From contig NZ_CP038266.1 in assembly GCF_004564355.1 (NCBI RefSeq), positions 558,001 through 622,000 of the forward strand: 64,000 nucleotides of DNA. The letters run 5' to 3'. Shown here piece after piece: positions 1 through 64,000 of the stretch. Numbering within the stretch: the first letter of the stretch is position 1; each line of letters begins with the position of its first letter. The position numbers and the translations under genes are program-made. The notes below the pieces were generated by a model. That model ran no database searches. It was not told the origin of the DNA and worked only from the letters and a program-made list of their open reading frames with translations. This DNA is from Microbacterium wangchenii. GTDB lineage: Bacteria; Actinomycetota; Actinomycetes; Actinomycetales; Microbacteriaceae.

Positions 1-157
<157 letters not shown>

Positions 158-230
158 TCAGCTTTTCTGCGTTCGGCCGGGGGCAGAACCCCCGGCCGGA
201 CGCACCACACAAGACGTAAAGGAAAACCCC

Positions 231-2345
231 GTGGCACAAGAAGTGCTCACCGACCTCACGAAGGTCCGCAACATCGGCATCATGGCCCACATCGATGCCG
301 GCAAGACGACGACGACCGAGCGCATCCTCTTCTACACGGGCGTCAACCACAAGATCGGCGAAACGCACGACGGCGCTGCCACCACCGACTGGATGGAGCA
401 GGAGCAGGAGCGTGGCATCACGATCACCTCCGCCGCCGTGACGTGCTTCTGGGACAAGAACCAGATCAACATCATCGACACCCCCGGTCACGTCGACTTC
501 ACCGTCGAGGTGGAGCGCTCGCTGCGCGTCCTCGACGGCGCCGTCGCGGTGTTCGACGGCAAGGAGGGCGTGGAGCCCCAGTCCGAGACCGTGTGGCGTC
601 AGGCCGACAAGTACGACGTCCCGCGCATCTGCTTCGTCAACAAGATGGACAAGCTCGGCGCCGACTTCTACTTCACCGTCGACACGATCGTGAACCGCCT
701 GAAGGCCAAGCCCCTCGTGCTGCAGCTGCCGATCGGCGCCGAGAACGACTTCGTCGGCGTCGTCGACCTGGTCGAGATGCGCGCGCTGGTGTGGCCCGGT
801 GACTCCAAGGGTGACGTCACCATGGGCGCCAAGTACGAGATCCAGGAGATCCCCGCCGACCTCGCCGACAAGGCCGCCGAGTACCGCGAGAAGCTCATGG
901 AGACCGTCGCGGAGTCCGACGAGGCCCTGCTGGAGAAGTACTTCGGTGGTGAGGAGCTCACGGTCGCCGAGATCAAGGGCGCCATCCGCAAGATGACGAT
1001 CAACTCCGAGCTGTACCCCGTGCTGTGCGGCTCGGCGTTCAAGAACCGCGGTGTGCAGCCGATGCTCGACGCGGTCGTGGACTACCTCCCGTCGCCGCTC
1101 GACGTCCCCGCCATCGAGGCGCGCGACCCGAAGAACGAAGAGACGATCATCGAGCGTCACGCCGACCGGGACGAGCCGTTCGCGGCCCTCGCGTTCAAGA
1201 TCGTGACGCACCCCTTCTTCGGTCGCCTCACCTACATCCGCGTGTACTCCGGTCACCTGGACTCCGGCGCCCAGGTCGTCAACGCGACCAAGGGCAAGAA
1301 GGAGCGCATCGGGAAGATCTTCCAGATGCACGCCAACAAGGAGATGCCGATCGACTCGGTCACGGCCGGTCACATCTACGCCGTCATCGGCCTCAAGGAC
1401 ACCACCACCGGTGACACGCTGTCCGACAGCGCGAACCAGGTCGTCCTCGAGTCGATGACCTTCCCCGAGCCGGTCATCGAGGTCGCGATCGAGCCCAAGA
1501 CCAAGGCCGACCAGGAGAAGCTGGGTCTGGCGATCCAGAAGCTCGCGGAGGAGGACCCGACGTTCCGCGTCGAGCAGAACTCCGAGACCGGTCAGACCGT
1601 CATCAAGGGCATGGGCGAGCTGCACCTGGACATCCTCGTGGACCGCATGAAGCGCGAGTTCAAGGTCGAGGCCAACGTCGGAAAGCCCCAGGTGGCGTAC
1701 CGCGAGACGATCCGCAAGACCGTCGAGCGTCACGACTACACGCACAAGAAGCAGACCGGTGGATCGGGTCAGTTCGCGAAGATCCAGTTCGCGCTCGAGC
1801 CCCTCGAGGTCACGGCCGACAAGACCTACGAGTTCGAGAACAAGGTCACCGGTGGCCGCATCCCGCGCGAGTACATCGCGCCGGTCGACCAGGGCTTCCA
1901 GGACGCCATGAACGTCGGCGTGCTCGCCGGCTACCCCATGGTGGGCGTGAAGGCGATCCTCACCGACGGTGCGTCGCACGACGTCGACTCCTCGGAGATG
2001 GCGTTCAAGATCGCCGGTTCGATGGGCTTCAAGGAGGCCGTCCGCAAGGCGAACCCCGTCATCCTCGAGCCGATCATGGCCGTCGAGGTGCGTACTCCCG
2101 AGGAGTACATGGGCGACGTCATCGGCGACCTGAACTCCCGTCGTGGCCAGATCCAGTCGATGGAGGACGCCGCCGGCGTCAAGGTCGTCCGGGCCAACGT
2201 GCCGCTGTCGGAGATGTTCGGCTACATCGGCGACCTGCGCTCGAAGACCTCGGGCCGCGCCGTGTACTCGATGGAGTTCGACAGCTACGCCGAGGTTCCT
2301 CGCGCCGTGGCCGACGAGATCGTCCAGAAGACCAAGGGCGAGTAA
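231..2345 (+). CDS. fusA: Translation elongation factor G
   Basis: A 704-residue GTPase that moves tRNAs and mRNA through the ribosome and helps recycle ribosomes. The G1 loop AHIDAGKT is at residues 19-26, the G3 motif DTPGH begins at D83 and NKMD lies near 137. Domains II-V follow at full family length. I chose the GTG at 231, not an in-frame ATG upstream at 63, because [16 protein letters not shown] is the family N-terminus and GGAAA precedes it; the earlier start would run through rpsG. It is probably co-transcribed with rpsG. A 10-bp inverted repeat follows its stop, before tuf. Nothing unusual in the protein. Confidence 0.98.
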
Positions 2346-2354
2346 CACCGCCCC

Positions 2355-2394
2355 GGATGCGGGGGCCCACCGCCCCGCGGGGGTCCCCGCATCC
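2355..2394. repeat. Inverted repeat between fusA and tuf
   Basis: GGATGCGGGG at 2355-2364 pairs perfectly with CCCCGCATCC at 2385-2394, and the 20-nt interior is itself GC-rich and could fold. No T-run follows. It could attenuate fusA-to-tuf read-through or separate transcripts so that tuf gets its own promoter in 2395-2490, where I did not find a convincing -35/-10 pair. Confidence 0.55.
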
Positions 2395-2500
2395 AGCAAA
2401 CTCAATACCGACTCTCTAGTAATCTGAGAACCAACCCCGTAGCTGACCGGTCGCAACCCAGTGCCCGGAACCTCTACACGAACGTCCTGAGGAGGACCCA

Positions 2501-3694
2501 GTGGCTAAGGCCAAGTTCGAGCGCACCAAGCCGCACGTGAACATCGGAACGATCGGTCACGTCGACCACGGCAAGACCACGCTCACCGCCGCGATCTCCA
2601 AGGTGCTCGCCGACAAGTACCCGTCGGCCACCAACGTCCAGCGCGACTTCGCGTCGATCGACTCGGCGCCGGAAGAGCGCCAGCGCGGTATCACCATCAA
2701 CATCTCGCACGTCGAGTACGAGACCCCCAAGCGTCACTACGCCCACGTCGACGCCCCGGGCCACGCTGACTACATCAAGAACATGATCACCGGTGCCGCT
2801 CAGATGGACGGCGCGATCCTCGTGGTCGCGGCGACCGACGGCCCGATGGCCCAGACCCGTGAGCACGTCCTGCTCGCCAAGCAGGTCGGCGTGCCGTACC
2901 TGCTGGTCGCCCTGAACAAGGCCGACATGGTCGACGACGAGGAGATCCTGGAGCTCGTCGAGCTCGAGGTCCGCGAGCTGCTCTCCAGCCAGGACTTCGA
3001 CGGCGACAACGCTCCCGTCGTGCGCGTCTCGGGCCTGAAGGCTCTCGAGGGCGACGAGAAGTGGGTCAACTCGATCGTCGAGCTCATGGAGGCCGTCGAC
3101 GAGTCCATCCCCGACCCGGTGCGTGACAAGGACAAGCCGTTCCTCATGCCCATCGAGGACGTCTTCACCATCACCGGCCGTGGCACGGTCGTCACCGGTC
3201 GCGCCGAGCGCGGCACGCTCGCGATCAACTCCGAGGTCGAGATCGTCGGCATCCGCCCGACGCAGAAGACCACGGTCACCGGTATCGAGATGTTCCACAA
3301 GCAGCTCGACGAGGCGTGGGCCGGCGAGAACTGCGGTCTGCTCCTTCGCGGCACCAAGCGTGACGACGTCGAGCGCGGCCAGGTCGTCGTCAAGCCCGGC
3401 TCGGTCACCCCTCACACGAACTTCGAGGGCACCGCGTACATCCTGTCCAAGGACGAGGGTGGGCGTCACAACCCGTTCTTCACGAACTACCGCCCGCAGT
3501 TCTACTTCCGTACCACGGACGTGACCGGCGTCATCACGCTGCCTGAGGGCACCGAGATGGTCATGCCCGGTGACACCACCGAAATGTCGGTCGAGCTCAT
3601 CCAGCCGATCGCCATGGAAGAGGGCCTCGGCTTCGCGATCCGTGAGGGTGGCCGCACCGTCGGCGCCGGCACGGTGACGAAGATCCTCAAGTAA
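2501..3694 (+). CDS. tuf: Translation elongation factor Tu
   Basis: A 397-residue GTPase that delivers aminoacyl-tRNA to the ribosome. G1 GHVDHGKT is at residues 19-26, G3 DAPGH at 84-88 and NKAD at 139-142. Domains II and III are complete through the end GTVTKILK. The start is GTG at 2501, preceded by a strong GAGGAGG Shine-Dalgarno at 2489-2495. It sits 155 bp after fusA, and a strong hairpin follows the stop, so this closes the str unit. Codon choice is strongly C/G-ended, as expected for a very highly expressed gene. rpsJ would often come next; here about 9 kb of surface-protein genes intervene. Confidence 0.98.
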
Positions 3695-3715
3695 GTCCTC
3701 GGACTTTCCGACTCA

Positions 3716-3741
3716 GGGGTCGGGCCTTCGGGCCCGGCCCC
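3716..3741 (+). terminator. Intrinsic-type terminator after tuf
   Basis: An 11-bp stem (3716-3726 with 3731-3741, one G-T wobble) closes on a TTCG tetraloop 21 bp after the tuf stop. A short T-rich stretch (TTCGTCGTTTT) follows. The stable tetraloop and position make it the end of the str transcript. Confidence 0.8.
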
Positions 3742-3807
3742 TTCGTCGTTTTCCGGACTCGTGTGTTACGGGCGGATGAAGACTTCGCCGAGGGAGGACG
3801 ACTTCAG

Positions 3808-3837
3808 TTGTGTATTTCCTTTGAATGCCGATAGCCT
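3808..3837 (+). promoter_or_regulatory. Possible sigma-70-type promoter for the small LPPTG protein
   Basis: TTGTGT at 3808-3813 and TAGCCT at 3832-3837 are separated by 18 nt. This lies after the tuf terminator and about 100 nt before the next gene, in a locally AT-richer stretch. No other candidate pair stands out between the terminator and the start codon at 3940. Confidence 0.45.
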
Positions 3838-3939
3838 GGCGAGACATCGCGGGAGAAGGTGCCAGTTTCCCCCGCTGCTCGATCCCCAGGTCGATGCCCC
3901 CTGTCCTCGTCCCCCCGACCCCACCATCGGAGAACACGA

Positions 3940-4485
3940 ATGAAGAACGTTCGCGCCAAGTTCGCAGCCGTCGTTATCGCGGCCGCCGCCCTCGTCGCCA
4001 TGCCCGTCGCCGCATCCGCAGCGACCAACGACTACAGCCCGGCCGTCCCGCCGGCAGAGGTCGTCGCGGTTACGCCCGGCGAGCCCGCTCCGGTCACCTT
4101 CACCGGATTCGCGCCGTCGGAGACCGTCACCTTCACCCTGACGGGTGAGGGAATCGGCGCCGGCAACCTCGCTCTGGTCAAGGCCGCCCCCACCTCCACC
4201 TCGGTGCAGAAGACGGCCACGGCCGCCGGCGCGGCCACCGCCACTGTCACGCTGCCGGCCAACGCCACGGGCAGCTACTCGCTCACCTCGGACAGCGCTT
4301 CGACTGCGCAGCAGACCATCACCATCACGGTCGCCGGTGAGGGTGATGGGTCGGCCCTTCCCCCCACCGGTTTCGACGCCGCGTCGATGACCGGTGTGTG
4401 GATCGGTGGCGGCGCGCTGCTGGCCGCCGGTATCGCCGTCACGAGCGTCGCGATGATCCGTCGTCGCCAGGCCGAGCAGGCGTAA
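3940..4485 (+). CDS. Small sortase-type cell-wall-anchored protein (LPPTG)
   Basis: A 181-residue surface protein of unknown function. It has a signal peptide (basic MKNVRAK, hydrophobic AAVVIAAAALVAMPVAA, cleavage near ASA-ATN). A Thr/Ala/Val-rich region that looks like a single immunoglobulin-like beta domain follows at about 30-130. The sorting signal LPPTG is at 140-144, then a hydrophobic helix and an RRRQAEQA tail. That layout is the cell-wall sorting signal recognised by sortase. The start is ATG 3940, after GGAGAAC. It stands alone between two hairpins. A minus-strand protein at 35166-35699 has the same layout and the same WIGGGAL membrane segment, so they are probably paralogues. No sortase gene is in the window. 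Confidence 0.85.
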   Translation: MKNVRAKFAAVVIAAAALVAMPVAASAATNDYSPAVPPAEVVAVTPGEPAPVTFTGFAPSETVTFTLTGEGIGAGNLALVKAAPTSTSVQKTATAAGAATATVTLPANATGSYSLTSDSASTAQQTITITVAGEGDGSALPPTGFDAASMTGVWIGGGALLAAGIAVTSVAMIRRRQAEQA

Positions 4486-4500
4486 CGCTTCACCTTTCCA

Positions 4501-4532
4501 CGAAGGCCCCCGTCCACGGACGGGGGCCTTCG
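4501..4532 (+). terminator. Strong hairpin terminator after the LPPTG protein gene
   Basis: A 15-bp perfect complement (4501-4515 with 4518-4532) begins 15 bp after the stop codon. The tip must open to form a loop of four or more bases. TCGTTTCC follows, a weak T-tract. Confidence 0.75.
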
Positions 4533-4567
4533 TCGTTTCCCCACCGCGGGTTCGGCCTCTCCTCCCC

Positions 4568-4985
4568 CGCACGATCGTCGACGTCATCCGGGTCGTGTCG
4601 GTCGAGGCCGCCGTCGCATACTTCGACGCGACGCTGCGCACCGTCGCCTGGCACCGACACGGGCAGTACGATCTCACCGCCGCCGAAGCCTTCCGCGCCG
4701 GCATCCATGCGCGTCTGGATGCCATGCCGGGGGCCCGCGGCATCCGGCAGGCTCGATTCGTCACCGACTTCGCGGACGGGCGGGCGCAGCTGCCGGGGGA
4801 GAGCGTGTCGCGTGGCCTGTGCTCCGTCGCTTCGGCGAGTTCGACGGCGAGGGCAAGTACCTCGACCCGACGATGACCCGTGGACTCTCCGTCCGCGAAG
4901 TCCTGCGCGCCCAGCGCACCCGGGAGAGCGAGTTGTGCGCGGCGACGGGCTGGACGCCCGTGCGGTGGGGGAGCGAGCGCGCCAG
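4568..4985 (+). pseudogene. Broken AbiEi-like / DUF559-type nuclease-fold gene
   Basis: Two reading frames carry consecutive pieces of one family. Frame A (about 4568-4810) encodes RTIVDVIRVV, RGIRQARF and LPGESVSR. Frame B (about 4808-4985) encodes AWPVLRRFGEFDGEGKYL, VLRAQRTRE and TGWTPVRWG. An intact relative at 26161-27135 (minus) has the same order: VADTAVDLLRV, GESVSR, GESDGFGKYL, VLRKEKARED. Compared with it, roughly 25-35 residues between GESVSR and the GE.DG..KY motif are lost, with a frame change near 4808. The N-terminal half is missing and the C-terminus runs into unrelated sequence. A short inverted repeat (AGTGCA 4986-4991, TGCACT 5021-5026) lies just after the end. I infer a decayed member of this family; the product would be non-functional. 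Confidence 0.75.
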
Positions 4986-5172
4986 AGTGCACCCAATTCG
5001 GGCCCCTTTCGCCGGGATGATGCACTTTCGGCGGGCGGGGCTTAGGGCCCGGACCGCTGCGGCCTGCCGGGCGGCGGGACGTAGGTCCCTTCCCGCCCGG
5101 AGAGCGCCGGGTCTACGTTCGGGCTCACCAGCGGGTGCCGGTCAGCCGTTGCGATGCGTTCACGAGGTGGTC

Positions 5173-8100
5173 ATGAGCAGAAGAAGACTCGCCCTGCGGC
5201 ACCGGTGGTACGGCGGCGCAGTGGCCGCCCTCCTCACCGGGGTGCTGGTGTTCACGGGTGCGGGCTCGCCCGCCCTCGCCGCCGTCGCGGAGCCCTCCGC
5301 GCCGTCGGAGTCCGCCGCATCCGTCCCGCCGGAGCAGGACCCGGCGCCGCCGGCACAGGACCCGCCGCAGCAGGAGCCGGCCGAGCCCACGCAGCCCCCG
5401 GCGCCCCCCGCCCCCGAGACGCCGGTCGCCCCGCCCGCCGAGGTACCTGCCGCCCCGACCAGCGAGCCGGCTCCGCCGACGGACGACCCGAGCACCGAAC
5501 CCACCACCGCGCCGACCCCCGCCGCCCCTGAGCCCACCGAAGAGCCCGCGGATGTCGGCGTCCTCGCCGTGCCCCAACCCGGCGCCACGACAGCCGTCAT
5601 CACCGTGAAGGTCGGCTCCGATCGCGTCGGCGTCACCGGAGTGTCGAACCTGGCCGGTGTCGTCCTGCTGCTGAACGAGGGCGGCGCCGGCGGACCCAAC
5701 GGCACGCGCCCCGACGGTGTGGCCGGCACCGGGGAGGGGTGGGCCAGGTGCGTCTCGGATGCCGCGGGCGACTGCTCCTTCATCGTCCCCAACACAGGCC
5801 TCGGGCCCTTCGGGTTCCCCCAGGCCAACCGCGACGACCGGTACTGGGTCGTCCAGGCCAGCGTCCCCGACGGGTACTACGCCAATCCGTCGCTGCGCAC
5901 CGGACCCGGCACCGGAGGCGGTGCGGCCACCGCATACCAGTTCCGCACGGGCAACCAGCTGCGCGCCGGCAACGTCTACAGCTCGCAGAACGCGAGCGAC
6001 TTCATGCTGTCGTCGGGCTCGCAGGCCACGGCCTCCGGAGGCATCTGGCAGCAGTCGCGCAACAACGCGCCGCTGGATGTCTCGTGCGGCCTGGACGTCG
6101 CACTGATCCTCGACCTGTCCGGGTCGGTCGGCTCCGATCTCGCGCAGTTGAAGAGCGCGGCAAACACCTTCGTGGACTCCCTCCAGGGCACCCCCTCCCG
6201 CATGTCGCTGTTCTCCTTCTCCACCGTGTCGCCGGCAGAGGGCGCCAGCGCGAACTTCCCGAGCCTGACCTCCGTGGCCACCGCGACGCAGGCGGATGCC
6301 TTCAAGAACCGGTACGCGGGCTGGACGGCGGTGGGCGGCACGAACTGGGACCGCGGACTCGGCGTGGCCGCCGCGGCGAACACCGCGGCGAACAACTTCG
6401 ACCTCGCCGTCATCATCACTGACGGCGACCCGACGTTCTACAACCAGCCGCAGCAGGGGCCCGGCAACTTCAACCGCTTCCGCGAGACGGAGAACGGCAT
6501 CTTTTCCGCCAACGCGCTGAAGGCGGGACCGGCGGGCGGATCCCCCACGCGGCTCATCGCCTTCGGCGTCGGTGACGGCGCGAGCGGCACGGCCACGGCC
6601 CTGAACCTTCGCGCGATCTCCGGTCCGGTCGCCTATGACGGCTCCAACGGCGCGTCGGCCGACTATTACCAGACGGCCGACTACGCCGGGGTGGGGCGGG
6701 ACCTGCGCAGCCTCGCGCTGGGCACCTGCGAGGGAACCCTGAACGTCACCAAGCAGATCGTCCCGCAATCCGCTCCCGCCGGCTCGATAGAGGGGGCCAC
6801 GCCCGCCGGCGCCGGCTGGCAGTTCACCAGCGAGATCGGCACGGCCGGGGTCACGACGCCCGAGCCGGTCCGGACGACGACCGCGGATGCCACGGGCACC
6901 GTCAGCTTCCCGCTGCAGTTCCCCGGCGGCACGGATGCCGCCTCGGTCACCGTCACCGAGGCCCAGCAGCCCGGATTCACGCTCCAGCCCGTCGACGGGC
7001 AGAACGCCGTCTGCACGAATCTGAACACCGGTGATCCGGTCGTGCCCACCGGCTCGCCCACCGACGGCTTCACCGTCACCGTGCCCAGCACGCAGGCGGT
7101 CAACTGCACCGTCTACAACCGTGCCCCCAGCCCGGAAGCCGACATCACGGTGACGAAGAACTGGGTCGTGAACGGTGTCGCGTACGCCGAGGGCGCCCAG
7201 CCCGGAGGCCTGTCCGCGCAGCTGCAGCTCACCGGTCCCGACGACGCCGCCGCGAGCAACCAGGGGTGGGGCGTGACCCGGTCGGGGTACGCGCAGGGCG
7301 ACACCGTGACGGTCACCGAGCAGGTCTCCCTGATCGATACGACGCTGTGCACCGACGACGCGGTGGTGACGAGCCTCAACGGGGCCGCCGTGGACATCCC
7401 CCTGGGCACGGGGTACGACCTCACGCTCTCCCAGGCGCAGAACACCGCGACGATCACCAACACCGTCACATGCGAGAGCCGGCTGACCCTCGCCAAGGAG
7501 GTCGACGGCGGCGACGCCGACCCGACGAGCTGGACACTGAACGCGTCGTTCCTGGCCGGCGCGCCGGTCGAAGAAGGGCTCCCCGGGTTCTCCGGTGTCG
7601 ACGGTGCCCCCGGCACGACGTCGCAGCCGGTCACCCCCAATGCCCGCTATCAGTTGTTCGAGTCCGGTGGCGACGCGCGGTACATCCAGGTCGACGAGCG
7701 CACGGACCTGCAGAGCAATCCGCAGTCGACCGGATCGGCGACGTGCATCCGCGTCGACGAGAACGGTGACCCCTACCCGAACAGCGGGTATTCGGACGGC
7801 ATCAACGGCGGCGTGAACGTGCCGCTGGGTTACCGCGTGCAGTGCACCTTCGTGAACCAGGACGCCCAGCTCACCCTCCTGAAGACCGTGGTCAACGACG
7901 ACGGCGGCTCCGCCACGGCAGACGAATGGGATCTGACCGCCACCCCGGCGACCCTGGCGGGTTTGACCCCCACCACCGTCGCCGGTTCCGAGGAGGTGGT
8001 GGCGGAGAGCATCATCCAGCTGCGCCCCGACCACGTGTACACCCTCACCGAGTCGACCGTCGAGGGGTACGAGTTCTCGCGCCTGCAGCAGCGCGTGGGC

Positions 8101-11100
8101 GAGGAGTGGGTGGACGTCGAGGCCAACCCCGATCCGGCCGGCTACCCGCGGCAGAACGCCGACGGAGACTGGGAGGTCACGGTGCCCGCGCTCGGCGCAC
8201 CGGTGTACCGCTTCGTCAACGACGACATCGCCCCCACCCTCACCCTGGAGAAGGAGGTCGTCAGCGACACCGGCGGCACCGCGGCCCCCACGGACTGGAC
8301 GCTCACGGCGACGACCGCGGATGGCCCGAACCTCAGCGGCCCGACGGGAACGTCGGGGGAGGTCGCCGCAGGCGCTGTGTACACGATCGGTGAGACGGGC
8401 CCGGACGGATACGACTGGACGGACCTGACCTGCACCGGCTATCCCGACACGACGAGGGCCGCTCCGGAGCTGACCCTCCAGCCCGGCGACGCGGTCACGT
8501 GCACCCTGACCAACGACGACGTCATCGTCCCGGTGACGATCGAGAAGTCCGACGGCGCCGTGGCGCAGGCGGCGGGCGGGGTGTGGACCATCCGGTACCC
8601 GGTCGTCGTCACCAACACCAGCAGCACCCTGCCCACGACGTATTCGCTCACCGACGTGCCCGGCTTCGACGCCAGCTTCACCGTCCTCACGCAGGGCTGG
8701 GAGGGCGCGCCCGATGTGACCGACGTGCCGCTGGAGGCCGGCGGCACGGACGAGTACACGTACGTGATCACGGCCGAGGTGAACCGCACGCCGGTCGACG
8801 CGTCGGCACTGGAGTGCTCGCCGACGACCGGCGGCGGGTTCTTCAACACCGCCGAGGCGGCGTACCCCGGCGGCGAGGCGAGCGACACCGGATGCGCCGT
8901 CCCGGCCGCCCCGACCGTCGAGAAGATCGCGCAGCCCTCGGTGCAGGACCTCGCCACCGGCGCGTGGACGCTCAGCTATCGGATCGCCGTGGCCAACCCC
9001 AGCGACATCGAGCTGTCGTACGACCTCACCGACATCGCCGGGCCCCTCCCGGCCGGAGTGTCCGGCGGGCAGTGGACGGTCTCCGATCCCGTCGCCGTCG
9101 GCGGCGGCACCTTCGTGCGCAGCCCCGACCCGGTGGGAGACGGCCCGCTGGCCACCGGCACGCTCCCGCCGGGGGCCACGCACACCTACACCCTCTCGCG
9201 CACCGTGACGGTGGCGGCATCCGTTCCCGACGAGGCGCTCACGTGCGGCGCGGTCGTGGGCGAGGGTGGCGGAGTGTGGAACACCGCGTCCGTCACCAAC
9301 GGGATCGCAGAGCCCTCCTCGTCCGACTGCGCGGAGGTCGAGCGGCCCGACGCCGACGTCACCAAGACGGTGACCTCCACGGTCCAGCTCGCTGACGGCA
9401 CGTGGCAGATCACGTACGACATCGCGGTGGCGAACTCCTCCGAGACCCTCGCGGCCGTCTACAGCCTCGACGACGCGCTGCAGTTCGGCGGCGACATCAC
9501 GGTCGACGTCGCCACATGGACGGGCCCCACCGGCACGGGCGACTTCGCCGCCGACGGCACGGCGACTCTCGCGACCGATCGCGCGCTGGCCCCAGGGACG
9601 ACCGAGACGTACACCGTCGTGGCACAGGCCACCATCGACGCGGCCGCCTGGGAGGGCGGCGACCTCGCGTGCGAGGGGACGACGGCCGGCGGGTTCCTGA
9701 ACACCGCGACCGTCACCGTCGCCGGTGAGCAGGTCCCCGCCTCCGACTGCGCGGAGCCGGCCCTGCCGACGATCGAGAAAGTCGGCGTCGCGGCGACCCA
9801 GGACCCGGCGGACCCCGAGCGGTGGACCGTGACGTACGACGTCACCGTGACCTCGGGCGGGTTCGACACGTTCTACTCGCTGGCGGACACGCCGGGCTTC
9901 CCCACGGGCATCGAACCGGTCACCGGCACCGCGCAGCGGACCGACCTCGCCGGCCAGCCGGTGCTTCCGGTGACCCCGGGGACGGAGTTCGTCACCGGGG
10001 TCGAGCTGGCCGCCGGTGCCACGCACGTGTACCGCGTGACGTGGGTCGTGCAGCTGACCGACGCTTACAGCGAAGACGACGCCGCCTGCACCGGCGAGCC
10101 GGGGAGCGGGTTCTTCAACGCCGCGCAGCTGGGGGTGGGTGACATCCCCATCGATGCCACCGACTGCATCCCCGTCGACGAGCGGGTGTACCCGTCCGTC
10201 GCGAAGACGGTGACGAGCGCCGAGCAGGATCCGGAGACGGGCCTGTGGACCATCCTCTACGACCTCGAGGTGACCCTGCCCCCGGTCGGCGAAGACAACC
10301 CGAAGGGCCTGTCCGCGGCGTACGACCTCACCGACACGCTCGACTTCGGCGACGGCATCGACATCCGCAGCGCCTCGTGGTCTGGACAGTCCTCGGGCGA
10401 CTTCACGTTCTCGCCCGACCCGGCGGTGCTCGCCTCCGGCACGGCGATCGGCCCCGGGGTCACGCACACCTACACCGTGCGCGTCGTGGCCGCCGTCACC
10501 GCCGCCGCCGTGGAGGGCGGCACGACCGTCTGCCTGCCCGACGGGGCGGGCGGGTTCCTCAACACCGCTCAACTGACCTCGGCGAGCGTCGAGACCGATG
10601 TGCGCGCGTGCGCCGAGCCGGTCTTCCCGGAGATCGAGAAGACGGCTGTCGGCGACGCGGTGCTCGACCCCGACACGGGGCTGTGGACCGTCGTCTACGA
10701 CATCGCGGTGCGCTACCCGGCGAGCACCGCCGACCCGCTTCCGACGCTCGCGTACGTCCTCACCGACGTCCCCGACCTGCCAGACGGCGTGGAACTGGCC
10801 GGTGAATGGACGGCGGAGGCCGGCACGACCGACACCCCCGCACCCGACGCCCCCTCGTGGGACGGCACCGGCACGTGGACGATCGTGAACGGCACCTTCG
10901 ATCCTGCCGCCGATGAGGTGCGGGAGCACCTGTTCACCATCACGGCGCAGGTGCGCGCCACCGCGACGCCGACCGGCGAGCCGGTGCAGTGCGGCGACGT
11001 CGAGGCGCCCGGCGTCCCCATCGCCAACACCGCGACCGTGGTGTCGGGCGGGTACAGCGCCGACGACGACGCGTGCGAGCTCGTGCCCTTCGACGACGTC

Positions 11101-12615
11101 GGCATCACCAAGACCACCGACGGCGTCGAGGGCCCCCTGGAAGCAGGCGACGCGTTCGACTACGTGCTCACCGTGACGAACAACGGCATCGTGGATGCGA
11201 CGGACGTGCGCGTCGCCGACCCCGTACCGAGCCGCCTCACCGTCACCGCGATCGACCTCTCCGCGGCCCCGGGCTGGTCGAACGACAACGCGCCCGCGCT
11301 CGTGGACGCGGACAACGCCGTGGCGCTGAGCGCGGCCAGGCTGGCGCCGGGTGCGAGCGTGCAGATCCGCCTCTCGGTCACCGTGAACGCGCTGCCCGCG
11401 CCGCCCGTCGTCGCCCTCGGTCCGGATGACCCCGCCCCGACTCCCGAGCTGCCCGAGAGCATCCTCGTCAACGAGGCGTGCGTGACGGCGGTCGGGGACA
11501 GCGATCCCAGCAACGACTGCGACGACATCACGGTCCAGACCCGCGACATCGCTGCGGCGCTGTTCACGCGCTGCGTGACGGACGTGCCCAGCGTCGGCTT
11601 CACGCTGGTGAAGACCGGTGACCTCGTGGACGAGCCGCTCGAGCTGTCGTGGACGCCGGATGGCGCCAGCCCGGTCACCGACCCCGCCTCGGTCGAGCGG
11701 TCCTATCCCGGCGGATCGACGAGCCACGCGGACGAGTTCCCGTGGGTGGGTGTGCGCACCACTCCCGCCGGTGTCGGCATCGACAACGCCGGTCTGCGGC
11801 CGCTGCGCGCGTCGGACTACGCCCCTGGTGGCGGGTACTACCTCCCCGGGACCACCACGGTCATGACACCGGAGCAGCAGGCGCAGTTCGTCGTGAACGG
11901 GCTCATCCTCGACCCCGGCGAGGCCGACTTCGCGTGGCGCGGTCCGAGCACCCTGACCCTCACCGTGAACCCCGCCCTGACGTTCCAGATCCCCGAGATG
12001 CCCGCCGGCGGCGACTGCGCCGCCGCCCGCCACTCCGACGTGCGCATCGAGAAGACGGCCGCCCTCGAGCGGACGGCGCCGGGCGGCTCCTTCACCTACC
12101 GGCTGGAGGCCGTCAACGTCAGCACCGACTCCGCCGCCGAGGGCGTCGTCGTCACCGACGCGATCCCCGCCGAGATCCGCGTCACCGACGTGAGCTGGCC
12201 CGGGCAGGGCGACGCCGAGGCGTTCCCGAACTGGCGGACCTGCGCGGTGACCGGCCAGAACGCCGCCGGATACGGCGGGACGCTGCGGTGCGAGCTGTTC
12301 GGACCGCTGCATCCGGCCGGGTCGGGCCTCGGAGCATCCGGCGCACCGCCGATCACGCTCGCCGCCACCGTCGATCCCGGCGTCGGCTCGACCACCATCC
12401 GCAACGTGGCAGTGGTCGACTCCCACACCTTCGGCGACCCCGGCGACGCGGGCCGCGACAGCGACGACGCGGCCGTGCGGGTATCGTTGCTACCGCCCAC
12501 GGGAGGCGGGCCGCTCGCGGCCTTCGTCCTGCTCGGTGTGCTGGCACTGGCCGGGGGAGCGACCGCTCTGACCGTGCGGCGCCGTCCGCGCGAGGACGTC
12601 GCGGCGGGTTCGTGA
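5173..12615 (+). CDS. Giant LPPTG-anchored surface protein with VWA domain and many DUF11/Cna-B-like repeats
   Basis: A 2480-residue surface protein, probably an adhesin or pilus-like stalk. Order: signal peptide (1 to about 36, ending PALA-AV); Pro/Ala/Glu-rich spacer (about 38-128); von Willebrand A domain (about 305-516) with the MIDAS motif DLSGS at 314-318; about five SpaA/Cna-B-like beta modules (about 520-1118), each opening with a K-x-V/I strand such as LTLAKEV or LTLEKEV; six modules of about 130-160 residues (about 1119-1975) opening like VTIEKSD, TVEKIAQ, VTKTVTS, TIEKVGV, SVAKTVT and EIEKTAV; two DUF11-type modules (about 1976 and 2287 onward); sorting signal LPPTGG at 2440-2445, membrane helix and RRRPREDVAAGS tail. 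Start ATG 5173 follows GAGGTGG and gives a proper signal peptide; an in-frame upstream extension would be pseudogene sequence. MIDAS suggests divalent-metal-dependent ligand binding. The ligand cannot be read from sequence. Confidence 0.9.
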   Translation: MSRRRLALRHRWYGGAVAALLTGVLVFTGAGSPALAAVAEPSAPSESAASVPPEQDPAPPAQDPPQQEPAEPTQPPAPPAPETPVAPPAEVPAAPTSEPAPPTDDPSTEPTTAPTPAAPEPTEEPADVGVLAVPQPGATTAVITVKVGSDRVGVTGVSNLAGVVLLLNEGGAGGPNGTRPDGVAGTGEGWARCVSDAAGDCSFIVPNTGLGPFGFPQANRDDRYWVVQASVPDGYYANPSLRTGPGTGGGAATAYQFRTGNQLRAGNVYSSQNASDFMLSSGSQATASGGIWQQSRNNAPLDVSCGLDVALILDLSGSVGSDLAQLKSAANTFVDSLQGTPSRMSLFSFSTVSPAEGASANFPSLTSVATATQADAFKNRYAGWTAVGGTNWDRGLGVAAAANTAANNFDLAVIITDGDPTFYNQPQQGPGNFNRFRETENGIFSANALKAGPAGGSPTRLIAFGVGDGASGTATALNLRAISGPVAYDGSNGASADYYQTADYAGVGRDLRSLALGTCEGTLNVTKQIVPQSAPAGSIEGATPAGAGWQFTSEIGTAGVTTPEPVRTTTADATGTVSFPLQFPGGTDAASVTVTEAQQPGFTLQPVDGQNAVCTNLNTGDPVVPTGSPTDGFTVTVPSTQAVNCTVYNRAPSPEADITVTKNWVVNGVAYAEGAQPGGLSAQLQLTGPDDAAASNQGWGVTRSGYAQGDTVTVTEQVSLIDTTLCTDDAVVTSLNGAAVDIPLGTGYDLTLSQAQNTATITNTVTCESRLTLAKEVDGGDADPTSWTLNASFLAGAPVEEGLPGFSGVDGAPGTTSQPVTPNARYQLFESGGDARYIQVDERTDLQSNPQSTGSATCIRVDENGDPYPNSGYSDGINGGVNVPLGYRVQCTFVNQDAQLTLLKTVVNDDGGSATADEWDLTATPATLAGLTPTTVAGSEEVVAESIIQLRPDHVYTLTESTVEGYEFSRLQQRVGEEWVDVEANPDPAGYPRQNADGDWEVTVPALGAPVYRFVNDDIAPTLTLEKEVVSDTGGTAAPTDWTLTATTADGPNLSGPTGTSGEVAAGAVYTIGETGPDGYDWTDLTCTGYPDTTRAAPELTLQPGDAVTCTLTNDDVIVPVTIEKSDGAVAQAAGGVWTIRYPVVVTNTSSTLPTTYSLTDVPGFDASFTVLTQGWEGAPDVTDVPLEAGGTDEYTYVITAEVNRTPVDASALECSPTTGGGFFNTAEAAYPGGEASDTGCAVPAAPTVEKIAQPSVQDLATGAWTLSYRIAVANPSDIELSYDLTDIAGPLPAGVSGGQWTVSDPVAVGGGTFVRSPDPVGDGPLATGTLPPGATHTYTLSRTVTVAASVPDEALTCGAVVGEGGGVWNTASVTNGIAEPSSSDCAEVERPDADVTKTVTSTVQLADGTWQITYDIAVANSSETLAAVYSLDDALQFGGDITVDVATWTGPTGTGDFAADGTATLATDRALAPGTTETYTVVAQATIDAAAWEGGDLACEGTTAGGFLNTATVTVAGEQVPASDCAEPALPTIEKVGVAATQDPADPERWTVTYDVTVTSGGFDTFYSLADTPGFPTGIEPVTGTAQRTDLAGQPVLPVTPGTEFVTGVELAAGATHVYRVTWVVQLTDAYSEDDAACTGEPGSGFFNAAQLGVGDIPIDATDCIPVDERVYPSVAKTVTSAEQDPETGLWTILYDLEVTLPPVGEDNPKGLSAAYDLTDTLDFGDGIDIRSASWSGQSSGDFTFSPDPAVLASGTAIGPGVTHTYTVRVVAAVTAAAVEGGTTVCLPDGAGGFLNTAQLTSASVETDVRACAEPVFPEIEKTAVGDAVLDPDTGLWTVVYDIAVRYPASTADPLPTLAYVLTDVPDLPDGVELAGEWTAEAGTTDTPAPDAPSWDGTGTWTIVNGTFDPAADEVREHLFTITAQVRATATPTGEPVQCGDVEAPGVPIANTATVVSGGYSADDDACELVPFDDVGITKTTDGVEGPLEAGDAFDYVLTVTNNGIVDATDVRVADPVPSRLTVTAIDLSAAPGWSNDNAPALVDADNAVALSAARLAPGASVQIRLSVTVNALPAPPVVALGPDDPAPTPELPESILVNEACVTAVGDSDPSNDCDDITVQTRDIAAALFTRCVTDVPSVGFTLVKTGDLVDEPLELSWTPDGASPVTDPASVERSYPGGSTSHADEFPWVGVRTTPAGVGIDNAGLRPLRASDYAPGGGYYLPGTTTVMTPEQQAQFVVNGLILDPGEADFAWRGPSTLTLTVNPALTFQIPEMPAGGDCAAARHSDVRIEKTAALERTAPGGSFTYRLEAVNVSTDSAAEGVVVTDAIPAEIRVTDVSWPGQGDAEAFPNWRTCAVTGQNAAGYGGTLRCELFGPLHPAGSGLGASGAPPITLAATVDPGVGSTTIRNVAVVDSHTFGDPGDAGRDSDDAAVRVSLLPPTGGGPLAAFVLLGVLALAGGATALTVRRRPREDVAAGS

Positions 12616-12630
12616 CCCGGGGCCCGGGTC

Positions 12631-12661
12631 GCGACACGCCCGGGTTTGCGACACGCCCGGG
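12631..12661. repeat. 14-bp direct repeat upstream of rpsJ
   Basis: GCGACACGCCCGGG occurs at 12631-12644 and again, exact, at 12648-12661 (period 17). The second copy overlaps the -35 of the likely S10 promoter. A palindrome GACCCGG/CCGGGTC at 12614-12630 overlaps the adhesin stop and could act as a weak terminator. The repeat could be a regulator site or a simple duplication. Confidence 0.5.
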
Positions 12662-12674
12662 CTGCACGTAGACT
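12646..12674 (+). promoter_or_regulatory. Promoter of the S10 ribosomal operon
   Basis: TTGCGA (12646-12651) and TAGACT (12669-12674) are exactly 17 nt apart, a good match to the actinobacterial housekeeping sigma promoter. Transcription would begin near 12681, giving a leader of about 315 nt before rpsJ. The infA promoter in this window has the same geometry. Confidence 0.75.
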
Positions 12675-12997
12675 AGTTCAGTTCCACATTCCGAGTGCCG
12701 CCGCGTGCGTGCGCTCCGGATCACTGCCAGGGCTGTGCATAGGCAGCGCGCAAGCGCGAGACCTAGGCCGCGGGCAGCAGAACAACACACCGACCCCCTC
12801 TGCTCCCTCCGGAGCCGTGCGTCCGCGCGCGGGGAGGACGGGCCGGATGCGCAGGCGTCCGGTTTGACAGCAGAACAGCGGTGCAGCATCGCCCGAAAGG
12901 GCGCCGAAGTGCCCGGCGCGCAAGCGCCATGGTGCGTCCAATGCCCGTGTTCCGAATGAACACAGCGGTAAGACGCGAGAAAGAGAGTGAGCAGACA
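12675..12997 (+). other. Long untranslated leader of the S10 operon
   Basis: These 323 nt hold no credible gene. Several GC-rich hairpins can be drawn, for example CCGGATGC (12843-12850) with GCGTCCGG (12855-12862) around a GCAG loop, followed by TTTGACAG. Many ribosomal operons are controlled through such leaders by one of their own proteins, so an autoregulatory structure is plausible. I cannot match it to a named leader family. A TTGACA at 12864-12869 has no good -10 partner. Confidence 0.45.
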
Positions 12998-13306
12998 ATG
13001 GCGGGACAGAAGATCCGCATTCGCCTGAAGTCGTACGATCACGCCGGACTGGATTCGTCCGCGCGCAAGATCGTCGACACCGTGACCCGCGCCGGCGCCA
13101 CCGTCGTCGGCCCCGTGCCGCTGCCGACCGAGAAGAACGTCGTCGTCGTCATCCGGTCGCCCCACAAGTACAAGGACAGCCGCGAGCACTTCGAGATGCG
13201 CACCCACAAGCGCCTCATCGACATCATCGACCCGACGCCCAAGGCCGTCGACTCGCTCATGCGTCTCGACCTGCCCGCCGACGTCAACATCGAGATCAAG
13301 CTCTGA
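12998..13306 (+). CDS. rpsJ: 30S ribosomal protein S10
   Basis: A 102-residue S10, first gene of the S10 operon. It is part of the small-subunit head and, as NusE, of antitermination complexes. The sequence [16 protein letters not shown] at the start and [12 protein letters not shown] at the end are family hallmarks, and length matches. ATG 12998 was chosen over in-frame upstream codons because it opens the conserved N-terminus and follows GAGAAAGAGAGTGAG. Promoter at 12646 and a leader of about 315 nt precede it; rplC begins 8 bp after the stop. Confidence 0.97.
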
Positions 13307-13314
13307 GGTCCGAC

Positions 13315-13974
13315 ATGGCTGATATCAACTCCAAGGTTTCGAAGGGCCTGCTGGGCACCAAGCTCGGCATGACCCAGGTCTGGGACGAGAACGGCAAGCT
13401 CGTTCCCGTCACCGTCATCGAGGTCGCTCCGAACGTCGTCACCCAGGTGCGCACGCCGGAGAAGGACGGCTACAACGCCGTCCAGATCGCGTACGGGCAG
13501 ATCGACCCCCGCAAGGTGAACAAGCCGCTCACCGCCCACTTCGAGGCGGCCGGCGTCACCCCTCGCCGCCACCTCACCGAGGTCCGCACCGCGGATGCTG
13601 CTGACTACTCACTCGGTCAGGAGCTCACCGTGGACGGCCTCTTCGAGGCGGGCCAGCTGGTCGACGTCGTCGGCACCAGCAAGGGCAAGGGCACCGCGGG
13701 TGTCATGAAGCGCCACAACTTCAAGGGCGTCTCCGCCTCGCACGGTGCGCACCGCAACCACCGCAAGCCCGGTTCGATCGGCGCATCGTCGACCCCGAGC
13801 CGCGTGTTCAAGGGCATGCGCATGGCCGGCCGTATGGGTGGCGAGCGCGTGACCGTCCTCAACCTCAAGGTGCACGCCGTCGACGCCGAGAAGGGTCTGC
13901 TGCTCGTCAAGGGCGCCGTCCCCGGCGCGCGCGGCCGCATCGTCTACGTCCGCAACGCAGTGAAGGGTGCCTGA
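13315..13974 (+). CDS. rplC: 50S ribosomal protein L3
   Basis: A 219-residue L3, an early-assembly protein of the large subunit that reaches toward the peptidyl-transferase centre. [13 protein letters not shown] near the N-terminus and the glycine-rich central loop [23 protein letters not shown] (about 140-165) are diagnostic. Eight bases separate it from rpsJ and five from rplD, so it is mid-operon without its own promoter. Full length and ordinary. Confidence 0.97.
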
Positions 13975-13979
13975 TCTCC

Positions 13980-14645
13980 ATGGCTGACTCGACTCTCGCG
14001 CTCGACGTCGTGAAGGCAGACGGCGGAAAGGCCGGCTCCGTGGAGCTGCCCGCCGCTCTGTTCGACGTCAAGACGAACATTCCGCTCATCCACCAGGTCG
14101 TCGTCGCGCAGCGCGCGGCGGCTCGCCAGGGCACGCACTCGACCAAGCGTCGCGGCGAGGTCTCCGGCGCCGGCCGCAAGCCCTTCAAGCAGAAGGGCAC
14201 GGGTAACGCCCGTCAGGGCTCGATCCGCGCGCCGCACATGACCGGCGGTGGCATCGTGCACGGCCCGAAGCCCCGCGACTACGGCCAGCGCACCCCCAAG
14301 AAGATGATCGCCGCCGCGCTCCTGGGCGCGCTGAGCGACCGCGCACGCGGCGACCGTCTCCACGTCGTGGACTCGTTCGGCATCGAGGGCGCGCCCTCCA
14401 CCAAGGCGGCGGCCGCCGTGCTGTCGGCTCTCGCCCCGACGAAGAAGAACGTCCTCGTCGTGATCGAGCGCGGTGACGAACTGACCGTCAAGAGCGTGCG
14501 CAACCTCGCGTACGTGCACGTGCTCACGTTCGACCAGCTCAACGCCTACGACGTGCTCGTCTCCGACGACATCGTCTTCACCAAGGCCGCCTACGACGCG
14601 TTCGTCGCGTCCAAGGCCGGCGCAACCCAGGAGGTGTCGGCATGA
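13980..14645 (+). CDS. rplD: 50S ribosomal protein L4
   Basis: A 221-residue L4 that lines the peptide exit tunnel. The extended tunnel loop is seen as [28 protein letters not shown] (about 62-90 region), and EVSGAG..KP is typical. In E. coli L4 regulates the S10 operon through its leader; the long leader here makes that worth testing, but it is not shown. It starts five bases after rplC and overlaps rplW by 4 bp (ATGA), indicating coupled translation. Confidence 0.97.
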
Positions 14646-14941
14646 CCACCGTCAACAAGGATCCGCGCGACGTCATCCTCAAGCCGGTCGTCTCGGAGAA
14701 GAGCTACGGGCTCATCGACGAGGGCAAGTACACGTTCTACGTGGACAGCCGCGCGACCAAGACCGAGATCAAGCTCGCCATCGAGAAGATCTTCGGCGTC
14801 AAGGTGGCCGCGGTCAACACGCTCAACCGTGTCGGCAAGGCCCGCCGCACCCGCTTCGGGATGGGAAAGCGCAAGGACACCAAGCGCGCGATCGTCACCC
14901 TGAAGTCGGGCACCATCGACATCTTCACGGCAGTCGGCTGA
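14642..14941 (+). CDS. rplW: 50S ribosomal protein L23
   Basis: A 99-residue L23, located at the tunnel exit and the docking site for trigger factor and signal recognition particle. [19 protein letters not shown] at the N-terminus and the [23 protein letters not shown] loop fit the family. It overlaps rplD by 4 bp and rplB follows after 25 bp. Full length. Confidence 0.97.
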
Positions 14942-14966
14942 CGGTCGGGACAGAAGGACTCCAACT

Positions 14967-15806
<840 letters not shown>

Positions 15807-15819
15807 GTAGGAACAGAAG

Positions 15820-16101
15820 ATGCCACGCAGTCTTAAGAAGGGCCCCTTCGTCGACGAGCACCTGCTTCGCAAGGTCGTGTCGCAGAACGAAGCGGGATCC
15901 AAGAACGTCATCAAGACCTGGTCGCGACGCTCGATGATCATCCCGGCGATGCTGGGTCACACGATCGCCGTGCACGACGGTCGCAAGCACATCCCTGTGT
16001 TCGTGACCGAGACCATGGTCGGCCACAAGCTGGGCGAGTTCGCGCCCACCCGCACCTTCCGCGGCCACGTGAAGGACGACAAGAAGGGCCGCCGCCGCTG
16101 A
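15820..16101 (+). CDS. rpsS: 30S ribosomal protein S19
   Basis: A 93-residue S19 of the small-subunit head, bridging to the large subunit. [16 protein letters not shown], the TWSRRSMI segment and [16 protein letters not shown] are diagnostic and the length is normal. It lies between rplB and rplV in the standard order, with GAACAGAAG just upstream of the ATG. Confidence 0.97.
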
Positions 16102-16125
16102 CGCGGAGGCGAAGAGGAGAGAGAA

Positions 16126-16533
16126 ATGGTGGAGTCCATCGCACGCGTGCGACACATCCGCGTGACCCCTCAGAAGGCTCGTCGTGTCGTCGCGCTCATC
16201 AAGGGCAAGCAGGCTCAGGAGGCCCTGGCCATCCTGAAGTTCGCGCCGCAGGGCGCCAGCGAGCCCATCTACAAGCTCGTCGCCTCGGCGATGGCGAACG
16301 CTCGCGTCACGGCCGACAAGGAGAACGAATTCCTGGATGACGCCGACCTGTACGTGTCCAACGCGTACGTCGACGAGGGCACGACGCTGAAGCGTTTCCA
16401 GCCCCGCGCACAGGGCCGCGCGTTCCAGATCAAGAAGCGCACGAGCCACATCACGGTCGTGCTCTCGACGCCGGAGACCGCTGACGCTCCGACGAGCTCG
16501 GCGACCGGCACGAAGAAGAAGGCGAGCAAGTAA
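16126..16533 (+). CDS. rplV: 50S ribosomal protein L22
   Basis: A 135-residue L22 whose beta-hairpin loop lines the exit tunnel and is the usual site of macrolide-resistance changes. The core matches the family ([35 protein letters not shown]). A C-terminal tail of about 20 residues rich in Thr, Ser, Ala and Lys extends past the core, as with several proteins of this cluster. A strong GAGGAGAGAG precedes the ATG; the stop overlaps the rpsC ATG by one base. Confidence 0.97.
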
Positions 16534-17302
16534 TGGGCCAGAAAGTAAACCCGTACGGCTTCCGCCTCGGCATCACCACTGACCACGTGTCGCGGTGGTT
16601 CTCCGACTCGACGAAGCCCGGACAGCGCTACGCCGACTACGTGGCCGAGGACATCAAGATCCGCAACCTGCTGAAGAAGCAGCTCGACCGCGCCGGCGTC
16701 TCGAACATCGAGATCGAGCGCACCCGTGACCGCGTCCGCGTCGACATCCACACCGCCCGCCCGGGCATCGTGATCGGTCGCCGCGGTGCCGAGGCCGAGC
16801 GCATCCGCTCCGACCTCGAGAAGCTCACCGGCAAGCAGATCCAGCTCAACATCCTCGAGGTCAAGAACCCCGAGGCCGACGCCCAGCTCGTGGCACAGGG
16901 CATCGCCGAGCAGCTCTCCGCCCGCGTGGCCTTCCGTCGCGCGATGCGCAAGGGTCTGCAGGGTGCTCAGCGCGCCGGCGCCAAGGGCGTCCGCGTCCAG
17001 GTCTCCGGCCGCCTCGGCGGCGCCGAGATGAGCCGGTCGGAGTTCTACCGCGAAGGTCGTGTGCCGCTGCACACCCTCCGCGCGAACATCGACTACGGCT
17101 TCTACGAGGCCAAGACCACCTTCGGCCGCATCGGCGTGAAGGTCTGGATCTACAAGGGTGATCTCACCAACAAGGAGCTCGCACGCGAGCAGGCCAACGC
17201 GCCCAAGTCCCGCGGTCGCGACGACCGTGGCGACCGCGGCGACCGTCGCCCGCCGCGCGGCCCCCGTAACGAGGCCCCCGTGGCAGAAGGAGCGTCGGCG
17301 TA

Positions 17303-17303
<1 letters not shown>
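16533..17303 (+). CDS. rpsC: 30S ribosomal protein S3
   Basis: A 256-residue S3 at the mRNA entry site. [14 protein letters not shown] opens it; the KH domain [15 protein letters not shown] lies near 75-90. After the conserved WIYKGD segment an Arg/Asp-rich low-complexity tail of about 40 residues ([13 protein letters not shown]) follows, longer than the E. coli protein. ATG overlaps the rplV stop (TAATG) and its own stop overlaps the rplP ATG, so it is coupled on both sides. Confidence 0.97.
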
Positions 17304-17721
<418 letters not shown>

Positions 17722-17722
<1 letters not shown>

Positions 17723-18039
17723 TGGCGATCGGCACCAAGACGCTCGCACCCAGCGAGCTCGACACGTTCGAAGACTCCCGCCTGGTCGAGGAGCTCCGCA
17801 AGGCCAAGGAAGAGCTGTTCAACCTGCGCTTCCAGTCGGCCACCGGCCAGCTCGAGAGCCACGGCCGCATCCGCGCCGTCAAGCGCGACATCGCGCGCCT
17901 GTACACCGTGATCCGCGAGCGCGAGCTCGGGATCAGGGCCACGCCGGCGCCGGTCGAGGCCGCCCCCAAGGCGAAGAAGTCCACGAAGGCCAAGAAGGCG
18001 GCCCCCGCCGACGAGGCCGTGAAGGAAGAGGCTGAGTGA
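17722..18039 (+). CDS. rpmC: 50S ribosomal protein L29 with extended C-terminal tail
   Basis: A 105-residue L29; the usual core is about 65 residues. The core is residues 8-72 ([45 protein letters not shown]), forming the two long helices at the tunnel exit. After ERELGIRA a tail of about 33 residues rich in Ala, Lys and Pro ([14 protein letters not shown]) and ending EEAE is added. The stop overlaps the rpsQ ATG (TGATG). Confidence 0.95.
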
Positions 18040-18374
18040 TGGCCACCACCAAGAAGACCGCCGAGGTCGCCGACCAGGCCACCGGGCACGAGAGCGCCGC
18101 GCACGATGTGCGCGACGTCGACGCCCGCGGATACCGCAAGGCGCGCCGCGGCTACGTCGTGAGCGACAAGATGGACAAGACGATCGTCGTCGAGGTCGAG
18201 GACCGCGTGAAGCACCCTCTCTACGGCAAGGTCATCCGTCGCACCTCCAAGGTGAAGGCGCACGACGAGGCGAACGCGGCCGGCATCGGCGACCTCGTCC
18301 TCATCAACGAGACCCGTCCGCTCAGCGCCACCAAGCGCTGGCGCCTGGTCGAGATTCTCGAAAAGGCCAAGTGA
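18039..18374 (+). CDS. rpsQ: 30S ribosomal protein S17
   Basis: A 111-residue S17, a primary 16S rRNA binder. The OB-fold core starts at [30 protein letters not shown]; about 30 N-terminal residues ([23 protein letters not shown]) are an extra, less ordered extension. I use ATG 18039, overlapping the rpmC stop as TGATG, instead of the GTG three bases upstream. rplN starts 5 bp after its stop. Confidence 0.95.
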
Positions 18375-18378
18375 TCGC

Positions 18379-18747
18379 ATGATTCAGAACGAATCCCGAC
18401 TGAAGGTCGCCGACAACACCGGCGCGAAGGAGCTGCTCACCATCCGTGTGCTCGGCGGCTCCAACCGCCGTTACGCGGGCCTGGGCGACGTCATCGTCGC
18501 GACAGTCAAGGACGCCATCCCCGGCGGAAACGTCAAGAAGGGCGACGTCGTGAAAGCGGTCGTCGTGCGCGTCGTCAAGCAGACCCGTCGTCCCGACGGT
18601 TCCTACATCAAGTTCGACGAGAACGCCGCCGTGATCCTGAAGAGCGACGGGGAGCCCCGCGGCACCCGCATCTTCGGTCCCGTCGGTCGTGAGCTTCGCG
18701 ACAAGAAGTTCATGAAGATCGTCTCGCTCGCCCCGGAGGTCATTTGA
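18379..18747 (+). CDS. rplN: 50S ribosomal protein L14
   Basis: A 122-residue L14 at the subunit interface. [39 protein letters not shown] and [29 protein letters not shown] match the family end to end. First gene of the spc-type segment, which here continues directly from rpsQ with 4 bp between. Confidence 0.98.
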
Positions 18748-18749
18748 TC

Positions 18750-19109
18750 ATGGCGAAGATCAAGAAGGGCGACCTGGTTCAGGTCATCTCGGGCGCCAAG
18801 CCCGAGCGCGGCGGAGATCGCGGTAAGCAGGGCAAGGTCCTCGAGGTCCTCGTCGAGCAGAACCGCGTGATCGTCGAAGGCGTGAACTACGTCACCAAGC
18901 ACAACCGCGTGGGCCAGTCCCAGCGCGGCACCAAGACGGGCGGCATCGAGACCTTCGAAGCCCCCATCCACATCTCCAACGTCGCCCTCGTCGACCCCGA
19001 GACCAAGAAGCCGACCCGTGTCGGCCACCGGGTCGAGGAGCAGGTCAAGGATGGCGTCAAGCGCACGGTCCGCGTGCGCTACGCGAAGAAGTCAGGCAAG
19101 GACCTCTGA
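18750..19109 (+). CDS. rplX: 50S ribosomal protein L24
   Basis: A 119-residue L24, an initiator of large-subunit assembly with a KOW motif ([31 protein letters not shown], residues about 2-32). ATG 18750 gives the family start MAKIKKGD; a TTG two codons upstream is less likely. The gene begins two bases after the rplN stop and ends two bases before rplE. Confidence 0.97.
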
Positions 19110-19111
19110 AT

Positions 19112-19702
19112 ATGAGCACCGCGACTGCCGCGGCGGCTGGCAAGATCCAGCCCCGCCTGAAGCAGAAGTACCGGAACGAGATCCAGCAGAAGCTGCAGGA
19201 GGAGTTCGGGTACACCAACGTCATGCAGATCCCCGGCCTGGTCAAGGTCGTGGTGAACACCGGCGTCGGCGAGGCCGCTCGTGACAGCAAGGTGATCGAC
19301 GGCGCGATCGACGATCTCGTCAAGATCACCGGCCAGAAGCCGATCGTGACGAAGGCCCGCAAGTCCATCGCGCAGTTCAAGCTGCGCGAGGGTCAGGCCA
19401 TCGGCGCGCACGTCACCCTCCGGGGCGACCGTGCGTGGGAGTTCATCGACCGCCTGGTGAACCTGGCGCTGCCGCGCATCCGCGACTTCCGCGGCCTGTC
19501 CGGCGACCAGTTCGACGGCAACGGCAACTACACGTTCGGTCTCCAGGAGCAGGCAGTGTTCCACGAGATCGACCAGGACCGCATCGACCGGGTCCGTGGT
19601 TTCGACATCACGATCGTCACGACCGCCAAGACCGATGAGGAAGGCCGTTCGCTGCTGCGTCAGCTGGGCTTCCCCTTCCGTTCCGAAGACGCGCAGGCGT
19701 AA
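19112..19702 (+). CDS. rplE: 50S ribosomal protein L5
   Basis: A 196-residue L5 that carries 5S rRNA into the large subunit. The family core is [24 protein letters not shown] and [20 protein letters not shown], ending near [13 protein letters not shown]. The first 10 residues ([10 protein letters not shown]) extend slightly beyond the usual start. In most bacteria rpsN follows; here rpsH begins 73 bp later with no S14 gene between. Confidence 0.97.
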
Positions 19703-19775
19703 TACCCCACCCATTCATAGAAGGTCGTCTGTCGTGTAACGGCAGCCGAAACCTCATGATCGAAAGAAGCATCAC

Positions 19776-20174
19776 ATGACGATGACAGACCCGGTCGCAG
19801 ATATGCTGACCCGTCTGCGCAACGCGAACTCGGCGCACCACGACACCGTGTCGCTGCCGAGCTCGAAGCTCAAGACCCACATCGCCGAGATCCTCCAGCA
19901 GGAGGGGTACATCGCGGGCTGGTCCGTCGAGGACGCCCGCGTCGGCCAGACCCTGACGCTCCAGCTGAAGTACGGCCCGAACCGCGAGCGGTCGATCGCC
20001 GGCATCAAGCGCGTCTCCAAGCCCGGCCTGCGCGTGTACGCACGCTCCACCGAGATCCCCACGGTTCTCGGCGGCCTGGGCGTGGCCATCCTTTCCACCT
20101 CCTCCGGTCTGCTCACAGACCGTCAGGCCGAGCAGAAGGGCGTGGGCGGGGAAGTCCTCGCCTACGTGTGGTGA
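19776..20174 (+). CDS. rpsH: 30S ribosomal protein S8
   Basis: A 132-residue S8, a central-domain 16S rRNA binder; in E. coli it also represses the spc operon. [23 protein letters not shown] and the C-terminal [26 protein letters not shown] are diagnostic. Start could be ATG 19776 or the ATG at 19782 two codons later; both give the conserved N-terminus. rplF begins 6 bp after the stop. Confidence 0.97.
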
Positions 20175-20180
20175 TCTGAC

Positions 20181-20717
20181 ATGTCGCGAATCGGACGTCT
20201 TCCCATCGACATCCCCGCCGGTGTCACCGTCACGGTGACCGGTTCGGATGTCGCCGTCAAGGGCCCCAAGGGCGAGCTGTCGCTCACCGTGGCGCGCCCC
20301 ATCGAGGTCAAGGTCGAGGAGAACCAGGTTCTCGTCACCCGCCCCGACGACGAGCGCGAGTCGCGGTCGCTCCACGGCCTGACCCGCACGCTCATCGCCA
20401 ACAACATCATCGGAGTCACCCAGGGCTACACCAAGGGCCTCGAAGTGGTCGGCACGGGTTACCGTGTCGCCCAGCGAGGCAGCTCGGTGGAGTTCGCCCT
20501 CGGGTTCTCCCACCCCGTGCTCGTCGACCCGCCCGCCGGGATCACCTTCACGGTCGAGGGCAACAACCGCCTCACCGTGAGCGGCATCGACAAGCAGGCC
20601 GTCGGTGAGGCGGCCGCCAACATCCGCAAGATCCGCAAGCCCGAGCCCTACAAGGGCAAGGGTGTGCGTTACGCGGGCGAGGTCGTCCGCCGCAAGGCCG
20701 GAAAGGCTGGTAAGTAA
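20181..20717 (+). CDS. rplF: 50S ribosomal protein L6
   Basis: A 178-residue L6 near the GTPase-associated centre. [17 protein letters not shown] and the second-domain signature [25 protein letters not shown] are typical. Two duplicated alpha/beta domains of about 80 residues each fit the length. rplR starts two bases after its stop. Confidence 0.98.
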
Positions 20718-20719
20718 GC

Positions 20720-21079
20720 ATGGCTGTGCAGTCGAAGTCCGTCGCACGTGCGCGACGCCACGCACGCCTTCGCAAGAAGGTCGTCGGCACCGAGGTCCGT
20801 CCTCGTCTTGTCGTGACCCGCTCGGCGCGCCACGTGTTCGTCCAGCTCGTAGACGACAGCAAGGGTCACACCGTGGCCTCCGCATCCACCCTCGAAACGG
20901 ACCTGCGTGCGTTCGACGGTGACAAGACCGCCAAGGCGCGCAAGGTCGGCGAACTCGTCGCCGAGCGTGCGAAGGCCGCCGGCGTCACCGACGTCGTGTT
21001 CGATCGCGGTGGCAACCGGTACGCCGGTCGCGTCGCCGCCATCGCCGAGGGCGCCCGCGAAGGAGGGCTGAACCTGTGA
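20720..21079 (+). CDS. rplR: 50S ribosomal protein L18
   Basis: A 119-residue L18, a 5S rRNA-binding protein. It shows [36 protein letters not shown] and the C-terminal [26 protein letters not shown]. The last 4 bp overlap the rpsE start (GTGA), implying coupled translation. Confidence 0.98.
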
Positions 21080-21780
21080 GTGACAACAAGGAGACCGAAG
21101 TGACCGACGCGTCCCAGGCCGCACCGGCCACGGCCGAGACGGCCACGGCCGGCACCGCCGACGCCAACCGCGAGCCTCGTGAGGCTCGCCGCGGCGGCCG
21201 CGAGCGCAACCCCAACCGTGGTGACCGCGGATCGCGCGACCGCAACGAGAGCCAGTTCCTCGAGCGCGTCGTGACGATCAACCGCGTGTCCAAGGTCGTC
21301 AAGGGCGGTCGCCGGTTCAGCTTCACGGCCCTCGTGGTCGTGGGCGACGGAAATGGCGTCGTCGGTGTCGGATACGGCAAGGCCCGCGAGGTGCCCCTGG
21401 CGATCTCGAAGGGCGTCGAAGAGGCGAAGCGCAACTTCTTCCGTGTTCCCCGCGTCGGCAACACCATCCCGCACCCCGTGCAGGGTGAGGCGGCCGCCGG
21501 CGTCGTGCTGCTGCGTCCCGCAGCCGCCGGTACCGGTGTCATCGCCGGTGGTCCGGTGCGTGCGGTGCTCGAGTGCGCCGGCATCCACGACATCCTGTCG
21601 AAGTCGCTCGGCTCGTCGAACACGATCAACATCGTGCACGCGACCGTCGCGGCGCTCAAGCAGCTCGAAGAGCCCCGTGCCGTGGCCGCGCGCCGTGGCC
21701 TGGAGTACGACGCTGTCGTCCCCGGCATCATCATCCGCAACGAGGCCAAGGCCGCCGCTGCGCAGAAGGCAGGTGTCTGA
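21076..21780 (+). CDS. rpsE: 30S ribosomal protein S5 with N-terminal extension
   Basis: A 234-residue S5, needed for decoding accuracy and the mRNA helicase activity of the ribosome. The conserved core starts near residue 55 ([32 protein letters not shown]) and includes [16 protein letters not shown]. About 50 residues before it are Ala/Thr/Arg-rich ([22 protein letters not shown]), much longer than in E. coli. GTG start 21076 overlaps the rplR stop. Its stop overlaps the rpmD ATG. Confidence 0.97.
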
Positions 21781-21965
21781 TGGCGAGCCGACTGAAGGTG
21801 ACCCAGATCAAGTCCAAGGTGAGCGAGAAGCAGAACCAGCGTGACACGCTGCGCAGCCTCGGTCTCAAGCGGATCGGCGACGCTGTCGTCCGTCCCGACG
21901 ACGCGCAGACGCGCGGCTACGTCAAGACCGTCGCTCACCTCGTGAAGGTTGAGGAGATCGACTGA
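21780..21965 (+). CDS. rpmD: 50S ribosomal protein L30
   Basis: A 61-residue L30. [32 protein letters not shown] and the [24 protein letters not shown] end match the short bacterial form. ATG 21780 overlaps the rpsE stop by one base and its TGA overlaps the rplO ATG. Some bacteria lack rpmD; here it is present and intact. Confidence 0.97.
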
Positions 21966-22522
21966 TGGCTGACAACGACAACGTCGAGGCCGACAAGCCC
22001 GCGAAGAAGGCGCCCGCGCGCAAGCCCGCGGCAGCCAAGGCGAGCAAGCCCGCCGCCGCCAAGAACGCCGCTCCCGCGACGCGTCCCGGCGTGCTCAAGG
22101 TGCACCACCTGCGTCCGGTCCCCGGCGCGCACACCGCCAAGACCCGCGTGGGTCGTGGTGAGGGCTCGAAGGGTAAGACCTCCGGCCGTGGCACCAAGGG
22201 CACGAAGGCCCGCTACTCGGTGAAGGTCGGCTTCGAGGGTGGGCAGATGCCGCTGCACATGCGCACCCCGAAGCTGCGCGGGTTCAAGAACCCGTTCCGC
22301 GTGGAGTACCAGGTCGTGAACCTGGACAAGCTGGCCGAGCTGTACCCGGCCGGCGGCGACGTCACCGTGGGTGACCTCGTCGCCAAGGGTGCCGTGCGCA
22401 AGAACGAGAAGGTCAAGGTGCTCGGCACCGGCGACATCTCGGTGAAGCTGAACGTGACGGTCGACAAGGTCTCGGGTTCGGCCGAGCAGAAGATCGTCGC
22501 GGCGGGCGGCTCGGTCAACTGA
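21965..22522 (+). CDS. rplO: 50S ribosomal protein L15 with Lys/Ala-rich N-terminal extension
   Basis: A 185-residue L15; the common bacterial form is about 145. The core begins at [36 protein letters not shown] and continues through [17 protein letters not shown]. The first 38 or so residues resemble a histone H1-like tail ([21 protein letters not shown]). It ends the ribosomal block before secY; a 13-bp hairpin follows 15 bp after the stop. Confidence 0.96.
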
Positions 22523-22536
22523 CCACGCCCCAACCG

Positions 22537-22573
22537 CAGAAGGGCCGGGAGGCGTAAGCCCCCGGCCCTTCTG
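22537..22573 (+). terminator. Hairpin between rplO and secY
   Basis: A perfect 13-bp stem (22537-22549 with 22561-22573) with an 11-nt loop. The following bases GGTTACGC have no T-run, so it may be a partial terminator or attenuator that lowers secY-adk-map expression relative to ribosomal genes. Confidence 0.6.
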
Positions 22574-22630
22574 GGTTACGCTGGTCGTCTGTGCGCCTCG
22601 GCGCGCCGGAACCGTTCTGGAGGAATCCAC

Positions 22631-23953
22631 TTGTTCAGCGCCATTGCGCGGGTCTTCCGCACGCCTGATCTGCGACGCAAGATCGGCTTCACCCTGGGTG
22701 TGATCGCCATCTATCGGTTCGGTGCGCACATTCCGACGCCTTTCGTCGATTTCCCCAACGTCCAGTCCTGTCTCGCGCAGTCCGGCGGCACCGAGGGTCT
22801 GCTCTCGCTGGTGAACCTCTTCTCCGGCGGCGCCCTGCTGCAGCTGTCGATCTTCGCGCTGGGCGTGATGCCCTACATCACCGCGACGATCATCGTGCAG
22901 CTGCTGCGCGTCGTCATCCCGCACTTCGAGACCCTCTACAAGGAGGGCCAGTCCGGCCAGGCCCGCCTCACGCAGTACACCCGCTACCTCACGATCGCCC
23001 TCGCGCTGCTGCAGTCCACGACGCTCGTCACCGTCGCCCGCAGCGGCCAGCTGTTCGGCGTCACCGGCATCCCCGAGTGCGAGAACGTCCTCACCAACGA
23101 CGTGTGGTGGGCGCAGCTGCTCATGATCATCACCATGACCGCCGGCACCGGCCTCATCATGTGGATGGCCGAGCTCGTCACCGAGCGCGGCGTCGGCAAC
23201 GGCATGTCGATCCTCATCTTCACCTCCATCGCCGCGACCTTCCCCGCCGCGATGTGGGCGATCGCGCAGGCCCGCGGCTTCGAGGTGTTCCTCCTCGTGC
23301 TCGCCGTCGGCATCCTCGTGGTCGCGCTCGTGGTGTTCGTCGAACAGTCCCAGCGACGCATCCCGGTGCAGTACGCCAAGCGGATGGTGGGGCGGCGCAC
23401 GTACGGCGGTACCAACACCTACATCCCCATCAAGGTCAACATGGCCGGTGTCGTGCCGGTCATCTTCGCCTCGTCGCTGCTGTACATCCCCGCCCTCATC
23501 GCCCAGTTCAACCAGCCGCAGGCCGGCGAGGAAGTGCCCGGCTGGGTCGCCTGGATCTCGCAGTACTTCACCACGGGCGATTCGCCGCTGTACATGCTGG
23601 TGTACTTCCTGCTGATCATCGGCTTCACGTACTTCTACGTCGCGATCACCTTCAACCCGGTGGATGTCGCCGACAACATGAAGCGCTACGGCGGGTTCAT
23701 CCCCGGCATCCGCGCCGGCCGTCCCACCGCCGAATACCTCGACTACGTCCTCACCCGAATCACGCTGCCCGGCTCGATCTACCTGGGCCTCATCGCCCTC
23801 CTGCCGCTCATCGCCCTCGCGACGGTCGGTGCCAACCAGAACTTCCCGTTCGGTGGCGCCTCGATCCTCATCATCGTCGGCGTGGGCCTGGAGACGGTGA
23901 AGCAGATCGACGCCCAGCTGCAGCAGCGTCACTACGAAGGGCTCCTCCGCTGA
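22631..23953 (+). CDS. secY: Preprotein translocase subunit SecY
   Basis: A 440-residue membrane protein forming the Sec protein-conducting channel. About ten transmembrane helices can be traced. RIPVQYAKRMVGRRTYGGTNTYIPIKVNMAGVVPVIFA and the QQRHYEGLLR end are conserved SecY features. The start is TTG 22631, supported by GGAGG at 22619-22623 and the usual MFSAIARVFRTPDLRRKIG N-terminus. The stop overlaps the adk ATG, so secY and adk are coupled. Confidence 0.97.
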   Translation: MFSAIARVFRTPDLRRKIGFTLGVIAIYRFGAHIPTPFVDFPNVQSCLAQSGGTEGLLSLVNLFSGGALLQLSIFALGVMPYITATIIVQLLRVVIPHFETLYKEGQSGQARLTQYTRYLTIALALLQSTTLVTVARSGQLFGVTGIPECENVLTNDVWWAQLLMIITMTAGTGLIMWMAELVTERGVGNGMSILIFTSIAATFPAAMWAIAQARGFEVFLLVLAVGILVVALVVFVEQSQRRIPVQYAKRMVGRRTYGGTNTYIPIKVNMAGVVPVIFASSLLYIPALIAQFNQPQAGEEVPGWVAWISQYFTTGDSPLYMLVYFLLIIGFTYFYVAITFNPVDVADNMKRYGGFIPGIRAGRPTAEYLDYVLTRITLPGSIYLGLIALLPLIALATVGANQNFPFGGASILIIVGVGLETVKQIDAQLQQRHYEGLLR

Positions 23954-24555
23954 TGGCTCGTCCCCTCCGCCTCCTCATCGTCGGCCCGCAGGGTTCGGGC
24001 AAGGGCACCCAGGGTGCCCGCATCGCCGAGGCCTTCGGCATCCCCGTCGTCTCCACCGGCGACGTCTTCCGCGCCAACGTGGCCGGTGGCACCGAGCTGG
24101 GCCTGCAGGTCCAGGAGATCATCGACGCCGGCCGCCTGGTGCCCGACGAGCTCACCGGCGCCGTCGTGCGCGACCGGCTGTCGAAGGAGGATGCCGCCGA
24201 CGGGTTCCTCCTCGACGGGTACCCGCGGAACATCAGCCAGGTGCGCAACCTCGACGAGTTCCTCGAGGGACGCAACGAGAGCCTCGACGCCGTGCTGGCA
24301 CTGGTCGTGCCGCGCGACGAGTCGATGCAGCGCCTCCGCAAGCGCGCGCAGGAGCAAGGCCGCGCGGATGACACCGAAGAGGCCATCGCGCAGCGCCTGG
24401 CGATCTACGAATCCGAGACCGCGCCGATCCTCGGCATCTACGGAACGCGCGGCATCGTCGACGAGATCGACGGCGTCGGTTCGCTGGACGACGTGACCGA
24501 GCGCATCTTCGCCGCGCTCGAGGTGCGCGGCTTCGCGCGCTCCGCCGCGGTCTGA
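23953..24555 (+). CDS. adk: Adenylate kinase
   Basis: A 200-residue nucleotide kinase converting AMP + ATP to two ADP in the cytoplasm. The P-loop GPQGSGKGT is at 11-19, followed by the AMP-site TGDVFRANV and FLLDGYPRNISQ. The lid is short with no zinc cysteines, as in actinobacterial short-form enzymes. ATG 23953 overlaps the secY stop (TGATG). map starts one base after its TGA. Confidence 0.96.
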   Translation: MARPLRLLIVGPQGSGKGTQGARIAEAFGIPVVSTGDVFRANVAGGTELGLQVQEIIDAGRLVPDELTGAVVRDRLSKEDAADGFLLDGYPRNISQVRNLDEFLEGRNESLDAVLALVVPRDESMQRLRKRAQEQGRADDTEEAIAQRLAIYESETAPILGIYGTRGIVDEIDGVGSLDDVTERIFAALEVRGFARSAAV

Positions 24556-24556
24556 C

Positions 24557-25399
24557 GTGGCCTTCCGCTCCTCCGCCTACAAGTCCGCCGCGCAGCTGCG
24601 GTCGATGATCGAGCCCGGGCTCATCACCGCCGCCGCGCTGGATGCCGTGCGCGCGATGATCGCGCCGGGCGTCACGACGCTCGACCTCGACGCCGAAGCA
24701 TCCCGCGTCATCCGCTCCCGCGGCGCGCGCTCGAACTTCCAGCTCGTGCGCGGCTACCGCCACACCATTTGCGCCTCGGTCAACGAGCAGGTCGTGCACG
24801 GGATCCCCTCCGACCGTGCACTGCAGCCCGGCGACCTCGTGTCGATCGATGCCGGCGCCGAGCTGCGCGGCTGGAACGGCGACTCCGCGATCAGCGTCGT
24901 CGTGCCCGGCGACGCGCCGGCCGAGCTCGTCGCCGCCCGCCGGCGGCTGTCGGACGTCACCGAAGGCTCGCTGTGGGCCGGCATCGCGCGGCTCGCGACG
25001 GCGTCGCACCTGGGCGAGGTGGGCGCCGCGATCCAGGAGTACATCGAGGCGAACAGCCCGGCGACGGGAACGTACGGCATCCTGCGCGACTACGTCGGGC
25101 ACGGCATCGGCCGCAAGATGCACGAGTCCCCGAGCGTGTTCAACTACCGCACGGCCGATCCGGGTGCCCCCGTGCGTCCGGGCCTCGCCGTCGCGATCGA
25201 GCCGATGGTCGTCGCGGGCGACCAGGAGACCTTCGTCGAGGACGACGGCTGGACGGTCTCCACCATCGACCGTTCAGACGGCTCACACTGGGAACATAGC
25301 GTCGCGGTGCACGATGGAGGCATCTGGGTACTCACGGCCCCCGACGGAGGCGCGGACAAGCTCGCGCCCTTCGGTGTGGTCCCGACGGAGATCGGATAG
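24557..25399 (+). CDS. map: Type I methionine aminopeptidase
   Basis: A 280-residue cytoplasmic metallopeptidase that removes N-terminal Met from nascent proteins. The five metal ligands are visible in order: two Asp in SIDAGAELRGWNGDSA, His in GHGIGR, Glu in AIEPM and Glu in WEHSVAV. The substrate-side histidine in VRGYRHTICASVNEQVVHG is also present. GTG 24557 starts one base after adk, a common secY-adk-map arrangement. The length and active site are complete. Confidence 0.95.
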   Translation: MAFRSSAYKSAAQLRSMIEPGLITAAALDAVRAMIAPGVTTLDLDAEASRVIRSRGARSNFQLVRGYRHTICASVNEQVVHGIPSDRALQPGDLVSIDAGAELRGWNGDSAISVVVPGDAPAELVAARRRLSDVTEGSLWAGIARLATASHLGEVGAAIQEYIEANSPATGTYGILRDYVGHGIGRKMHESPSVFNYRTADPGAPVRPGLAVAIEPMVVAGDQETFVEDDGWTVSTIDRSDGSHWEHSVAVHDGGIWVLTAPDGGADKLAPFGVVPTEIG

Positions 25400-25402
25400 A
25401 TC

Positions 25403-26092
25403 GTGGCGCAGCGCAAGGTCAACTGGTTCGCAATCGGCATCAGCATCGCCGTGGTGGTGGTGCTCATCGGCATCGGTGTCGCGGTGTGGTGGGGCAACGC
25501 CCTGGCCAACTCCGCCGGTGAGGCACCGGACAGCCCGGCGGTGGATGCATCCACCGGCGCCATCGCAGTGGGCGACGGTCCCGACACCGTCGACACGTAC
25601 GTCGACTTCATGTGCCCCGCGTGCGCGTCGTTCGAGCAGGCGTACGGTCCTGCCCTCGCCGATCTCGCCGCCGACGGCACGATCACCCTCAACATCCACC
25701 CCGTCTCGATCCTCGACCGCGCCTCCGGCGGCACCGAGTACTCCACGCGGGCGGCGAACGCGGCCTACTGCGTCGCGGAGGACGACGCCGACAACGTGCT
25801 CCCCTTCGTGCAGGCGATGTACGCCAACCAGCCCAGCGAAGGCGGGACAGGCCTGACCGATGACGAGATCGTCGCGATCGCGCAGGGGGTCGGAGCATCC
25901 GACGACGTCGCCGAGTGCGTCAGCGACGGCACCTACAAGCGCTTCGTCGCCGCGATGACCCGCGAGACGCCGCTGCAGGAGGGCGCCTCCGGCGTCGCCA
26001 CCCCGACGATCGTGGTCAACGGCGAGGTGCTCGCCAACCAGACCGACCTGACCGGCGACCCCCAGCGCGACATCGTCTCCCGCTTCAACTGA
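25403..26092 (+). CDS. Membrane-anchored DsbA-like thioredoxin-fold protein
   Basis: A 229-residue protein with one N-terminal membrane helix (about residues 8-30) and an outward DsbA/Thioredoxin_4-type domain. The redox motif CPAC is at 71-74 (FMCPACASFEQAYGP) and the cis-proline loop reads ATPTIVVNG near the C-terminus. It should form or shuffle disulfides in exported proteins; extra cysteines at YCVAED and ECVS are typical of the family. GTG 25403 begins 3 bp after map, so it rides on the secY-adk-map transcript, fitting a role alongside secretion. The exact substrate is unknown. Confidence 0.88.
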   Translation: MAQRKVNWFAIGISIAVVVVLIGIGVAVWWGNALANSAGEAPDSPAVDASTGAIAVGDGPDTVDTYVDFMCPACASFEQAYGPALADLAADGTITLNIHPVSILDRASGGTEYSTRAANAAYCVAEDDADNVLPFVQAMYANQPSEGGTGLTDDEIVAIAQGVGASDDVAECVSDGTYKRFVAAMTRETPLQEGASGVATPTIVVNGEVLANQTDLTGDPQRDIVSRFN

Positions 26093-26096
26093 TCGC

Positions 26097-26166
26097 CGAG
26101 ACACCACATTCCGGCTGAAGCACCAGGCGTCGCCTGGCGTCTCACCCGGAAAGTGGTGTTTCAGCG
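26097..26166. repeat. 70-bp imperfect palindrome, copy A
   Basis: The left arm AGACACCACATTCCGG pairs imperfectly with CCGGAAAGTGGTGTTTC on the right, around a GC-rich loop that contains GGCGTCGCC. It matches copy B (27235-27304) at 52 of 70 positions with no gap by hand count. The stop codon of the AbiEi-like gene lies inside its right arm. It could be a bidirectional terminator, but the second copy on the far side of the gene suggests a paired boundary element. Confidence 0.75.
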
Positions 26167-27135
26167 CGAGCGGGGGTGGTGGCGCAGGGTCGCCAGCAGC
26201 GCGTGCTGGGGCGGGCGGACCGCCGGCACCCCAGCGATCCGCAGCTTGGCGTCCAGCGGGGCCGCCTGCATGGCGTCGGCGTACTCCCACCGGGCGAAGC
26301 CCCCTTCGTGTCGCCGGAGCCGGTCCTCCCGGGCCTTCTCCTTGCGCAGGACGCGGGGATCCGCCGCATCCGGCCCCGACAGGTACTTCCCGAACCCGTC
26401 GGATTCGCCGATGACCCGCTGGTCGGGGAAGTAGAAGTCGCTGCGGTCCTCCACCCCTTCGTAGTGGTACGTCTGCTGCAGGATCGGCGCCGGGAAGCCG
26501 CACCACTCGATGACGGCGCGGCTCACCGATTCGCCCACCGATTCTGCCCGGTCGTCGATCCGCGCGAAGGTCCACTCCAGCTGCGCGCGACCGCGGCGGT
26601 TCGACTGCACCTCGGCGACGAGCCGCAGGTCGTCGGCGGTGCAGGGGTCGGCCGGGTGGCGCGCGGCGGCATCGCCGACGGCGAGGGCGAACGCCGGCGG
26701 CAGGACCCGCAACAGATCCACGGCGGTGTCGGCGACCGATGTGACGATGAGGTCGCCCACCGTCATTGCGCGGCCATCGTCGCTCGCATGGATGCACACG
26801 TCGCCGTGCCGACGACCGCGGGCGCGGCCGATGTCGAAGACGTGGATGTCGCGGGGCTCGCCGAACACGGGCAGCCCGAGCAGCGCCGCGGCGGACTCGA
26901 GGCAGAAGACGGCGTCGGGATGGATGAGGCCGTAGGCGTGCACGCGGGCGAGATAGCGGTCCCACGGCGGCAGGGCGCTCCACTCGTCGGCACGCGCGTA
27001 GACGCCGGGCCGCACCCGCACGTGCGCGTTCGAGGCCCGCAGGCGGGTGCCCGTGAGGGACTCGTCGCGGACAGCGGAGAGGACGACCGGCGAGGGCCGC
27101 AGGACGCGGAGGGCGTGCGGATCGAGGAGCGACAT
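26161..27135 (-). CDS. AbiEi-like protein with DUF559/Vsr-type nuclease-fold C-terminus
   Basis: A 324-residue protein of unproven role. The N-terminal part (about 10-110) resembles AbiEi-type antitoxin or repressor regions (RPGVYARADEW..LPPWDRYLARVHA). The C-terminal part carries GESVSR (201-206), SDFYFPD (232-238), GESDGFGKYL (243-252) and EKAREDRLR (266-274). That acidic/Lys spacing recalls Vsr or DUF559 restriction-type endonuclease folds. Start ATG 27135 was chosen because a 42-residue extension to 27261 would be low-complexity and enter palindrome B. The gene opposes its neighbours, interrupts the map-infA interval and is bracketed by two copies of a 70-bp palindrome. No toxin partner (AbiEii) is adjacent. 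It may be an orphan antitoxin, a solitary nuclease or a mobile passenger; a broken relative is at 4568-4985. Confidence 0.7.
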   Translation of the reverse strand: MSLLDPHALRVLRPSPVVLSAVRDESLTGTRLRASNAHVRVRPGVYARADEWSALPPWDRYLARVHAYGLIHPDAVFCLESAAALLGLPVFGEPRDIHVFDIGRARGRRHGDVCIHASDDGRAMTVGDLIVTSVADTAVDLLRVLPPAFALAVGDAAARHPADPCTADDLRLVAEVQSNRRGRAQLEWTFARIDDRAESVGESVSRAVIEWCGFPAPILQQTYHYEGVEDRSDFYFPDQRVIGESDGFGKYLSGPDAADPRVLRKEKAREDRLRRHEGGFARWEYADAMQAAPLDAKLRIAGVPAVRPPQHALLATLRHHPRSR

Positions 27136-27234
27136 GGCGCCATCCTCGTCCGCGGTGGACGAGCGGCCGGCCGCACGCACGATCTGTGGATCGATCGTCG
27201 GGTCCGCGGGCGGGGGAGGAGCGGCGCATCCGCT

Positions 27235-27304
27235 CGAAACACCACACTTCGGCTGAGACACCCGGCGACGCCGCGTGTTTCGGACGAGAAGTGGTGTCTC
27301 GGCG
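27235..27304. repeat. 70-bp imperfect palindrome, copy B
   Basis: Same element as copy A: left arm AAACACCACACTTCGG, right arm GAGAAGTGGTGTCTCGG, middle GGCGACGCC. It begins 100 bp upstream of the AbiEi-like start codon, between that gene and infA. Both copies are in the same orientation relative to the + strand, though each is nearly self-complementary. Confidence 0.75.
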
Positions 27305-27352
27305 AAAAGCGGGCGGCGAGGGGAGCGGCGTGGGAGGGGCGGGGGCGGCGGT

Positions 27353-27381
27353 TTGCCGGGGGGCGCAATACCACGTATGAT
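27353..27381 (+). promoter_or_regulatory. Promoter of the infA-rpmJ unit
   Basis: TTGCCG (27353-27358) and TATGAT (27376-27381) are 17 nt apart, the best -10 in the window. Start of transcription near 27388 leaves a leader of about 90 nt before the infA ATG at 27477. Confidence 0.75.
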
Positions 27382-27476
27382 TGATCTTTGGTGCGTTGCG
27401 CCTTCATTGGCGTGTCACAGCACCGAATCCCCATCCACCGCAGACCGACCGGTCTGCAATGAGCGATAGCGAGTAT

Positions 27477-27698
27477 ATGGCGAAGAAAGACGGTGTCATC
27501 GAGATCGAAGGTGTCATCTCCGAGGCGCTGCCCAACGCGATGTTCCGCGTCGAGCTCAGCAACGGACACAAGGTGCTCGCCACGATCTCCGGCAAGATGC
27601 GGCAGAACTACATCCGCATCATCCCCGAGGACCGTGTCGTCGTGGAGCTCAGCCCCTACGACCTCACGCGGGGCCGGATCGTCTACCGCTACCGCTAG
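27477..27698 (+). CDS. infA: Translation initiation factor IF-1
   Basis: A 73-residue OB-fold factor that binds the ribosomal A site during initiation. [27 protein letters not shown] and [28 protein letters not shown] match the family end to end. ATG 27477 was chosen by homology; codons upstream in frame give unrelated sequence. It has its own promoter at 27353-27381 and starts the second ribosomal segment of this cluster. Confidence 0.97.
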
Positions 27699-27769
27699 AC
27701 CGGTCGAGAAGTAACGGCCGCGCTTCGACGAAAGCGGAGCGCGGTACGAAGACAGCGAACAGGAACATC

Positions 27770-27886
27770 ATGAAGGTCAACCCCTCCGTCAAGCCCATCT
27801 GCGATCACTGCAAGGTCATCCGCCGTCACGGCCGGGTGATGGTGATATGCAAGAGCAACCCGCGCCACAAGCAGCGCCAGGGCTGA
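27770..27886 (+). CDS. rpmJ: 50S ribosomal protein L36, zinc-binding form
   Basis: A 38-residue L36. [42 protein letters not shown] sequence carries the zinc ligands C11, C14, C27 and H33, so this is the Zn-containing (C+) version. It lies 71 bp after infA with GAACAGGAAC before the ATG, in the normal infA-rpmJ-rpsM order. Many actinobacteria also carry a zinc-free copy elsewhere, expressed under zinc limitation; none is in this window. Confidence 0.97.
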
Positions 27887-27919
27887 CACCCACCGACTCA
27901 CAACTCAATACACACAACG

Positions 27920-27978
27920 GCAGGATCAGAACCCGCAAGGGGGACACCTCGGGGCGGAGGCCCGGGCACCGATCCTGC
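27920..27978 (+). promoter_or_regulatory. Inverted repeat in the rpsM leader
   Basis: GCAGGATC (27920-27927) pairs perfectly with GATCCTGC (27971-27978), enclosing a GC-rich stretch that can also fold. It ends 33 nt before the rpsM ATG. It may act as a translational control structure for the rpsM-rplQ segment; no promoter hexamers were convincing here. Confidence 0.4.
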
Positions 27979-28011
27979 TCCACACCTCCACAACACTCCT
28001 AGGAGAGTCGC

Positions 28012-28386
28012 ATGGCACGTCTCGCCGGCGTCGACATCCCGCGCGATAAGCGCGTGGTCATCGCCCTGACCTACATCTACGGCGTTGGCCGTACCCGCTC
28101 GACCGAGATCCTCGCAGCCACCGGCATCAGCCCGGATGTGCGCGTCAAGGACCTGTCCGACGACCAGCTGGTCGCCCTGCGCGACTACATCGAAGGCACC
28201 TACAAGGTGGAGGGTGACCTTCGCCGCGAGGTGGCCGCCGACATCCGCCGCAAGGTCGAGATCGGTTCCTACGAGGGAATCCGCCACCGCCGCGGCCTTC
28301 CCGTGCGCGGACAGCGCACCAAGACCAACGCGCGTACCCGCAAGGGCCCCAAGCGCACGGTCGCCGGCAAGAAGAAGGCGCGCTAG
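28012..28386 (+). CDS. rpsM: 30S ribosomal protein S13
   Basis: A 124-residue S13 of the small-subunit head, contacting P-site tRNA and the large subunit. [30 protein letters not shown] and the basic C-terminal tail [25 protein letters not shown] are diagnostic. A strong TAGGAGAG precedes the ATG. rpsK follows after 40 bp. Confidence 0.98.
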
Positions 28387-28426
28387 GCCTCCGCCGGCGC
28401 CCCAGGATTTAGGGAGAACGCACACC

Positions 28427-28825
28427 ATGGCACAGGCCAAGAGCGCCGCGCGCAAGCCGCGTCGCAAGGAGAAGAAGAACATCGCGCTGGGTCACGCCCA
28501 CATCAAGTCGACGTTCAACAACACCATCGTCTCGATCACCGACCCCTCCGGCGCGGTCATCAGCTGGGCATCGTCGGGCGGCGTGGGCTTCAAGGGCTCG
28601 CGCAAGTCGACCCCGTACGCCGCCGGCATGGCGGCCGAGTCCGCCGCCCGTCAGGCGCAGGAGCACGGCGTCAAGAAGGTCGACGTCTTCGTCAAGGGCC
28701 CGGGTTCGGGTCGTGAGACCGCGATCCGCTCGCTGACGGCCGCCGGCCTCGAGGTCGGCTCGATCCAGGACGTCACCCCCCAGGCGCACAACGGCTGCCG
28801 TCCCCCCAAGCGCCGCCGCGTCTGA
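28427..28825 (+). CDS. rpsK: 30S ribosomal protein S11
   Basis: A 132-residue S11 of the platform, near the mRNA exit. [27 protein letters not shown] and the end [18 protein letters not shown] are characteristic. The ATG at 28427 follows AGGGAGAACG. There is no rpsD between rpsK and rpoA, which is usual for some actinobacteria but differs from E. coli. A 13-bp hairpin separates it from rpoA. Confidence 0.97.
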
Positions 28826-28838
28826 CCCCTCGTCGCAT

Positions 28839-28878
28839 GGATGCTGCGGCCCCGCTGAACGCGGCGGCCGCAGCATCC
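28839..28878 (+). terminator. Hairpin between rpsK and rpoA
   Basis: A perfect 13-bp stem: GGATGCTGCGGCC at 28839-28851 with GGCCGCAGCATCC at 28866-28878, 14-nt loop. CTGAGTACAAC follows, with no T-run. Probably a partial terminator or processing signal inside the alpha-operon; the downstream 28900-28948 AT-richer stretch may hold an rpoA promoter. Confidence 0.55.
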
Positions 28879-28948
28879 CTGAGTACAACTCAACACCTCA
28901 CCCACCGCACGTGTCATATAGCGGGCACGTGATCGAAAGGAACCCATA

Positions 28949-29938
28949 GTGCTCATCGCACAGCGTCCCACTCTGACCGAGGAGAAGATCGGGGAGTTCC
29001 GCAGCCGCTTCGTCATCGAGCCGCTCGAGCCCGGCTTCGGTTACACGATCGGCAACGCGCTGCGTCGCAGCCTCCTGTCGTCGATCCCCGGCGCCGCCGT
29101 CACCAGCATCCGCATCGACGGCGTGCTGCACGAGTTCAGCACCATCCCGGGCGTGAAGGAGGATGTCACCGAGATCATCCTCAACATCAAGCAGCTCGTC
29201 GTCTCCAGCGAGCGCGACGAGCCCATCACCGCGTACCTGCGCAAGACCGGCGCCGGTGAGGTCACCGCCGCCGACATCTCCGCGCCGGCCGGTGTCGAGG
29301 TGCACAACCCCGAGCTGGTCATCGCGACCCTCAACGACACCGCCAAGTTCGAGCTCGAGCTGACGATCGAGCGTGGCCGCGGCTACGTCTCGGCGACGCA
29401 GAACCGCAACGAGTACGCCGAGGCGGGCCAGATCCCGATCGACTCGATCTACTCGCCCGTGCTGAAGGTCAGCTACCGCGTGGACGCCACGCGTGCCGGT
29501 GAGCGCACCGACTTCGACAAGCTCGTGCTGGACGTCGAGAGCAAGCCCTCGATGGCCCCGCGTGACGCCGTCGCGTCGGCCGGTCGCACCCTGACCGAGC
29601 TGTTCGGTCTGGCGCGCGAGCTCAACGTCGAGGCCGAGGGCATCGAGATCGGCCCGCCGCCGGTCGAGACGGTCCTCTCCAACGAGCTCGCGATGCCGAT
29701 CGAGGACCTCGATCTGTCCGTCCGCTCGTACAACTGCCTCAAGCGCGAGGGCATCAACACCGTGTCGGAGCTCGTCGCCCTGTCGGAGACGCAGCTGATG
29801 AACATCCGCAACTTCGGTCAGAAGTCCGTCGACGAGGTGCGTGACAAGCTCACCTCGCTCGGTCTGTCGCTGAAGGACTCGGTGCCCGGATTCGACGGCG
29901 CCCAGTTCTACGGCGGCTACGACGACGAGACCGTCTGA
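28949..29938 (+). CDS. rpoA: RNA polymerase alpha subunit
   Basis: A 329-residue alpha subunit that dimerises to nucleate RNA polymerase and contacts UP elements and activators. The N-terminal domain shows [28 protein letters not shown]; the C-terminal domain shows [41 protein letters not shown], including the DNA-binding helix-hairpin region. GTG 28949 follows GAAAGGAACC. The linker near residue 235 is ordinary in length. rplQ follows after 43 bp. Confidence 0.98.
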
Positions 29939-29981
29939 CCTGCGGCCCCCCGACACGAGACCTTCCAGGAGTAACTGAGAC

Positions 29982-30533
29982 ATGCCCAAGCCCACGAAGG
30001 GTCCCCGCCTCGGCGGCGGCCCCGCCCACGAGCGTCTGCTGCTTGCCAACCTCGCCGCGGCGCTGTTCACCCACCGCTCGATCAAGACGACCGAGACCAA
30101 GGCCAAGCGCCTGCGTCCCCTCGCCGAGCGCCTCATCACCTTCGCCAAGCGCGGCGACCTGCACGCGCGCCGCCGGGTGCTGAGCGTCATCGGCGACAAG
30201 GAGGTCGTGCACGTCCTCTTCACCGAGATCGCGCCGCTGGTCGCCGACCGCCCGGGTGGCTACACCCGCATCACCAAGGTGGGCAACCGTAAGGGTGACA
30301 ACGCTCCGATGGCCGTCATCGAGCTCGTCCTCGAGCCGGTGACCCCCAAGGTGAAGTCGACCAAGACGTCGTCCGCGCCCGCCGCTGCCGCTCCGGCCGC
30401 CGCCGCTGAGCCGGCCGCCGAGGAGCCCACCGCGGAGGAGCCGGCCGCCGACGAGGCAGCCGCCGACGCGGGAGCCGAGTCGCCCGCTGAGGGCGAGGCT
30501 GCTGAGGCCGCCGCCGAGGATGCCGCGAAGTAA
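29982..30533 (+). CDS. rplQ: 50S ribosomal protein L17 with acidic C-terminal tail
   Basis: A 183-residue L17; the common form is about 120. The core ([49 protein letters not shown] to about residue 122) is conserved. It is followed by about 60 residues made mostly of Ala, Glu and Pro ([19 protein letters not shown]), strongly acidic. Ends the alpha-operon; a 14-bp terminator follows 19 bp after the stop. Confidence 0.96.
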
Positions 30534-30552
30534 CCGCTCGTCTGCACTCGAT

Positions 30553-30584
30553 CGAGACCCCCGTCCCTGTGGACGGGGGTCTCG
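30553..30584 (+). terminator. Strong terminator after rplQ
   Basis: A 14-bp perfect stem (30553-30566 with 30571-30584) around the loop CTGT. TCGTAGGG follows with little T content, but the position at the end of the alpha-operon and the stem stability make termination likely. Confidence 0.75.
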
Positions 30585-30599
30585 TCGTAGGGTGGGTCG

Positions 30600-31622
30600 G
30601 TGATCGATACACCCCTGTCCGCGCGCGTGCCCGCGCCCGCGCAGCTCGCCGCCCCGCAGCATCCGCAGGTGCCGGCGTGGCGCGGGGCGACCTCTGACGA
30701 CATCGACGCGGTGCACGCCCTCTTCGCCGCCGCGGGCCGCGTGGATCACCCCACCTACACGGTGCCGCGCGAGGAGATCGCCGACCACTTCGCACTCCCG
30801 CACATCGATCCCGCCCGCGACACCATCCTGGGCTTCGGTGGTGACGGTGAGCTGCTGGCGGCCTCCAGCGCGATCCTGCATCCCTCCCGCGACACCGCCG
30901 CCAAGGTGATCCTGGAGGGGGCGGTGCATCCGGCGCACCGCCGCCGCGGCATCGGCACGGCGGCCCTCGCGTGGACGTACGACCGCGCGCTGCAGCACCT
31001 CGCCTCCATCGACGTGCCCATCCCCGGGGAGGTGGCGATGTACGCCGAGGAGCGCACGACGGATGCGGCGGCCATCGCCGAGCGGATCGGCCTGTCCACG
31101 GAGCGGTGGTTCACAACGATGGTCCGCGACCTGGCCGAGCCCGTCCTCGAGCGCGCGGCGCCGGAGGGGACGCGCCTGGTCCCCTACGCGCCGGAGCGGG
31201 CGATGGACGTGCTCGCCGCCCGCAACGACGCCTTCCGCGACCACTGGGGGAGCCTGCCCTCGGTGGAGGCGCCGTGGCGCGCGTTCGTGGACGGCCCGTA
31301 TCTGCGCCCCGACCTGTCGACGCTGCTCCTGGAGGGCGACCGCGTCGTCGCGCTGTGCCTCGCGTCGGTCAACGAGGAGGATTGGGAGGCCCTGGGGGCG
31401 CCGAACACGTACATCGACCTCATCGGCGTGGTCCGGGACCGCCGCGCCCGCGGGTACGCCCCGACCGTGATCTCCCGCACCCTCGCCGCCGCGCGCGATG
31501 CGGGGCTGCGCAAGGCCGTGCTGGATGTCGACACCGCGAGCCCCACCGGCGCGCACGGCCTGTACGAGCGGCTGGGCTTCGCCGCCACCGACCGCTCACG
31601 CGTGCTGACGCGTCACTTCTGA
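30600..31622 (+). CDS. Two-domain GNAT N-acetyltransferase (MshD-like layout)
   Basis: A 340-residue protein with two GNAT folds. The first has the acetyl-CoA motif VHPAHRRRGIGTAAL (about 109-123). The second has VVRDRRARGYAPTVISR near 287-303 and DVDTASPTGAHGLYERLGF, typical of a GNAT C-terminus. The tandem layout resembles mycothiol synthase (MshD) and related actinobacterial acetyltransferases; I cannot assign the substrate, so no symbol is given. GTG 30600 lies six nt after TAGGGT (30588-30593), suggesting a leaderless mRNA. Its end overlaps the convergent acyltransferase gene by 10 bp. Confidence 0.8.
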   Translation: MIDTPLSARVPAPAQLAAPQHPQVPAWRGATSDDIDAVHALFAAAGRVDHPTYTVPREEIADHFALPHIDPARDTILGFGGDGELLAASSAILHPSRDTAAKVILEGAVHPAHRRRGIGTAALAWTYDRALQHLASIDVPIPGEVAMYAEERTTDAAAIAERIGLSTERWFTTMVRDLAEPVLERAAPEGTRLVPYAPERAMDVLAARNDAFRDHWGSLPSVEAPWRAFVDGPYLRPDLSTLLLEGDRVVALCLASVNEEDWEALGAPNTYIDLIGVVRDRRARGYAPTVISRTLAAARDAGLRKAVLDVDTASPTGAHGLYERLGFAATDRSRVLTRHF

Positions 31623-33457
31623 GCAGAGGCGGCGCGGCGCGCCTCGGCCGCATCCACCGCCCCCGCGACCGTCTCGGCGAACACCCGCCCGCCGGCATCG
31701 CCGGGGTGGATGCCGTCGCCGGCGAGCAGGTCGGGATGCGGCGCGACGGCGCCCGACCAGTCGGCCAGCCCGACGCCGGTGACCCGGGCGAACGTCGTGA
31801 GCTCCTCGTTGACGCCGGGCACCCAGTCGCGCGGAGCGTGTGCGGTCACGAGGATGAGGATCCGCTCGGGCCCCAGGATCTCGCGCAGGCGGTGGAGCGT
31901 GGATCGCTCGATCGGCCCGTTCGTCCCCAGCGCGACGACGACGTAGCGGCGCAGCTGGCCGGTGGACTCCAGCTGCTCGAGGATCCCCGGCGCGGCGTAC
32001 ATCGACCGCGACACCGACGCGTCCACGTGGATGCCCGGGAACCGCTCCATGAGGGCGGGAGCCGAGGCGAGCATCACGGAGTCGCCGACCGCCGTGATCT
32101 CCGCGCCCTGCACGGGCGTGGGGGAAGGGGCCGGTGCCGGGGGCTGCTCCGGCTCGGGTGTCGCGGCAGGCGCGGCCTCCTGGGCGCGGAGCGCGTCGAT
32201 GCCGGCCTGCACGGCGCTCTGCGCGGTCGTGGCGGCCGGCGCACCGGCGATCGCGGCGGTGGTCCCGCCCAGCACGAGCACCGCGCACGTCACGGCGGCC
32301 AGGGCGCCCAGGCGCCGCACCGGCCCGCCGGTGAGGGATGTCCCGAGCCGGCGCACCGCGCCGCGGAACCCGAGCCGGCGCACGGGCGTCTCCACGAGGC
32401 GGTACGACGCCTCGGAGAGAGCAGCGGTGAGGATCAGCGCCGCGAAGCCCGCCTCCACCGGCACGCCCGCCCCCGGCGCGGCCCCGGAGGCGAGGAGGAC
32501 CACGAGGGGCCAGTGCCACAGGTACAGCCCGTAGGAGCGGTCGCCGATCCAGCGAAGGGGCGCCGCGTCGATGCCGCGTCCGAACTTCGAGCCCGGCCAC
32601 ACCCCGGCGGCGATCGCGACGGCGGTCAGCACGGATGCTGCTCCCAGCGCGCCGGGGAAGGTGGCCGCCGAGTCGGTGGCCGGCACAGTGGCCACCCATA
32701 CGATGCCCGCGAGGGCGCCGCTGCCGGCCGCGGCGGCTCCGACCCGCCACGGCTGCCGCTGCATCCACGCGGGTGGATCGTGCAGGACGCGCTGCATCGC
32801 GAAGGCGAGGGCGACGCCGATGAGGATCCCGAACGCGTGCGAGTCGGTGCCGAAGTAGGCTCGCGTGACGGCGCCGTCCACGGTGACGAGGTGCGCCATC
32901 CACCACGCGGACGCGGCGGCGGCCACCAGCGCGAGCCCCACCCTGGCCGAGCGCCACGGCAGCAGCAGCACGAGCGGCAGCAGCAGCGGCCACACGACGT
33001 AGAACTGCTCCTCCACCGCGAGCGACCACAGGTTGCGCAGCAGCTCGGGAGCGGAGGACGCGAAGTAGCTCGAGCCCTCGGCGAGGGAGATCCAGTTGTA
33101 GCCGAAAGTCGCCGCCCCCAGCACCTGCGCGCCGACGCGGGCGAGCACGTCGCCCCCGACCAGCCACGCGGCGCTCGCGCACACCGTCACGACCAGCGCC
33201 AGCGCCGGCAGGAGCCTGCGGGCGCGCCGCGTCCAGAACGCGCCCAGGGCGATCCGCCCCGTGCGCTCCCGCTCGCCCAGCAGCAGCGTCGTGATGAGGA
33301 AGCCACTGATCACGAAGAACACGTCGACGCCCACGAAACCACCCGCGAAGACCCATCCGGGGAACAGGTGGTAGACGATCACGAGGGCGACCGCGACGGC
33401 GCGGAGCCCGTCGAGCCCGGCGAAACGCGCGGGGCGGGGCGGAGCAGGAGGGGTCAT
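31613..33457 (-). CDS. Acyltransferase-3 membrane protein with C-terminal SGNH domain (OafA-like)
   Basis: A 614-residue integral membrane enzyme expected to O-acetylate a surface polysaccharide or peptidoglycan. The N-terminal acyltransferase-3 domain (about 8-370) has FAGLDGLRAVAVALVIVYHLFPG with the usual Arg and His, then FFVISGFLITTLLL and about ten membrane helices. After a Pro/Ala-rich linker (around 430-450) comes an SGNH-type esterase domain: GDSVM (Ser), ALGTNGP (Asn) and DGIHPG (Asp-x-x-His). ATG 33457 (MTPPAPP) was preferred to an ATG 12 codons upstream because the family starts close to the GLDGLRA motif. The gene converges on and overlaps the GNAT gene by 10 bp. Confidence 0.88.
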   Translation of the reverse strand: MTPPAPPRPARFAGLDGLRAVAVALVIVYHLFPGWVFAGGFVGVDVFFVISGFLITTLLLGERERTGRIALGAFWTRRARRLLPALALVVTVCASAAWLVGGDVLARVGAQVLGAATFGYNWISLAEGSSYFASSAPELLRNLWSLAVEEQFYVVWPLLLPLVLLLPWRSARVGLALVAAAASAWWMAHLVTVDGAVTRAYFGTDSHAFGILIGVALAFAMQRVLHDPPAWMQRQPWRVGAAAAGSGALAGIVWVATVPATDSAATFPGALGAASVLTAVAIAAGVWPGSKFGRGIDAAPLRWIGDRSYGLYLWHWPLVVLLASGAAPGAGVPVEAGFAALILTAALSEASYRLVETPVRRLGFRGAVRRLGTSLTGGPVRRLGALAAVTCAVLVLGGTTAAIAGAPAATTAQSAVQAGIDALRAQEAAPAATPEPEQPPAPAPSPTPVQGAEITAVGDSVMLASAPALMERFPGIHVDASVSRSMYAAPGILEQLESTGQLRRYVVVALGTNGPIERSTLHRLREILGPERILILVTAHAPRDWVPGVNEELTTFARVTGVGLADWSGAVAPHPDLLAGDGIHPGDAGGRVFAETVAGAVDAAEARRAASAQK

Positions 33458-33538
33458 AGAGGCGTGCGGGTCACAGTCGCGGCCGGGGGACATGCCAGTC
33501 TAGACGAGGCGCCCGAGGCGTCCGATTAGGCTGAACGG

Positions 33539-34375
33539 GTGCGCATCCGTCTCGACATCGCCTATGACGGCATGCACTTCCGGGGCTGGGCGGCCCAGCC
33601 GGGGCTGCGCACCGTGCAGGGCACACTCGAAGACGCGCTGGCCCGCATCCTCGGCACCGCGCCCCGCCTCGTGGTCGCCGGTCGCACGGATGCCGGAGTG
33701 CACGCGACGGGACAGGTGGCCCACATCGATCTCGACGAGCAGCAGCGCCTGCGCCTGCCGCGCGGGCGGCGGGACGGCGATCCGGTGGCCGCGCTGGCCG
33801 GTCGCCTCCGCGGCGTCCTGGGCGCATATCCCGATGTCACGGTGCGCCGCTCGACGCCTGCCCCCGAGGGGTTCGACGCGCGCTTCTCGGCGGTGTGGCG
33901 GCGGTACCGCTACCGCCTGGCCGACGGCGCGAGCGACTACGACCCGCTCGAACGTCACCGCACGACCACGGTGCGCAGCGTCCTGGACGAGGCGGCGATG
34001 GATGCTGCGGCCCGCTCGCTCATCGGCCTGCACGACTTCGCCGCCTACTGCAAGCCGCGCGAAAAGGCGACGACGATCCGCACGCTGCTGGATTTCCGGT
34101 GGGAGCGCGATGCCGCGGGCGTGCTCGTGGCGGAGGTGAAGGCCGACGCGTTCTGCCACAGCATGGTGCGCGCCCTCGTGGGCGCGTGCGCCGCCGTGGG
34201 CGAGGGGCGCCTCGCCGTGGGCGAGGTGGCCGCCATCCGGGATGCGGGGGAGCGCACGGCGCAGACGAAGGTCCTGGCCGCCCGCGGGCTCACCCTCGTC
34301 GAGGTGGGGTACCCCGCCGCCGAGCTGCTGGCCGCGCGGGCGGAGCAGACCCGCAACCGCCGCGACGCGGAGTGA
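33539..34375 (+). CDS. truA: tRNA pseudouridine38-40 synthase
   Basis: A 278-residue enzyme that isomerises uridines 38-40 in tRNA anticodon arms. The catalytic aspartate is D51 in AGRTDAGVHATGQVAH. MRIRLDIAYDGMHFRGWAAQPGLRTVQGTLE at the N-terminus and FCHSMVRALVGACAAVGEGR later are family marks. GTG 33539 lies six nt after TAGGCT (33527-33532), so the mRNA is probably leaderless. In E. coli-like and many Gram-positive genomes truA follows rplQ; here two other genes come between. Confidence 0.95.
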   Translation: MRIRLDIAYDGMHFRGWAAQPGLRTVQGTLEDALARILGTAPRLVVAGRTDAGVHATGQVAHIDLDEQQRLRLPRGRRDGDPVAALAGRLRGVLGAYPDVTVRRSTPAPEGFDARFSAVWRRYRYRLADGASDYDPLERHRTTTVRSVLDEAAMDAAARSLIGLHDFAAYCKPREKATTIRTLLDFRWERDAAGVLVAEVKADAFCHSMVRALVGACAAVGEGRLAVGEVAAIRDAGERTAQTKVLAARGLTLVEVGYPAAELLAARAEQTRNRRDAE

Positions 34376-34451
34376 GCGTCCTCCGGGAACGCTGAAGGAT
34401 CGGTGTCAACCGCACCCGGGACGGCGCCGCGTATGCGAGGGTGGAGTCGTC

Positions 34452-35144
34452 ATGAGGGTCATCTCGTACAACCTGCGCAAACACCGAGCCGCCGGAGAAC
34501 TGGTCGATCTGGTCGAGGGGCACAGTGCCGACGTCCTGTGCCTGCAGGAATGCGACACCACCGACATGCCCGAGGAGATCGGCGGGCTGCGCCTGGCGGA
34601 TTCGACGCAGCGCAACCGTCTGGGACTCGCCGTCTACTACCGGGCCAACACCTTCCGCCCCGTGGAGGTGCGCGCCCTGGCGCTGAAGAAGTCGCTGCAC
34701 GACTACGTGCTCAAGCCCGCAGAGGAGCGCCTCCTCGGCGTGCGCCTGCACGACATCGACCACGGCCGTGACATCGTCGTCGCCTCCTTCCACGCGGCCC
34801 CGCTGACGGCGCTGAATTCGCTTCGCCGCCACCAGATCCGCACCGCCCTGGCCGAGCTGGAGAACCTCGGGGAGGGCCTTCCCGCCCTCATGGTCGGGGA
34901 CTACAACTACCCCGTCTTCAAGGAGTACCTGGGGCAGAAGGTGCGTGCCCAGGGGTACGAGCTGACCCTGAGCGATGCCCGCACCTACACGCGCTACCGC
35001 TTCTTCCGAGGGCACTACGACTTCGCCACGTCGTACCTGTTCGACATCGAGCACATCCGTACGCTGCCGCAGGGTTCCAGCGACCACCTGCCGATCCTCG
35101 TGACGGCGGAAGTGTCGGCCGGCCGGGCGGCTGCTGTCGCCTGA
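34452..35144 (+). CDS. Endonuclease/exonuclease/phosphatase (EEP) family hydrolase
   Basis: A 230-residue metal-dependent hydrolase of the DNase I/EEP fold. Active-site motifs appear in order: N in ISYNLRKH, E in CLQECD, the D-x-N in VGDYNYP and the terminal SSDHLPI. No signal peptide is evident, so it likely acts in the cytoplasm on DNA, a nucleotide or a phosphoester; the exact substrate is not readable. ATG 34452 follows GAGGGTGGAG. It stands 76 bp after truA and is followed by a convergent surface-protein gene. Confidence 0.85.
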   Translation: MRVISYNLRKHRAAGELVDLVEGHSADVLCLQECDTTDMPEEIGGLRLADSTQRNRLGLAVYYRANTFRPVEVRALALKKSLHDYVLKPAEERLLGVRLHDIDHGRDIVVASFHAAPLTALNSLRRHQIRTALAELENLGEGLPALMVGDYNYPVFKEYLGQKVRAQGYELTLSDARTYTRYRFFRGHYDFATSYLFDIEHIRTLPQGSSDHLPILVTAEVSAGRAAAVA

Positions 35145-35165
35145 CCGCCGGCGCGGGCGCGTGGA

Positions 35166-35699
35166 TTACGCCGCGTCGCGGCGGCGCCGCACGACGGCGG
35201 TGGCCACGGCCACGGCTCCGCCGGCCAGCGCCAGCGCCCCGCCGCCGATCCAGATGCCCAGGTACGGGCCGAAGTCCGCGCCGGTGGCGGAGAGGCCGTT
35301 GACGGTCACCGTGACGGTGTCACCCGGTGAGGAGGCCGTGAAGACGGCGATCGTGTAGGCGCCGCGCGCGTCGGCGGGGAAGGTGATCCGCACCGGATCC
35401 AGGCCGCCCTGCGCGTTGGTGACGGCATCCCGGTACGTCGCGGTCGACACCGCGGCGCGGACCATTCCGAACGTCGCTCCGGCGCCGTTCTCGCCCGTCA
35501 CCGTGATGGTGGCCGGCTCGTTCGCCGCGAAGGTCCCGTCGGCCACCGAGAGCGTCGCGCTGCCACCGGGTTCCACCACGGCGCTGGAGACGCTCGCGGC
35601 GTCCTCGGCCGGGTAGGCCAGCGCGGCGGCGGGGACGGCGAACACGGCGCCGGCTGCCAGAGCCGCGACGGCGACGAGACGGGGGAAGAACTTCTTCAT
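35166..35699 (-). CDS. Small surface protein with degenerate sortase signal (LSATG)
   Basis: A 177-residue exported protein. The signal peptide is MKKFFPRL plus a long hydrophobic stretch ending AALA-YPAED. A single beta-rich domain follows (about 35-130). The end reads LSATG (136-140), then WIGGGALALAGGAVAVATAVV and RRRRDAA. This is laid out as a sorting signal, but LSATG departs from LPxTG by lacking the proline. The membrane segment and overall plan match the LPPTG protein at 3940-4485, so they are probably paralogues. It may be anchored by a sortase of different specificity or simply stay in the membrane. It is 43 bp downstream of the DUF4012 gene on the same strand. Confidence 0.8.
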   Translation of the reverse strand: MKKFFPRLVAVAALAAGAVFAVPAAALAYPAEDAASVSSAVVEPGGSATLSVADGTFAANEPATITVTGENGAGATFGMVRAAVSTATYRDAVTNAQGGLDPVRITFPADARGAYTIAVFTASSPGDTVTVTVNGLSATGADFGPYLGIWIGGGALALAGGAVAVATAVVRRRRDAA

Positions 35700-35742
35700 C
35701 GGGCCGCTTCCGGGGGAGGGGGTGGTGCCGCGAGTGCGTGCC

Positions 35743-37536
35743 TCATTGTCCCGTAGGCGTGCACCCCGGAGCAAGTTCGGCGGATTCCACGTCGCGCATG
35801 GTGGGCGTCACGACGGCTTCGAGCACCGGCGTGGCGGGCGTCCGCACGCGCAGGGTGACCGTCGCCTCCTCGCCCGGCAGCAGATTCGTCGCCCACGTGA
35901 GCACCCGCCGGCCCTCGTGCATCCCGCCGCCGAACCCGGTGGAAGGCTGCGACGCGGTGCCCCCCGGCTGGGCGGCGACGATCTCGGCCCCCTCCGGCAG
36001 GTAGAGGTAGGCGACGGTCTCGGTCGTGCCGGCGGGCGTGCCGAGGGCGCCGCCGCCGGTGATGTACTCGGGCAGGGTGGCCGCGTCGGCGGGGGCGTCG
36101 CTGCGCAGCCGCACCGACAGCAGGGCGTCGGGGGAGCCTTCCGTGTCGGTGCACCAGCCGACGGATGCGGCGACGTTCATGTAGTAGTCCATCTTCGAGC
36201 CGGTGCCGTCGTTGAGGTACACGCCGAATCGCGTGGCCTCCGCATCCGTCTCGGGCAGCCGGCCCTGCAGGCTCGTGCCGTCGAGGATCGCCTGGTCGGC
36301 CTCGTCGGCGTTCCACAGGTAGAGGCGCTGCTCGCTGCCGGCGCGCGCGAGGGCGTCGACGAGCTTGACCGGATCGGCCGTGCCGGAGGTGAGCGTGCCG
36401 AAGACCGCGGCCGTGGCGGCGGCGAAGAACGCGTCCTGGTCGGCGGGCACCTCGTAGCGCTGGTAGACCTCGTTCAGCAGCAGTGGCACGGCGCTCTCAG
36501 CCGAAAGCACGTCGCCGGTGGGGAGGGTCACCGGTCCGGTGGCCTCCAGCAGGTACGACAGCGTCACCGGATCGACCGCGACGACGCCGCTGAGCAGGCC
36601 GCCGAACTCGCGCTGCCACATCTCGCGGGCGAGAGGGGCGCCGACGGTGAAGTCGGGGATCTGCGTGACGTTCTGCACGTACTGCGCGGGGCGCAGGGCG
36701 TAGATCTCCTCGAGCTCGGGAGACAGGGGCAGCACAGGCTCGGCGTACCGCCGGAAGTCGCGCGTGGACCCCTGTGCGCTGAGCGAGATGCGGCCGTCCT
36801 CGGTGCGGACGACGGCCATCGCCCCGGCGATGCCGCCGAGCGAGCGCCACTCGGCGTTGTTCTGGAAGAGCACGAGGTAATCGCGGGGGCCCTCCGCGCC
36901 CAGCATGGCCGGCATGAGCGCGGTCGCGCGCCCCAGCGCGTCGGCACCGGTCGCGACGTCGGCGAAGAGGGTCTGCACCTCGGCGACCGGTTCCCGCAGC
37001 GGCGCGAGCAGGTTCTCGGGCTGGATCCGCGCGACCTCCTCGGATGCGGCCGCCAGGCGTTCGGCGCTCGCGACGGCCGGCTCGTGCAGGTCGGCGAGGG
37101 CGGCGATGTCGAAGCGGCCCTCCTGCGGGCGCAGCGAGTCGACGGAGAAGGACGTGGCGACCTCGGCCAGCGGCGCGATGGCGGTGGTGGCGACCTCGTC
37201 GGCGGTGCGGGTGAGGGTGGCGACGGCATCCAGCTGCGGCCCGATCCAGGGGAGCCCCGCCGCGAGCGCCCACACGGGGTCGCCCGTGAGCGCCCTGGCC
37301 GCGGAGGTGTGCTCGGAGATCCGGTCGATGACCTCCGCCGCCTGCGCCGGATCGGACAGCGCCTGCTGGGCATCGGCGGCCGCCGCGCGCGCGTCGGCGA
37401 CGTGGCCGTAGGCCATCGCGCCGCGCACGCCGATCCACAGACCGCCGAGGAGGAGGACGGCGACGAAGGCGGCCAGAAGCCCCGCGACGACGCGACCCGC
37501 GACCCGGCGTGAGGTGCTCACGGGGTATTCGGTCAC
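35743..37536 (-). CDS. DUF4012-domain membrane-anchored protein
   Basis: A 597-residue protein with one N-terminal membrane helix (about 11-36) and a large outside portion. FQNNAEWRSLGGIAGAMAVVRTEDGRISL (around 225-255) and LRPAQYVQNVTQIPDFTVGAPLAREMWQREFGG are characteristic of DUF4012, a family found near polysaccharide and glycosyltransferase genes in actinobacteria. Function is unknown. ATG 37536 gives MTEYPVSTSRRVAGR then the helix. It is divergent from the lipoprotein at 37633 and upstream of the LSATG surface protein, with which it may share a transcript. Confidence 0.82.
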   Translation of the reverse strand: MTEYPVSTSRRVAGRVVAGLLAAFVAVLLLGGLWIGVRGAMAYGHVADARAAAADAQQALSDPAQAAEVIDRISEHTSAARALTGDPVWALAAGLPWIGPQLDAVATLTRTADEVATTAIAPLAEVATSFSVDSLRPQEGRFDIAALADLHEPAVASAERLAAASEEVARIQPENLLAPLREPVAEVQTLFADVATGADALGRATALMPAMLGAEGPRDYLVLFQNNAEWRSLGGIAGAMAVVRTEDGRISLSAQGSTRDFRRYAEPVLPLSPELEEIYALRPAQYVQNVTQIPDFTVGAPLAREMWQREFGGLLSGVVAVDPVTLSYLLEATGPVTLPTGDVLSAESAVPLLLNEVYQRYEVPADQDAFFAAATAAVFGTLTSGTADPVKLVDALARAGSEQRLYLWNADEADQAILDGTSLQGRLPETDAEATRFGVYLNDGTGSKMDYYMNVAASVGWCTDTEGSPDALLSVRLRSDAPADAATLPEYITGGGALGTPAGTTETVAYLYLPEGAEIVAAQPGGTASQPSTGFGGGMHEGRRVLTWATNLLPGEEATVTLRVRTPATPVLEAVVTPTMRDVESAELAPGCTPTGQ

Positions 37537-37632
37537 TCGATCACCCTAGGCGAGCCGCCGCGCGCTGGTCGACGCGCGCAGGAGGGCGCGGCGGCTCCCC
37601 CTAGACTGACGGCGTACGACGAAGGGTGCCCC

Positions 37633-38274
37633 ATGGTCCGATCAACCCGTCGCCGCGCAGCGGTGGGCGCCGCGTTCGTTCTCACCGGCGTTCTGTCGCT
37701 GACGGCATGCGGCCCGGCCCCGTGGGCGGGCGGGGCGGGCGGAACCTCCGCGCCGCCGAGCCCGACGCGCACGGCCGCGGTCGTGCCGCAGCCCGTGCCG
37801 AACGACCTCTCCAGCGGATCGACGGAGCGCGCGCTGCAGGCCGGCGCCGTCGCGGCGGCCGTGAACTACTGGTCCACGCTGTCGATGGACCAGTGGACCC
37901 CGACCGCGCTGAAACCCGTCAGCCTGTCGCTCACGACGACGGTCACCCCCGACGACGGCCAGCAGGTGGGCCTGCAGCGCGTGTCGATGATCGCGGTGCC
38001 GGCGAACCCGACCGAGACCTTCGCGCCGCTGGAGGCGCAGCTGGACCAGTCGAACCAGACGGCGGGGTACCCCGTGCTCGCGCCGTACAGCTACTCGCAG
38101 ACGTTCAACATCGGCGAGGTGCCCGCCGCCGCCACCCACGTGACGCTGCAGTTCACGTACGAGTTCCTCGTGCAGACCACGCCCACCTCGGCCGAGTACG
38201 CCAAGCAGACCACGACCGACGCGGTGCGCGTGGCCATCGCCGGCGGAGGGGTCGCACCGGCCTCGGAGGACTGA
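37633..38274 (+). CDS. Secreted lipoprotein of unknown function
   Basis: A 213-residue lipoprotein. MVRSTRRRAAVGAAFVLTGV is followed by the lipobox LTAC, with the acylated cysteine at about residue 26. A Pro/Thr linker and a predicted all-beta domain follow, with no motif I recognise. It weakly resembles the lipoprotein at 41261-41989: both have a Q/E-W-T-P stretch early and a hydrophobic alternating strand late (VTLQFTYEFLVQ here, ITLEFAMNVWVE there). TAGACT at 37602-37607 is a possible -10, and CGAAGGG precedes the ATG. Converges with the GGDEF-like gene two bases after its stop. Confidence 0.78.
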   Translation: MVRSTRRRAAVGAAFVLTGVLSLTACGPAPWAGGAGGTSAPPSPTRTAAVVPQPVPNDLSSGSTERALQAGAVAAAVNYWSTLSMDQWTPTALKPVSLSLTTTVTPDDGQQVGLQRVSMIAVPANPTETFAPLEAQLDQSNQTAGYPVLAPYSYSQTFNIGEVPAAATHVTLQFTYEFLVQTTPTSAEYAKQTTTDAVRVAIAGGGVAPASED

Positions 38275-38276
38275 GG

Positions 38277-39407
38277 CTACGCGCCCACGCGCTGCCAGCG
38301 GTCGCCGCCGCCCTCGGATGCCTCCTCCGAGGCCTGCTGGGCATGGACGAGCAGCGTCTGGAAGTCGTATCCCACGACGTCCGCCGACGCCCACCCCACG
38401 CTCGCCGACAGCTGCACCGCCATCGGCTGCGCAGCATCCAGCTCGGTGATCGCCCGCAGCATCCGGCTCACGTGATCGCGCAGGACCGGCCCGGGGCGCG
38501 ACACCAGCACCGCGACGCGTTCGCGTCCCTCCCGGCCCATGTCCGCCTCCGCCGGGAACGACGCACGAACGGTGTGCTCGAACCGCTCGATGATCTGCCC
38601 GAACAGGGCTTCTCCCGCGGCGGCGCGGATGTCGTCGGGATCGTCCAGTCGCACGACGAGCATGGCCCACGACGTCTCGCCGGCCTCGCGGGCGCGCGCC
38701 AGACGGTCGGCCGCGGTGACGGTGAACTGGGGCCAGGAGGCGGCGGTCTGCACGCCCACCGGTGACACGGTGGTGAAGAACAGCAGCGTGACCGTCGCGC
38801 ACACGAGGTAGATCAGCATCCCGAGGGTGTTGAGCAGGCGCACGAAGGAGAGGTCGTCGACCGAGCCCGTCGGGTGGAACAGGCCGGCGATGAGGATGAA
38901 GAAGGCCAGCAGGACGAAGCTCCCGGACACGAGCACGAGGGGGACCACCAGCCGCTCGTGCCGATCGGGAGAGCGGCGGATCTCCAGCAGCGTCAGGCCG
39001 GCGAAGATCGACGCGAGGAAGAAGTCCACGCGGAAGATGAGGTTGTAGAACTCGGTGTGCGAGCCCAGCCACAGGCCGAGGGCCGACAGCACCGAGATGG
39101 CCGCCGCGATCCAAGGGAGGGCGGGAACGCGGCGGCGGGCCCGGAAGCCCGACCAGATCAGGGCGGGTGCACCCAGCAGCACGCCCAGGCCGATGCGCCG
39201 TACCGGTTCGTTTCCGAGCGCCTCGCCGGCCAGGCTCACCCACGTGCTGACCATGGCGAGGACGAAGGCGAGCGACCACAGCAGCGACGCGCGCGAAGGC
39301 CGCTGGAGGAAGCCCAGGCCGATGATCATGACCGTGCCCAGGGTGGCGACGGTGGCTTGCGCGATCCCGAGGTTGGCGGTGGCGATCGAATTCAGATCGC
39401 CGGTCAT
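38277..39407 (-). CDS. Multipass membrane protein with degenerate GGDEF domain
   Basis: A 376-residue protein with about seven membrane helices (to about residue 215) and a cytoplasmic C-terminal domain (about 225-370). That domain follows the GGDEF fold order: ADRLARAREAGETSWAMLVVRLDDPDDIRAAAGEALFGQIIERF, then MGREGRERVAVLVSRPG where R-x-GGDEFVVL would be. The catalytic GG[D/E]EF is replaced by a GREGRE-like sequence, so diguanylate cyclase activity is unlikely. It may bind c-di-GMP or only signal by contact. Its start overlaps the histidine kinase stop by 4 bp, so the two are coupled and probably act together. Confidence 0.72.
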   Translation of the reverse strand: MTGDLNSIATANLGIAQATVATLGTVMIIGLGFLQRPSRASLLWSLAFVLAMVSTWVSLAGEALGNEPVRRIGLGVLLGAPALIWSGFRARRRVPALPWIAAAISVLSALGLWLGSHTEFYNLIFRVDFFLASIFAGLTLLEIRRSPDRHERLVVPLVLVSGSFVLLAFFILIAGLFHPTGSVDDLSFVRLLNTLGMLIYLVCATVTLLFFTTVSPVGVQTAASWPQFTVTAADRLARAREAGETSWAMLVVRLDDPDDIRAAAGEALFGQIIERFEHTVRASFPAEADMGREGRERVAVLVSRPGPVLRDHVSRMLRAITELDAAQPMAVQLSASVGWASADVVGYDFQTLLVHAQQASEEASEGGGDRWQRVGA

Positions 39408-41071
39408 TCGCCGCGCCCCGCCGGCAGCGTGATGGTCACGGTCGTGCCGGTGCCCTGTTCGCTCTCCAGGTGCAGCGTGCCGCGGTGCTCCTCGATGATG
39501 GTGCGGAGGATCCCCATGCCCAGCCCCGTGCCGGGTGTCGAACTCTCCCGTGCGGTGCGCGCACGGAAGTAGGGGTCGAAGATGCGGGGGAGCTCGTCGG
39601 CGGCGATGCCGATGCCGGTGTCGGTGACCACGACCACGACGTGACCGACCTCAGCCCGCGCGGAGATGCGCACCGATCCGCCCCCCGGCGTGTACTTGAT
39701 GGCGTTGCTGAGCACGTTGTCGACGGCCTGACGCAGACGGAACGCGTCTCCGCGCACCTCCAGCGACGGCGGTGCGTCGACGCTCACGCGCACGCGGCGG
39801 CCATCGGCGGCGGGGCGGAACGATTCGACCGAGGCATCCAGGATGCGGCGGATGTCGATGGAGGAGGCGTCCGTGTGATCGCGCGCCTCCGCGCGGGACC
39901 CGGCGAGGATCTCGGAGATGAGGGTCTGCATGCGCTCGGCGGCGCTGTCGATGACCTCCAGCTGCTCGCGCGTCTTGGCCGGCAACTGGTCCGACTCCAG
40001 TGCGAGCTCGGCGTGTCCCATGATCGCGGTGAGGGGGTTGCGCAGTTCGTGGGAGACCACCGCGGCGAGGCGTTCGCGGGCGCGCTCGGCCTCGATGAGG
40101 GCCGTGACGTCGTGGACGATGAGGAGCGTGCTCTCGGGCTCGTCGCCCGCCGGCGTCAGACGGCGCGTCGAGACCGACAGGGCATGCCATTCGCCGTCCG
40201 TGTCGAACAGCCACACCCGCTCGTCCTCGAACAGCTCGCCGCGAGCCGCGCGGGCGAAGGGGCGATCGAGTTCGGGCAGGGGATCGCCGCGCAGCGCGGA
40301 GTACTCCACGGAGCGGCCGGGTCGCTTGGGGTCGTCCCGGTCGATCGCGTACAGCGACACGTACGTGTCGTTGAGGGCCAGCACCTCGCCGGCGCGGGAG
40401 AGCCGCGCGATGCCGGTGTCCAGGCCGTTGAGCATCTGCGACACGCGCCGCTCCTGCCCGCTCACGCGGGCGAGCGTGCCCTGGAGGCGGCCGGCCTGCC
40501 TCCGCAGGAGCTGGCGGAACGCGCGGCTCTGCCGCGCGGCGAGATACGTGGTCAAGCCGATGAAGGTCAGGGCGAGGAGCACCACCATGAGGCGCACGAC
40601 GTCGTGGGTGCCGGGTCCGGTGAGGGTGCCGTCGAGGATGATGACGCCGGCGACCATCGCGAGGGCGCCCAAGAGGGCGGGCAGGGCGAAGTACGTCGCG
40701 ATCCACGTGATGGGGAAGACCCAGAAGAAGCCGAACTGCAGGTCGCTCTGCAGGACGAGGAAGCTCACGCCGATGAGGTCGCCGAAGGGCACGAGTGCGA
40801 TGTACTCCCGCGGCACGCGGCGCCACGGGACGGCCAGGCAGGCGGCGGTGAGGGCGATGATGATCGCCACACCCGTGGAGAAGGTCCACACCCCGAACAG
40901 CGCCGGTTCCAGCGCCTGCACGACCAGCACGGTGACCACGACACTCGCGGCGAGCACGAGCTGGAGCAGCCAGATCGACCGTGTGCGGTTGTCGGCGAGG
41001 CCGCCGCCGTCGGGGCCGTCCGGTGCGGTGTCGGCAGGCGACGTGGCCGGGAGGCTGTTCACGGCTGCCAT
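39404..41071 (-). CDS. Membrane sensor histidine kinase with PAS domain
   Basis: A 555-residue kinase. Six or so membrane helices (about 30-185), a coiled stretch, a PAS-like domain (about 205-320, RRVSQMLNGLDTGIARLSRAGEVLALND), then the kinase core. The phosphoacceptor is H341 in VVSHELRNPLTAIMGHAEL. N-box DNVLSNAIKYTPGGG, G1 DTGIGI, F FDPYFRAR and G2 GTGLGMGI are intact. ATG 41071 (MAAVNSLP) was chosen over an upstream in-frame ATG at 41197. It is coupled to the GGDEF-like gene. A likely partner regulator is encoded at 43686-44633, two genes away and also on the minus strand. Confidence 0.9.
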   Translation of the reverse strand: MAAVNSLPATSPADTAPDGPDGGGLADNRTRSIWLLQLVLAASVVVTVLVVQALEPALFGVWTFSTGVAIIIALTAACLAVPWRRVPREYIALVPFGDLIGVSFLVLQSDLQFGFFWVFPITWIATYFALPALLGALAMVAGVIILDGTLTGPGTHDVVRLMVVLLALTFIGLTTYLAARQSRAFRQLLRRQAGRLQGTLARVSGQERRVSQMLNGLDTGIARLSRAGEVLALNDTYVSLYAIDRDDPKRPGRSVEYSALRGDPLPELDRPFARAARGELFEDERVWLFDTDGEWHALSVSTRRLTPAGDEPESTLLIVHDVTALIEAERARERLAAVVSHELRNPLTAIMGHAELALESDQLPAKTREQLEVIDSAAERMQTLISEILAGSRAEARDHTDASSIDIRRILDASVESFRPAADGRRVRVSVDAPPSLEVRGDAFRLRQAVDNVLSNAIKYTPGGGSVRISARAEVGHVVVVVTDTGIGIAADELPRIFDPYFRARTARESSTPGTGLGMGILRTIIEEHRGTLHLESEQGTGTTVTITLPAGRGE

Positions 41072-41260
41072 AGCTCTGAGTCTAGTGACCGCGGGTCCAG
41101 GGGCCGTGGTGTATTCTCCTAGGCGCCATCCTGTCTCTGCTCCGCCGGCCGCCCGTTTCGGGTCCGCCGACCGGCAGATTCCCCCTGAGGCCTGCACTGC
41201 GCAGCGCGGTGGTCACCCGCCCGTACCCGCTGTCGCGCGGTCCGTCCTCAGGAGCATGCA

Positions 41261-41989
41261 GTGAACACTCGACCGATCCGTCCCTCTCTCCGTGCTGCCG
41301 CGATCGCAGTCACTCTCGTCCTGGCCGGGGCAGCGCTCACCGGTTGCACGCAGGTGGTCGACGCCTTCAACACGCTCTCCGGAAACCCCGCGCCCCGGGT
41401 CGTCGCGCCGACGACGGTTCCGTCGCCGGAACCCACCTCGTCGGCGATCGCCTTCGACTCGATGTTCACCTACAACGGCTCCGTGTCGTTGACCAGCGAG
41501 ATCGCCGACGAGCTCGAACTCGTCCTGGACGTGTGGGCGGTGGACTCCCGCCGCACCCAGGAGTGGACGCCTGAGGCGCCCAAGACGTTCGGTTTCGCCG
41601 TGAACGTCGTCGACCACCGCGTCGACGAGAAGGCCGTGCTGGCCGAGAAGCGCCGCGTCTACATCTCCAGCATCTCCATCTCCTCCAGCACCGCTCAGAC
41701 CTCCGGCCAGGTGCAGTCGCCGTTCCGCTTCAGCGCGGACCCGCGCACGCTCGTCCCGCAGGACACCATCCGCTCCGACCGCGGGCTGCTGCTGAACACG
41801 TTCCAGGGCGGGCTGCACGTGCCGGAGACGACGATCCACCAGCTGCCCCAGGACACCTACGGCATCACGCTGGAGTTCGCGATGAACGTGTGGGTGGAAG
41901 GCGCCGCCGACACCGACACGTCCTTCGCGCAGCAGTCGGTCTACCAGTACCTGCCGATCGCCATCCACCCCGGCGGAGCCGCGGGCTGA
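41261..41989 (+). CDS. Secreted lipoprotein of unknown function, upstream of GT2
   Basis: A 242-residue lipoprotein with signal peptide MNTRPIRPSLRAAAIAVTLV and lipobox LTGC (cysteine near residue 29). The rest is beta-rich, with FDSMFTYNGSVSLTSE and VPETTIHQLPQDTYGITLEF. I recognise no domain. GTG 41261 follows CAGGAG. It precedes the GT2 gene by 139 bp on the same strand and is divergent from the histidine kinase. A distant relationship to the lipoprotein at 37633-38274 is likely. It could be an accessory of polysaccharide export, by position only. Confidence 0.78.
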   Translation: MNTRPIRPSLRAAAIAVTLVLAGAALTGCTQVVDAFNTLSGNPAPRVVAPTTVPSPEPTSSAIAFDSMFTYNGSVSLTSEIADELELVLDVWAVDSRRTQEWTPEAPKTFGFAVNVVDHRVDEKAVLAEKRRVYISSISISSSTAQTSGQVQSPFRFSADPRTLVPQDTIRSDRGLLLNTFQGGLHVPETTIHQLPQDTYGITLEFAMNVWVEGAADTDTSFAQQSVYQYLPIAIHPGGAAG

Positions 41990-42128
41990 GCCTGCTCGGT
42001 CGGAATCCAGGCGGTCTTGAGGGAATCTTGCGGTTGCCCTTTCGCCGCGTGCGGGGTACCTCGCGGCACGTGCGTCAATCTGTGAGTGCCGGGCAGGGGG
42101 ATCCCCCGCAGGACCAGGAAGTAGAACC

Positions 42129-43601
42129 GTGAACGCACCGCGTACGAACCTCGCACCCGTCGCATACGCCCCGTCGTATGCGGCCGAGCCGGTGCGTCCC
42201 GGCACGGAGATGGACCTCGCCGACGACTTCTCCTCTGTCCTGGAGAACAGCACCGGTCACCGTTCGACCATCGGATGCATCATCCCCGCGTACAACGAGG
42301 AGGACTCGATCGCCGCGGTGATCGAGGGTCTGCTGAGCCAGACGCGCGTGCCCGACGTGATCCACGTCGTGGTCAACAACACCTCGGACAACACCGTCAA
42401 GATCGCCTCCGAGTACAGCGGCCCCCACGAGATCGTCACCGACCTGGGCGAGCAGTTCACCGAGGTCTTCGTGCACGACATCGGAAAGAACCCCGACAAG
42501 AAGGTCGGCGCGCTCAACTACGGCTACTCGCTCGTGGAGGGCTACGACTACCTCCTGGGCGTGGACGGCGACACCATCGCCGACACCAAGGCCGTCGAGT
42601 ACCTGGAGACCGAAGCGGTCTCCGACTCCCGCATCGGCGGCATCTCCGCCATCTACTCCATCGATGACCGGCCCATGAAGGGCCTCATCGCGAAGTTCCT
42701 CACCGCCGGTCAGCGCACGCAGTTCGCCGCCTTCAATCTGCAGAACCTCCTGCGCGGGCGCAACATGGCCGTGCTCGGAGGGCAGTTCTCCATCTTCGCC
42801 ACCAACGCCCTGCGCGACGCGATGAAGCAGAACCACCAGAGCACGCCGTGGGTGCGCGACTCCGAGGTGGAGGACTCCCTGCTGTCGCTGCAGATCAAGA
42901 GCGCCGGCTACCTCACCAAGATCAGCCCCTACGCCCGCGCGGACGTGGGCGGGATGACGACCCTGTCGGCGTACGACGCGCAGCAGGTGAAGTGGACCTA
43001 CGGCGCCATCGAGCTCATGTGGCCGGGCCAGCGCGGCGACACGAAGGGCCAGCCGTTCCACCCCAACCTGCGGCTGCGCTGGTTCGAGAACTTCGGCATG
43101 CTGACGAACCTCTTCGTGCGCGTGGCGTTCTTCACGCTGCTGGCCGGCTCGCTCTCGATCGACGCGTTCATCTTCTCCCCGTTGTGGCTCGTGCCCCCCG
43201 TGATCGCCATCCTCCTGAACGTGCGCATCGCCCGCACGATGCAGAACTGCAACGGCCGCGACCTCCTGTTCGCCGCGACGTTCATCCCGGCGGAGATCTT
43301 CATGTGGATCCGCATCAGCCACTTCGTCCGCTCGTGGACCCGCTTCCTCTCCCGCAAGCAGGTCGACAACTGGGCGATGCAGGCCAAGGCCGAGAAGGGT
43401 GGCGGGCTCGGGCACTGGGCGCCCTTTCTCGTGCTGCTGGCCGTCGCCGTCGCGATGGCCGTCATCTGGAACCTCGTGGGCCCGGTCACGCAGTCCTCGA
43501 TCCTGTGGATCGGGTGGCCCATCGTCGGTGTCGTCACCGTCCTGCAGACCCTGCTCATGTTCGGAAAGCTCATCCGTCGCCACCACGGATACAAGGTCTG
43601 A
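42129..43601 (+). CDS. Processive-type family 2 glycosyltransferase (BcsA/cellulose synthase-like)
   Basis: A 490-residue membrane glycosyltransferase. The catalytic domain (about 47-320) has IIPAYNEEDSIAAVIEGLL, NNTSDNT, the DxD-like VDGDT, the acceptor-side DSEVEDSLL and QQVKWTYG, a QxxKW variant of the QxxRW motif of processive synthases. C-terminal membrane helices (about 325-490: FVRVAFFTLLAGSL, PLWLVPPVIAILL, APFLVLLAVAVAMAVIW, SILWIGWPIVGVVTVL) would form a polymer channel. It should polymerise a nucleotide sugar and export a beta-linked glycan; which sugar cannot be told. GTG 42129 follows AGGAAG. Neighbours are a lipoprotein, a two-component pair, a GGDEF-derived protein and a GH6 glucanase, as in exopolysaccharide loci. 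A 13-bp terminator follows. Confidence 0.85.
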   Translation: MNAPRTNLAPVAYAPSYAAEPVRPGTEMDLADDFSSVLENSTGHRSTIGCIIPAYNEEDSIAAVIEGLLSQTRVPDVIHVVVNNTSDNTVKIASEYSGPHEIVTDLGEQFTEVFVHDIGKNPDKKVGALNYGYSLVEGYDYLLGVDGDTIADTKAVEYLETEAVSDSRIGGISAIYSIDDRPMKGLIAKFLTAGQRTQFAAFNLQNLLRGRNMAVLGGQFSIFATNALRDAMKQNHQSTPWVRDSEVEDSLLSLQIKSAGYLTKISPYARADVGGMTTLSAYDAQQVKWTYGAIELMWPGQRGDTKGQPFHPNLRLRWFENFGMLTNLFVRVAFFTLLAGSLSIDAFIFSPLWLVPPVIAILLNVRIARTMQNCNGRDLLFAATFIPAEIFMWIRISHFVRSWTRFLSRKQVDNWAMQAKAEKGGGLGHWAPFLVLLAVAVAMAVIWNLVGPVTQSSILWIGWPIVGVVTVLQTLLMFGKLIRRHHGYKV

Positions 43602-43623
43602 CGCGCCCGAACGCGTCGGAAAG

Positions 43624-43661
43624 ACGGATGCTCCGGTCCTGGGGAGGGCCGGAGCATCCGT
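43624..43661 (+). terminator. Hairpin after the GT2 gene
   Basis: ACGGATGCTCCGG (43624-43636) pairs perfectly with CCGGAGCATCCGT (43649-43661). It lies between convergent genes (GT2 on +, regulator on -), 22 bp after one stop and 25 bp from the other, and could serve both directions. Confidence 0.7.
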
Positions 43662-43685
43662 GCATCGCGCCGTGGCGCGGTACAG

Positions 43686-44633
43686 CTACGGGGCGACGAG
43701 CTCCGACGTGAGCCGGTAGCCCACGCCGCGCACGGTCTCGATGTACCGCGGGGTCGTCGGGTTGTCGCCGAGCTTGCGCCGCAGGTTCGTCATATGCGCT
43801 TCGATCGCGCGCTTGTCGGCCTCGCCGACGAAGTAGCTCGTGACGTAGGACTCCCCGCGCAGCACGAGGGTCAGATCCGCCTTGCTGCGCACGCGTCGCT
43901 TGGACTCGAGGAGGGTGGCGAGCAGGTCGAACTCCGTGCGGGTGAGCTCGAGTTCGCGTCCGCCCAGCAGCACGATCCGGCTGTCGGGGTCGAGCTGCAG
44001 GTCGCGGTGCACGAGCCAGTTCGCCGGCGCGGGGGCCACCTCGCCGACCGCGCGCGGCGCGAGGTCGGTGCCGGGGGCGGCCTGCGGCTCCGGACCCTGC
44101 GTCGCGGGGACGATGACCGGCGCCTCCTGCGTCGCCGCTGCGGCGGGAGCGTACTCCTCCGGCCGCACGACGGGGACGCTCTGCGTGGCCGGGCGCGCTC
44201 CCGGGAACGAGGGCCCGACGGGGCCTTGGCGCGGCGCGCTGACCGCTCCGCTGCGCGGTCGGCGCAGCAGCGCTTCGATGCGGGCGCGGAGCTCGCGAGG
44301 ACGGAACGGCTTCACGACGTACTCGTCGGCGCCGGCGCCCAGACCCAGCACGACGTCGGCCTCGTCCTCGAGCCCGGTGAGCATGATGATGTAGGTGTCG
44401 GACTGGGCGCGGATGCGGCGGGCCGCTTCGAACCCGTCGATGCCCGGCATGTTGACATCCAGCGTCGTGATGAGCGGCTGGTAGGCGATGACGGCCCGCA
44501 CTCCATCGATGCCGTTTCCCACCGAGACGGTGGAGAAGCCGGCCGACTCGAGCACCTCGACCAGGAGGTGCCGGATGTCGGGATCGTCCTCGACGATCAC
44601 GGCGGTCTTGTGCGCGTCCGCGGAGTCGCTCAT
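43686..44633 (-). CDS. OmpR/PhoB-type response regulator with long Pro/Ala linker
   Basis: A 315-residue DNA-binding regulator. The receiver (about 10-125) has E15 D16 D17, phosphoacceptor D59 in TLDVNMPG, T86 and K108 (VKPFRP). The winged-helix domain (about 208-312) has LELTRTEFDLLATLLES and IEAHMTNLRRKLGDNPTTPRYIETVRGVGYRL. Between them are about 80 residues rich in Pro, Ala, Val and Gln, far longer than the usual 10-20. ATG 44633 starts the receiver; upstream in-frame sequence is not conserved-looking. It is the probable partner of the kinase at 39404-41071. Confidence 0.9.
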   Translation of the reverse strand: MSDSADAHKTAVIVEDDPDIRHLLVEVLESAGFSTVSVGNGIDGVRAVIAYQPLITTLDVNMPGIDGFEAARRIRAQSDTYIIMLTGLEDEADVVLGLGAGADEYVVKPFRPRELRARIEALLRRPRSGAVSAPRQGPVGPSFPGARPATQSVPVVRPEEYAPAAAATQEAPVIVPATQGPEPQAAPGTDLAPRAVGEVAPAPANWLVHRDLQLDPDSRIVLLGGRELELTRTEFDLLATLLESKRRVRSKADLTLVLRGESYVTSYFVGEADKRAIEAHMTNLRRKLGDNPTTPRYIETVRGVGYRLTSELVAP

Positions 44634-44715
44634 CCTTGTTTTCGCCTCACTCGATCCACCGCTGGGTCGTGCGCCATCCTCGCACACTTCGAACGATGCG
44701 TTGTGCGCGGCGACC

Positions 44716-45747
44716 TCATCGCACCTCGCGGGTGAGCTCGACCGCCGCGCGCGGCCACCACGCCCCCGCGGCCGGTCCGCCGTTGCACTCGCCGTCACTT
44801 TCACCCGGCGGTTTGATCCACAGATTCGTGTCCACGACGCCGTCGCCGTAGGTGCCGCCGGGCTCGCCGACGAGCCGCCCGGGAGGGTTGCACCACTCCG
44901 CTCCGCCGGGTCCGTCGCCGTTGCGGGACGTGTCGATGATCGCGTGAGCGCCTCCCAGCAGCCCCGACAGTTCGTGGGCGTAGGTGAATTCCGCCGAGGT
45001 CGTCTGGTAGTTGGACACGTTGGTCGCAAAGCCCCGTACGCGGTCGAGGACGCCCACGCCGCGGATGAGGTCGGCCATCTGCTCGGCGGGAAGCCAGCTG
45101 GAGTGGCCTCCGTCGAGGTAGATCCACGTGTCGACGCCGGTCATCGCGTCCACGGCGCCGGCCAGCTGTCGTCCGCGGTCGGCGACGTTGCCGCACTCGG
45201 GGGCGAGCGCGAGGCTGTCCGGCTCCAGGACCACGATCTTCTGCACGTCGCGCGCATTGCGCAGTGCCTCGCCGATCCGCTGCGTCCACGCGGCGTAGGC
45301 CTGTTCATCCAGCCCGCCGGCGGAGTGGTTGCCGCAGTCGCGACCGGGCAGCCCGTAGACGACCACGGCGAGAGCAGCGTCCTGCTCGCGCGCCTCTGCG
45401 GCCAGGTGCGCGATGCGGTCCCACACCTCGTCGGCGGGCTCGAGCTCGGGGGTGAGCCAGTACGCGGTGGGCTGGGCGGCGAGATACTCCGTCGCGGCGA
45501 TCTCCGCCGCGGTGGTCGGCTCACCCTCGGCGATCGCGTGGGCGGCTTTGGACTCGTCCGGCACCACGATGACCGTGTCGACGGCAGGTGGACGGGCGGA
45601 GAGCATCTGGAAGAAGGCCTGCGTGTGAGTGGCGACGAGGACGATGGCGGCGATGAGACCCGCGACGGCGAGGGAGGACCCGCCCACGAGGAGGATCCGC
45701 CGGAGACGCCGACGGTTCGCCGGTGGCGAGGTCGGTCTCATCATCAC
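44716..45747 (-). CDS. Membrane-anchored GH6-family glucanase
   Basis: A 343-residue protein with one N-terminal membrane helix (about 17-40) and an extracellular glycoside hydrolase family 6 domain (about 55-340). Family motifs: VVVYGLPGRDCGNHSAGG (128-145, with the conserved acidic D137), VVLEPDSLA (172-180), NVSNYQTTS, DTSRNG, WCNPPGR and WIKPPGESDG. GH6 enzymes cleave beta-1,4-glucans. Start is GTG 45747 or ATG 45744/45741; a TAGAGT -10 lies about seven nt upstream on this strand, so it may be leaderless. It follows the response-regulator gene in the same region as the GT2 synthase. Streptomyces cslA loci pair a synthase with a GH6 enzyme in a similar way. Confidence 0.9.
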   Translation of the reverse strand: MMMRPTSPPANRRRLRRILLVGGSSLAVAGLIAAIVLVATHTQAFFQMLSARPPAVDTVIVVPDESKAAHAIAEGEPTTAAEIAATEYLAAQPTAYWLTPELEPADEVWDRIAHLAAEAREQDAALAVVVYGLPGRDCGNHSAGGLDEQAYAAWTQRIGEALRNARDVQKIVVLEPDSLALAPECGNVADRGRQLAGAVDAMTGVDTWIYLDGGHSSWLPAEQMADLIRGVGVLDRVRGFATNVSNYQTTSAEFTYAHELSGLLGGAHAIIDTSRNGDGPGGAEWCNPPGRLVGEPGGTYGDGVVDTNLWIKPPGESDGECNGGPAAGAWWPRAAVELTREVR

Positions 45748-45789
45748 TTGGACTCTAGCCGAGTGGCCGGCCGCGCGCCCGACAGGAAA

Positions 45790-45830
45790 AGCCCCCGACG
45801 GCGGATGAAAGATCCACGCCGGCAGGGGCT
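45790..45830 (-). terminator. Terminator-like inverted repeat between divergent genes
   Basis: 45790-45803 pairs with 45817-45830 (12 of 14). Read on the minus strand the hairpin is followed by TTTTCC, so it is terminator-like in the direction of the GH6 gene, 43 bp upstream of that start. It may stop antisense transcription from the right or end a short RNA. No gene on the minus strand immediately to the right explains it. Confidence 0.5.
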
Positions 45831-45956
45831 TCGCGACCGGTGCCGGGTCGCTTCCACGAGTATACAGAGCGTGTCCCCCGTTCGGGGGACAGGGTCCCCC
45901 CTCTGTGGATAAGCCCGCGGGAATGGTTAGGCGCCGCCGTTGGGTACGCTCGGAAC

Positions 45957-46280
45957 GTGGGAAAACTGATTTACACCGGGCTCGGATACTCGTTCGATAT
46001 CGAGGATCGTGCGCTCGCCCACCTCCGGGTGATCTTCATGAACAAGCTCCGCCGGGGTGAGCCCTTCATGTTCCACCACACCGCCGGCGACGGCAGCGGC
46101 ACCCGCAGCTCGTGGATCCATCCCTCGATCCCGGTGGTCTTCCACTTCTACGGCAGTCGCGCGCCCGTGCTGAACCGCCGCTGGGTCGACGACCTCATGC
46201 GCGAGGCGAACGGTCCGAACGGACTGACGATCATCCCCGAGCCGGACCCCGATTCGCCGGTGATGCCCGAGCGCGCCTAA
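45957..46280 (+). CDS. DUF7882-like small protein, copy 1
   Basis: A 107-residue cytoplasmic protein of unknown function. MGKLIYTGLGYSFDIEDRALAHLRVIFMNKLRRGEPFMF and SSWIHPSIPVVFHFYGSRAPVLNRRWVDDLM are shared with copy 2 at 46947-47309. I associate these with the actinobacterial DUF7882 family, sometimes labelled ATP-dependent DNA ligase in databases, although no ligase motif is visible. GTG 45957 lies six nt after TACGCT (45945-45950), suggesting a leaderless mRNA. It converges with the MarR gene, overlapping by 4 bp. Confidence 0.75.
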   Translation: MGKLIYTGLGYSFDIEDRALAHLRVIFMNKLRRGEPFMFHHTAGDGSGTRSSWIHPSIPVVFHFYGSRAPVLNRRWVDDLMREANGPNGLTIIPEPDPDSPVMPERA

Positions 46281-46738
46281 GCGCACTCCTGGTCGACGGC
46301 CTCCCGCACGCGGTCGAGGAACTGCGCGACGTGCTCGGCTTCGGCGGGGGACAATTCGCCGGCGAACTCCCGGATGCGGGCGCTGAGCGGATCGACGTCG
46401 GTGAGGTCGATGTCGCGGTCGAAGGGGACGACGTACTTGCTGCGCCGATCCGTCGGGTTCGACGTGAAGGCGACGAGACCGCCGGCGTGAAGGCGGTCGA
46501 GCATCCCCGTGACGGATGCGGTGGAGACGCCGAGGTGCTGCGCGATCCCCGTGGGGGTGACCGATTCGCCCTCGTCGGTGCATTCGAGGATGTAGCGCAT
46601 GGCGGCTCGCGCGTTCTCGCTGGGGCCGCACGCATTCTGGCGGCGGCGGGCCAGTCGCGACTCCGATTGCCGGAGTCGTTCGACGGCCCGTACGGCCTCG
46701 GCGATCGCGTCGCCGGTGTCCGTGGTGGTCACCTGCAT
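46277..46738 (-). CDS. MarR-family transcriptional regulator
   Basis: A 153-residue winged-helix repressor. AMRYILECTDEGESVTPTGIAQHLGVSTASVTGMLDRLHAGGLVAFTSNPTDRRSKYVVP is the MarR DNA-binding core, with the NPTDRRSK wing. ATG 46738 (MQVTTTDTG) was chosen over an ATG 13 codons upstream. It is divergent from the second DUF7882-like gene across 208 bp of relatively AT-rich DNA that contains inverted and direct repeats, so it probably regulates that gene and itself. The inducing ligand is unknown. Confidence 0.88.
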   Translation of the reverse strand: MQVTTTDTGDAIAEAVRAVERLRQSESRLARRRQNACGPSENARAAMRYILECTDEGESVTPTGIAQHLGVSTASVTGMLDRLHAGGLVAFTSNPTDRRSKYVVPFDRDIDLTDVDPLSARIREFAGELSPAEAEHVAQFLDRVREAVDQECA

Positions 46739-46859
46739 CCTTCCGTCGGGCGGAGCTGGGAACGGTGAAGCTCCCATTGTAGTTAGGGAGGGTGATTACT
46801 CACCAGGTGAGCTTTCTCAACGCCGACAAACATGAGACGTTCCTCATCCAGTTGCCTGA

Positions 46860-46922
46860 TTGCTAGTTTGCCTAGTAACGTGCTGAGTAATAAATCAATC
46901 GTCTGACATTCAATCGTCTGAC
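46860..46922. promoter_or_regulatory. Candidate operator region between marR and DUF7882-like copy 2
   Basis: TTGCTAG (46860-46866) and CTAGTAA (46872-46878) form a near-perfect palindrome with a 5-nt spacer, the size expected for a MarR dimer site. TCAATCGTCTGAC occurs twice, exactly, at 46895-46907 and 46910-46922. The stretch 46840-46920 is much more AT-rich than the surroundings, as a promoter would be. Confidence 0.55.
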
Positions 46923-46946
46923 CGGCAGAGGGGACCGCACCGCATC

Positions 46947-47309
46947 ATGGGACAACTGTTCTACGGCAACGCAACCCAGCCCATCGAGATGCCAGACCGG
47001 CTGCTCGCCCACGTCAAGGTGGTCACCGCGACCAAGCTCCGCCGCGGCGAGAGCTTCACGCTCTCCTGGCGGCACCCCGAGGACATCCCCGGTGGGCGCT
47101 CGACCATCTGGCTGCACCCGTCGATCCCCCTGCGATTCGTCTTCTCCAGCGCCGAGCCCGAGATGCTCAACCCTGCTTTCCTGAAAGACCTGGCCAACGC
47201 CGCCAACTCCTCCGGCGGCCTCTCCGTCGACCTCAACATGCCGGTGCCGGTGAACGACGAGGTTTCGACGCCGCCGGCCCGCGTCCCCGTCGGGGCGCGG
47301 GCCGCCTGA
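46947..47309 (+). CDS. DUF7882-like small protein, copy 2
   Basis: A 120-residue paralogue of the protein at 45957-46280: MGQLFYGNATQPIEMPDRLLAHVKVVTATKLRRGESFTLSW, then STIWLHPSIPLRFVFSSAEPEMLNPAFLKDLA. The shared core (AHVKVV/AHLRVI, KLRRGE, HPSIP, LN.....DL) spans about 95 residues; copy 2 adds a Pro/Val tail. No catalytic motif or membrane segment is seen. It is divergent from the MarR gene and probably its target. Confidence 0.75.
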   Translation: MGQLFYGNATQPIEMPDRLLAHVKVVTATKLRRGESFTLSWRHPEDIPGGRSTIWLHPSIPLRFVFSSAEPEMLNPAFLKDLANAANSSGGLSVDLNMPVPVNDEVSTPPARVPVGARAA

Positions 47310-47436
47310 CGCGGCCCCGGTGGGGACGGGACGGGCTTCTTGGGGGAGCCCGAGACGTCGCTGTCAAGCCCATCGATCGGGGGCGATGGTCGAGGGATGG
47401 TGGGGTACGCGAAGAAGCAGAAATACGGAGCATCCC

Positions 47437-47589
47437 ATGTACTCCTCGCAAGAGCCGTGGCGGCGGCCCGTGGAGATTCCGCACCGCCCCCCACTGCAGT
47501 ACAGCACCGCACGCCAGCGGGAGTGGGTCACCGCGACCGACGACGACGAGCCGCCGCCCGCGAATCCCGGGCATTCCCGTGTGATGTGA
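47437..47589 (+). CDS. Possible 50-residue protein upstream of the SGNH lipoprotein
   Basis: MYSSQEPWRRPVEIPHRPP then a stretch rich in Gln, Trp and Asp (REWVTATDDDEPPP). ATG 47437 follows ACGGAGCATCCC, a fair Shine-Dalgarno. It ends GTGATGTGA, overlapping a possible GTG start of the next gene, so it may be a coupled leader peptide. No motif or homology is visible; it may be spurious. Confidence 0.35.
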   Translation: MYSSQEPWRRPVEIPHRPPLQYSTARQREWVTATDDDEPPPANPGHSRVM

Positions 47590-47711
47590 GCGGTGCGGTG
47601 GACGTCGGCCGGTCGGGGCAGTCGGCCGACGGCCACGCATCGCGCCCGTCGCTGCGAAGCGACTCGGCGATCATCCTGCCCCGCCGCCCGCGCAGCCGCG
47701 AGAGGCCGCGG

Positions 47712-48380
47712 GTGAGGATCCTCTCATCTGCGCTGGGCATAGCGGTGGCTCTGGCCCTCGTCGCGCTCGCCCCGGCGTGCGCTCCTGCGGCGGGGACCTC
47801 CGCGCCTCCGTCCCCCCGCGCCGCCGCACCGCCGCCCGCCGCGGAAGGCGCCGTGCGCATGGCCGTGGTGGGGGACTCGATCAGCGAGGGCGATAGTGCG
47901 GACTTCGCCGGAGGCGACTTCGGCGAGCTGTCGTGGCTGCCGTGGGCGCTGGATGAGCGGGTGGTCTTCGCCGGGGGATGGGCGGTGTCGGGCGCCCTCA
48001 CCGAGGCGATGGCGGAGAACGTGCGGCCCTACGACGCCGACGTGCTCGTGATCCTCGGCGGGACGAACGACGTGGCCCTGGGCGTCGACCTGCGTGACAC
48101 CGAGCGCCACCTCGTCCGGATCGCCGAGACCGCCGGCGTGGATCGGGTCGTGCTCGTCGGTGTGCCGCCCATCGATTTCGCCGCCGACGCGGTCGATTCC
48201 TACAACGAGGACCTGCGGCAACTCGCCGCCGAGCGCGGGTGGGAGTTCGCCGACGCCGCCGCGGCGCTGCGTACTTCCGACGACACGTACCGCGAAGGCC
48301 TGACGTGGGATGGCGTCCATCCCACCGTCGATGGCGCACGACTGCTGGGCGAGGCCATCCGGGCCCACGTCCTGGAATGA
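47712..48380 (+). CDS. SGNH/GDSL-type lipoprotein hydrolase
   Basis: A 222-residue exported esterase-like protein. From GTG 47712, MRILSSALGIAVALALVALAPAC is a clean lipoprotein signal with acylated cysteine near residue 23. SGNH blocks follow: VVGDSISEG (Ser), then ILGGTNDVALG (Asn) and WDGVHPTVDG (Asp-x-x-His). It may deacylate a cell-envelope glycan or lipid. A longer version from GTG 47586, overlapping the preceding small gene, is possible, but its 42 added residues are Arg/Ser-rich and would bury the signal peptide. The DoxX-like gene begins 17 bp later. Confidence 0.82.
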   Translation: MRILSSALGIAVALALVALAPACAPAAGTSAPPSPRAAAPPPAAEGAVRMAVVGDSISEGDSADFAGGDFGELSWLPWALDERVVFAGGWAVSGALTEAMAENVRPYDADVLVILGGTNDVALGVDLRDTERHLVRIAETAGVDRVVLVGVPPIDFAADAVDSYNEDLRQLAAERGWEFADAAAALRTSDDTYREGLTWDGVHPTVDGARLLGEAIRAHVLE

Positions 48381-48397
48381 ACCACAGAGGAGATCGC

Positions 48398-48775
48398 ATG
48401 CGCACATTCGCCCGCTGGATGCTGGGGGGCGCGATGCTGTTCGCGGGCCTGAGCCATCTGTTCTGGGCCCGGCGCGACTTCCAGGCACAGGTGCCCGACT
48501 GGGCCGCGGAGGTCGTGCCGCTGGACAAGGACGACGTCGTGCTGGCCTCGGGGGTCGTCGAGATGGCATTCGGGGCGGCCCTGATCGCCCTGCCGCGCGA
48601 GCGCCGCACGATCGGCGCCGCCCTCGCCGCCTTCTTCCTCGCCGTCTTCCCCGGCAACATCGAGCAGTGGCGCAAGCGCCGGTCGGCGTTCGGGCTCGAC
48701 ACCGACCGGAAGCGCTTCATCCGCCTGTTCTTCCAGCCCGCGCTCGTCGCGTGGGCATGGTGGTCGACGCGCTAG
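48398..48775 (+). CDS. DoxX-like small membrane protein
   Basis: A 125-residue protein with three to four membrane helices (MLGGAMLFAGLSHLFW, VVLASGVVEMAFGAALIAL, IGAALAAFFLAVFPG, LFFQPALVAWAWW). The GNIEQW segment and small size fit the DoxX/DoxD-like superfamily. Function unknown, perhaps membrane redox related. ATG 48398 follows GAGGAG. It is 17 bp after the SGNH gene and overlaps the convergent GH114-like gene by 4 bp. Confidence 0.78.
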   Translation: MRTFARWMLGGAMLFAGLSHLFWARRDFQAQVPDWAAEVVPLDKDDVVLASGVVEMAFGAALIALPRERRTIGAALAAFFLAVFPGNIEQWRKRRSAFGLDTDRKRFIRLFFQPALVAWAWWSTR

Positions 48776-49575
48776 CAGCTTTCGAAGAAGTAGCCCGCGT
48801 CGGAGGGAGACACCAGCCCCCGATCGCGCAGCACGACCGACTGGGGCACCGCGGGGTCGGCGCACACCTCATCGAAGCGACGGGGAAGCGCATCGGTGTA
48901 CTCGATGTCGAGCACGTGCGGCCCGTAGACGGCTTCGTACGCGTCGCACTCCTGGAAGGCCGCGCACTCCTCCGTGATGGCGAAATCGAAGCCGGCATCG
49001 TGGGAGAACCGTTCGGCGTGTTCGGCGGCGTTCTTCTGCGCCGCCGCCAGCCCCGCCCGGTGGGCGGCGGCGACCAGCTCAGCGGCCAGTGCGACGTTGT
49101 CGTCGACGGTGAGGGCGCCGCCGGAGCGGGCGAACGTGTCGAGATTGTCGAACTCGACCGCGTCGAACCCGGCGTCGGCGCACTCCTGGATCCACGGTGT
49201 CACGACGGCCGCGATCTCCGCTCTGCGTTCCGGCGTCGAGACATCCAGCAGGATCTCATCCGGCCACTGCGGGTCGACGACGGGTGCGTCCTCGCGCCGG
49301 AGCAGCGCGTCGACCGGCCACTCGTCCGCCTCTCCCGGTTGCGTCTGGAAGCCGTTGACGTAGCAGATCGAGTATCCGCCCTCCAGCGGGGCCGCCGACC
49401 GGTCGCGCACGACCACCTCCACGCCGCCGGGCGGCGGGTACGCCCCGCCGAGCTGGTAGTCGAACGCGGCGCCCGCGGGGGGAGGAGCCGGCGCGGGGGA
49501 GCCGGGCGCGCTGCATCCGGCGACGAGCAGGGCGACGGCCGGCACGGCCGCCGCCCGCCAGAACGACGCTCTCAT
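48772..49575 (-). CDS. GH114-like (endo-alpha-1,4-polygalactosaminidase type) lipoprotein
   Basis: A 267-residue lipoprotein: MRASFWRAAAVPAVALLVAGC is the signal and lipobox. The mature part is a TIM-barrel glycosidase of the GH114/TM1410 type: FDYQLGGAYPP, YSICYVNGFQTQPGEADEW, ILLDVS, DAGFDAVEFDNLDTF and the late EECAAFQECDAY. These enzymes cut galactosaminogalactan-like polymers. The acidic residues in FDAVEFDNLD are the probable catalytic area. ATG 49575 is 7 bp after the terC stop on the same strand, so it may share the terC transcript. Confidence 0.8.
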   Translation of the reverse strand: MRASFWRAAAVPAVALLVAGCSAPGSPAPAPPPAGAAFDYQLGGAYPPPGGVEVVVRDRSAAPLEGGYSICYVNGFQTQPGEADEWPVDALLRREDAPVVDPQWPDEILLDVSTPERRAEIAAVVTPWIQECADAGFDAVEFDNLDTFARSGGALTVDDNVALAAELVAAAHRAGLAAAQKNAAEHAERFSHDAGFDFAITEECAAFQECDAYEAVYGPHVLDIEYTDALPRRFDEVCADPAVPQSVVLRDRGLVSPSDAGYFFESC

Positions 49576-49582
49576 CGACCCA

Positions 49583-50566
49583 TCATGGCTGGGCGTCCTC
49601 GCGGCGGAGGGTGCGCGTGCGCAGGAGGCTCGCGACCGTCGCCACCAGGATCGTCGCGCCGATGAACAGCAGCGAGAACCAGATGGGGATCTCCGGCGCC
49701 CACTCCACGCCCCGGCCGCCGTTGATGAAGGGCAGCTCGTTGACGTGCAGGGCGTGGAGCACGAGCTTGACGCCGATGAAGCCCAGGATGACCGCGAGCC
49801 CCTGGGAGAGGTAGATGAGGCGCTCCAGCAGGCCGCCGATGAGGAAGTACAGCTGGCGCAGCCCCATGAGCGCGAACGCGTTGGCGGTGAAGACGATGTA
49901 GGCCTGCTCGGTGAGGCCGTAGATGGCGGGGATGGAGTCGACGGCGAAGATGAGGTCGACGAACCCGATCGTGATGATGGTCAGCAGCATCGGGGTGACG
50001 AAGCGCCGTCCGTCTCTGACGACCGTCAGCCGGTCGTGGTCGTACTCGTCGGTGACGGCGAGGTGGCGCCGGACGAAGCGCATGATCCGCCCGTCGGCCG
50101 GGTTCCCGTCGCCGTGCGCGAACGCCTGCCGGTAGGCCAGGAACAGCAGCAGTGCGCCGAAGACGTAGAAGATCCACGACAGGTTCTCGATGAGCGCCGC
50201 GCCGATGGCGATGAAGCCACCGCGGAGGATGAGGGCGATGACGATGCCGATCATCAGCACCTTCTGCTGGTAGATCCGCGGTACCGCGAAGCCGGTCATG
50301 ACGATGAGGAACACGAAGAGGTTGTCGATCGACAGCGCCTTCTCGGTGAGGTAGCCGGCGTAGTACTCGCCGCCGAAGTCCCACCCCCACACCAGGCCGA
50401 TGACGAGGCCGAAGAGGAGGGCGAGGCCGATGTAGAACGCCGACCAGCGCGCCGATTCCCCGATGCTCGGCTCATGCGCCTTGCGGACGTGCGCGAAGAA
50501 CTCGTAGACGAAGAACGCGACCGTGACGGCCAGGGTGATGCCCCAGACCAGGGGGGTGACATGCAT
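49583..50566 (-). CDS. TerC-family membrane protein (probable manganese exporter)
   Basis: A 327-residue integral membrane protein with about nine helices. Family motifs: EKALSIDNLFVFLIVMTGF, LRGGFIAIGAALIENLSWIFYVFGALLLFLAYR and DLIFAVDSIPAIYGLTEQAYIVFTANAFALMGLRQLYFL, each with the buried acidic residues of TerC/Alx proteins. ATG 50566 (MHVTPLVWG) is preceded by GGAG with 5-nt spacing. An upstream in-frame start at 50614 would lie inside the riboswitch described at 50590-50697 and is rejected. Mn-responsive control is therefore likely, and the protein probably exports Mn2+ or metallates exported proteins. Confidence 0.9.
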   Translation of the reverse strand: MHVTPLVWGITLAVTVAFFVYEFFAHVRKAHEPSIGESARWSAFYIGLALLFGLVIGLVWGWDFGGEYYAGYLTEKALSIDNLFVFLIVMTGFAVPRIYQQKVLMIGIVIALILRGGFIAIGAALIENLSWIFYVFGALLLFLAYRQAFAHGDGNPADGRIMRFVRRHLAVTDEYDHDRLTVVRDGRRFVTPMLLTIITIGFVDLIFAVDSIPAIYGLTEQAYIVFTANAFALMGLRQLYFLIGGLLERLIYLSQGLAVILGFIGVKLVLHALHVNELPFINGGRGVEWAPEIPIWFSLLFIGATILVATVASLLRTRTLRREDAQP

Positions 50567-50589
50567 GGGGTCTCCAGAGAGGTAGGCGT

Positions 50590-50697
50590 TGCCGAACGCC
50601 AAGGTCTCCTCCATCCCGGTGGAACCGGGCCGGCGGGCCGGGACGCTGCCTCGAGTCCGTATTGACGGGTCCGCCGCTGGTGGGAGTACTCCCCTTG
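50590..50697 (-). promoter_or_regulatory. yybP-ykoY-type manganese riboswitch upstream of terC
   Basis: On the minus strand the leader begins AAGGGGAGTACTCCC (50696-50682) and ends GGAGACCTTGGC (about 50611-50600), the two conserved edges of the yybP-ykoY (RF00080) fold, with AAGG pairing to CCTT as the base of P1. Between them are a GC-rich hairpin and a CGGACTCGAGGC stretch. Its placement just before a TerC gene is the classic context. Recognition is by motif memory, not by a covariance search. Confidence 0.75.
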
Positions 50698-50796
50698 CTG
50701 TCCGTCGAGAGTACCCGACGCTGCGGCACGCTAGGGCCGCGACGCCTGCCACGCAACCCCGGGAAGCCGTGAGGTGCGGCGCCTAGCATGGCGCCT

Positions 50797-51987
50797 ATGT
50801 CGGATTCCCGGGTCGTCGTGATCGGCGGCGGCAACGCCGGACTCTCGGTGGCGGGGCGGCTGAAGCGCTCCGGCATCCGTGAGGTCGTGGTCATCGAACC
50901 GCGGGAGATGCACGTGTTCGCGCCGCTGCAGTCGCACATCGCCGGCGGTGCCGCGCTCGCCGAGGACGCGGTGCGGCCGCAAGGGCAGGTGACACCGCGC
51001 GGCGTGCAGTGGATCCGGGATGCCGCGGTGGACATCCGGCCCGAGGCGCGCGAGGTCGTCCTGGCCTCAGGGGCGACGGTCACCTACGACCAGCTCGTGG
51101 TGTGCCCCGGCATCCAGATGAACTGGACCGCCGTGGGGGGCCTGGCCGAGGCCATGCGGACGCCGGCCGGCGTGTCGAACTACGACCTCGCGCTCGCCGC
51201 GAAGGCCTCGCCGCTGCTGCGGGATCTGCGTGGGGGCACCGTCGTGTTCGTGCAGGCCGCGGACACCACCACGTGCCCCGGCGCCGCGCAGAAGCCGATG
51301 TATCTGGCGTGCGCGTGGTGGCGCGCGGTCGGCGTGCTCGACCGCATCCGCGTCGTCCTGGTCACACCGGAGGCGACCCCGCACGGGATCCCCGCCATCG
51401 ACGCCGAGCTGCAGCGCAAGATCGACGAGTACGGCATCGAGGTGCACTACGGCATGCACCTGCTGTCGGTGAACCCGTCGGCGCGCATGGTCACGATCGG
51501 GCGGGGCGATGTCACCGAGACCCTCTCCTACGACGTGCTGCACGCCGCGCCGCCGCAGAGCGCTCCCGACTGGCTCGCCGCCACCTCCCTGGCCCGCCCG
51601 GCGGCGGAGGGCGGCTGGCTGCGGGTGAATCCCGAGACGCTGCAGCACCGGGATCATCCCGACGTGTGGGGCCTGGGCGATGCTGCCGACACCACCTCGT
51701 ACCGCTCCGGCGGCGCGCTGCGGCGTCAGGCCAAGGTGCTCGTGCGAAACCTCCTCGCCGTCTCGCGCGGACAGGAGCCGCGAGCGCGCTTCGACGGCTA
51801 CTCGGTCTGCCCCTACACGGTCAGCCGGCGCACGGTCGTGTTCGCGGAGTTCGACCGCAGCGGCCGGCTCGCCCCCAGCGTCCCGTTCTGGCGGACGCTG
51901 TTCCGCGAGCGGCGCCTGTCGTGGATCGCCGACCGTCGCGTGCTCCCGTGGGTGTACTGGCACATGATCCTCAAAGGACGCGCCTGA
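50797..51987 (+). CDS. Sulfide:quinone oxidoreductase-like flavoprotein
   Basis: A 396-residue FAD/NAD(P) disulfide-reductase-fold protein. VVVIGGGNAGLSVAGRL is the FAD-binding Rossmann motif, TTTCPGAAQKPMYLACAWWR is the SQR segment with an active-site Cys and Y/W, and WGLGDAADTTSYRSGGALRRQAKVL is the second FAD motif. SQR proteins oxidise sulfide to polysulfide and reduce quinone. The end (FWRTLFRERRLSWIADRRVLPWVYWHMILKG) is amphipathic, suiting membrane contact. ATG 50797 lies nine nt after TAGCAT (50782-50787), so it is favoured over ATG 50788, and the mRNA may be leaderless. Divergent from terC. Confidence 0.8.
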   Translation: MSDSRVVVIGGGNAGLSVAGRLKRSGIREVVVIEPREMHVFAPLQSHIAGGAALAEDAVRPQGQVTPRGVQWIRDAAVDIRPEAREVVLASGATVTYDQLVVCPGIQMNWTAVGGLAEAMRTPAGVSNYDLALAAKASPLLRDLRGGTVVFVQAADTTTCPGAAQKPMYLACAWWRAVGVLDRIRVVLVTPEATPHGIPAIDAELQRKIDEYGIEVHYGMHLLSVNPSARMVTIGRGDVTETLSYDVLHAAPPQSAPDWLAATSLARPAAEGGWLRVNPETLQHRDHPDVWGLGDAADTTSYRSGGALRRQAKVLVRNLLAVSRGQEPRARFDGYSVCPYTVSRRTVVFAEFDRSGRLAPSVPFWRTLFRERRLSWIADRRVLPWVYWHMILKGRA

Positions 51988-52005
51988 TCTAGTACCTTCT
52001 GAGCT

Positions 52006-52152
52006 ATGCCAAGCCGCAGGGGAAAATCTCGCTCCCGGGTTCCCGTCCGTTCGCCGTACCGTCAGCCGGTGTGGCTCATCGTCGGGGTCTCGATCATCGC
52101 GCTCGGCACGATCGTGCTCGTGATCGCCGCCTTCCTCACCTTCGGGCGCTGA
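52006..52152 (+). CDS. 48-residue single-pass membrane protein
   Basis: MPSRRGKSRSRVPVRSPYRQ is a strongly basic N-terminus; PVWLIVGVSIIALGTIVLVI then AAFLTFGR forms one clean membrane helix. This basic-plus-one-helix plan is common in small actinobacterial membrane proteins. It starts 19 bp after the SQR-like gene on the same strand, so co-expression is likely. Function unknown. Confidence 0.6.
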   Translation: MPSRRGKSRSRVPVRSPYRQPVWLIVGVSIIALGTIVLVIAAFLTFGR

Positions 52153-52169
52153 CGGTCACAGCGCATTGA

Positions 52170-53153
52170 TCACAACGCGCGCAGCTTCTCCAGGAGCGGC
52201 TCGGCGACCTCGCTGACGAAGCGGTCCTGCTGCTCGTCGCCGACCTGCACGATCGCGATGTCGGTGAAGCCGGCGTCCACGTACGGCCGCACGCTCTCGG
52301 CGAGCTCGTCGAGGTCGGGACCGCTCGCGATCGACTCGGCGACGTCTTCGGGACGCACGAACTGGGATGCGGCGGAGAAGCCCGCCGGCGTCGGCAGATC
52401 GGCGTTGACGGCCCAGCCGCCCCCGAACCAGCGGAACTGGTCGTGTGCGCGGGCGATCGCGGTGTCGCGGTCGGGGTCCCAGCTGATCGGGATCTGGCCG
52501 ATCTTGCGCGACTCACCCGACTCCGACCCGCCCAGCGGCGACACCGAGTTCCACTTCTCGACCAGTTCGGCGTCGGGCTCCACGGCGATCATGTGCTCGG
52601 CGAGGTCGGTGAATCTGTCGATGGACTTGTCGCCGGAGACCGCCACGCCGATCGGCACGCCGCCCTCGGGGCAGTCCCAGATGCGCGCCGAGTCGACGCG
52701 GAAGTAGTCCCCCTCGTAGGTGACGAGGTCGCCGCTGTGCAGCTCGCGGATGATCTCGAGGGCTTCGACGAGCATGTCCTGGCGCACCGAGACGGCGGGC
52801 CATCCCTCGCCCACGACGTGCTCGTTGAGGTTCTCGCCCGAGCCCACGCCGAGGATGAAGCGGCCTTCGGACAGCAGCTGCAGCGTCGCCGCCTTCTGCG
52901 CGACGACGGCGGGGTGGTACCGCATCGTGGGGCACGTCACGTAGGTCATCAGCCCGACGTCGGTGGTCGCGTAGGCGACGGCGCCCAAGACGCTCCACGC
53001 GTAGGGCGCGTGACCCTGCGACATCAGCCACGGTGAGTAGTGGTCGCTGGAGACGAGAAAGTCGAACCCGGCCGCCTCGGCCTTGACGGCGTAGTCGACC
53101 AGGTCCCGCGGTCCGCTCTGCTCGGTCATGAGGGTGTATCCGAAACGTGTCAT
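52170..53153 (-). CDS. LLM-class F420-dependent oxidoreductase (glucose-6-phosphate dehydrogenase-like)
   Basis: A 327-residue TIM-barrel enzyme of the luciferase-like monooxygenase superfamily, G6PDH/TIGR03557 type. It has FGYTLMTEQSGPRDLVDYAVKAEAAGFDFLVSSDHYSPW, TCPTMRYHPAVVAQKAATLQLLSEGRFILGVGSGENLNEH and the C-terminal VDAGFTDIAIVQVGDEQQDRF. The cofactor is probably F420, made in many actinobacteria; the substrate is not clear. ATG 53153 is well placed. It is transcribed toward the SQR-like unit. Confidence 0.82.
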   Translation of the reverse strand: MTRFGYTLMTEQSGPRDLVDYAVKAEAAGFDFLVSSDHYSPWLMSQGHAPYAWSVLGAVAYATTDVGLMTYVTCPTMRYHPAVVAQKAATLQLLSEGRFILGVGSGENLNEHVVGEGWPAVSVRQDMLVEALEIIRELHSGDLVTYEGDYFRVDSARIWDCPEGGVPIGVAVSGDKSIDRFTDLAEHMIAVEPDAELVEKWNSVSPLGGSESGESRKIGQIPISWDPDRDTAIARAHDQFRWFGGGWAVNADLPTPAGFSAASQFVRPEDVAESIASGPDLDELAESVRPYVDAGFTDIAIVQVGDEQQDRFVSEVAEPLLEKLRAL

Positions 53154-53224
53154 GGCTGCACGATACGGATCCGCCGTCGGCAGGAATGGGGGCTTGACGG
53201 GCGGCCGTGGTCCAGACTGATCGG

Positions 53225-54223
53225 ATGCCCATCATCGACAACGGCGTGTACGTCGCCGGCCGCCGCATCCAGAACCCGGCGAGCCTGGAGCAGACCTTCG
53301 AGTACATGCGCGAGAACCACGGGATGGCGTGGATCGGGCTCGCCCGGCCCAGCCGCGAGGAGCTCGAGCAGGTCGCGGCGGAGTTCTCGCTGCATCCCCT
53401 CGCCGTCGAAGACGCCCTGTCGGGCCATCAGCGCGCGAAGCTGGAGCGCTACGGCGACATCCTCTTCGCCGTCCTCCGCCCCGCCCACTACGACGACGCG
53501 ACCGAGTCGGTGCAGTTCGGCGAGCTGCACGTGTTCGTGGGTCCGGATTTCGTCGTCACCGTGCGCCACGCCGACGTGCCCGACCTCGCGCGCGTGCGCA
53601 AGCGCATGGAGGCTCAGCCCGATCTCCTCGCCACCGGCCCCGAGGCGGTGCTGTACGCGATCATGGACGAGGTCGTCGACGAGTACGCCCCCGTCGCCGC
53701 GGGCCTGCAGAACGATGTCGACGAGATCGAGGACCAGCTGTTCTCCGAAAGCGGTGCGGGGCTGTCGCGCCGCATCTACGACCTCTCGCGCGAGGTCATC
53801 CTGTTCCAGCGCGCCACCGAGCCGCTGCGCGGGATGCTGGATTCCCTCCTGCGCGGAGCGGACAAGTACGGCGTCGACATCGAACTGCAACGGTCGCTGC
53901 GCGACGTGCTGGACCACGCCCTCCGCATCACCGACAAGCTCACCTCCCTCCGTGCGATCCTGGAGAACGCGCTGACGGTCAACGCGACCCTGGAGACGCA
54001 GCGGCAGACCGAGACCGCGCTCGCCCAGAACGAGCAGGTCAAGCGCATCTCGGCGTGGGCCGCGATCCTGTTCGGCCCGACGCTGGTGGGCACGATCTAC
54101 GGCATGAACTTCACCTACATGCCCGAGCTCGACTGGATGTGGGGCTACCCGGCCGCCCTTGCGCTGATGGCGGGGACGTCGGTCGCGCTGTGGGCGGTCT
54201 TCCGCCGCAAGCAGTGGCTCTGA
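53225..54223 (+). CDS. corA: CorA-family magnesium/divalent cation transporter
   Basis: A 332-residue membrane transporter. A long cytoplasmic N-terminal domain (about 1-270) is rich in acidic helices, and two C-terminal membrane helices follow. The selectivity motif YGMNF is at about 294-298 (TIYGMNFTYMPE), and the end is KQWL. It forms pentameric Mg2+ (or Co/Ni/Zn) channels. ATG 53225 was preferred to GTG 53207 because it starts the conserved MPIIDNGVYV. CAGACT lies six nt upstream of the ATG, again consistent with a leaderless start. Confidence 0.9.
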   Translation: MPIIDNGVYVAGRRIQNPASLEQTFEYMRENHGMAWIGLARPSREELEQVAAEFSLHPLAVEDALSGHQRAKLERYGDILFAVLRPAHYDDATESVQFGELHVFVGPDFVVTVRHADVPDLARVRKRMEAQPDLLATGPEAVLYAIMDEVVDEYAPVAAGLQNDVDEIEDQLFSESGAGLSRRIYDLSREVILFQRATEPLRGMLDSLLRGADKYGVDIELQRSLRDVLDHALRITDKLTSLRAILENALTVNATLETQRQTETALAQNEQVKRISAWAAILFGPTLVGTIYGMNFTYMPELDWMWGYPAALALMAGTSVALWAVFRRKQWL

Positions 54224-54226
54224 CCC

Positions 54227-55159
54227 CTACGGGATGCGGTGCCCCGCGGCCCGCGTGAGGGCGTACCACTCGGGGCGGGTGAGCCGGATGTCCGACCCCA
54301 GGGCGGCGCCGGTCACCCGCTCGGGCGTGGTCGTGCCGAGGACGACCTGCATGCCGGCGGGGTGACGGGTGATCCACGCGGTCGCGATGGCGATGGGCGG
54401 CACGTCGTATTTCGCGGCCAGGTCGTCGATCACCGCGTTCAGCTCGGCGTACTCGGGCGCGCCGAGGAACACGCCGGTGAAGAACCCGGCCTGGAACGGC
54501 GACCACGCCTGCACGGTGATGCCGTGCACGCGGCAGTAGTCCAGGATGCCGCCGGCGTCGCGCGTGACGGACTGGTCGATGTCCATGTTGGCCGCCAGGC
54601 CCTGCGCGACGATCGGGGAGTGCGGGATCGACAGCTGCAGCTGGTTGGCCACGAGCGGCTGGCGGACCGCGGTGCGCAGCAGGTCGATCTGGCGCGGCGT
54701 GTGGTTGGAGACCCCGAAGTTGCGCACCTTCCCGGCCACCTCGAGGTCGTCGAACGCGCGGGCCACTTCCTCGGGCTCCACCAGCGCGTCGGGGCGGTGC
54801 AGCAGCAGGATGTCGATGTAGTCGGTGCGCAGCGCCCGTAGCGAACCCTCGACCGCGCGCACGAGATGCTCGTAGGAGAAGTCGAAGTACGGACCGTCCT
54901 TGACGATGCCCGCCTTGGTCTGGATCGTGATCTCGGCCCGTTCGGCGGGGGAGAGACGGAGTGCCTCGGCGAACCGCCGCTCGCACTGGTGCGGCTCGTC
55001 GCCGTAGATGTCGGCGTGGTCGAAGAAGTCGATGCCCGCCTCCCGCGCCGCCGACACGAGGGCGCGGATCTCGTCGTCGGTCTTGTCGGTGATGCGCATC
55101 ATCCCGGCCACGACGTTGGGCACGAGGGTATCGGTGGGTCCGAGGAGCACGGTTCTCAT
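54227..55159 (-). CDS. Aldo/keto reductase
   Basis: A 310-residue NADPH-dependent (alpha/beta)8-barrel oxidoreductase. GIDFFDHADIYG gives the catalytic Asp and Tyr, KAGIV the Lys and LLLHRPDALV the His of the tetrad; VSNHTPRQIDLL and the late ATAWITRHPAGMQVVLGTTTPERV fit the family. It resembles the YdhF-like branch. Substrate unknown. It converges with corA, 3 bp between stops. Confidence 0.85.
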   Translation of the reverse strand: MRTVLLGPTDTLVPNVVAGMMRITDKTDDEIRALVSAAREAGIDFFDHADIYGDEPHQCERRFAEALRLSPAERAEITIQTKAGIVKDGPYFDFSYEHLVRAVEGSLRALRTDYIDILLLHRPDALVEPEEVARAFDDLEVAGKVRNFGVSNHTPRQIDLLRTAVRQPLVANQLQLSIPHSPIVAQGLAANMDIDQSVTRDAGGILDYCRVHGITVQAWSPFQAGFFTGVFLGAPEYAELNAVIDDLAAKYDVPPIAIATAWITRHPAGMQVVLGTTTPERVTGAALGSDIRLTRPEWYALTRAAGHRIP

Positions 55160-55220
55160 GGCTTCACGCTAGCCGCGCAACCCCGCCGCCGCCCAGCGTC
55201 CGTCTCGATAGGTTCGGGGT

Positions 55221-55745
55221 ATGACCGACCTCACGCGCCCCCAGGCCCCCGATCCGTATCCGCTCCTCCCGGCCGTGCCCGCATTCTCCCTCGAGAGCGA
55301 CGACGTCATCGACGGCCGGCCCCTGGACCCCGCGCAGGTCGCCGACTCCGGCAACACGTCGCCCCAACTGCGCTGGTCGGGTGCGCCAGAGGGCACGAAG
55401 TCCTTCGTCGTGACGTGCTTCGACCCGGATGCTCCGACCCCGAGCGGCTACTGGCACTGGGCCCTGGTCGACCTCCCCGCCTCCGTCACCGAGCTGCCGG
55501 CGGGGGCGGCGGATGCTCCGCTTCCCGGCGGTGCCTTCCACGTGCGCAACGACGGCGGGAAGGCCGGCTACTCCGGCGCGGCGCCGCCGGAGGGCGACCA
55601 GGTGCACCGCTACTTCTTCGTCGTGCATGCCGTGGGGGAGGAATCCCTGGGCGTGACTCCCGACGCGACGCCCGCGGTGGTGTCGTTCCGCCTGGCGTTC
55701 GCGACCCTCGGCCGGGCCATCCTGCACGGGACGTACCAGCGATGA
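55221..55745 (+). CDS. YbhB/YbcL-type PEBP (Raf kinase inhibitor-like) protein
   Basis: A 174-residue cytoplasmic protein. [42 protein letters not shown] is the PEBP ligand-pocket motif (DPDAP..GYWHW), and [16 protein letters not shown] the second. The role is unknown; members bind anions. ATG 55221 lies six nt after TAGGTT (55209-55214), suggesting a leaderless mRNA. It overlaps the next gene by 4 bp. Confidence 0.85.
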
Positions 55746-56587
55746 GCGCGGCACCCGCGTGGACCGCGCGCCTGGGGCAGCTGGGCGTGTGGGCGCGTGT
55801 GAGCGACGTCGACGTGCCCTTCGCCCGTGAGGCCGAGCGCCTCGGCTACGGCACGGTGTGGCTGGGCGGTTCGCCCGCCGCCGACCTCGCACGCGCCGAA
55901 CAGGTGCTGGACGGCACGGAGTCGGTGGTCGTGGCCACCGGGATCGTGAACATCTGGCGCGACGAGGCCGCCGAGCTCGCCGACGCGTACCACCGCATCG
56001 TCGCGCGTCACCCGGGCCGGCTGGTGCTGGGCATCGGCTCGGGCCACCGCGAGGCGACGCCGCACCGCACGAAGCCCCTGCAGGCGATGGCCGACTACCT
56101 CGACGTGCTGGATGAGCGGGGCGTACCGCTGGAGGACCGCGCGCTGTCGGCGCTGGGCCCGCGGATGCTGGCGCTCGCCGCCGAGCGCAGCGGGGGCACG
56201 CATCCGTACCTCACGGTGCCGAGCCAGACGGCAGAGGCCCGGGAGGCGCTCGGGCCCGGCAAGCTCGTCGCACCCGAGCAGACCGTCGTGCTCGACGCCG
56301 ACGTCGATGCGGCCCGCCGGGCGGCGCGCGCGTTCCTGCGGCGGTACCTGCAGCTGACCAACTACACCGGCAACATGCTCCGAGCCGGTTTCAGCGAGGC
56401 GGATGTCGCGGGCGAGGGCAGCGACGAACTGATCGACCGCATCGTGGTGCACGGCGAGGCGACCGACCTGGTGCGGGCCCTGCGCGCGCACCTCGACGCG
56501 GGGGCCGACCACGTGTGCGTGCAGGTGCAGCCCGGCGAGGACGCTCCCCGCGCGCTGGCGGAGATCGCGGCCGCCTTCGCGGAGTAG
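55742..56587 (+). CDS. LLM-class F420-dependent oxidoreductase (TIGR03620-like)
   Basis: A 281-residue luciferase-like TIM-barrel protein. [41 protein letters not shown] and the late [16 protein letters not shown] match the small F420-dependent group (TIGR03620). The cofactor is probably F420; the substrate is unknown. ATG 55742 overlaps the PEBP stop (ATGA), so the two are coupled. A second, unrelated LLM gene lies at 52170-53153. Confidence 0.8.
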
Positions 56588-56614
56588 TCGCCGACACGCT
56601 TCCGCGGCACGCAA

Positions 56615-56648
56615 GAGCGCCCGCCTCCCCACAGGACGGCGGGCGCTC
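56615..56648 (+). terminator. Hairpin after the TIGR03620-like gene
   Basis: An 11-bp perfect stem (56615-56625 with 56638-56648), 28 bp after the stop. The following CGGCCACGG has no T-run. The rest of the 56649-56918 gap holds no credible gene; a TATACA at 56879-56884 is a possible -10 for the next gene, with an uncertain -35. Confidence 0.55.
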
Positions 56649-56918
56649 CGGCCACGGAAAGCGTGACCGCACGGCGGGAACCCCCCGGTGTCCCGCCGAC
56701 GTGGCTGCGCCGCGGTCCAGTGTGACGCGCGGCGCTGATGCCGATTCCATTGAACCCGCCCCGGAGAAGCAGCGGGGGCGCGGATGATCCGATCCGGACG
56801 CATCCGGAAATCCCGAACGCACCGGAACCTGCCCCGATCTCCGATGCGTGCGCATGGACTTGCCCATGCCCCGGGTGGTATACATCAAAGACGCAACTGC
56901 GAACCCCCGGGGAGGGTC

Positions 56919-57764
56919 ATGTCAGATGCCGAGGTGACGGGCGACGCCGATTCCGTCGCCCAGTTCGTGGCCGACCTGCGCAAGCTGCGGCTCGCCGCGG
57001 GAAGCCCGACGCTCGCACGGCTGCAGCATGACACCGGCATCTCGCGCACCGTCCTGTCGGAGGCCTTCTCCGGCCGTCACCTGCCGTCCACGCGCACGGT
57101 CGACGGCATCGCACGGGCCTGCGGGGGAGACCCCGCCGCATGGATCGACCGGCGCGACGCGCTCGCGCAGGCTCGTCGGGCCGCTGCTGCCCCGGCCGAA
57201 GGCCAGGGAACGGTAGACACGGGGGAGGAGCCCGCGGCTGCCGGCCCCGAGCAGGCGCCGTCCATCCCCCGGCGCACCGCAGGCTGGCTCATGGCGGCGG
57301 CGTTCCTCATCGGGGCGGCCGTCAGCGGCGCGACCGCCGCCGTTGTGGCGACGCAGATCCTCTCGGTGCAGGCGGCGGGCGCGGCCAACGGGGCTCCGCA
57401 GATCGAGGTGGCCTCCGGCGAGGACCCTGCGCTGACGGAGTGCCTCGACGACGCCCGAGTGGTCTCGGGCGACACCCGCGCCGACAACTCTCTGCTCGAG
57501 GTCGTCTGGTCGGACAAGTGCCAGGCCGGATGGGGCCGCATCACGCGCTACGACGGCCTCGCGATGGGCAACACCGTCACGATCGCGATCTACCCGCAGA
57601 CCGCCCCGCACGGCCCCGACCGTCAGGAGGCGACCGAGCACGACGTGCAGGGCGCCTATACGGCGCTCGTCGTGCGCCCGAGTCCCGAGACGCTGCTGTG
57701 CGCCGAGGGAAGCCTCACCATCGACGGCACGCGCATCGATCTGGGCGACCCGCTGTGCGTGTGA
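56919..57764 (+). CDS. Membrane-tethered HTH protein with DUF2690 extracellular domain
   Basis: A 281-residue single-pass protein. N-terminal XRE-type helix-turn-helix (about 12-70: AAGSPTLARLQHDTGISRTVLSEAFSGRHLPSTRTVDGIARACG), a Pro/Ala/Glu linker, one membrane helix (about 125-150, AGWLMAAAFLIGAAVSGATAAVV), then a DUF2690-type domain (DPALTECLDDARVVSGDTRADN, EVVWSDKCQAGWGRI) with conserved cysteines. It could sense an envelope signal outside and act on DNA inside. ATG 56919 follows an ideal GGGGAGGG. It is followed by a terminator and then by another membrane-spanning regulator. Confidence 0.8.
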   Translation: MSDAEVTGDADSVAQFVADLRKLRLAAGSPTLARLQHDTGISRTVLSEAFSGRHLPSTRTVDGIARACGGDPAAWIDRRDALAQARRAAAAPAEGQGTVDTGEEPAAAGPEQAPSIPRRTAGWLMAAAFLIGAAVSGATAAVVATQILSVQAAGAANGAPQIEVASGEDPALTECLDDARVVSGDTRADNSLLEVVWSDKCQAGWGRITRYDGLAMGNTVTIAIYPQTAPHGPDRQEATEHDVQGAYTALVVRPSPETLLCAEGSLTIDGTRIDLGDPLCV

Positions 57765-57779
57765 CGGCGGAAAGAAGTG

Positions 57780-57821
57780 GCGGGGCCCGAACGCTCCTCC
57801 GGAAGAGGGCTCGGGCCCCGC
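57780..57821 (+). terminator. Terminator after the DUF2690 gene
   Basis: An 11-bp perfect stem, 57780-57790 with 57811-57821, 15 bp after the stop, with a 20-nt interior that can fold further. No clear T-run. The remaining 57822-58079 holds no gene and no promoter I can defend. Confidence 0.65.
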
Positions 57822-58079
57822 GTCGACGCCCCGCCACCGAAGCAGCCCCCAAGTAAGGCGTCGCAGACCCTAGCCCCCACCCCCAGGCAGGGGCGCTGTG
57901 TCCTTCACTGATGAGACGCAGGAAGGCACGTTCTATTACGGGGTTCTGCGAAATTCTTCCGTCGCCGCTTCGCGAGGCGTAATGTTGCCCCGCGAGCAGG
58001 CGCCGTTGGGGAATGACGGCTGCTGTGCTCGCGGCGCGAAATCTCGCATGTTCAGGGGGAACATGCGTTGGGGGGAGAG

Positions 58080-59828
<1,749 letters not shown>

Positions 59829-59859
59829 GGGGTCGGCCGAACTCCGCACATTTCGGTCA

Positions 59860-59912
59860 TTGACGCTGGACTAGACCTGTCGTACGCTCAGGGCGAGCTG
59901 GACTAGACCTGT
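59860..59912 (+). promoter_or_regulatory. Promoter and two dre-like operators of the sugar ABC operon
   Basis: TTGACG (59860-59865) and TACGCT (59883-59888) are 17 nt apart. GCTGGACTAGACCTGT occurs exactly at 59865-59880, inside the -35/-10 spacer, and again at 59897-59912, just past the likely start, with a 32-nt period. The core TGGACTAGACCT matches the DasR-type dre core TGGTCTAGACCA at 10 of 12 bases. The placement is that of a repressor site, and a GntR gene closes this operon. Confidence 0.75.
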
Positions 59913-59942
59913 AACGCTCATGGGCGAGTAGTGAGGAACGCA

Positions 59943-61187
59943 ATGAAGAAAGTTCTGGGAATCGTGGCCGTGGCTGCGATGGCGGGCGCGCTCGCCGGGT
60001 GTGCAGGCGGCGCCGAGTCCGACGAAGAGGTCTTGACGGTCTGGGGATGGCGTAACGAGGCCCCATGGGTCGAGCTCATCGAAGGGTTCGAGGGGGACGG
60101 CTTCACCGTCGAGTACAAGTCCTACAAGCCCGACGAGTACAACCAGATCCTCCAGACCGGTCTGTCCGGCAGCACGGGGCCCGACATCGTCATGCTCCGC
60201 TCGTACGGCGGCTTGGACACGCTCGTGGCCGGCGGCGGCGTGGCAGCACTCGAGGAGGACTTCGAGGGCCTGGCCAACATCCCGGAGAACCTGGTGGATG
60301 GCCTCCGCAGCCAGAGCGACGGCAAGGTGTACGGCGTCCCCTTCCAGTCGGTCACGGCCAACGTCCTGTACAACAAGACGCTGCTCGATTCCCTCGGACT
60401 GTCCGAGCCCACGACCTGGGACGAGTTCATCGCTCTCAACGAGGCGTTGCTCGCGGAAGACGTCACGCCGATGGCGGCCGGCGCCCTGGAGTCGTGGATC
60501 CTGCCCATCTACCGTGACCTGTTCGGGGCCGCTGCCTACGACGGGCCCGCGTTCGCCGAAGAGCTGCGAGCAGGGAGCACGACGTTCGAGGACGAGCGGT
60601 ACGCCGCTGCCAACGAGACGCTCGTCGACATGACGAAGTACTTCCCGCGCGGCTTCGAGGGCATCAACTACGCGGACGCCAATGCGCTCTTCATCGCCGG
60701 CGAGGCGGCCCTGTACCCGGGCGGAATCTGGGAGCTCGCAGTCTTCAAGGACGCCATGCCGGATGTGGAGCTCGGCATCTTCAACGCACCGCCCGTTACC
60801 GGCGATGAGCCCTATGCGATGGGCTACCTCGACGGCGGAATCGGGATGGCTGCGAATCTGGAGGGCGAGAAGCGCGATAACGCTCTCGAGTTCCTGGAGT
60901 GGGTGGGATCGGAGGACTTCGGTCAGTTGATCGCCGACGACCTTCTCGCCATCCCCGCCGTCAACGGAGTCACGCCCGCCGACCCGCTCCTGGCAGAGGC
61001 GGCGACCGCATTCGAGGAGCACCCGACGCCGTACCTCACGTATGTCAACTTCGACTTCGGCACTCCCTCGGGCACGTCGCTCGAGTACGCCGGTCTCCAG
61101 AAGATGGTCATCGGAGAGTCCGAGCCGTCCCAGGTGGGTGCAGAGGTCCAGGCGGGGATCCAGCAGTGGTTCAAGGCAGATAAGTGA
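59943..61187 (+). CDS. ABC transporter sugar-binding lipoprotein
   Basis: A 414-residue family 1 extracellular solute-binding protein. MKKVLGIVAVAAMAGALAGC is the signal and lipobox (cysteine at residue 20). LTVWGWRNEAPWVELIEGFE, GPDIVMLRSYGG and MGYLDGGIGMAANLEGEKRDNALEFLEWVGS are typical. It captures a sugar or oligosaccharide for the permeases encoded next. ATG 59943 follows GTGAGGAAC. It overlaps the first permease by 4 bp. Confidence 0.92.
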   Translation: MKKVLGIVAVAAMAGALAGCAGGAESDEEVLTVWGWRNEAPWVELIEGFEGDGFTVEYKSYKPDEYNQILQTGLSGSTGPDIVMLRSYGGLDTLVAGGGVAALEEDFEGLANIPENLVDGLRSQSDGKVYGVPFQSVTANVLYNKTLLDSLGLSEPTTWDEFIALNEALLAEDVTPMAAGALESWILPIYRDLFGAAAYDGPAFAEELRAGSTTFEDERYAAANETLVDMTKYFPRGFEGINYADANALFIAGEAALYPGGIWELAVFKDAMPDVELGIFNAPPVTGDEPYAMGYLDGGIGMAANLEGEKRDNALEFLEWVGSEDFGQLIADDLLAIPAVNGVTPADPLLAEAATAFEEHPTPYLTYVNFDFGTPSGTSLEYAGLQKMVIGESEPSQVGAEVQAGIQQWFKADK

Positions 61188-62122
61188 CGATCGCTCGTCT
61201 GAACAGGGGAGGGCGCCGCACTTCGCGGCGCTCTCCCTCGTTCCCCGTCCTCCTCGCCTTCCTGGGGCCCGCGCTCGTCCTGTACGCGGTCATCTTCCTG
61301 TTCCCGGTCGGCGCGGCGATGACGAACGGCTTCTTCACCTGGACGGGCACGGCGCGTCAGGAATTCGCCGGCTTCGGTAACTTCCTCACGCTCATGGGGC
61401 TGGAGCCATACGCCTCGCAGTTCTTCCGAGCAGTCGGCAACAACGCGGTGTTCTTCGTCGGCACGATGATCGTCCAGAACGGCGTCGGGCTGGCCTTGGC
61501 GTTCCTTCTCAATGGCCGTCTGCGCGGGAAGCACTTCTTCCAGACGATCATCTCCGTGCCGTACCTGATGAGTGCCCTGGTGATCGGGTACGCCTGGTCG
61601 ATGCTCCTGTCGCCGCGCTTCGGCGCCGTGAACTCGCTGCTCGGCGTCTTCGGTATCGAGCCGATCACGTGGCTCGGCACCCCCGCTCTGGTCATGCCCG
61701 TGCTGATCCTCATCAACGCCTGGCAGTGGATCGGCGTCACGATGCTGATCTTCGGTGCGGGGTTGGCGGCCATTCCCTCGGAACAGATCGAGGCGGCGCG
61801 CGTGGACGGAGCCTCGTCGCTCCGGATCGCCTGGTCGGTGCAGCTGCCCCAACTGATTCCGTCGGTGTCGATCGTCACCATCCTCACGCTCATCGGCTGC
61901 TTCAACCTCTTCGACCTGGTCTTCGCGATCGGGGGAAGCACGGGCGGGGTCGGCGGCGCTGCTGACGTCATGGGCACGCTCTTCTACCGCCTGTCGTTCA
62001 GCAACTCCCCGAACGCCTTCGGACTGTCCGGCGCGTTCTCGCTCATTCAGCTGCTGCTCATCCTGGTGGTCACCATCGGCGCGCAACGGATGTTCCGTCG
62101 ACTGGAACGGAGATTCTTGTGA
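61184..62122 (+). CDS. ABC sugar transporter permease, MalF/UgpA type
   Basis: A 312-residue membrane subunit with about six helices. The EAA loop reads EQIEAARVDGASSLRIAWSVQLPQLIPS, the contact site for the ATPase. It pairs with the downstream MalG-type permease. GTG 61184 overlaps the binding-protein stop and the end overlaps the next gene by 4 bp, so the operon is translationally coupled. No ATPase gene is in the window; a shared MsiK-like ATPase elsewhere is likely. Confidence 0.93.
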   Translation: MTIARLNRGGRRTSRRSPSFPVLLAFLGPALVLYAVIFLFPVGAAMTNGFFTWTGTARQEFAGFGNFLTLMGLEPYASQFFRAVGNNAVFFVGTMIVQNGVGLALAFLLNGRLRGKHFFQTIISVPYLMSALVIGYAWSMLLSPRFGAVNSLLGVFGIEPITWLGTPALVMPVLILINAWQWIGVTMLIFGAGLAAIPSEQIEAARVDGASSLRIAWSVQLPQLIPSVSIVTILTLIGCFNLFDLVFAIGGSTGGVGGAADVMGTLFYRLSFSNSPNAFGLSGAFSLIQLLLILVVTIGAQRMFRRLERRFL

Positions 62123-62937
62123 AGACCCGCAGCCGGGTAGGCGTCTACATCGTGCTCACCGTGGCGGCGGCGATCTCCGCCCTGCCGAACGTGCTGGTGC
62201 TGGTGGGCTCGCTGCGTCCCAATTCCGAGATCGTCGCGAACCCGACCGGGCTGCCGACGTCGCTGTATCTCGGGAACTACGCGCGGGCGTGGGAGCAGGG
62301 CGCGATCGGCACGTACTTCCTCAACTCCGTCGTCGTGACGGCGGTGTCGCTCGCGCTTGCTCTCGTGCTCTTCCTCCCGGCCGCGTACGCGCTGGGACGG
62401 TGGCGCTTCCGATTCGCGGGAGCCATCCAAGCGCTCTTCCTGCTGGGCCTGATGGTTCCGCTCAAGATCGGGATTCTCCCGCTCGCCCAGATGTACGATC
62501 AATGGCGCCTGGTGGACAACCTGGCCGGTCTCGTGCTGGTCTACACGGCCCAGGCCGCTCCGCTCATGGTCCTGATCTTGTCCACGTTCTACCGACAGCT
62601 GCCGGAGTCGCTCGACGACGCGGCCCGCATCGACGGCGCCTCGCACTTCCGGACCTTCTTCAGCGTCATGACTCCTCTCATGAAGCCGGCGATCGCCGTC
62701 TCCGTCGTCCTGAGTATCGGTCCCATCTGGAACGACTTCTTCATGCCGCTGGTGCTGATCCGCAGTGAGGAGAACTTCACCATCCCCGTGGGGGTCAGCT
62801 CGTTCTTCGGCGAGTACACCGCCGACCGCGGCATGCTCTACGCCGCCATCGTGATCGCGGTCGCCCCCGTCGTGATCTTCTTCGCTCTGGCGATGCGACA
62901 GATCGTCAGCGGACTCACCGCGGGGATAGAGAAGTGA
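62119..62937 (+). CDS. ABC sugar transporter permease, MalG/UgpE type
   Basis: A 272-residue membrane subunit with six helices. The EAA loop is ESLDDAARIDGASHFRTFFSVMTPLMKPA, and GPIWNDFFMPLVLI follows. GTG 62119 overlaps the preceding gene by 4 bp and its end overlaps the kinase gene by 4 bp. With the first permease it forms the membrane channel of the importer. Confidence 0.93.
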   Translation: MKTRSRVGVYIVLTVAAAISALPNVLVLVGSLRPNSEIVANPTGLPTSLYLGNYARAWEQGAIGTYFLNSVVVTAVSLALALVLFLPAAYALGRWRFRFAGAIQALFLLGLMVPLKIGILPLAQMYDQWRLVDNLAGLVLVYTAQAAPLMVLILSTFYRQLPESLDDAARIDGASHFRTFFSVMTPLMKPAIAVSVVLSIGPIWNDFFMPLVLIRSEENFTIPVGVSSFFGEYTADRGMLYAAIVIAVAPVVIFFALAMRQIVSGLTAGIEK

Positions 62938-63863
62938 CTTCCGTCGGTGCTTTCGTGGACATCGGCAAGTCGCAGACGCGACTCCACGCCCTCGGCAGCG
63001 GGCAGATCCGCACACACAGTGCAGAGGGGATATCGCCGTCCGAGAAAGGCGATCACGGCAGAATCATCGCCGAGACGATCGGGAGGCTCCTCGCGGAAGC
63101 GGGGGCGGAGTCGGCGACGCACCTTCTCATCGGCTCCACCAGCGAGTTGTCCGCGCCGGAGGTGGAGTCGCTGTTCCACGAACTGCGCGTCAGGATCCCC
63201 GAGGCTGTGATCGGGCTCACCGACGACGGAACCCTCAGCCACGCGCGCGCCCTCAACGCGCCCGGCGTCGTGCTCGCGGTCGGCACCGGAGTGATAGCTG
63301 TCGCGCGGACGGCCGATGGTGGCGTGAGCCGTTTCGACGGCTGGGGTCCGCTCGCCGGCGACCGCGGCTCGGCGGTCGAGGTCGGGCGGTGGGCTCTGCG
63401 CGCGGCGTACCGCGCGGTCGACGAAGCACGGCACTCGCCCCTGCGCCGCGCTGTGGAACAAATGCTGGGGGAGCTCACCCCTTACGTCGCCCGCGCCGTC
63501 GTGGCCGACGAACGTTGGCCCGCCACGCTGGCCGGTTTCGCCGTGCAGGTCTGCGACGCGGCCGACCACGGCGACGCGGAGGCCGGTGCGATCCTCGACG
63601 ACGCAGTGGACGAGTTGATACGCACCGCGCGGATGTCGGTGACCGCGGCCGGCGCAGGCGACGTCGTAGTGACCGGGCGCTTCGGGGAGGCCCCTGCACT
63701 GCGCACGCGGCTTGCGCTTCGCTTCGCCGACGAGGACATGCGACTGTCCGCTCCGCTCCCCCCGGATGCCGTGGGCATCGAGGAGATCCTCTCGGGTCCT
63801 TATGCCTCGAGTATCACCTTCGCGTGGGACGATCGGCGCACCGCGTCCAGGGGAGGGTACTGA
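62934..63863 (+). CDS. BadF/BadG/NagK-type sugar kinase
   Basis: A 309-residue actin-fold ATPase. VGAFVDIGKSQTRLHAL is the phosphate-1 motif, ALNAPGVVLAVGTGVIAVARTADG the phosphate-2 region, then GWGPLAGDRGSAVEVGRWALRAAYRA and a late GAGDVVVTGRFGE. This branch includes N-acetylglucosamine kinases, so it probably phosphorylates the imported sugar, plausibly an amino sugar given the dre-like operators. GTG 62934 is coupled to the permease gene. Confidence 0.85.
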   Translation: MTSVGAFVDIGKSQTRLHALGSGQIRTHSAEGISPSEKGDHGRIIAETIGRLLAEAGAESATHLLIGSTSELSAPEVESLFHELRVRIPEAVIGLTDDGTLSHARALNAPGVVLAVGTGVIAVARTADGGVSRFDGWGPLAGDRGSAVEVGRWALRAAYRAVDEARHSPLRRAVEQMLGELTPYVARAVVADERWPATLAGFAVQVCDAADHGDAEAGAILDDAVDELIRTARMSVTAAGAGDVVVTGRFGEAPALRTRLALRFADEDMRLSAPLPPDAVGIEEILSGPYASSITFAWDDRRTASRGGY

Positions 63864-64000
63864 TGGGACGTCACCGCAGTGTGGACATCTCGGAGCTGGA
63901 TCTGCCGGCGGCGCTCGCGCCCGACCGGCCCCGCGGCGATCAGATCAGGGAGCGCCTGGAGGCGCTCGCCGTCCGGCTGGGCCCCGGTGCGACGCTGCCG
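63863..64000 (+). CDS. GntR-family regulator, N-terminal part (cut by window end)
   Basis: The first 46 codons are visible: MGRHRSVDISELDL, then LAPDRPRGDQIRERLEALAVRLGPGATLP, the start of a GntR winged helix (…G..LPSER). ATG 63863 overlaps the kinase stop (TGATG). It is the likely repressor that binds the two dre-like sites at 59865-59912. Subfamily (HutC/DasR or FadR) cannot be decided from this fragment. Confidence 0.75.
   Translation, partial: MGRHRSVDISELDLPAALAPDRPRGDQIRERLEALAVRLGPGATLP

Follow-up and report, generated by a model that had tools for sequence, protein, structure and literature searches.

The window analyzed here, a stretch of 64,000 nucleotides of the Microbacterium wangchenii genome, contains genes for a membrane glycosyltransferase of family GT2, a GH6 hydrolase, a histidine kinase with a degenerate GGDEF partner, an OmpR-family regulator and two lipoproteins. 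They lie within about 10 kb, as described in the initial annotation, with which both the coordinates and the Pfam matches agree; each gene was found as a window ORF at the position given here, with GC3 of the coding type. On the forward strand are lipoprotein A (37633-38274, 213 amino acids), lipoprotein B (41261-41989, 242 amino acids) and the GT2 (42129-43601, 490 amino acids, Pfam E = 2e-12). The reverse strand encodes the degenerate GGDEF protein (38277-39407), the kinase (39404-41071, the likelier start in an ORF that reaches 41197), the regulator (43686-44633, 315 amino acids from the likely start in an ORF spanning 43686-45029), the GH6 hydrolase (44716-45747, 343 amino acids) and, at 35743-37536, a DUF4012 protein (Pfam E = 2e-45). 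The truA gene precedes the locus, and the stretch upstream resembles a ribosomal-protein operon, judged from ORF sizes alone.

Conservation was counted in 67 of 80 genome-contig loci, nearly all from Microbacterium, that extended at least 5.5 kb on each side of the GT2; the other 13 were removed because of contig ends. A survey of Microbacteriaceae for co-occurrence of the GT2 with the GH6 and the lipoproteins, proposed beforehand, bore out the association, as GH6 was present in 67/67 loci, lipoprotein A in 66/67, and all 38 copies of lipoprotein A detected in 299 genomes of the family were located 4 kb or less from the GT2. The regulator was also present in all 67. A second sample consisted of 18 loci across the family, 17 from other genera and one from the window's own genus, and in the other genera the core was together with different flanks. 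This six-gene core, comprising lipoprotein A, kinase, degenerate GGDEF protein, GT2, regulator and GH6, recurs across changing flanks. The locus is a real and conserved actinobacterial set of membrane GT2, GH6 and local signalling genes. The position behind truA and the apparent ribosomal-protein operon, together with the presence of truA near the GT2 in 57 of the 67 genome-contig loci, would suit mere neighbours in a slowly rearranging region with no joint function. This is highly improbable, since the core is intact in other genera despite different flanks and, in contradiction to this explanation, lipoprotein A was found in no genome or place without the GT2 among the 299 family genomes.

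Although the initial annotation counted DUF4012 in the locus, it was near the GT2 in 41/67 genome-contig loci but in none of the 18 family-sample loci, and we therefore regard it as a syntenic neighbour and not as part of the cassette. An exo/endonuclease-like gene, truA and an acyltransferase were each rejected as parts for the same count of 0/18, and a small transmembrane protein (35166-35774) was rejected for having no match in the 20 loci examined.

Motif alignments placed the GT2 motif residues at D87, D146xD148, E248-D249 and Q285QVKW289, so that the QxxKW motif noted initially is present. Compared with the D, DxD, TED and QxxRW of cellulose synthases, the protein has D87, DGD, VED and QQVKW, with the acidic positions retained and T replaced by V and R by K. 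Hydropathy predicted five C-terminal transmembrane segments and no N-terminal one, and the QQVKW was invariant across 62 aligned members. The predicted structure (pLDDT 81) spanned hyaluronan, chitin and cellulose synthases among the matches listed; a PgaC-type chain was absent among the best 50 matches listed, which has no bearing on kinship with PgaC. Motif and predicted fold thus favour a processive enzyme. If it were instead non-processive, it would add sugar to a lipid, to a wall polymer or to the lipoproteins encoded beside it, and the role of the cassette would be wall remodelling and not exopolysaccharide synthesis. We consider this quite unlikely, because the GT2 profile gave the ArnC reference only 6.7 bits, because of the invariant motif and the five predicted segments, and because a beta-1,4-glucanase partner would better suit a polymer.

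The GT2 had been described as BcsA/CslA-like. In a tree of 32 rows with 12 references, in which long branches were flagged and Streptomyces CslA was left out, it was separated from E. coli BcsA and from curdlan and related synthases with split support of 100/100. Pfam matched no PilZ domain in the GT2, while the E. coli BcsA control did show one, and TIGR03030 (CelA) was absent from its NCBIfam matches at E ≤ 0.1. By these sequence comparisons the GT2 is a separate clade and not BcsA/CslA-like by descent, contrary to the earlier description. The TIGR03030 model matches another gene elsewhere in the genome.

The nearest named references, by both profile ranking and tree, were the PNAG synthases. 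The profile scored 59 bits for IcaA and 45 for PgaC against 15 for BcsA and 11 for curdlan synthase, and the GT2 stood on the PgaC/IcaA side of the tree. These scores, and the many homologues publicly named PgaC-like or PNAG-synthase-like, suit a product that is an N-acetylglucosamine polymer (PNAG- or chitin-like) and not a glucan, with GH6 trimming a beta-1,4 amino sugar or opening peptidoglycan. There is a precedent in the Streptomyces GH6 CslZ, which has been described as also cleaving alpha-chitin and peptidoglycan (PMC9040799, PMC11022532). Against this stand the long branch of the GT2 (2.17), its 46.7 bits with the NCBIfam PgaC_IcaA model, below the cut-off of 422.3, and the absence of any deacetylase or PgaD domain match in the 20 window proteins scanned; we judge this product possible but somewhat unlikely.

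The GH6 assignment is based on a Pfam match with E = 3e-54 (185 bits), and hydropathy gave one N-terminal transmembrane or signal segment, in agreement with the membrane GH6 first proposed. D137 and D177 were invariant in 19/19 aligned sequences and line up with solved GH6 enzymes, indicating from the alignment that the catalytic aspartates are kept. The cassette's own GH6 was the single match in the genome.

Lipoprotein A, the near-constant neighbour of the GT2, has the lipobox LTAC at residues 23-26, and lipoprotein B has LTGC. The two were initially called distantly similar, and BLASTP (23% identity, E = 0.002) and profile-profile alignment by hhalign (probability 96.5%, E = 1e-9) agree on this; they are remote paralogues without a convincing Pfam family. 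When Pfam was searched at E ≤ 0.1 with 37 rows of lipoprotein A, no family matched more than one member, and the two families found matched one member each; with 25 rows of lipoprotein B, two families matched in one member and one in two, and all E-values in both searches were over 0.01. Searching PDB profiles with the two lipoproteins brought up no match at E ≤ 0.01, the best value being 0.036. Lipoprotein B was detected (E ≤ 1e-5) in 47/67 genome-contig loci and 0/18 family-sample loci, a distribution mostly within Microbacterium. They are likely a previously unnamed pair of helpers of polymer synthesis.

The kinase has Pfam PAS, HisKA and HATPase domains and about five transmembrane segments by hydropathy. 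Its stop is overlapped by the ATG of the degenerate GGDEF gene, whose product has six predicted segments and a weak Pfam GGDEF match (E = 3e-5, 24.5 bits). None of 81 BLAST-labelled GGDEF homologues in the fetched loci, some of which overlap so that fewer are distinct, carried the GG[DE]EF signature that defines a diguanylate cyclase; the signature has been lost. The regulator combines a receiver with a winged-helix C-terminal domain (Pfam Response_reg and Trans_reg_C), as expected of the OmpR family. These results agree with the kinase, degenerate partner and local regulator proposed earlier. Control by c-di-GMP is unlikely because the whole genome gave no Pfam GGDEF or EAL match at E ≤ 0.001, a search that would overlook other decayed copies because it missed the local degenerate domain itself; a c-di-GMP circuit was therefore set aside.

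Upstream of the GT2, at 42015-42033 on the forward strand, there is a direct repeat with an 11-bp period, TCTTGAGGGAATCTTGCGG, which is a candidate response-regulator box of the form TCTTGAGG-N3-TCTTGCGG. This repeat is conserved, as strict pairs preceded the GT2 in 53/119 loci versus 26/4760 random pieces. In the rest of the genome the relaxed pattern had one exact match, in a four-unit array before argS, and a one-mismatch pair precedes a SipW-type operon; with 8 pattern matches versus 18 in the reversed control, we claim no wider regulon from these sites. Between the convergent GT2 and regulator genes, a hairpin with a 17-bp stem (43624-43661; fold z-score -5.8 for 43599-43690) is likely a bidirectional terminator.

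Taken together, these co-travelling genes of the soil and plant Microbacterium family appear to make a surface sugar polymer, export it and trim it, with a sensor system of their own in control. The reading we prefer, with a probability of about 0.58, is a cassette for a surface glycan of the beta-1,4 type, made up of a synthase under two-component control, a lipoprotein partner and an endoglucanase. The GT2 would polymerize a UDP-sugar at the membrane and move the chain outward via its own transmembrane helices. The two lipoproteins, positioned on the outer leaflet, would be the extracytoplasmic partner that receives or folds the chain, a role equal to that of BcsB, CcsB or GlxA elsewhere, and the anchored GH6 would cut beta-1,4 bonds so that the polymer emerges through the wall. 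The kinase would signal to the regulator, which may bind the 11-bp repeats, and the degenerate GGDEF protein, translated with the kinase, would perhaps tune it, possibly in response to a ligand. More tentatively, at somewhat below even odds, this would be an independently assembled actinobacterial machine with a distinct GT2 clade, a GT2-restricted lipoprotein partner family, a dedicated GH6 and, in place of allosteric control, a two-component switch that works without c-di-GMP, the GGDEF remnant being a converted kinase-tuning sensor. If so, it would extend the bacterial pattern in which a processive synthase works with a matching glucanase and an outer partner of unrelated origin, and would illustrate how an enzyme of this kind is controlled without c-di-GMP. 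It would also provide a new partner family whose genomic link to the synthase is strict, a defined matrix locus for Microbacterium and relatives, and a small system for reconstitution (one GT2, two lipoproteins, one GH6). The initial suggestion of a possibly undescribed actinobacterial system is consistent with the conserved locus and with a search of titles and abstracts in open-licence PMC, where no description of it was found.

We compared the cassette with known systems. Like the cellulose-like glycan cluster cslA-glxA-cslZ (with lpmP) of Streptomyces, it has a membrane GT2 adjoining an opposite-strand, externally anchored GH6, which lies beside the synthase in all 67 loci, and an extracytoplasmic partner, here by proposal lipoprotein A/B; it differs in a GT2 of another clade without PilZ and in its own kinase and regulator. 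As initially observed, no GlxA-type oxidase is found; a scan of 20 window proteins (30600-51987) at E ≤ 0.01 matched neither this domain nor LPMO. The conserved GT2/GH6/signalling locus of the initial interpretation thus stands, but BcsA/CslA descent and DUF4012 membership do not. The PNAG synthases PgaC/IcaA differ, besides the score given above, in having QRxRW where the GT2 has QQVKW, and in the N-terminal segment that hydropathy does not predict here. The GH6 shares its family and catalytic aspartates with CelA1 from M. tuberculosis (1up0/1uoz) and endoglucanase E-2 from Thermobifida (1tml), but lies inside a GT2 locus and has an N-terminal membrane segment. Curdlan/BcsA-type synthases follow the same plan, in which the synthase goes with an export partner and a glucanase that matches it, with a separate GT2 clade, HlyD instead of a lipoprotein and GH81 instead of GH6; a locus of this make-up with an HlyD partner is also present in the M. 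wangchenii genome. The clostridial cellulose locus ccsZABHI likewise combines a synthase, a partner protein and an endo-beta-1,4-glucanase, the partner being described as having no known homologue outside Clostridia; its glucanase is GH5 and it includes acetylation genes, whereas the cassette has GH6 and a local two-component system, which the clostridial locus is not described as having.

The genes named in the initial annotation were all found where it had placed them when ORFs and domains were checked, and the window (G000:C1:558001-622000) sits in the 3.83-Mb single-contig genome of Microbacterium wangchenii (G000). The gene order is lipoprotein A (37633-38274, +), a degenerate GGDEF protein (38277-39407, -), a histidine kinase (HK, 39404-41071 from its likelier start, -) whose stop codon overlaps the GGDEF ATG, lipoprotein B (41261-41989, +), the GT2 (42129-43601, +), a 17-bp hairpin, an OmpR-family regulator (RR, 43686-44633 from its likely start, -) and the GH6 (44716-45747, -). 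Hereafter, lipoprotein A, HK, GGDEF, GT2, RR and GH6 are called the core. The annotation had suggested that the combination is undescribed; the titles and abstracts listed by searches of the open-licence PMC literature yielded no description of this locus, and in the available part of a Microbacterium biofilm genome paper pgaC and bcsA are assigned by database match and the term GH6 is absent (PMC10384088).

Conservation was determined in three samples, and a locus entered the counts if it extended 5.5 kb to each side of the GT2. The first consisted of the best 80 of 106 loci encoding a GT2 relative in named genomes, nearly all Microbacterium, with GT2 identities of 71-90% to that of the window. 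In the 67 with enough flank, RR and GH6 were found in all 67, lipoprotein A in 66, HK and GGDEF in 55 each, lipoprotein B in 47 and DUF4012 in 41, and all six core genes occurred together in 53. The family sample comprised 20 loci from 19 genera, one being the window's own; 18 were usable, with lipoprotein A and RR in 14 each, HK in 13, GH6 in 12 and GGDEF in 5, while DUF4012 and lipoprotein B were each found in none of the 18. Lipoprotein A, RR and GH6 were jointly present in 11 of these, and clustering of the called genes gave a GGDEF cluster holding 12 of the 20 loci. The third sample had 17 additional loci: L170 belongs to the same family, L171 to a different order within the class, and the remaining 15 to other families of the window's order, with two genomes contributing two loci each; L172-L174, with GT2 identities of 31-34%, were excluded from the counts. 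All 17 were usable, and RR was matched in 8, lipoprotein A in 7, HK in 4, GH6 in 3 (L163, L170 and L171), and GGDEF and lipoprotein B in 1 each. In all these counts, an HK or RR match at E ≤ 1e-5 near the GT2 is not necessarily the orthologue, because both families are large. The order GT2(+), RR(-), GH6(-) was kept in 82 of the 86 loci with strong matches to all three.

Among 299 family genomes, the GT2 was present in 45 (19 of 85 genera), lipoprotein A in 37 (16 genera) and GH6 (E ≤ 1e-15) in 71. Every lipoprotein A genome had the GT2 (37/37), and all 38 lipoprotein A copies lay within 3.9 kb of it, with a median gap of 267 bp. Of the eight genomes having the GT2 and lacking lipoprotein A, six carry a GT2 of 30-53% identity. 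The GT2 likewise accompanied a close GH6 (> 220 bits) in 36/36 genomes, at ≤ 3.2 kb for 36 of the 37 copies; the remaining copy is on a different contig in a genome whose GT2 is at a contig end. Another 34 GH6-positive genomes without the GT2 hold weaker GH6 relatives. The cassette is patchy within the genus (5 of the 12 other same-genus genomes listed in the order sample) and rare beyond the order (3 among 396 genomes of the phylum, with the own genus counted). In G790, a genome of another order (locus L171), most of the cassette is present, with GH6, RR and HK near a GT2 of 66% identity. This hints at lateral transfer, since among the other families in the order sample G484 alone has a closer GT2 (69%; GH6, RR and lipoprotein A occur there as well) and the rest reach ≤ 62%.

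Upstream of the GT2, TCTTGAGGGAATCTTGCGG (42015-42033) consists of two units spaced 11 bp, and direct repeats of 11-bp period are typical of OmpR-family sites. Paired CTTG[ACT]G units at a spacing of 11 or 22 bp, a pattern picked after inspecting the commonest 9-mers, were found upstream of the GT2 in 53/119 loci and in 26/4760 random 300-bp pieces of those loci. On either strand, they preceded lipoprotein B in 16/57, HK in 13/85, lipoprotein A in 6/100 and RR in 1/99 cases, and none of the GH6 (0/91) or DUF4012 (0/47) upstream regions had them. A matrix trained on these CTTG-type sites found a site in 83/104 loci where RR adjoins the GT2, in 6/16 where it does not, and, on either strand, upstream of lipoprotein A in 21/100 and of HK in 14/85. 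As RR is the regulator kept beside the GT2, it would be the best candidate to bind this repeat. In the HK-lipoprotein B intergenic region, CTTG pairs occur in some relatives and are absent in the window; this may reflect autoregulation. The GGDEF signature was missing in every homologue examined and the whole-genome Pfam search of G000 gave no GGDEF or EAL match, which makes the usual c-di-GMP control unlikely.

Elsewhere in G000, CTTG-type repeats precede an operon (L203:3252-6248; G000:C1:431251-434247) with a SipW-like signal peptidase and an alternate-signal-peptide protein (TIGR04089, 114.8 bits), which reads as if it were a protein matrix operon sharing the cassette regulator. Four tandem 11-bp CTTG-like units also lie in the gap between a transglutaminase-like gene and argS (L202:6318-6358; G000:C1:1199317-1199357). 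Adjoining the cassette, two DUF7882 genes flank a MarR gene (45840-47309), the first DUF7882 gene and MarR being kept in 20/67 loci of the first sample, and a GH114 protein with a lipobox (48772-49575), 3 kb from the GH6, is kept in 7/67. A second GT2 locus of the genome (L178:9195-13635; G000:C1:2202194-2206634) encodes consecutively a CelA-like GT2, an HlyD-like protein and a GH81, which we take to be an endo-beta-1,3-glucanase family. The GT2-HlyD arrangement resembles that of the Rhizobium curdlan synthase, which adjoins hemolysin D. The product may be a beta-1,3 or mixed-linkage glucan. A weak GT2 paralogue is split over two adjoining frames with internal stops (L177:9407-10300), as a broken gene or a sequence error. 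In the wider clade of the cassette GT2, a Lacticaseibacillus plasmid GT2 with QRKKW (L188:4932-6416) lies on a stretch with transposase and mobilisation genes.

The cassette GH6 was the only one found by the genome search of G000. Its best solved relatives are 1up0 (CelA1/Cel6, E 2e-46), presumably the M. tuberculosis enzyme, and 1tml (endoglucanase E-2, E 1e-43), with which its RDC and EPD aspartates align; these residues do not vary among the 19 members of the cassette family in the alignment. The comparable enzyme of Streptomyces is CslZ; according to the available parts of two reports, it aids deposition of the glycan made by CslA and has cellulose, alpha-chitin and peptidoglycan as substrates (PMC9040799, PMC11022532). 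By analogy, the GH6 points to beta-1,4 bonds, without fixing one sugar because CslZ cuts all three of these polymers.

Lipoproteins A and B were remote paralogues by profile-profile comparison, and profile searches of Pfam and PDB gave no convincing relatives. Of the cassette genes, lipoprotein A has the closest tie to the GT2; its weak relatives (26-29% identity) also adjoin GT2s in three loci (L120, L157 and L161) that gave no match to GH6 or to two-component genes. From these associations we infer that lipoprotein A is probably the outer, extracytoplasmic partner of the synthase. This place is occupied elsewhere by BcsB, CcsB and GlxA, which the available parts of the reports describe as mutually non-homologous (PMC11022532, PMC7710045). 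The cassette is of the synthase, partner and glucanase type, in a new version.
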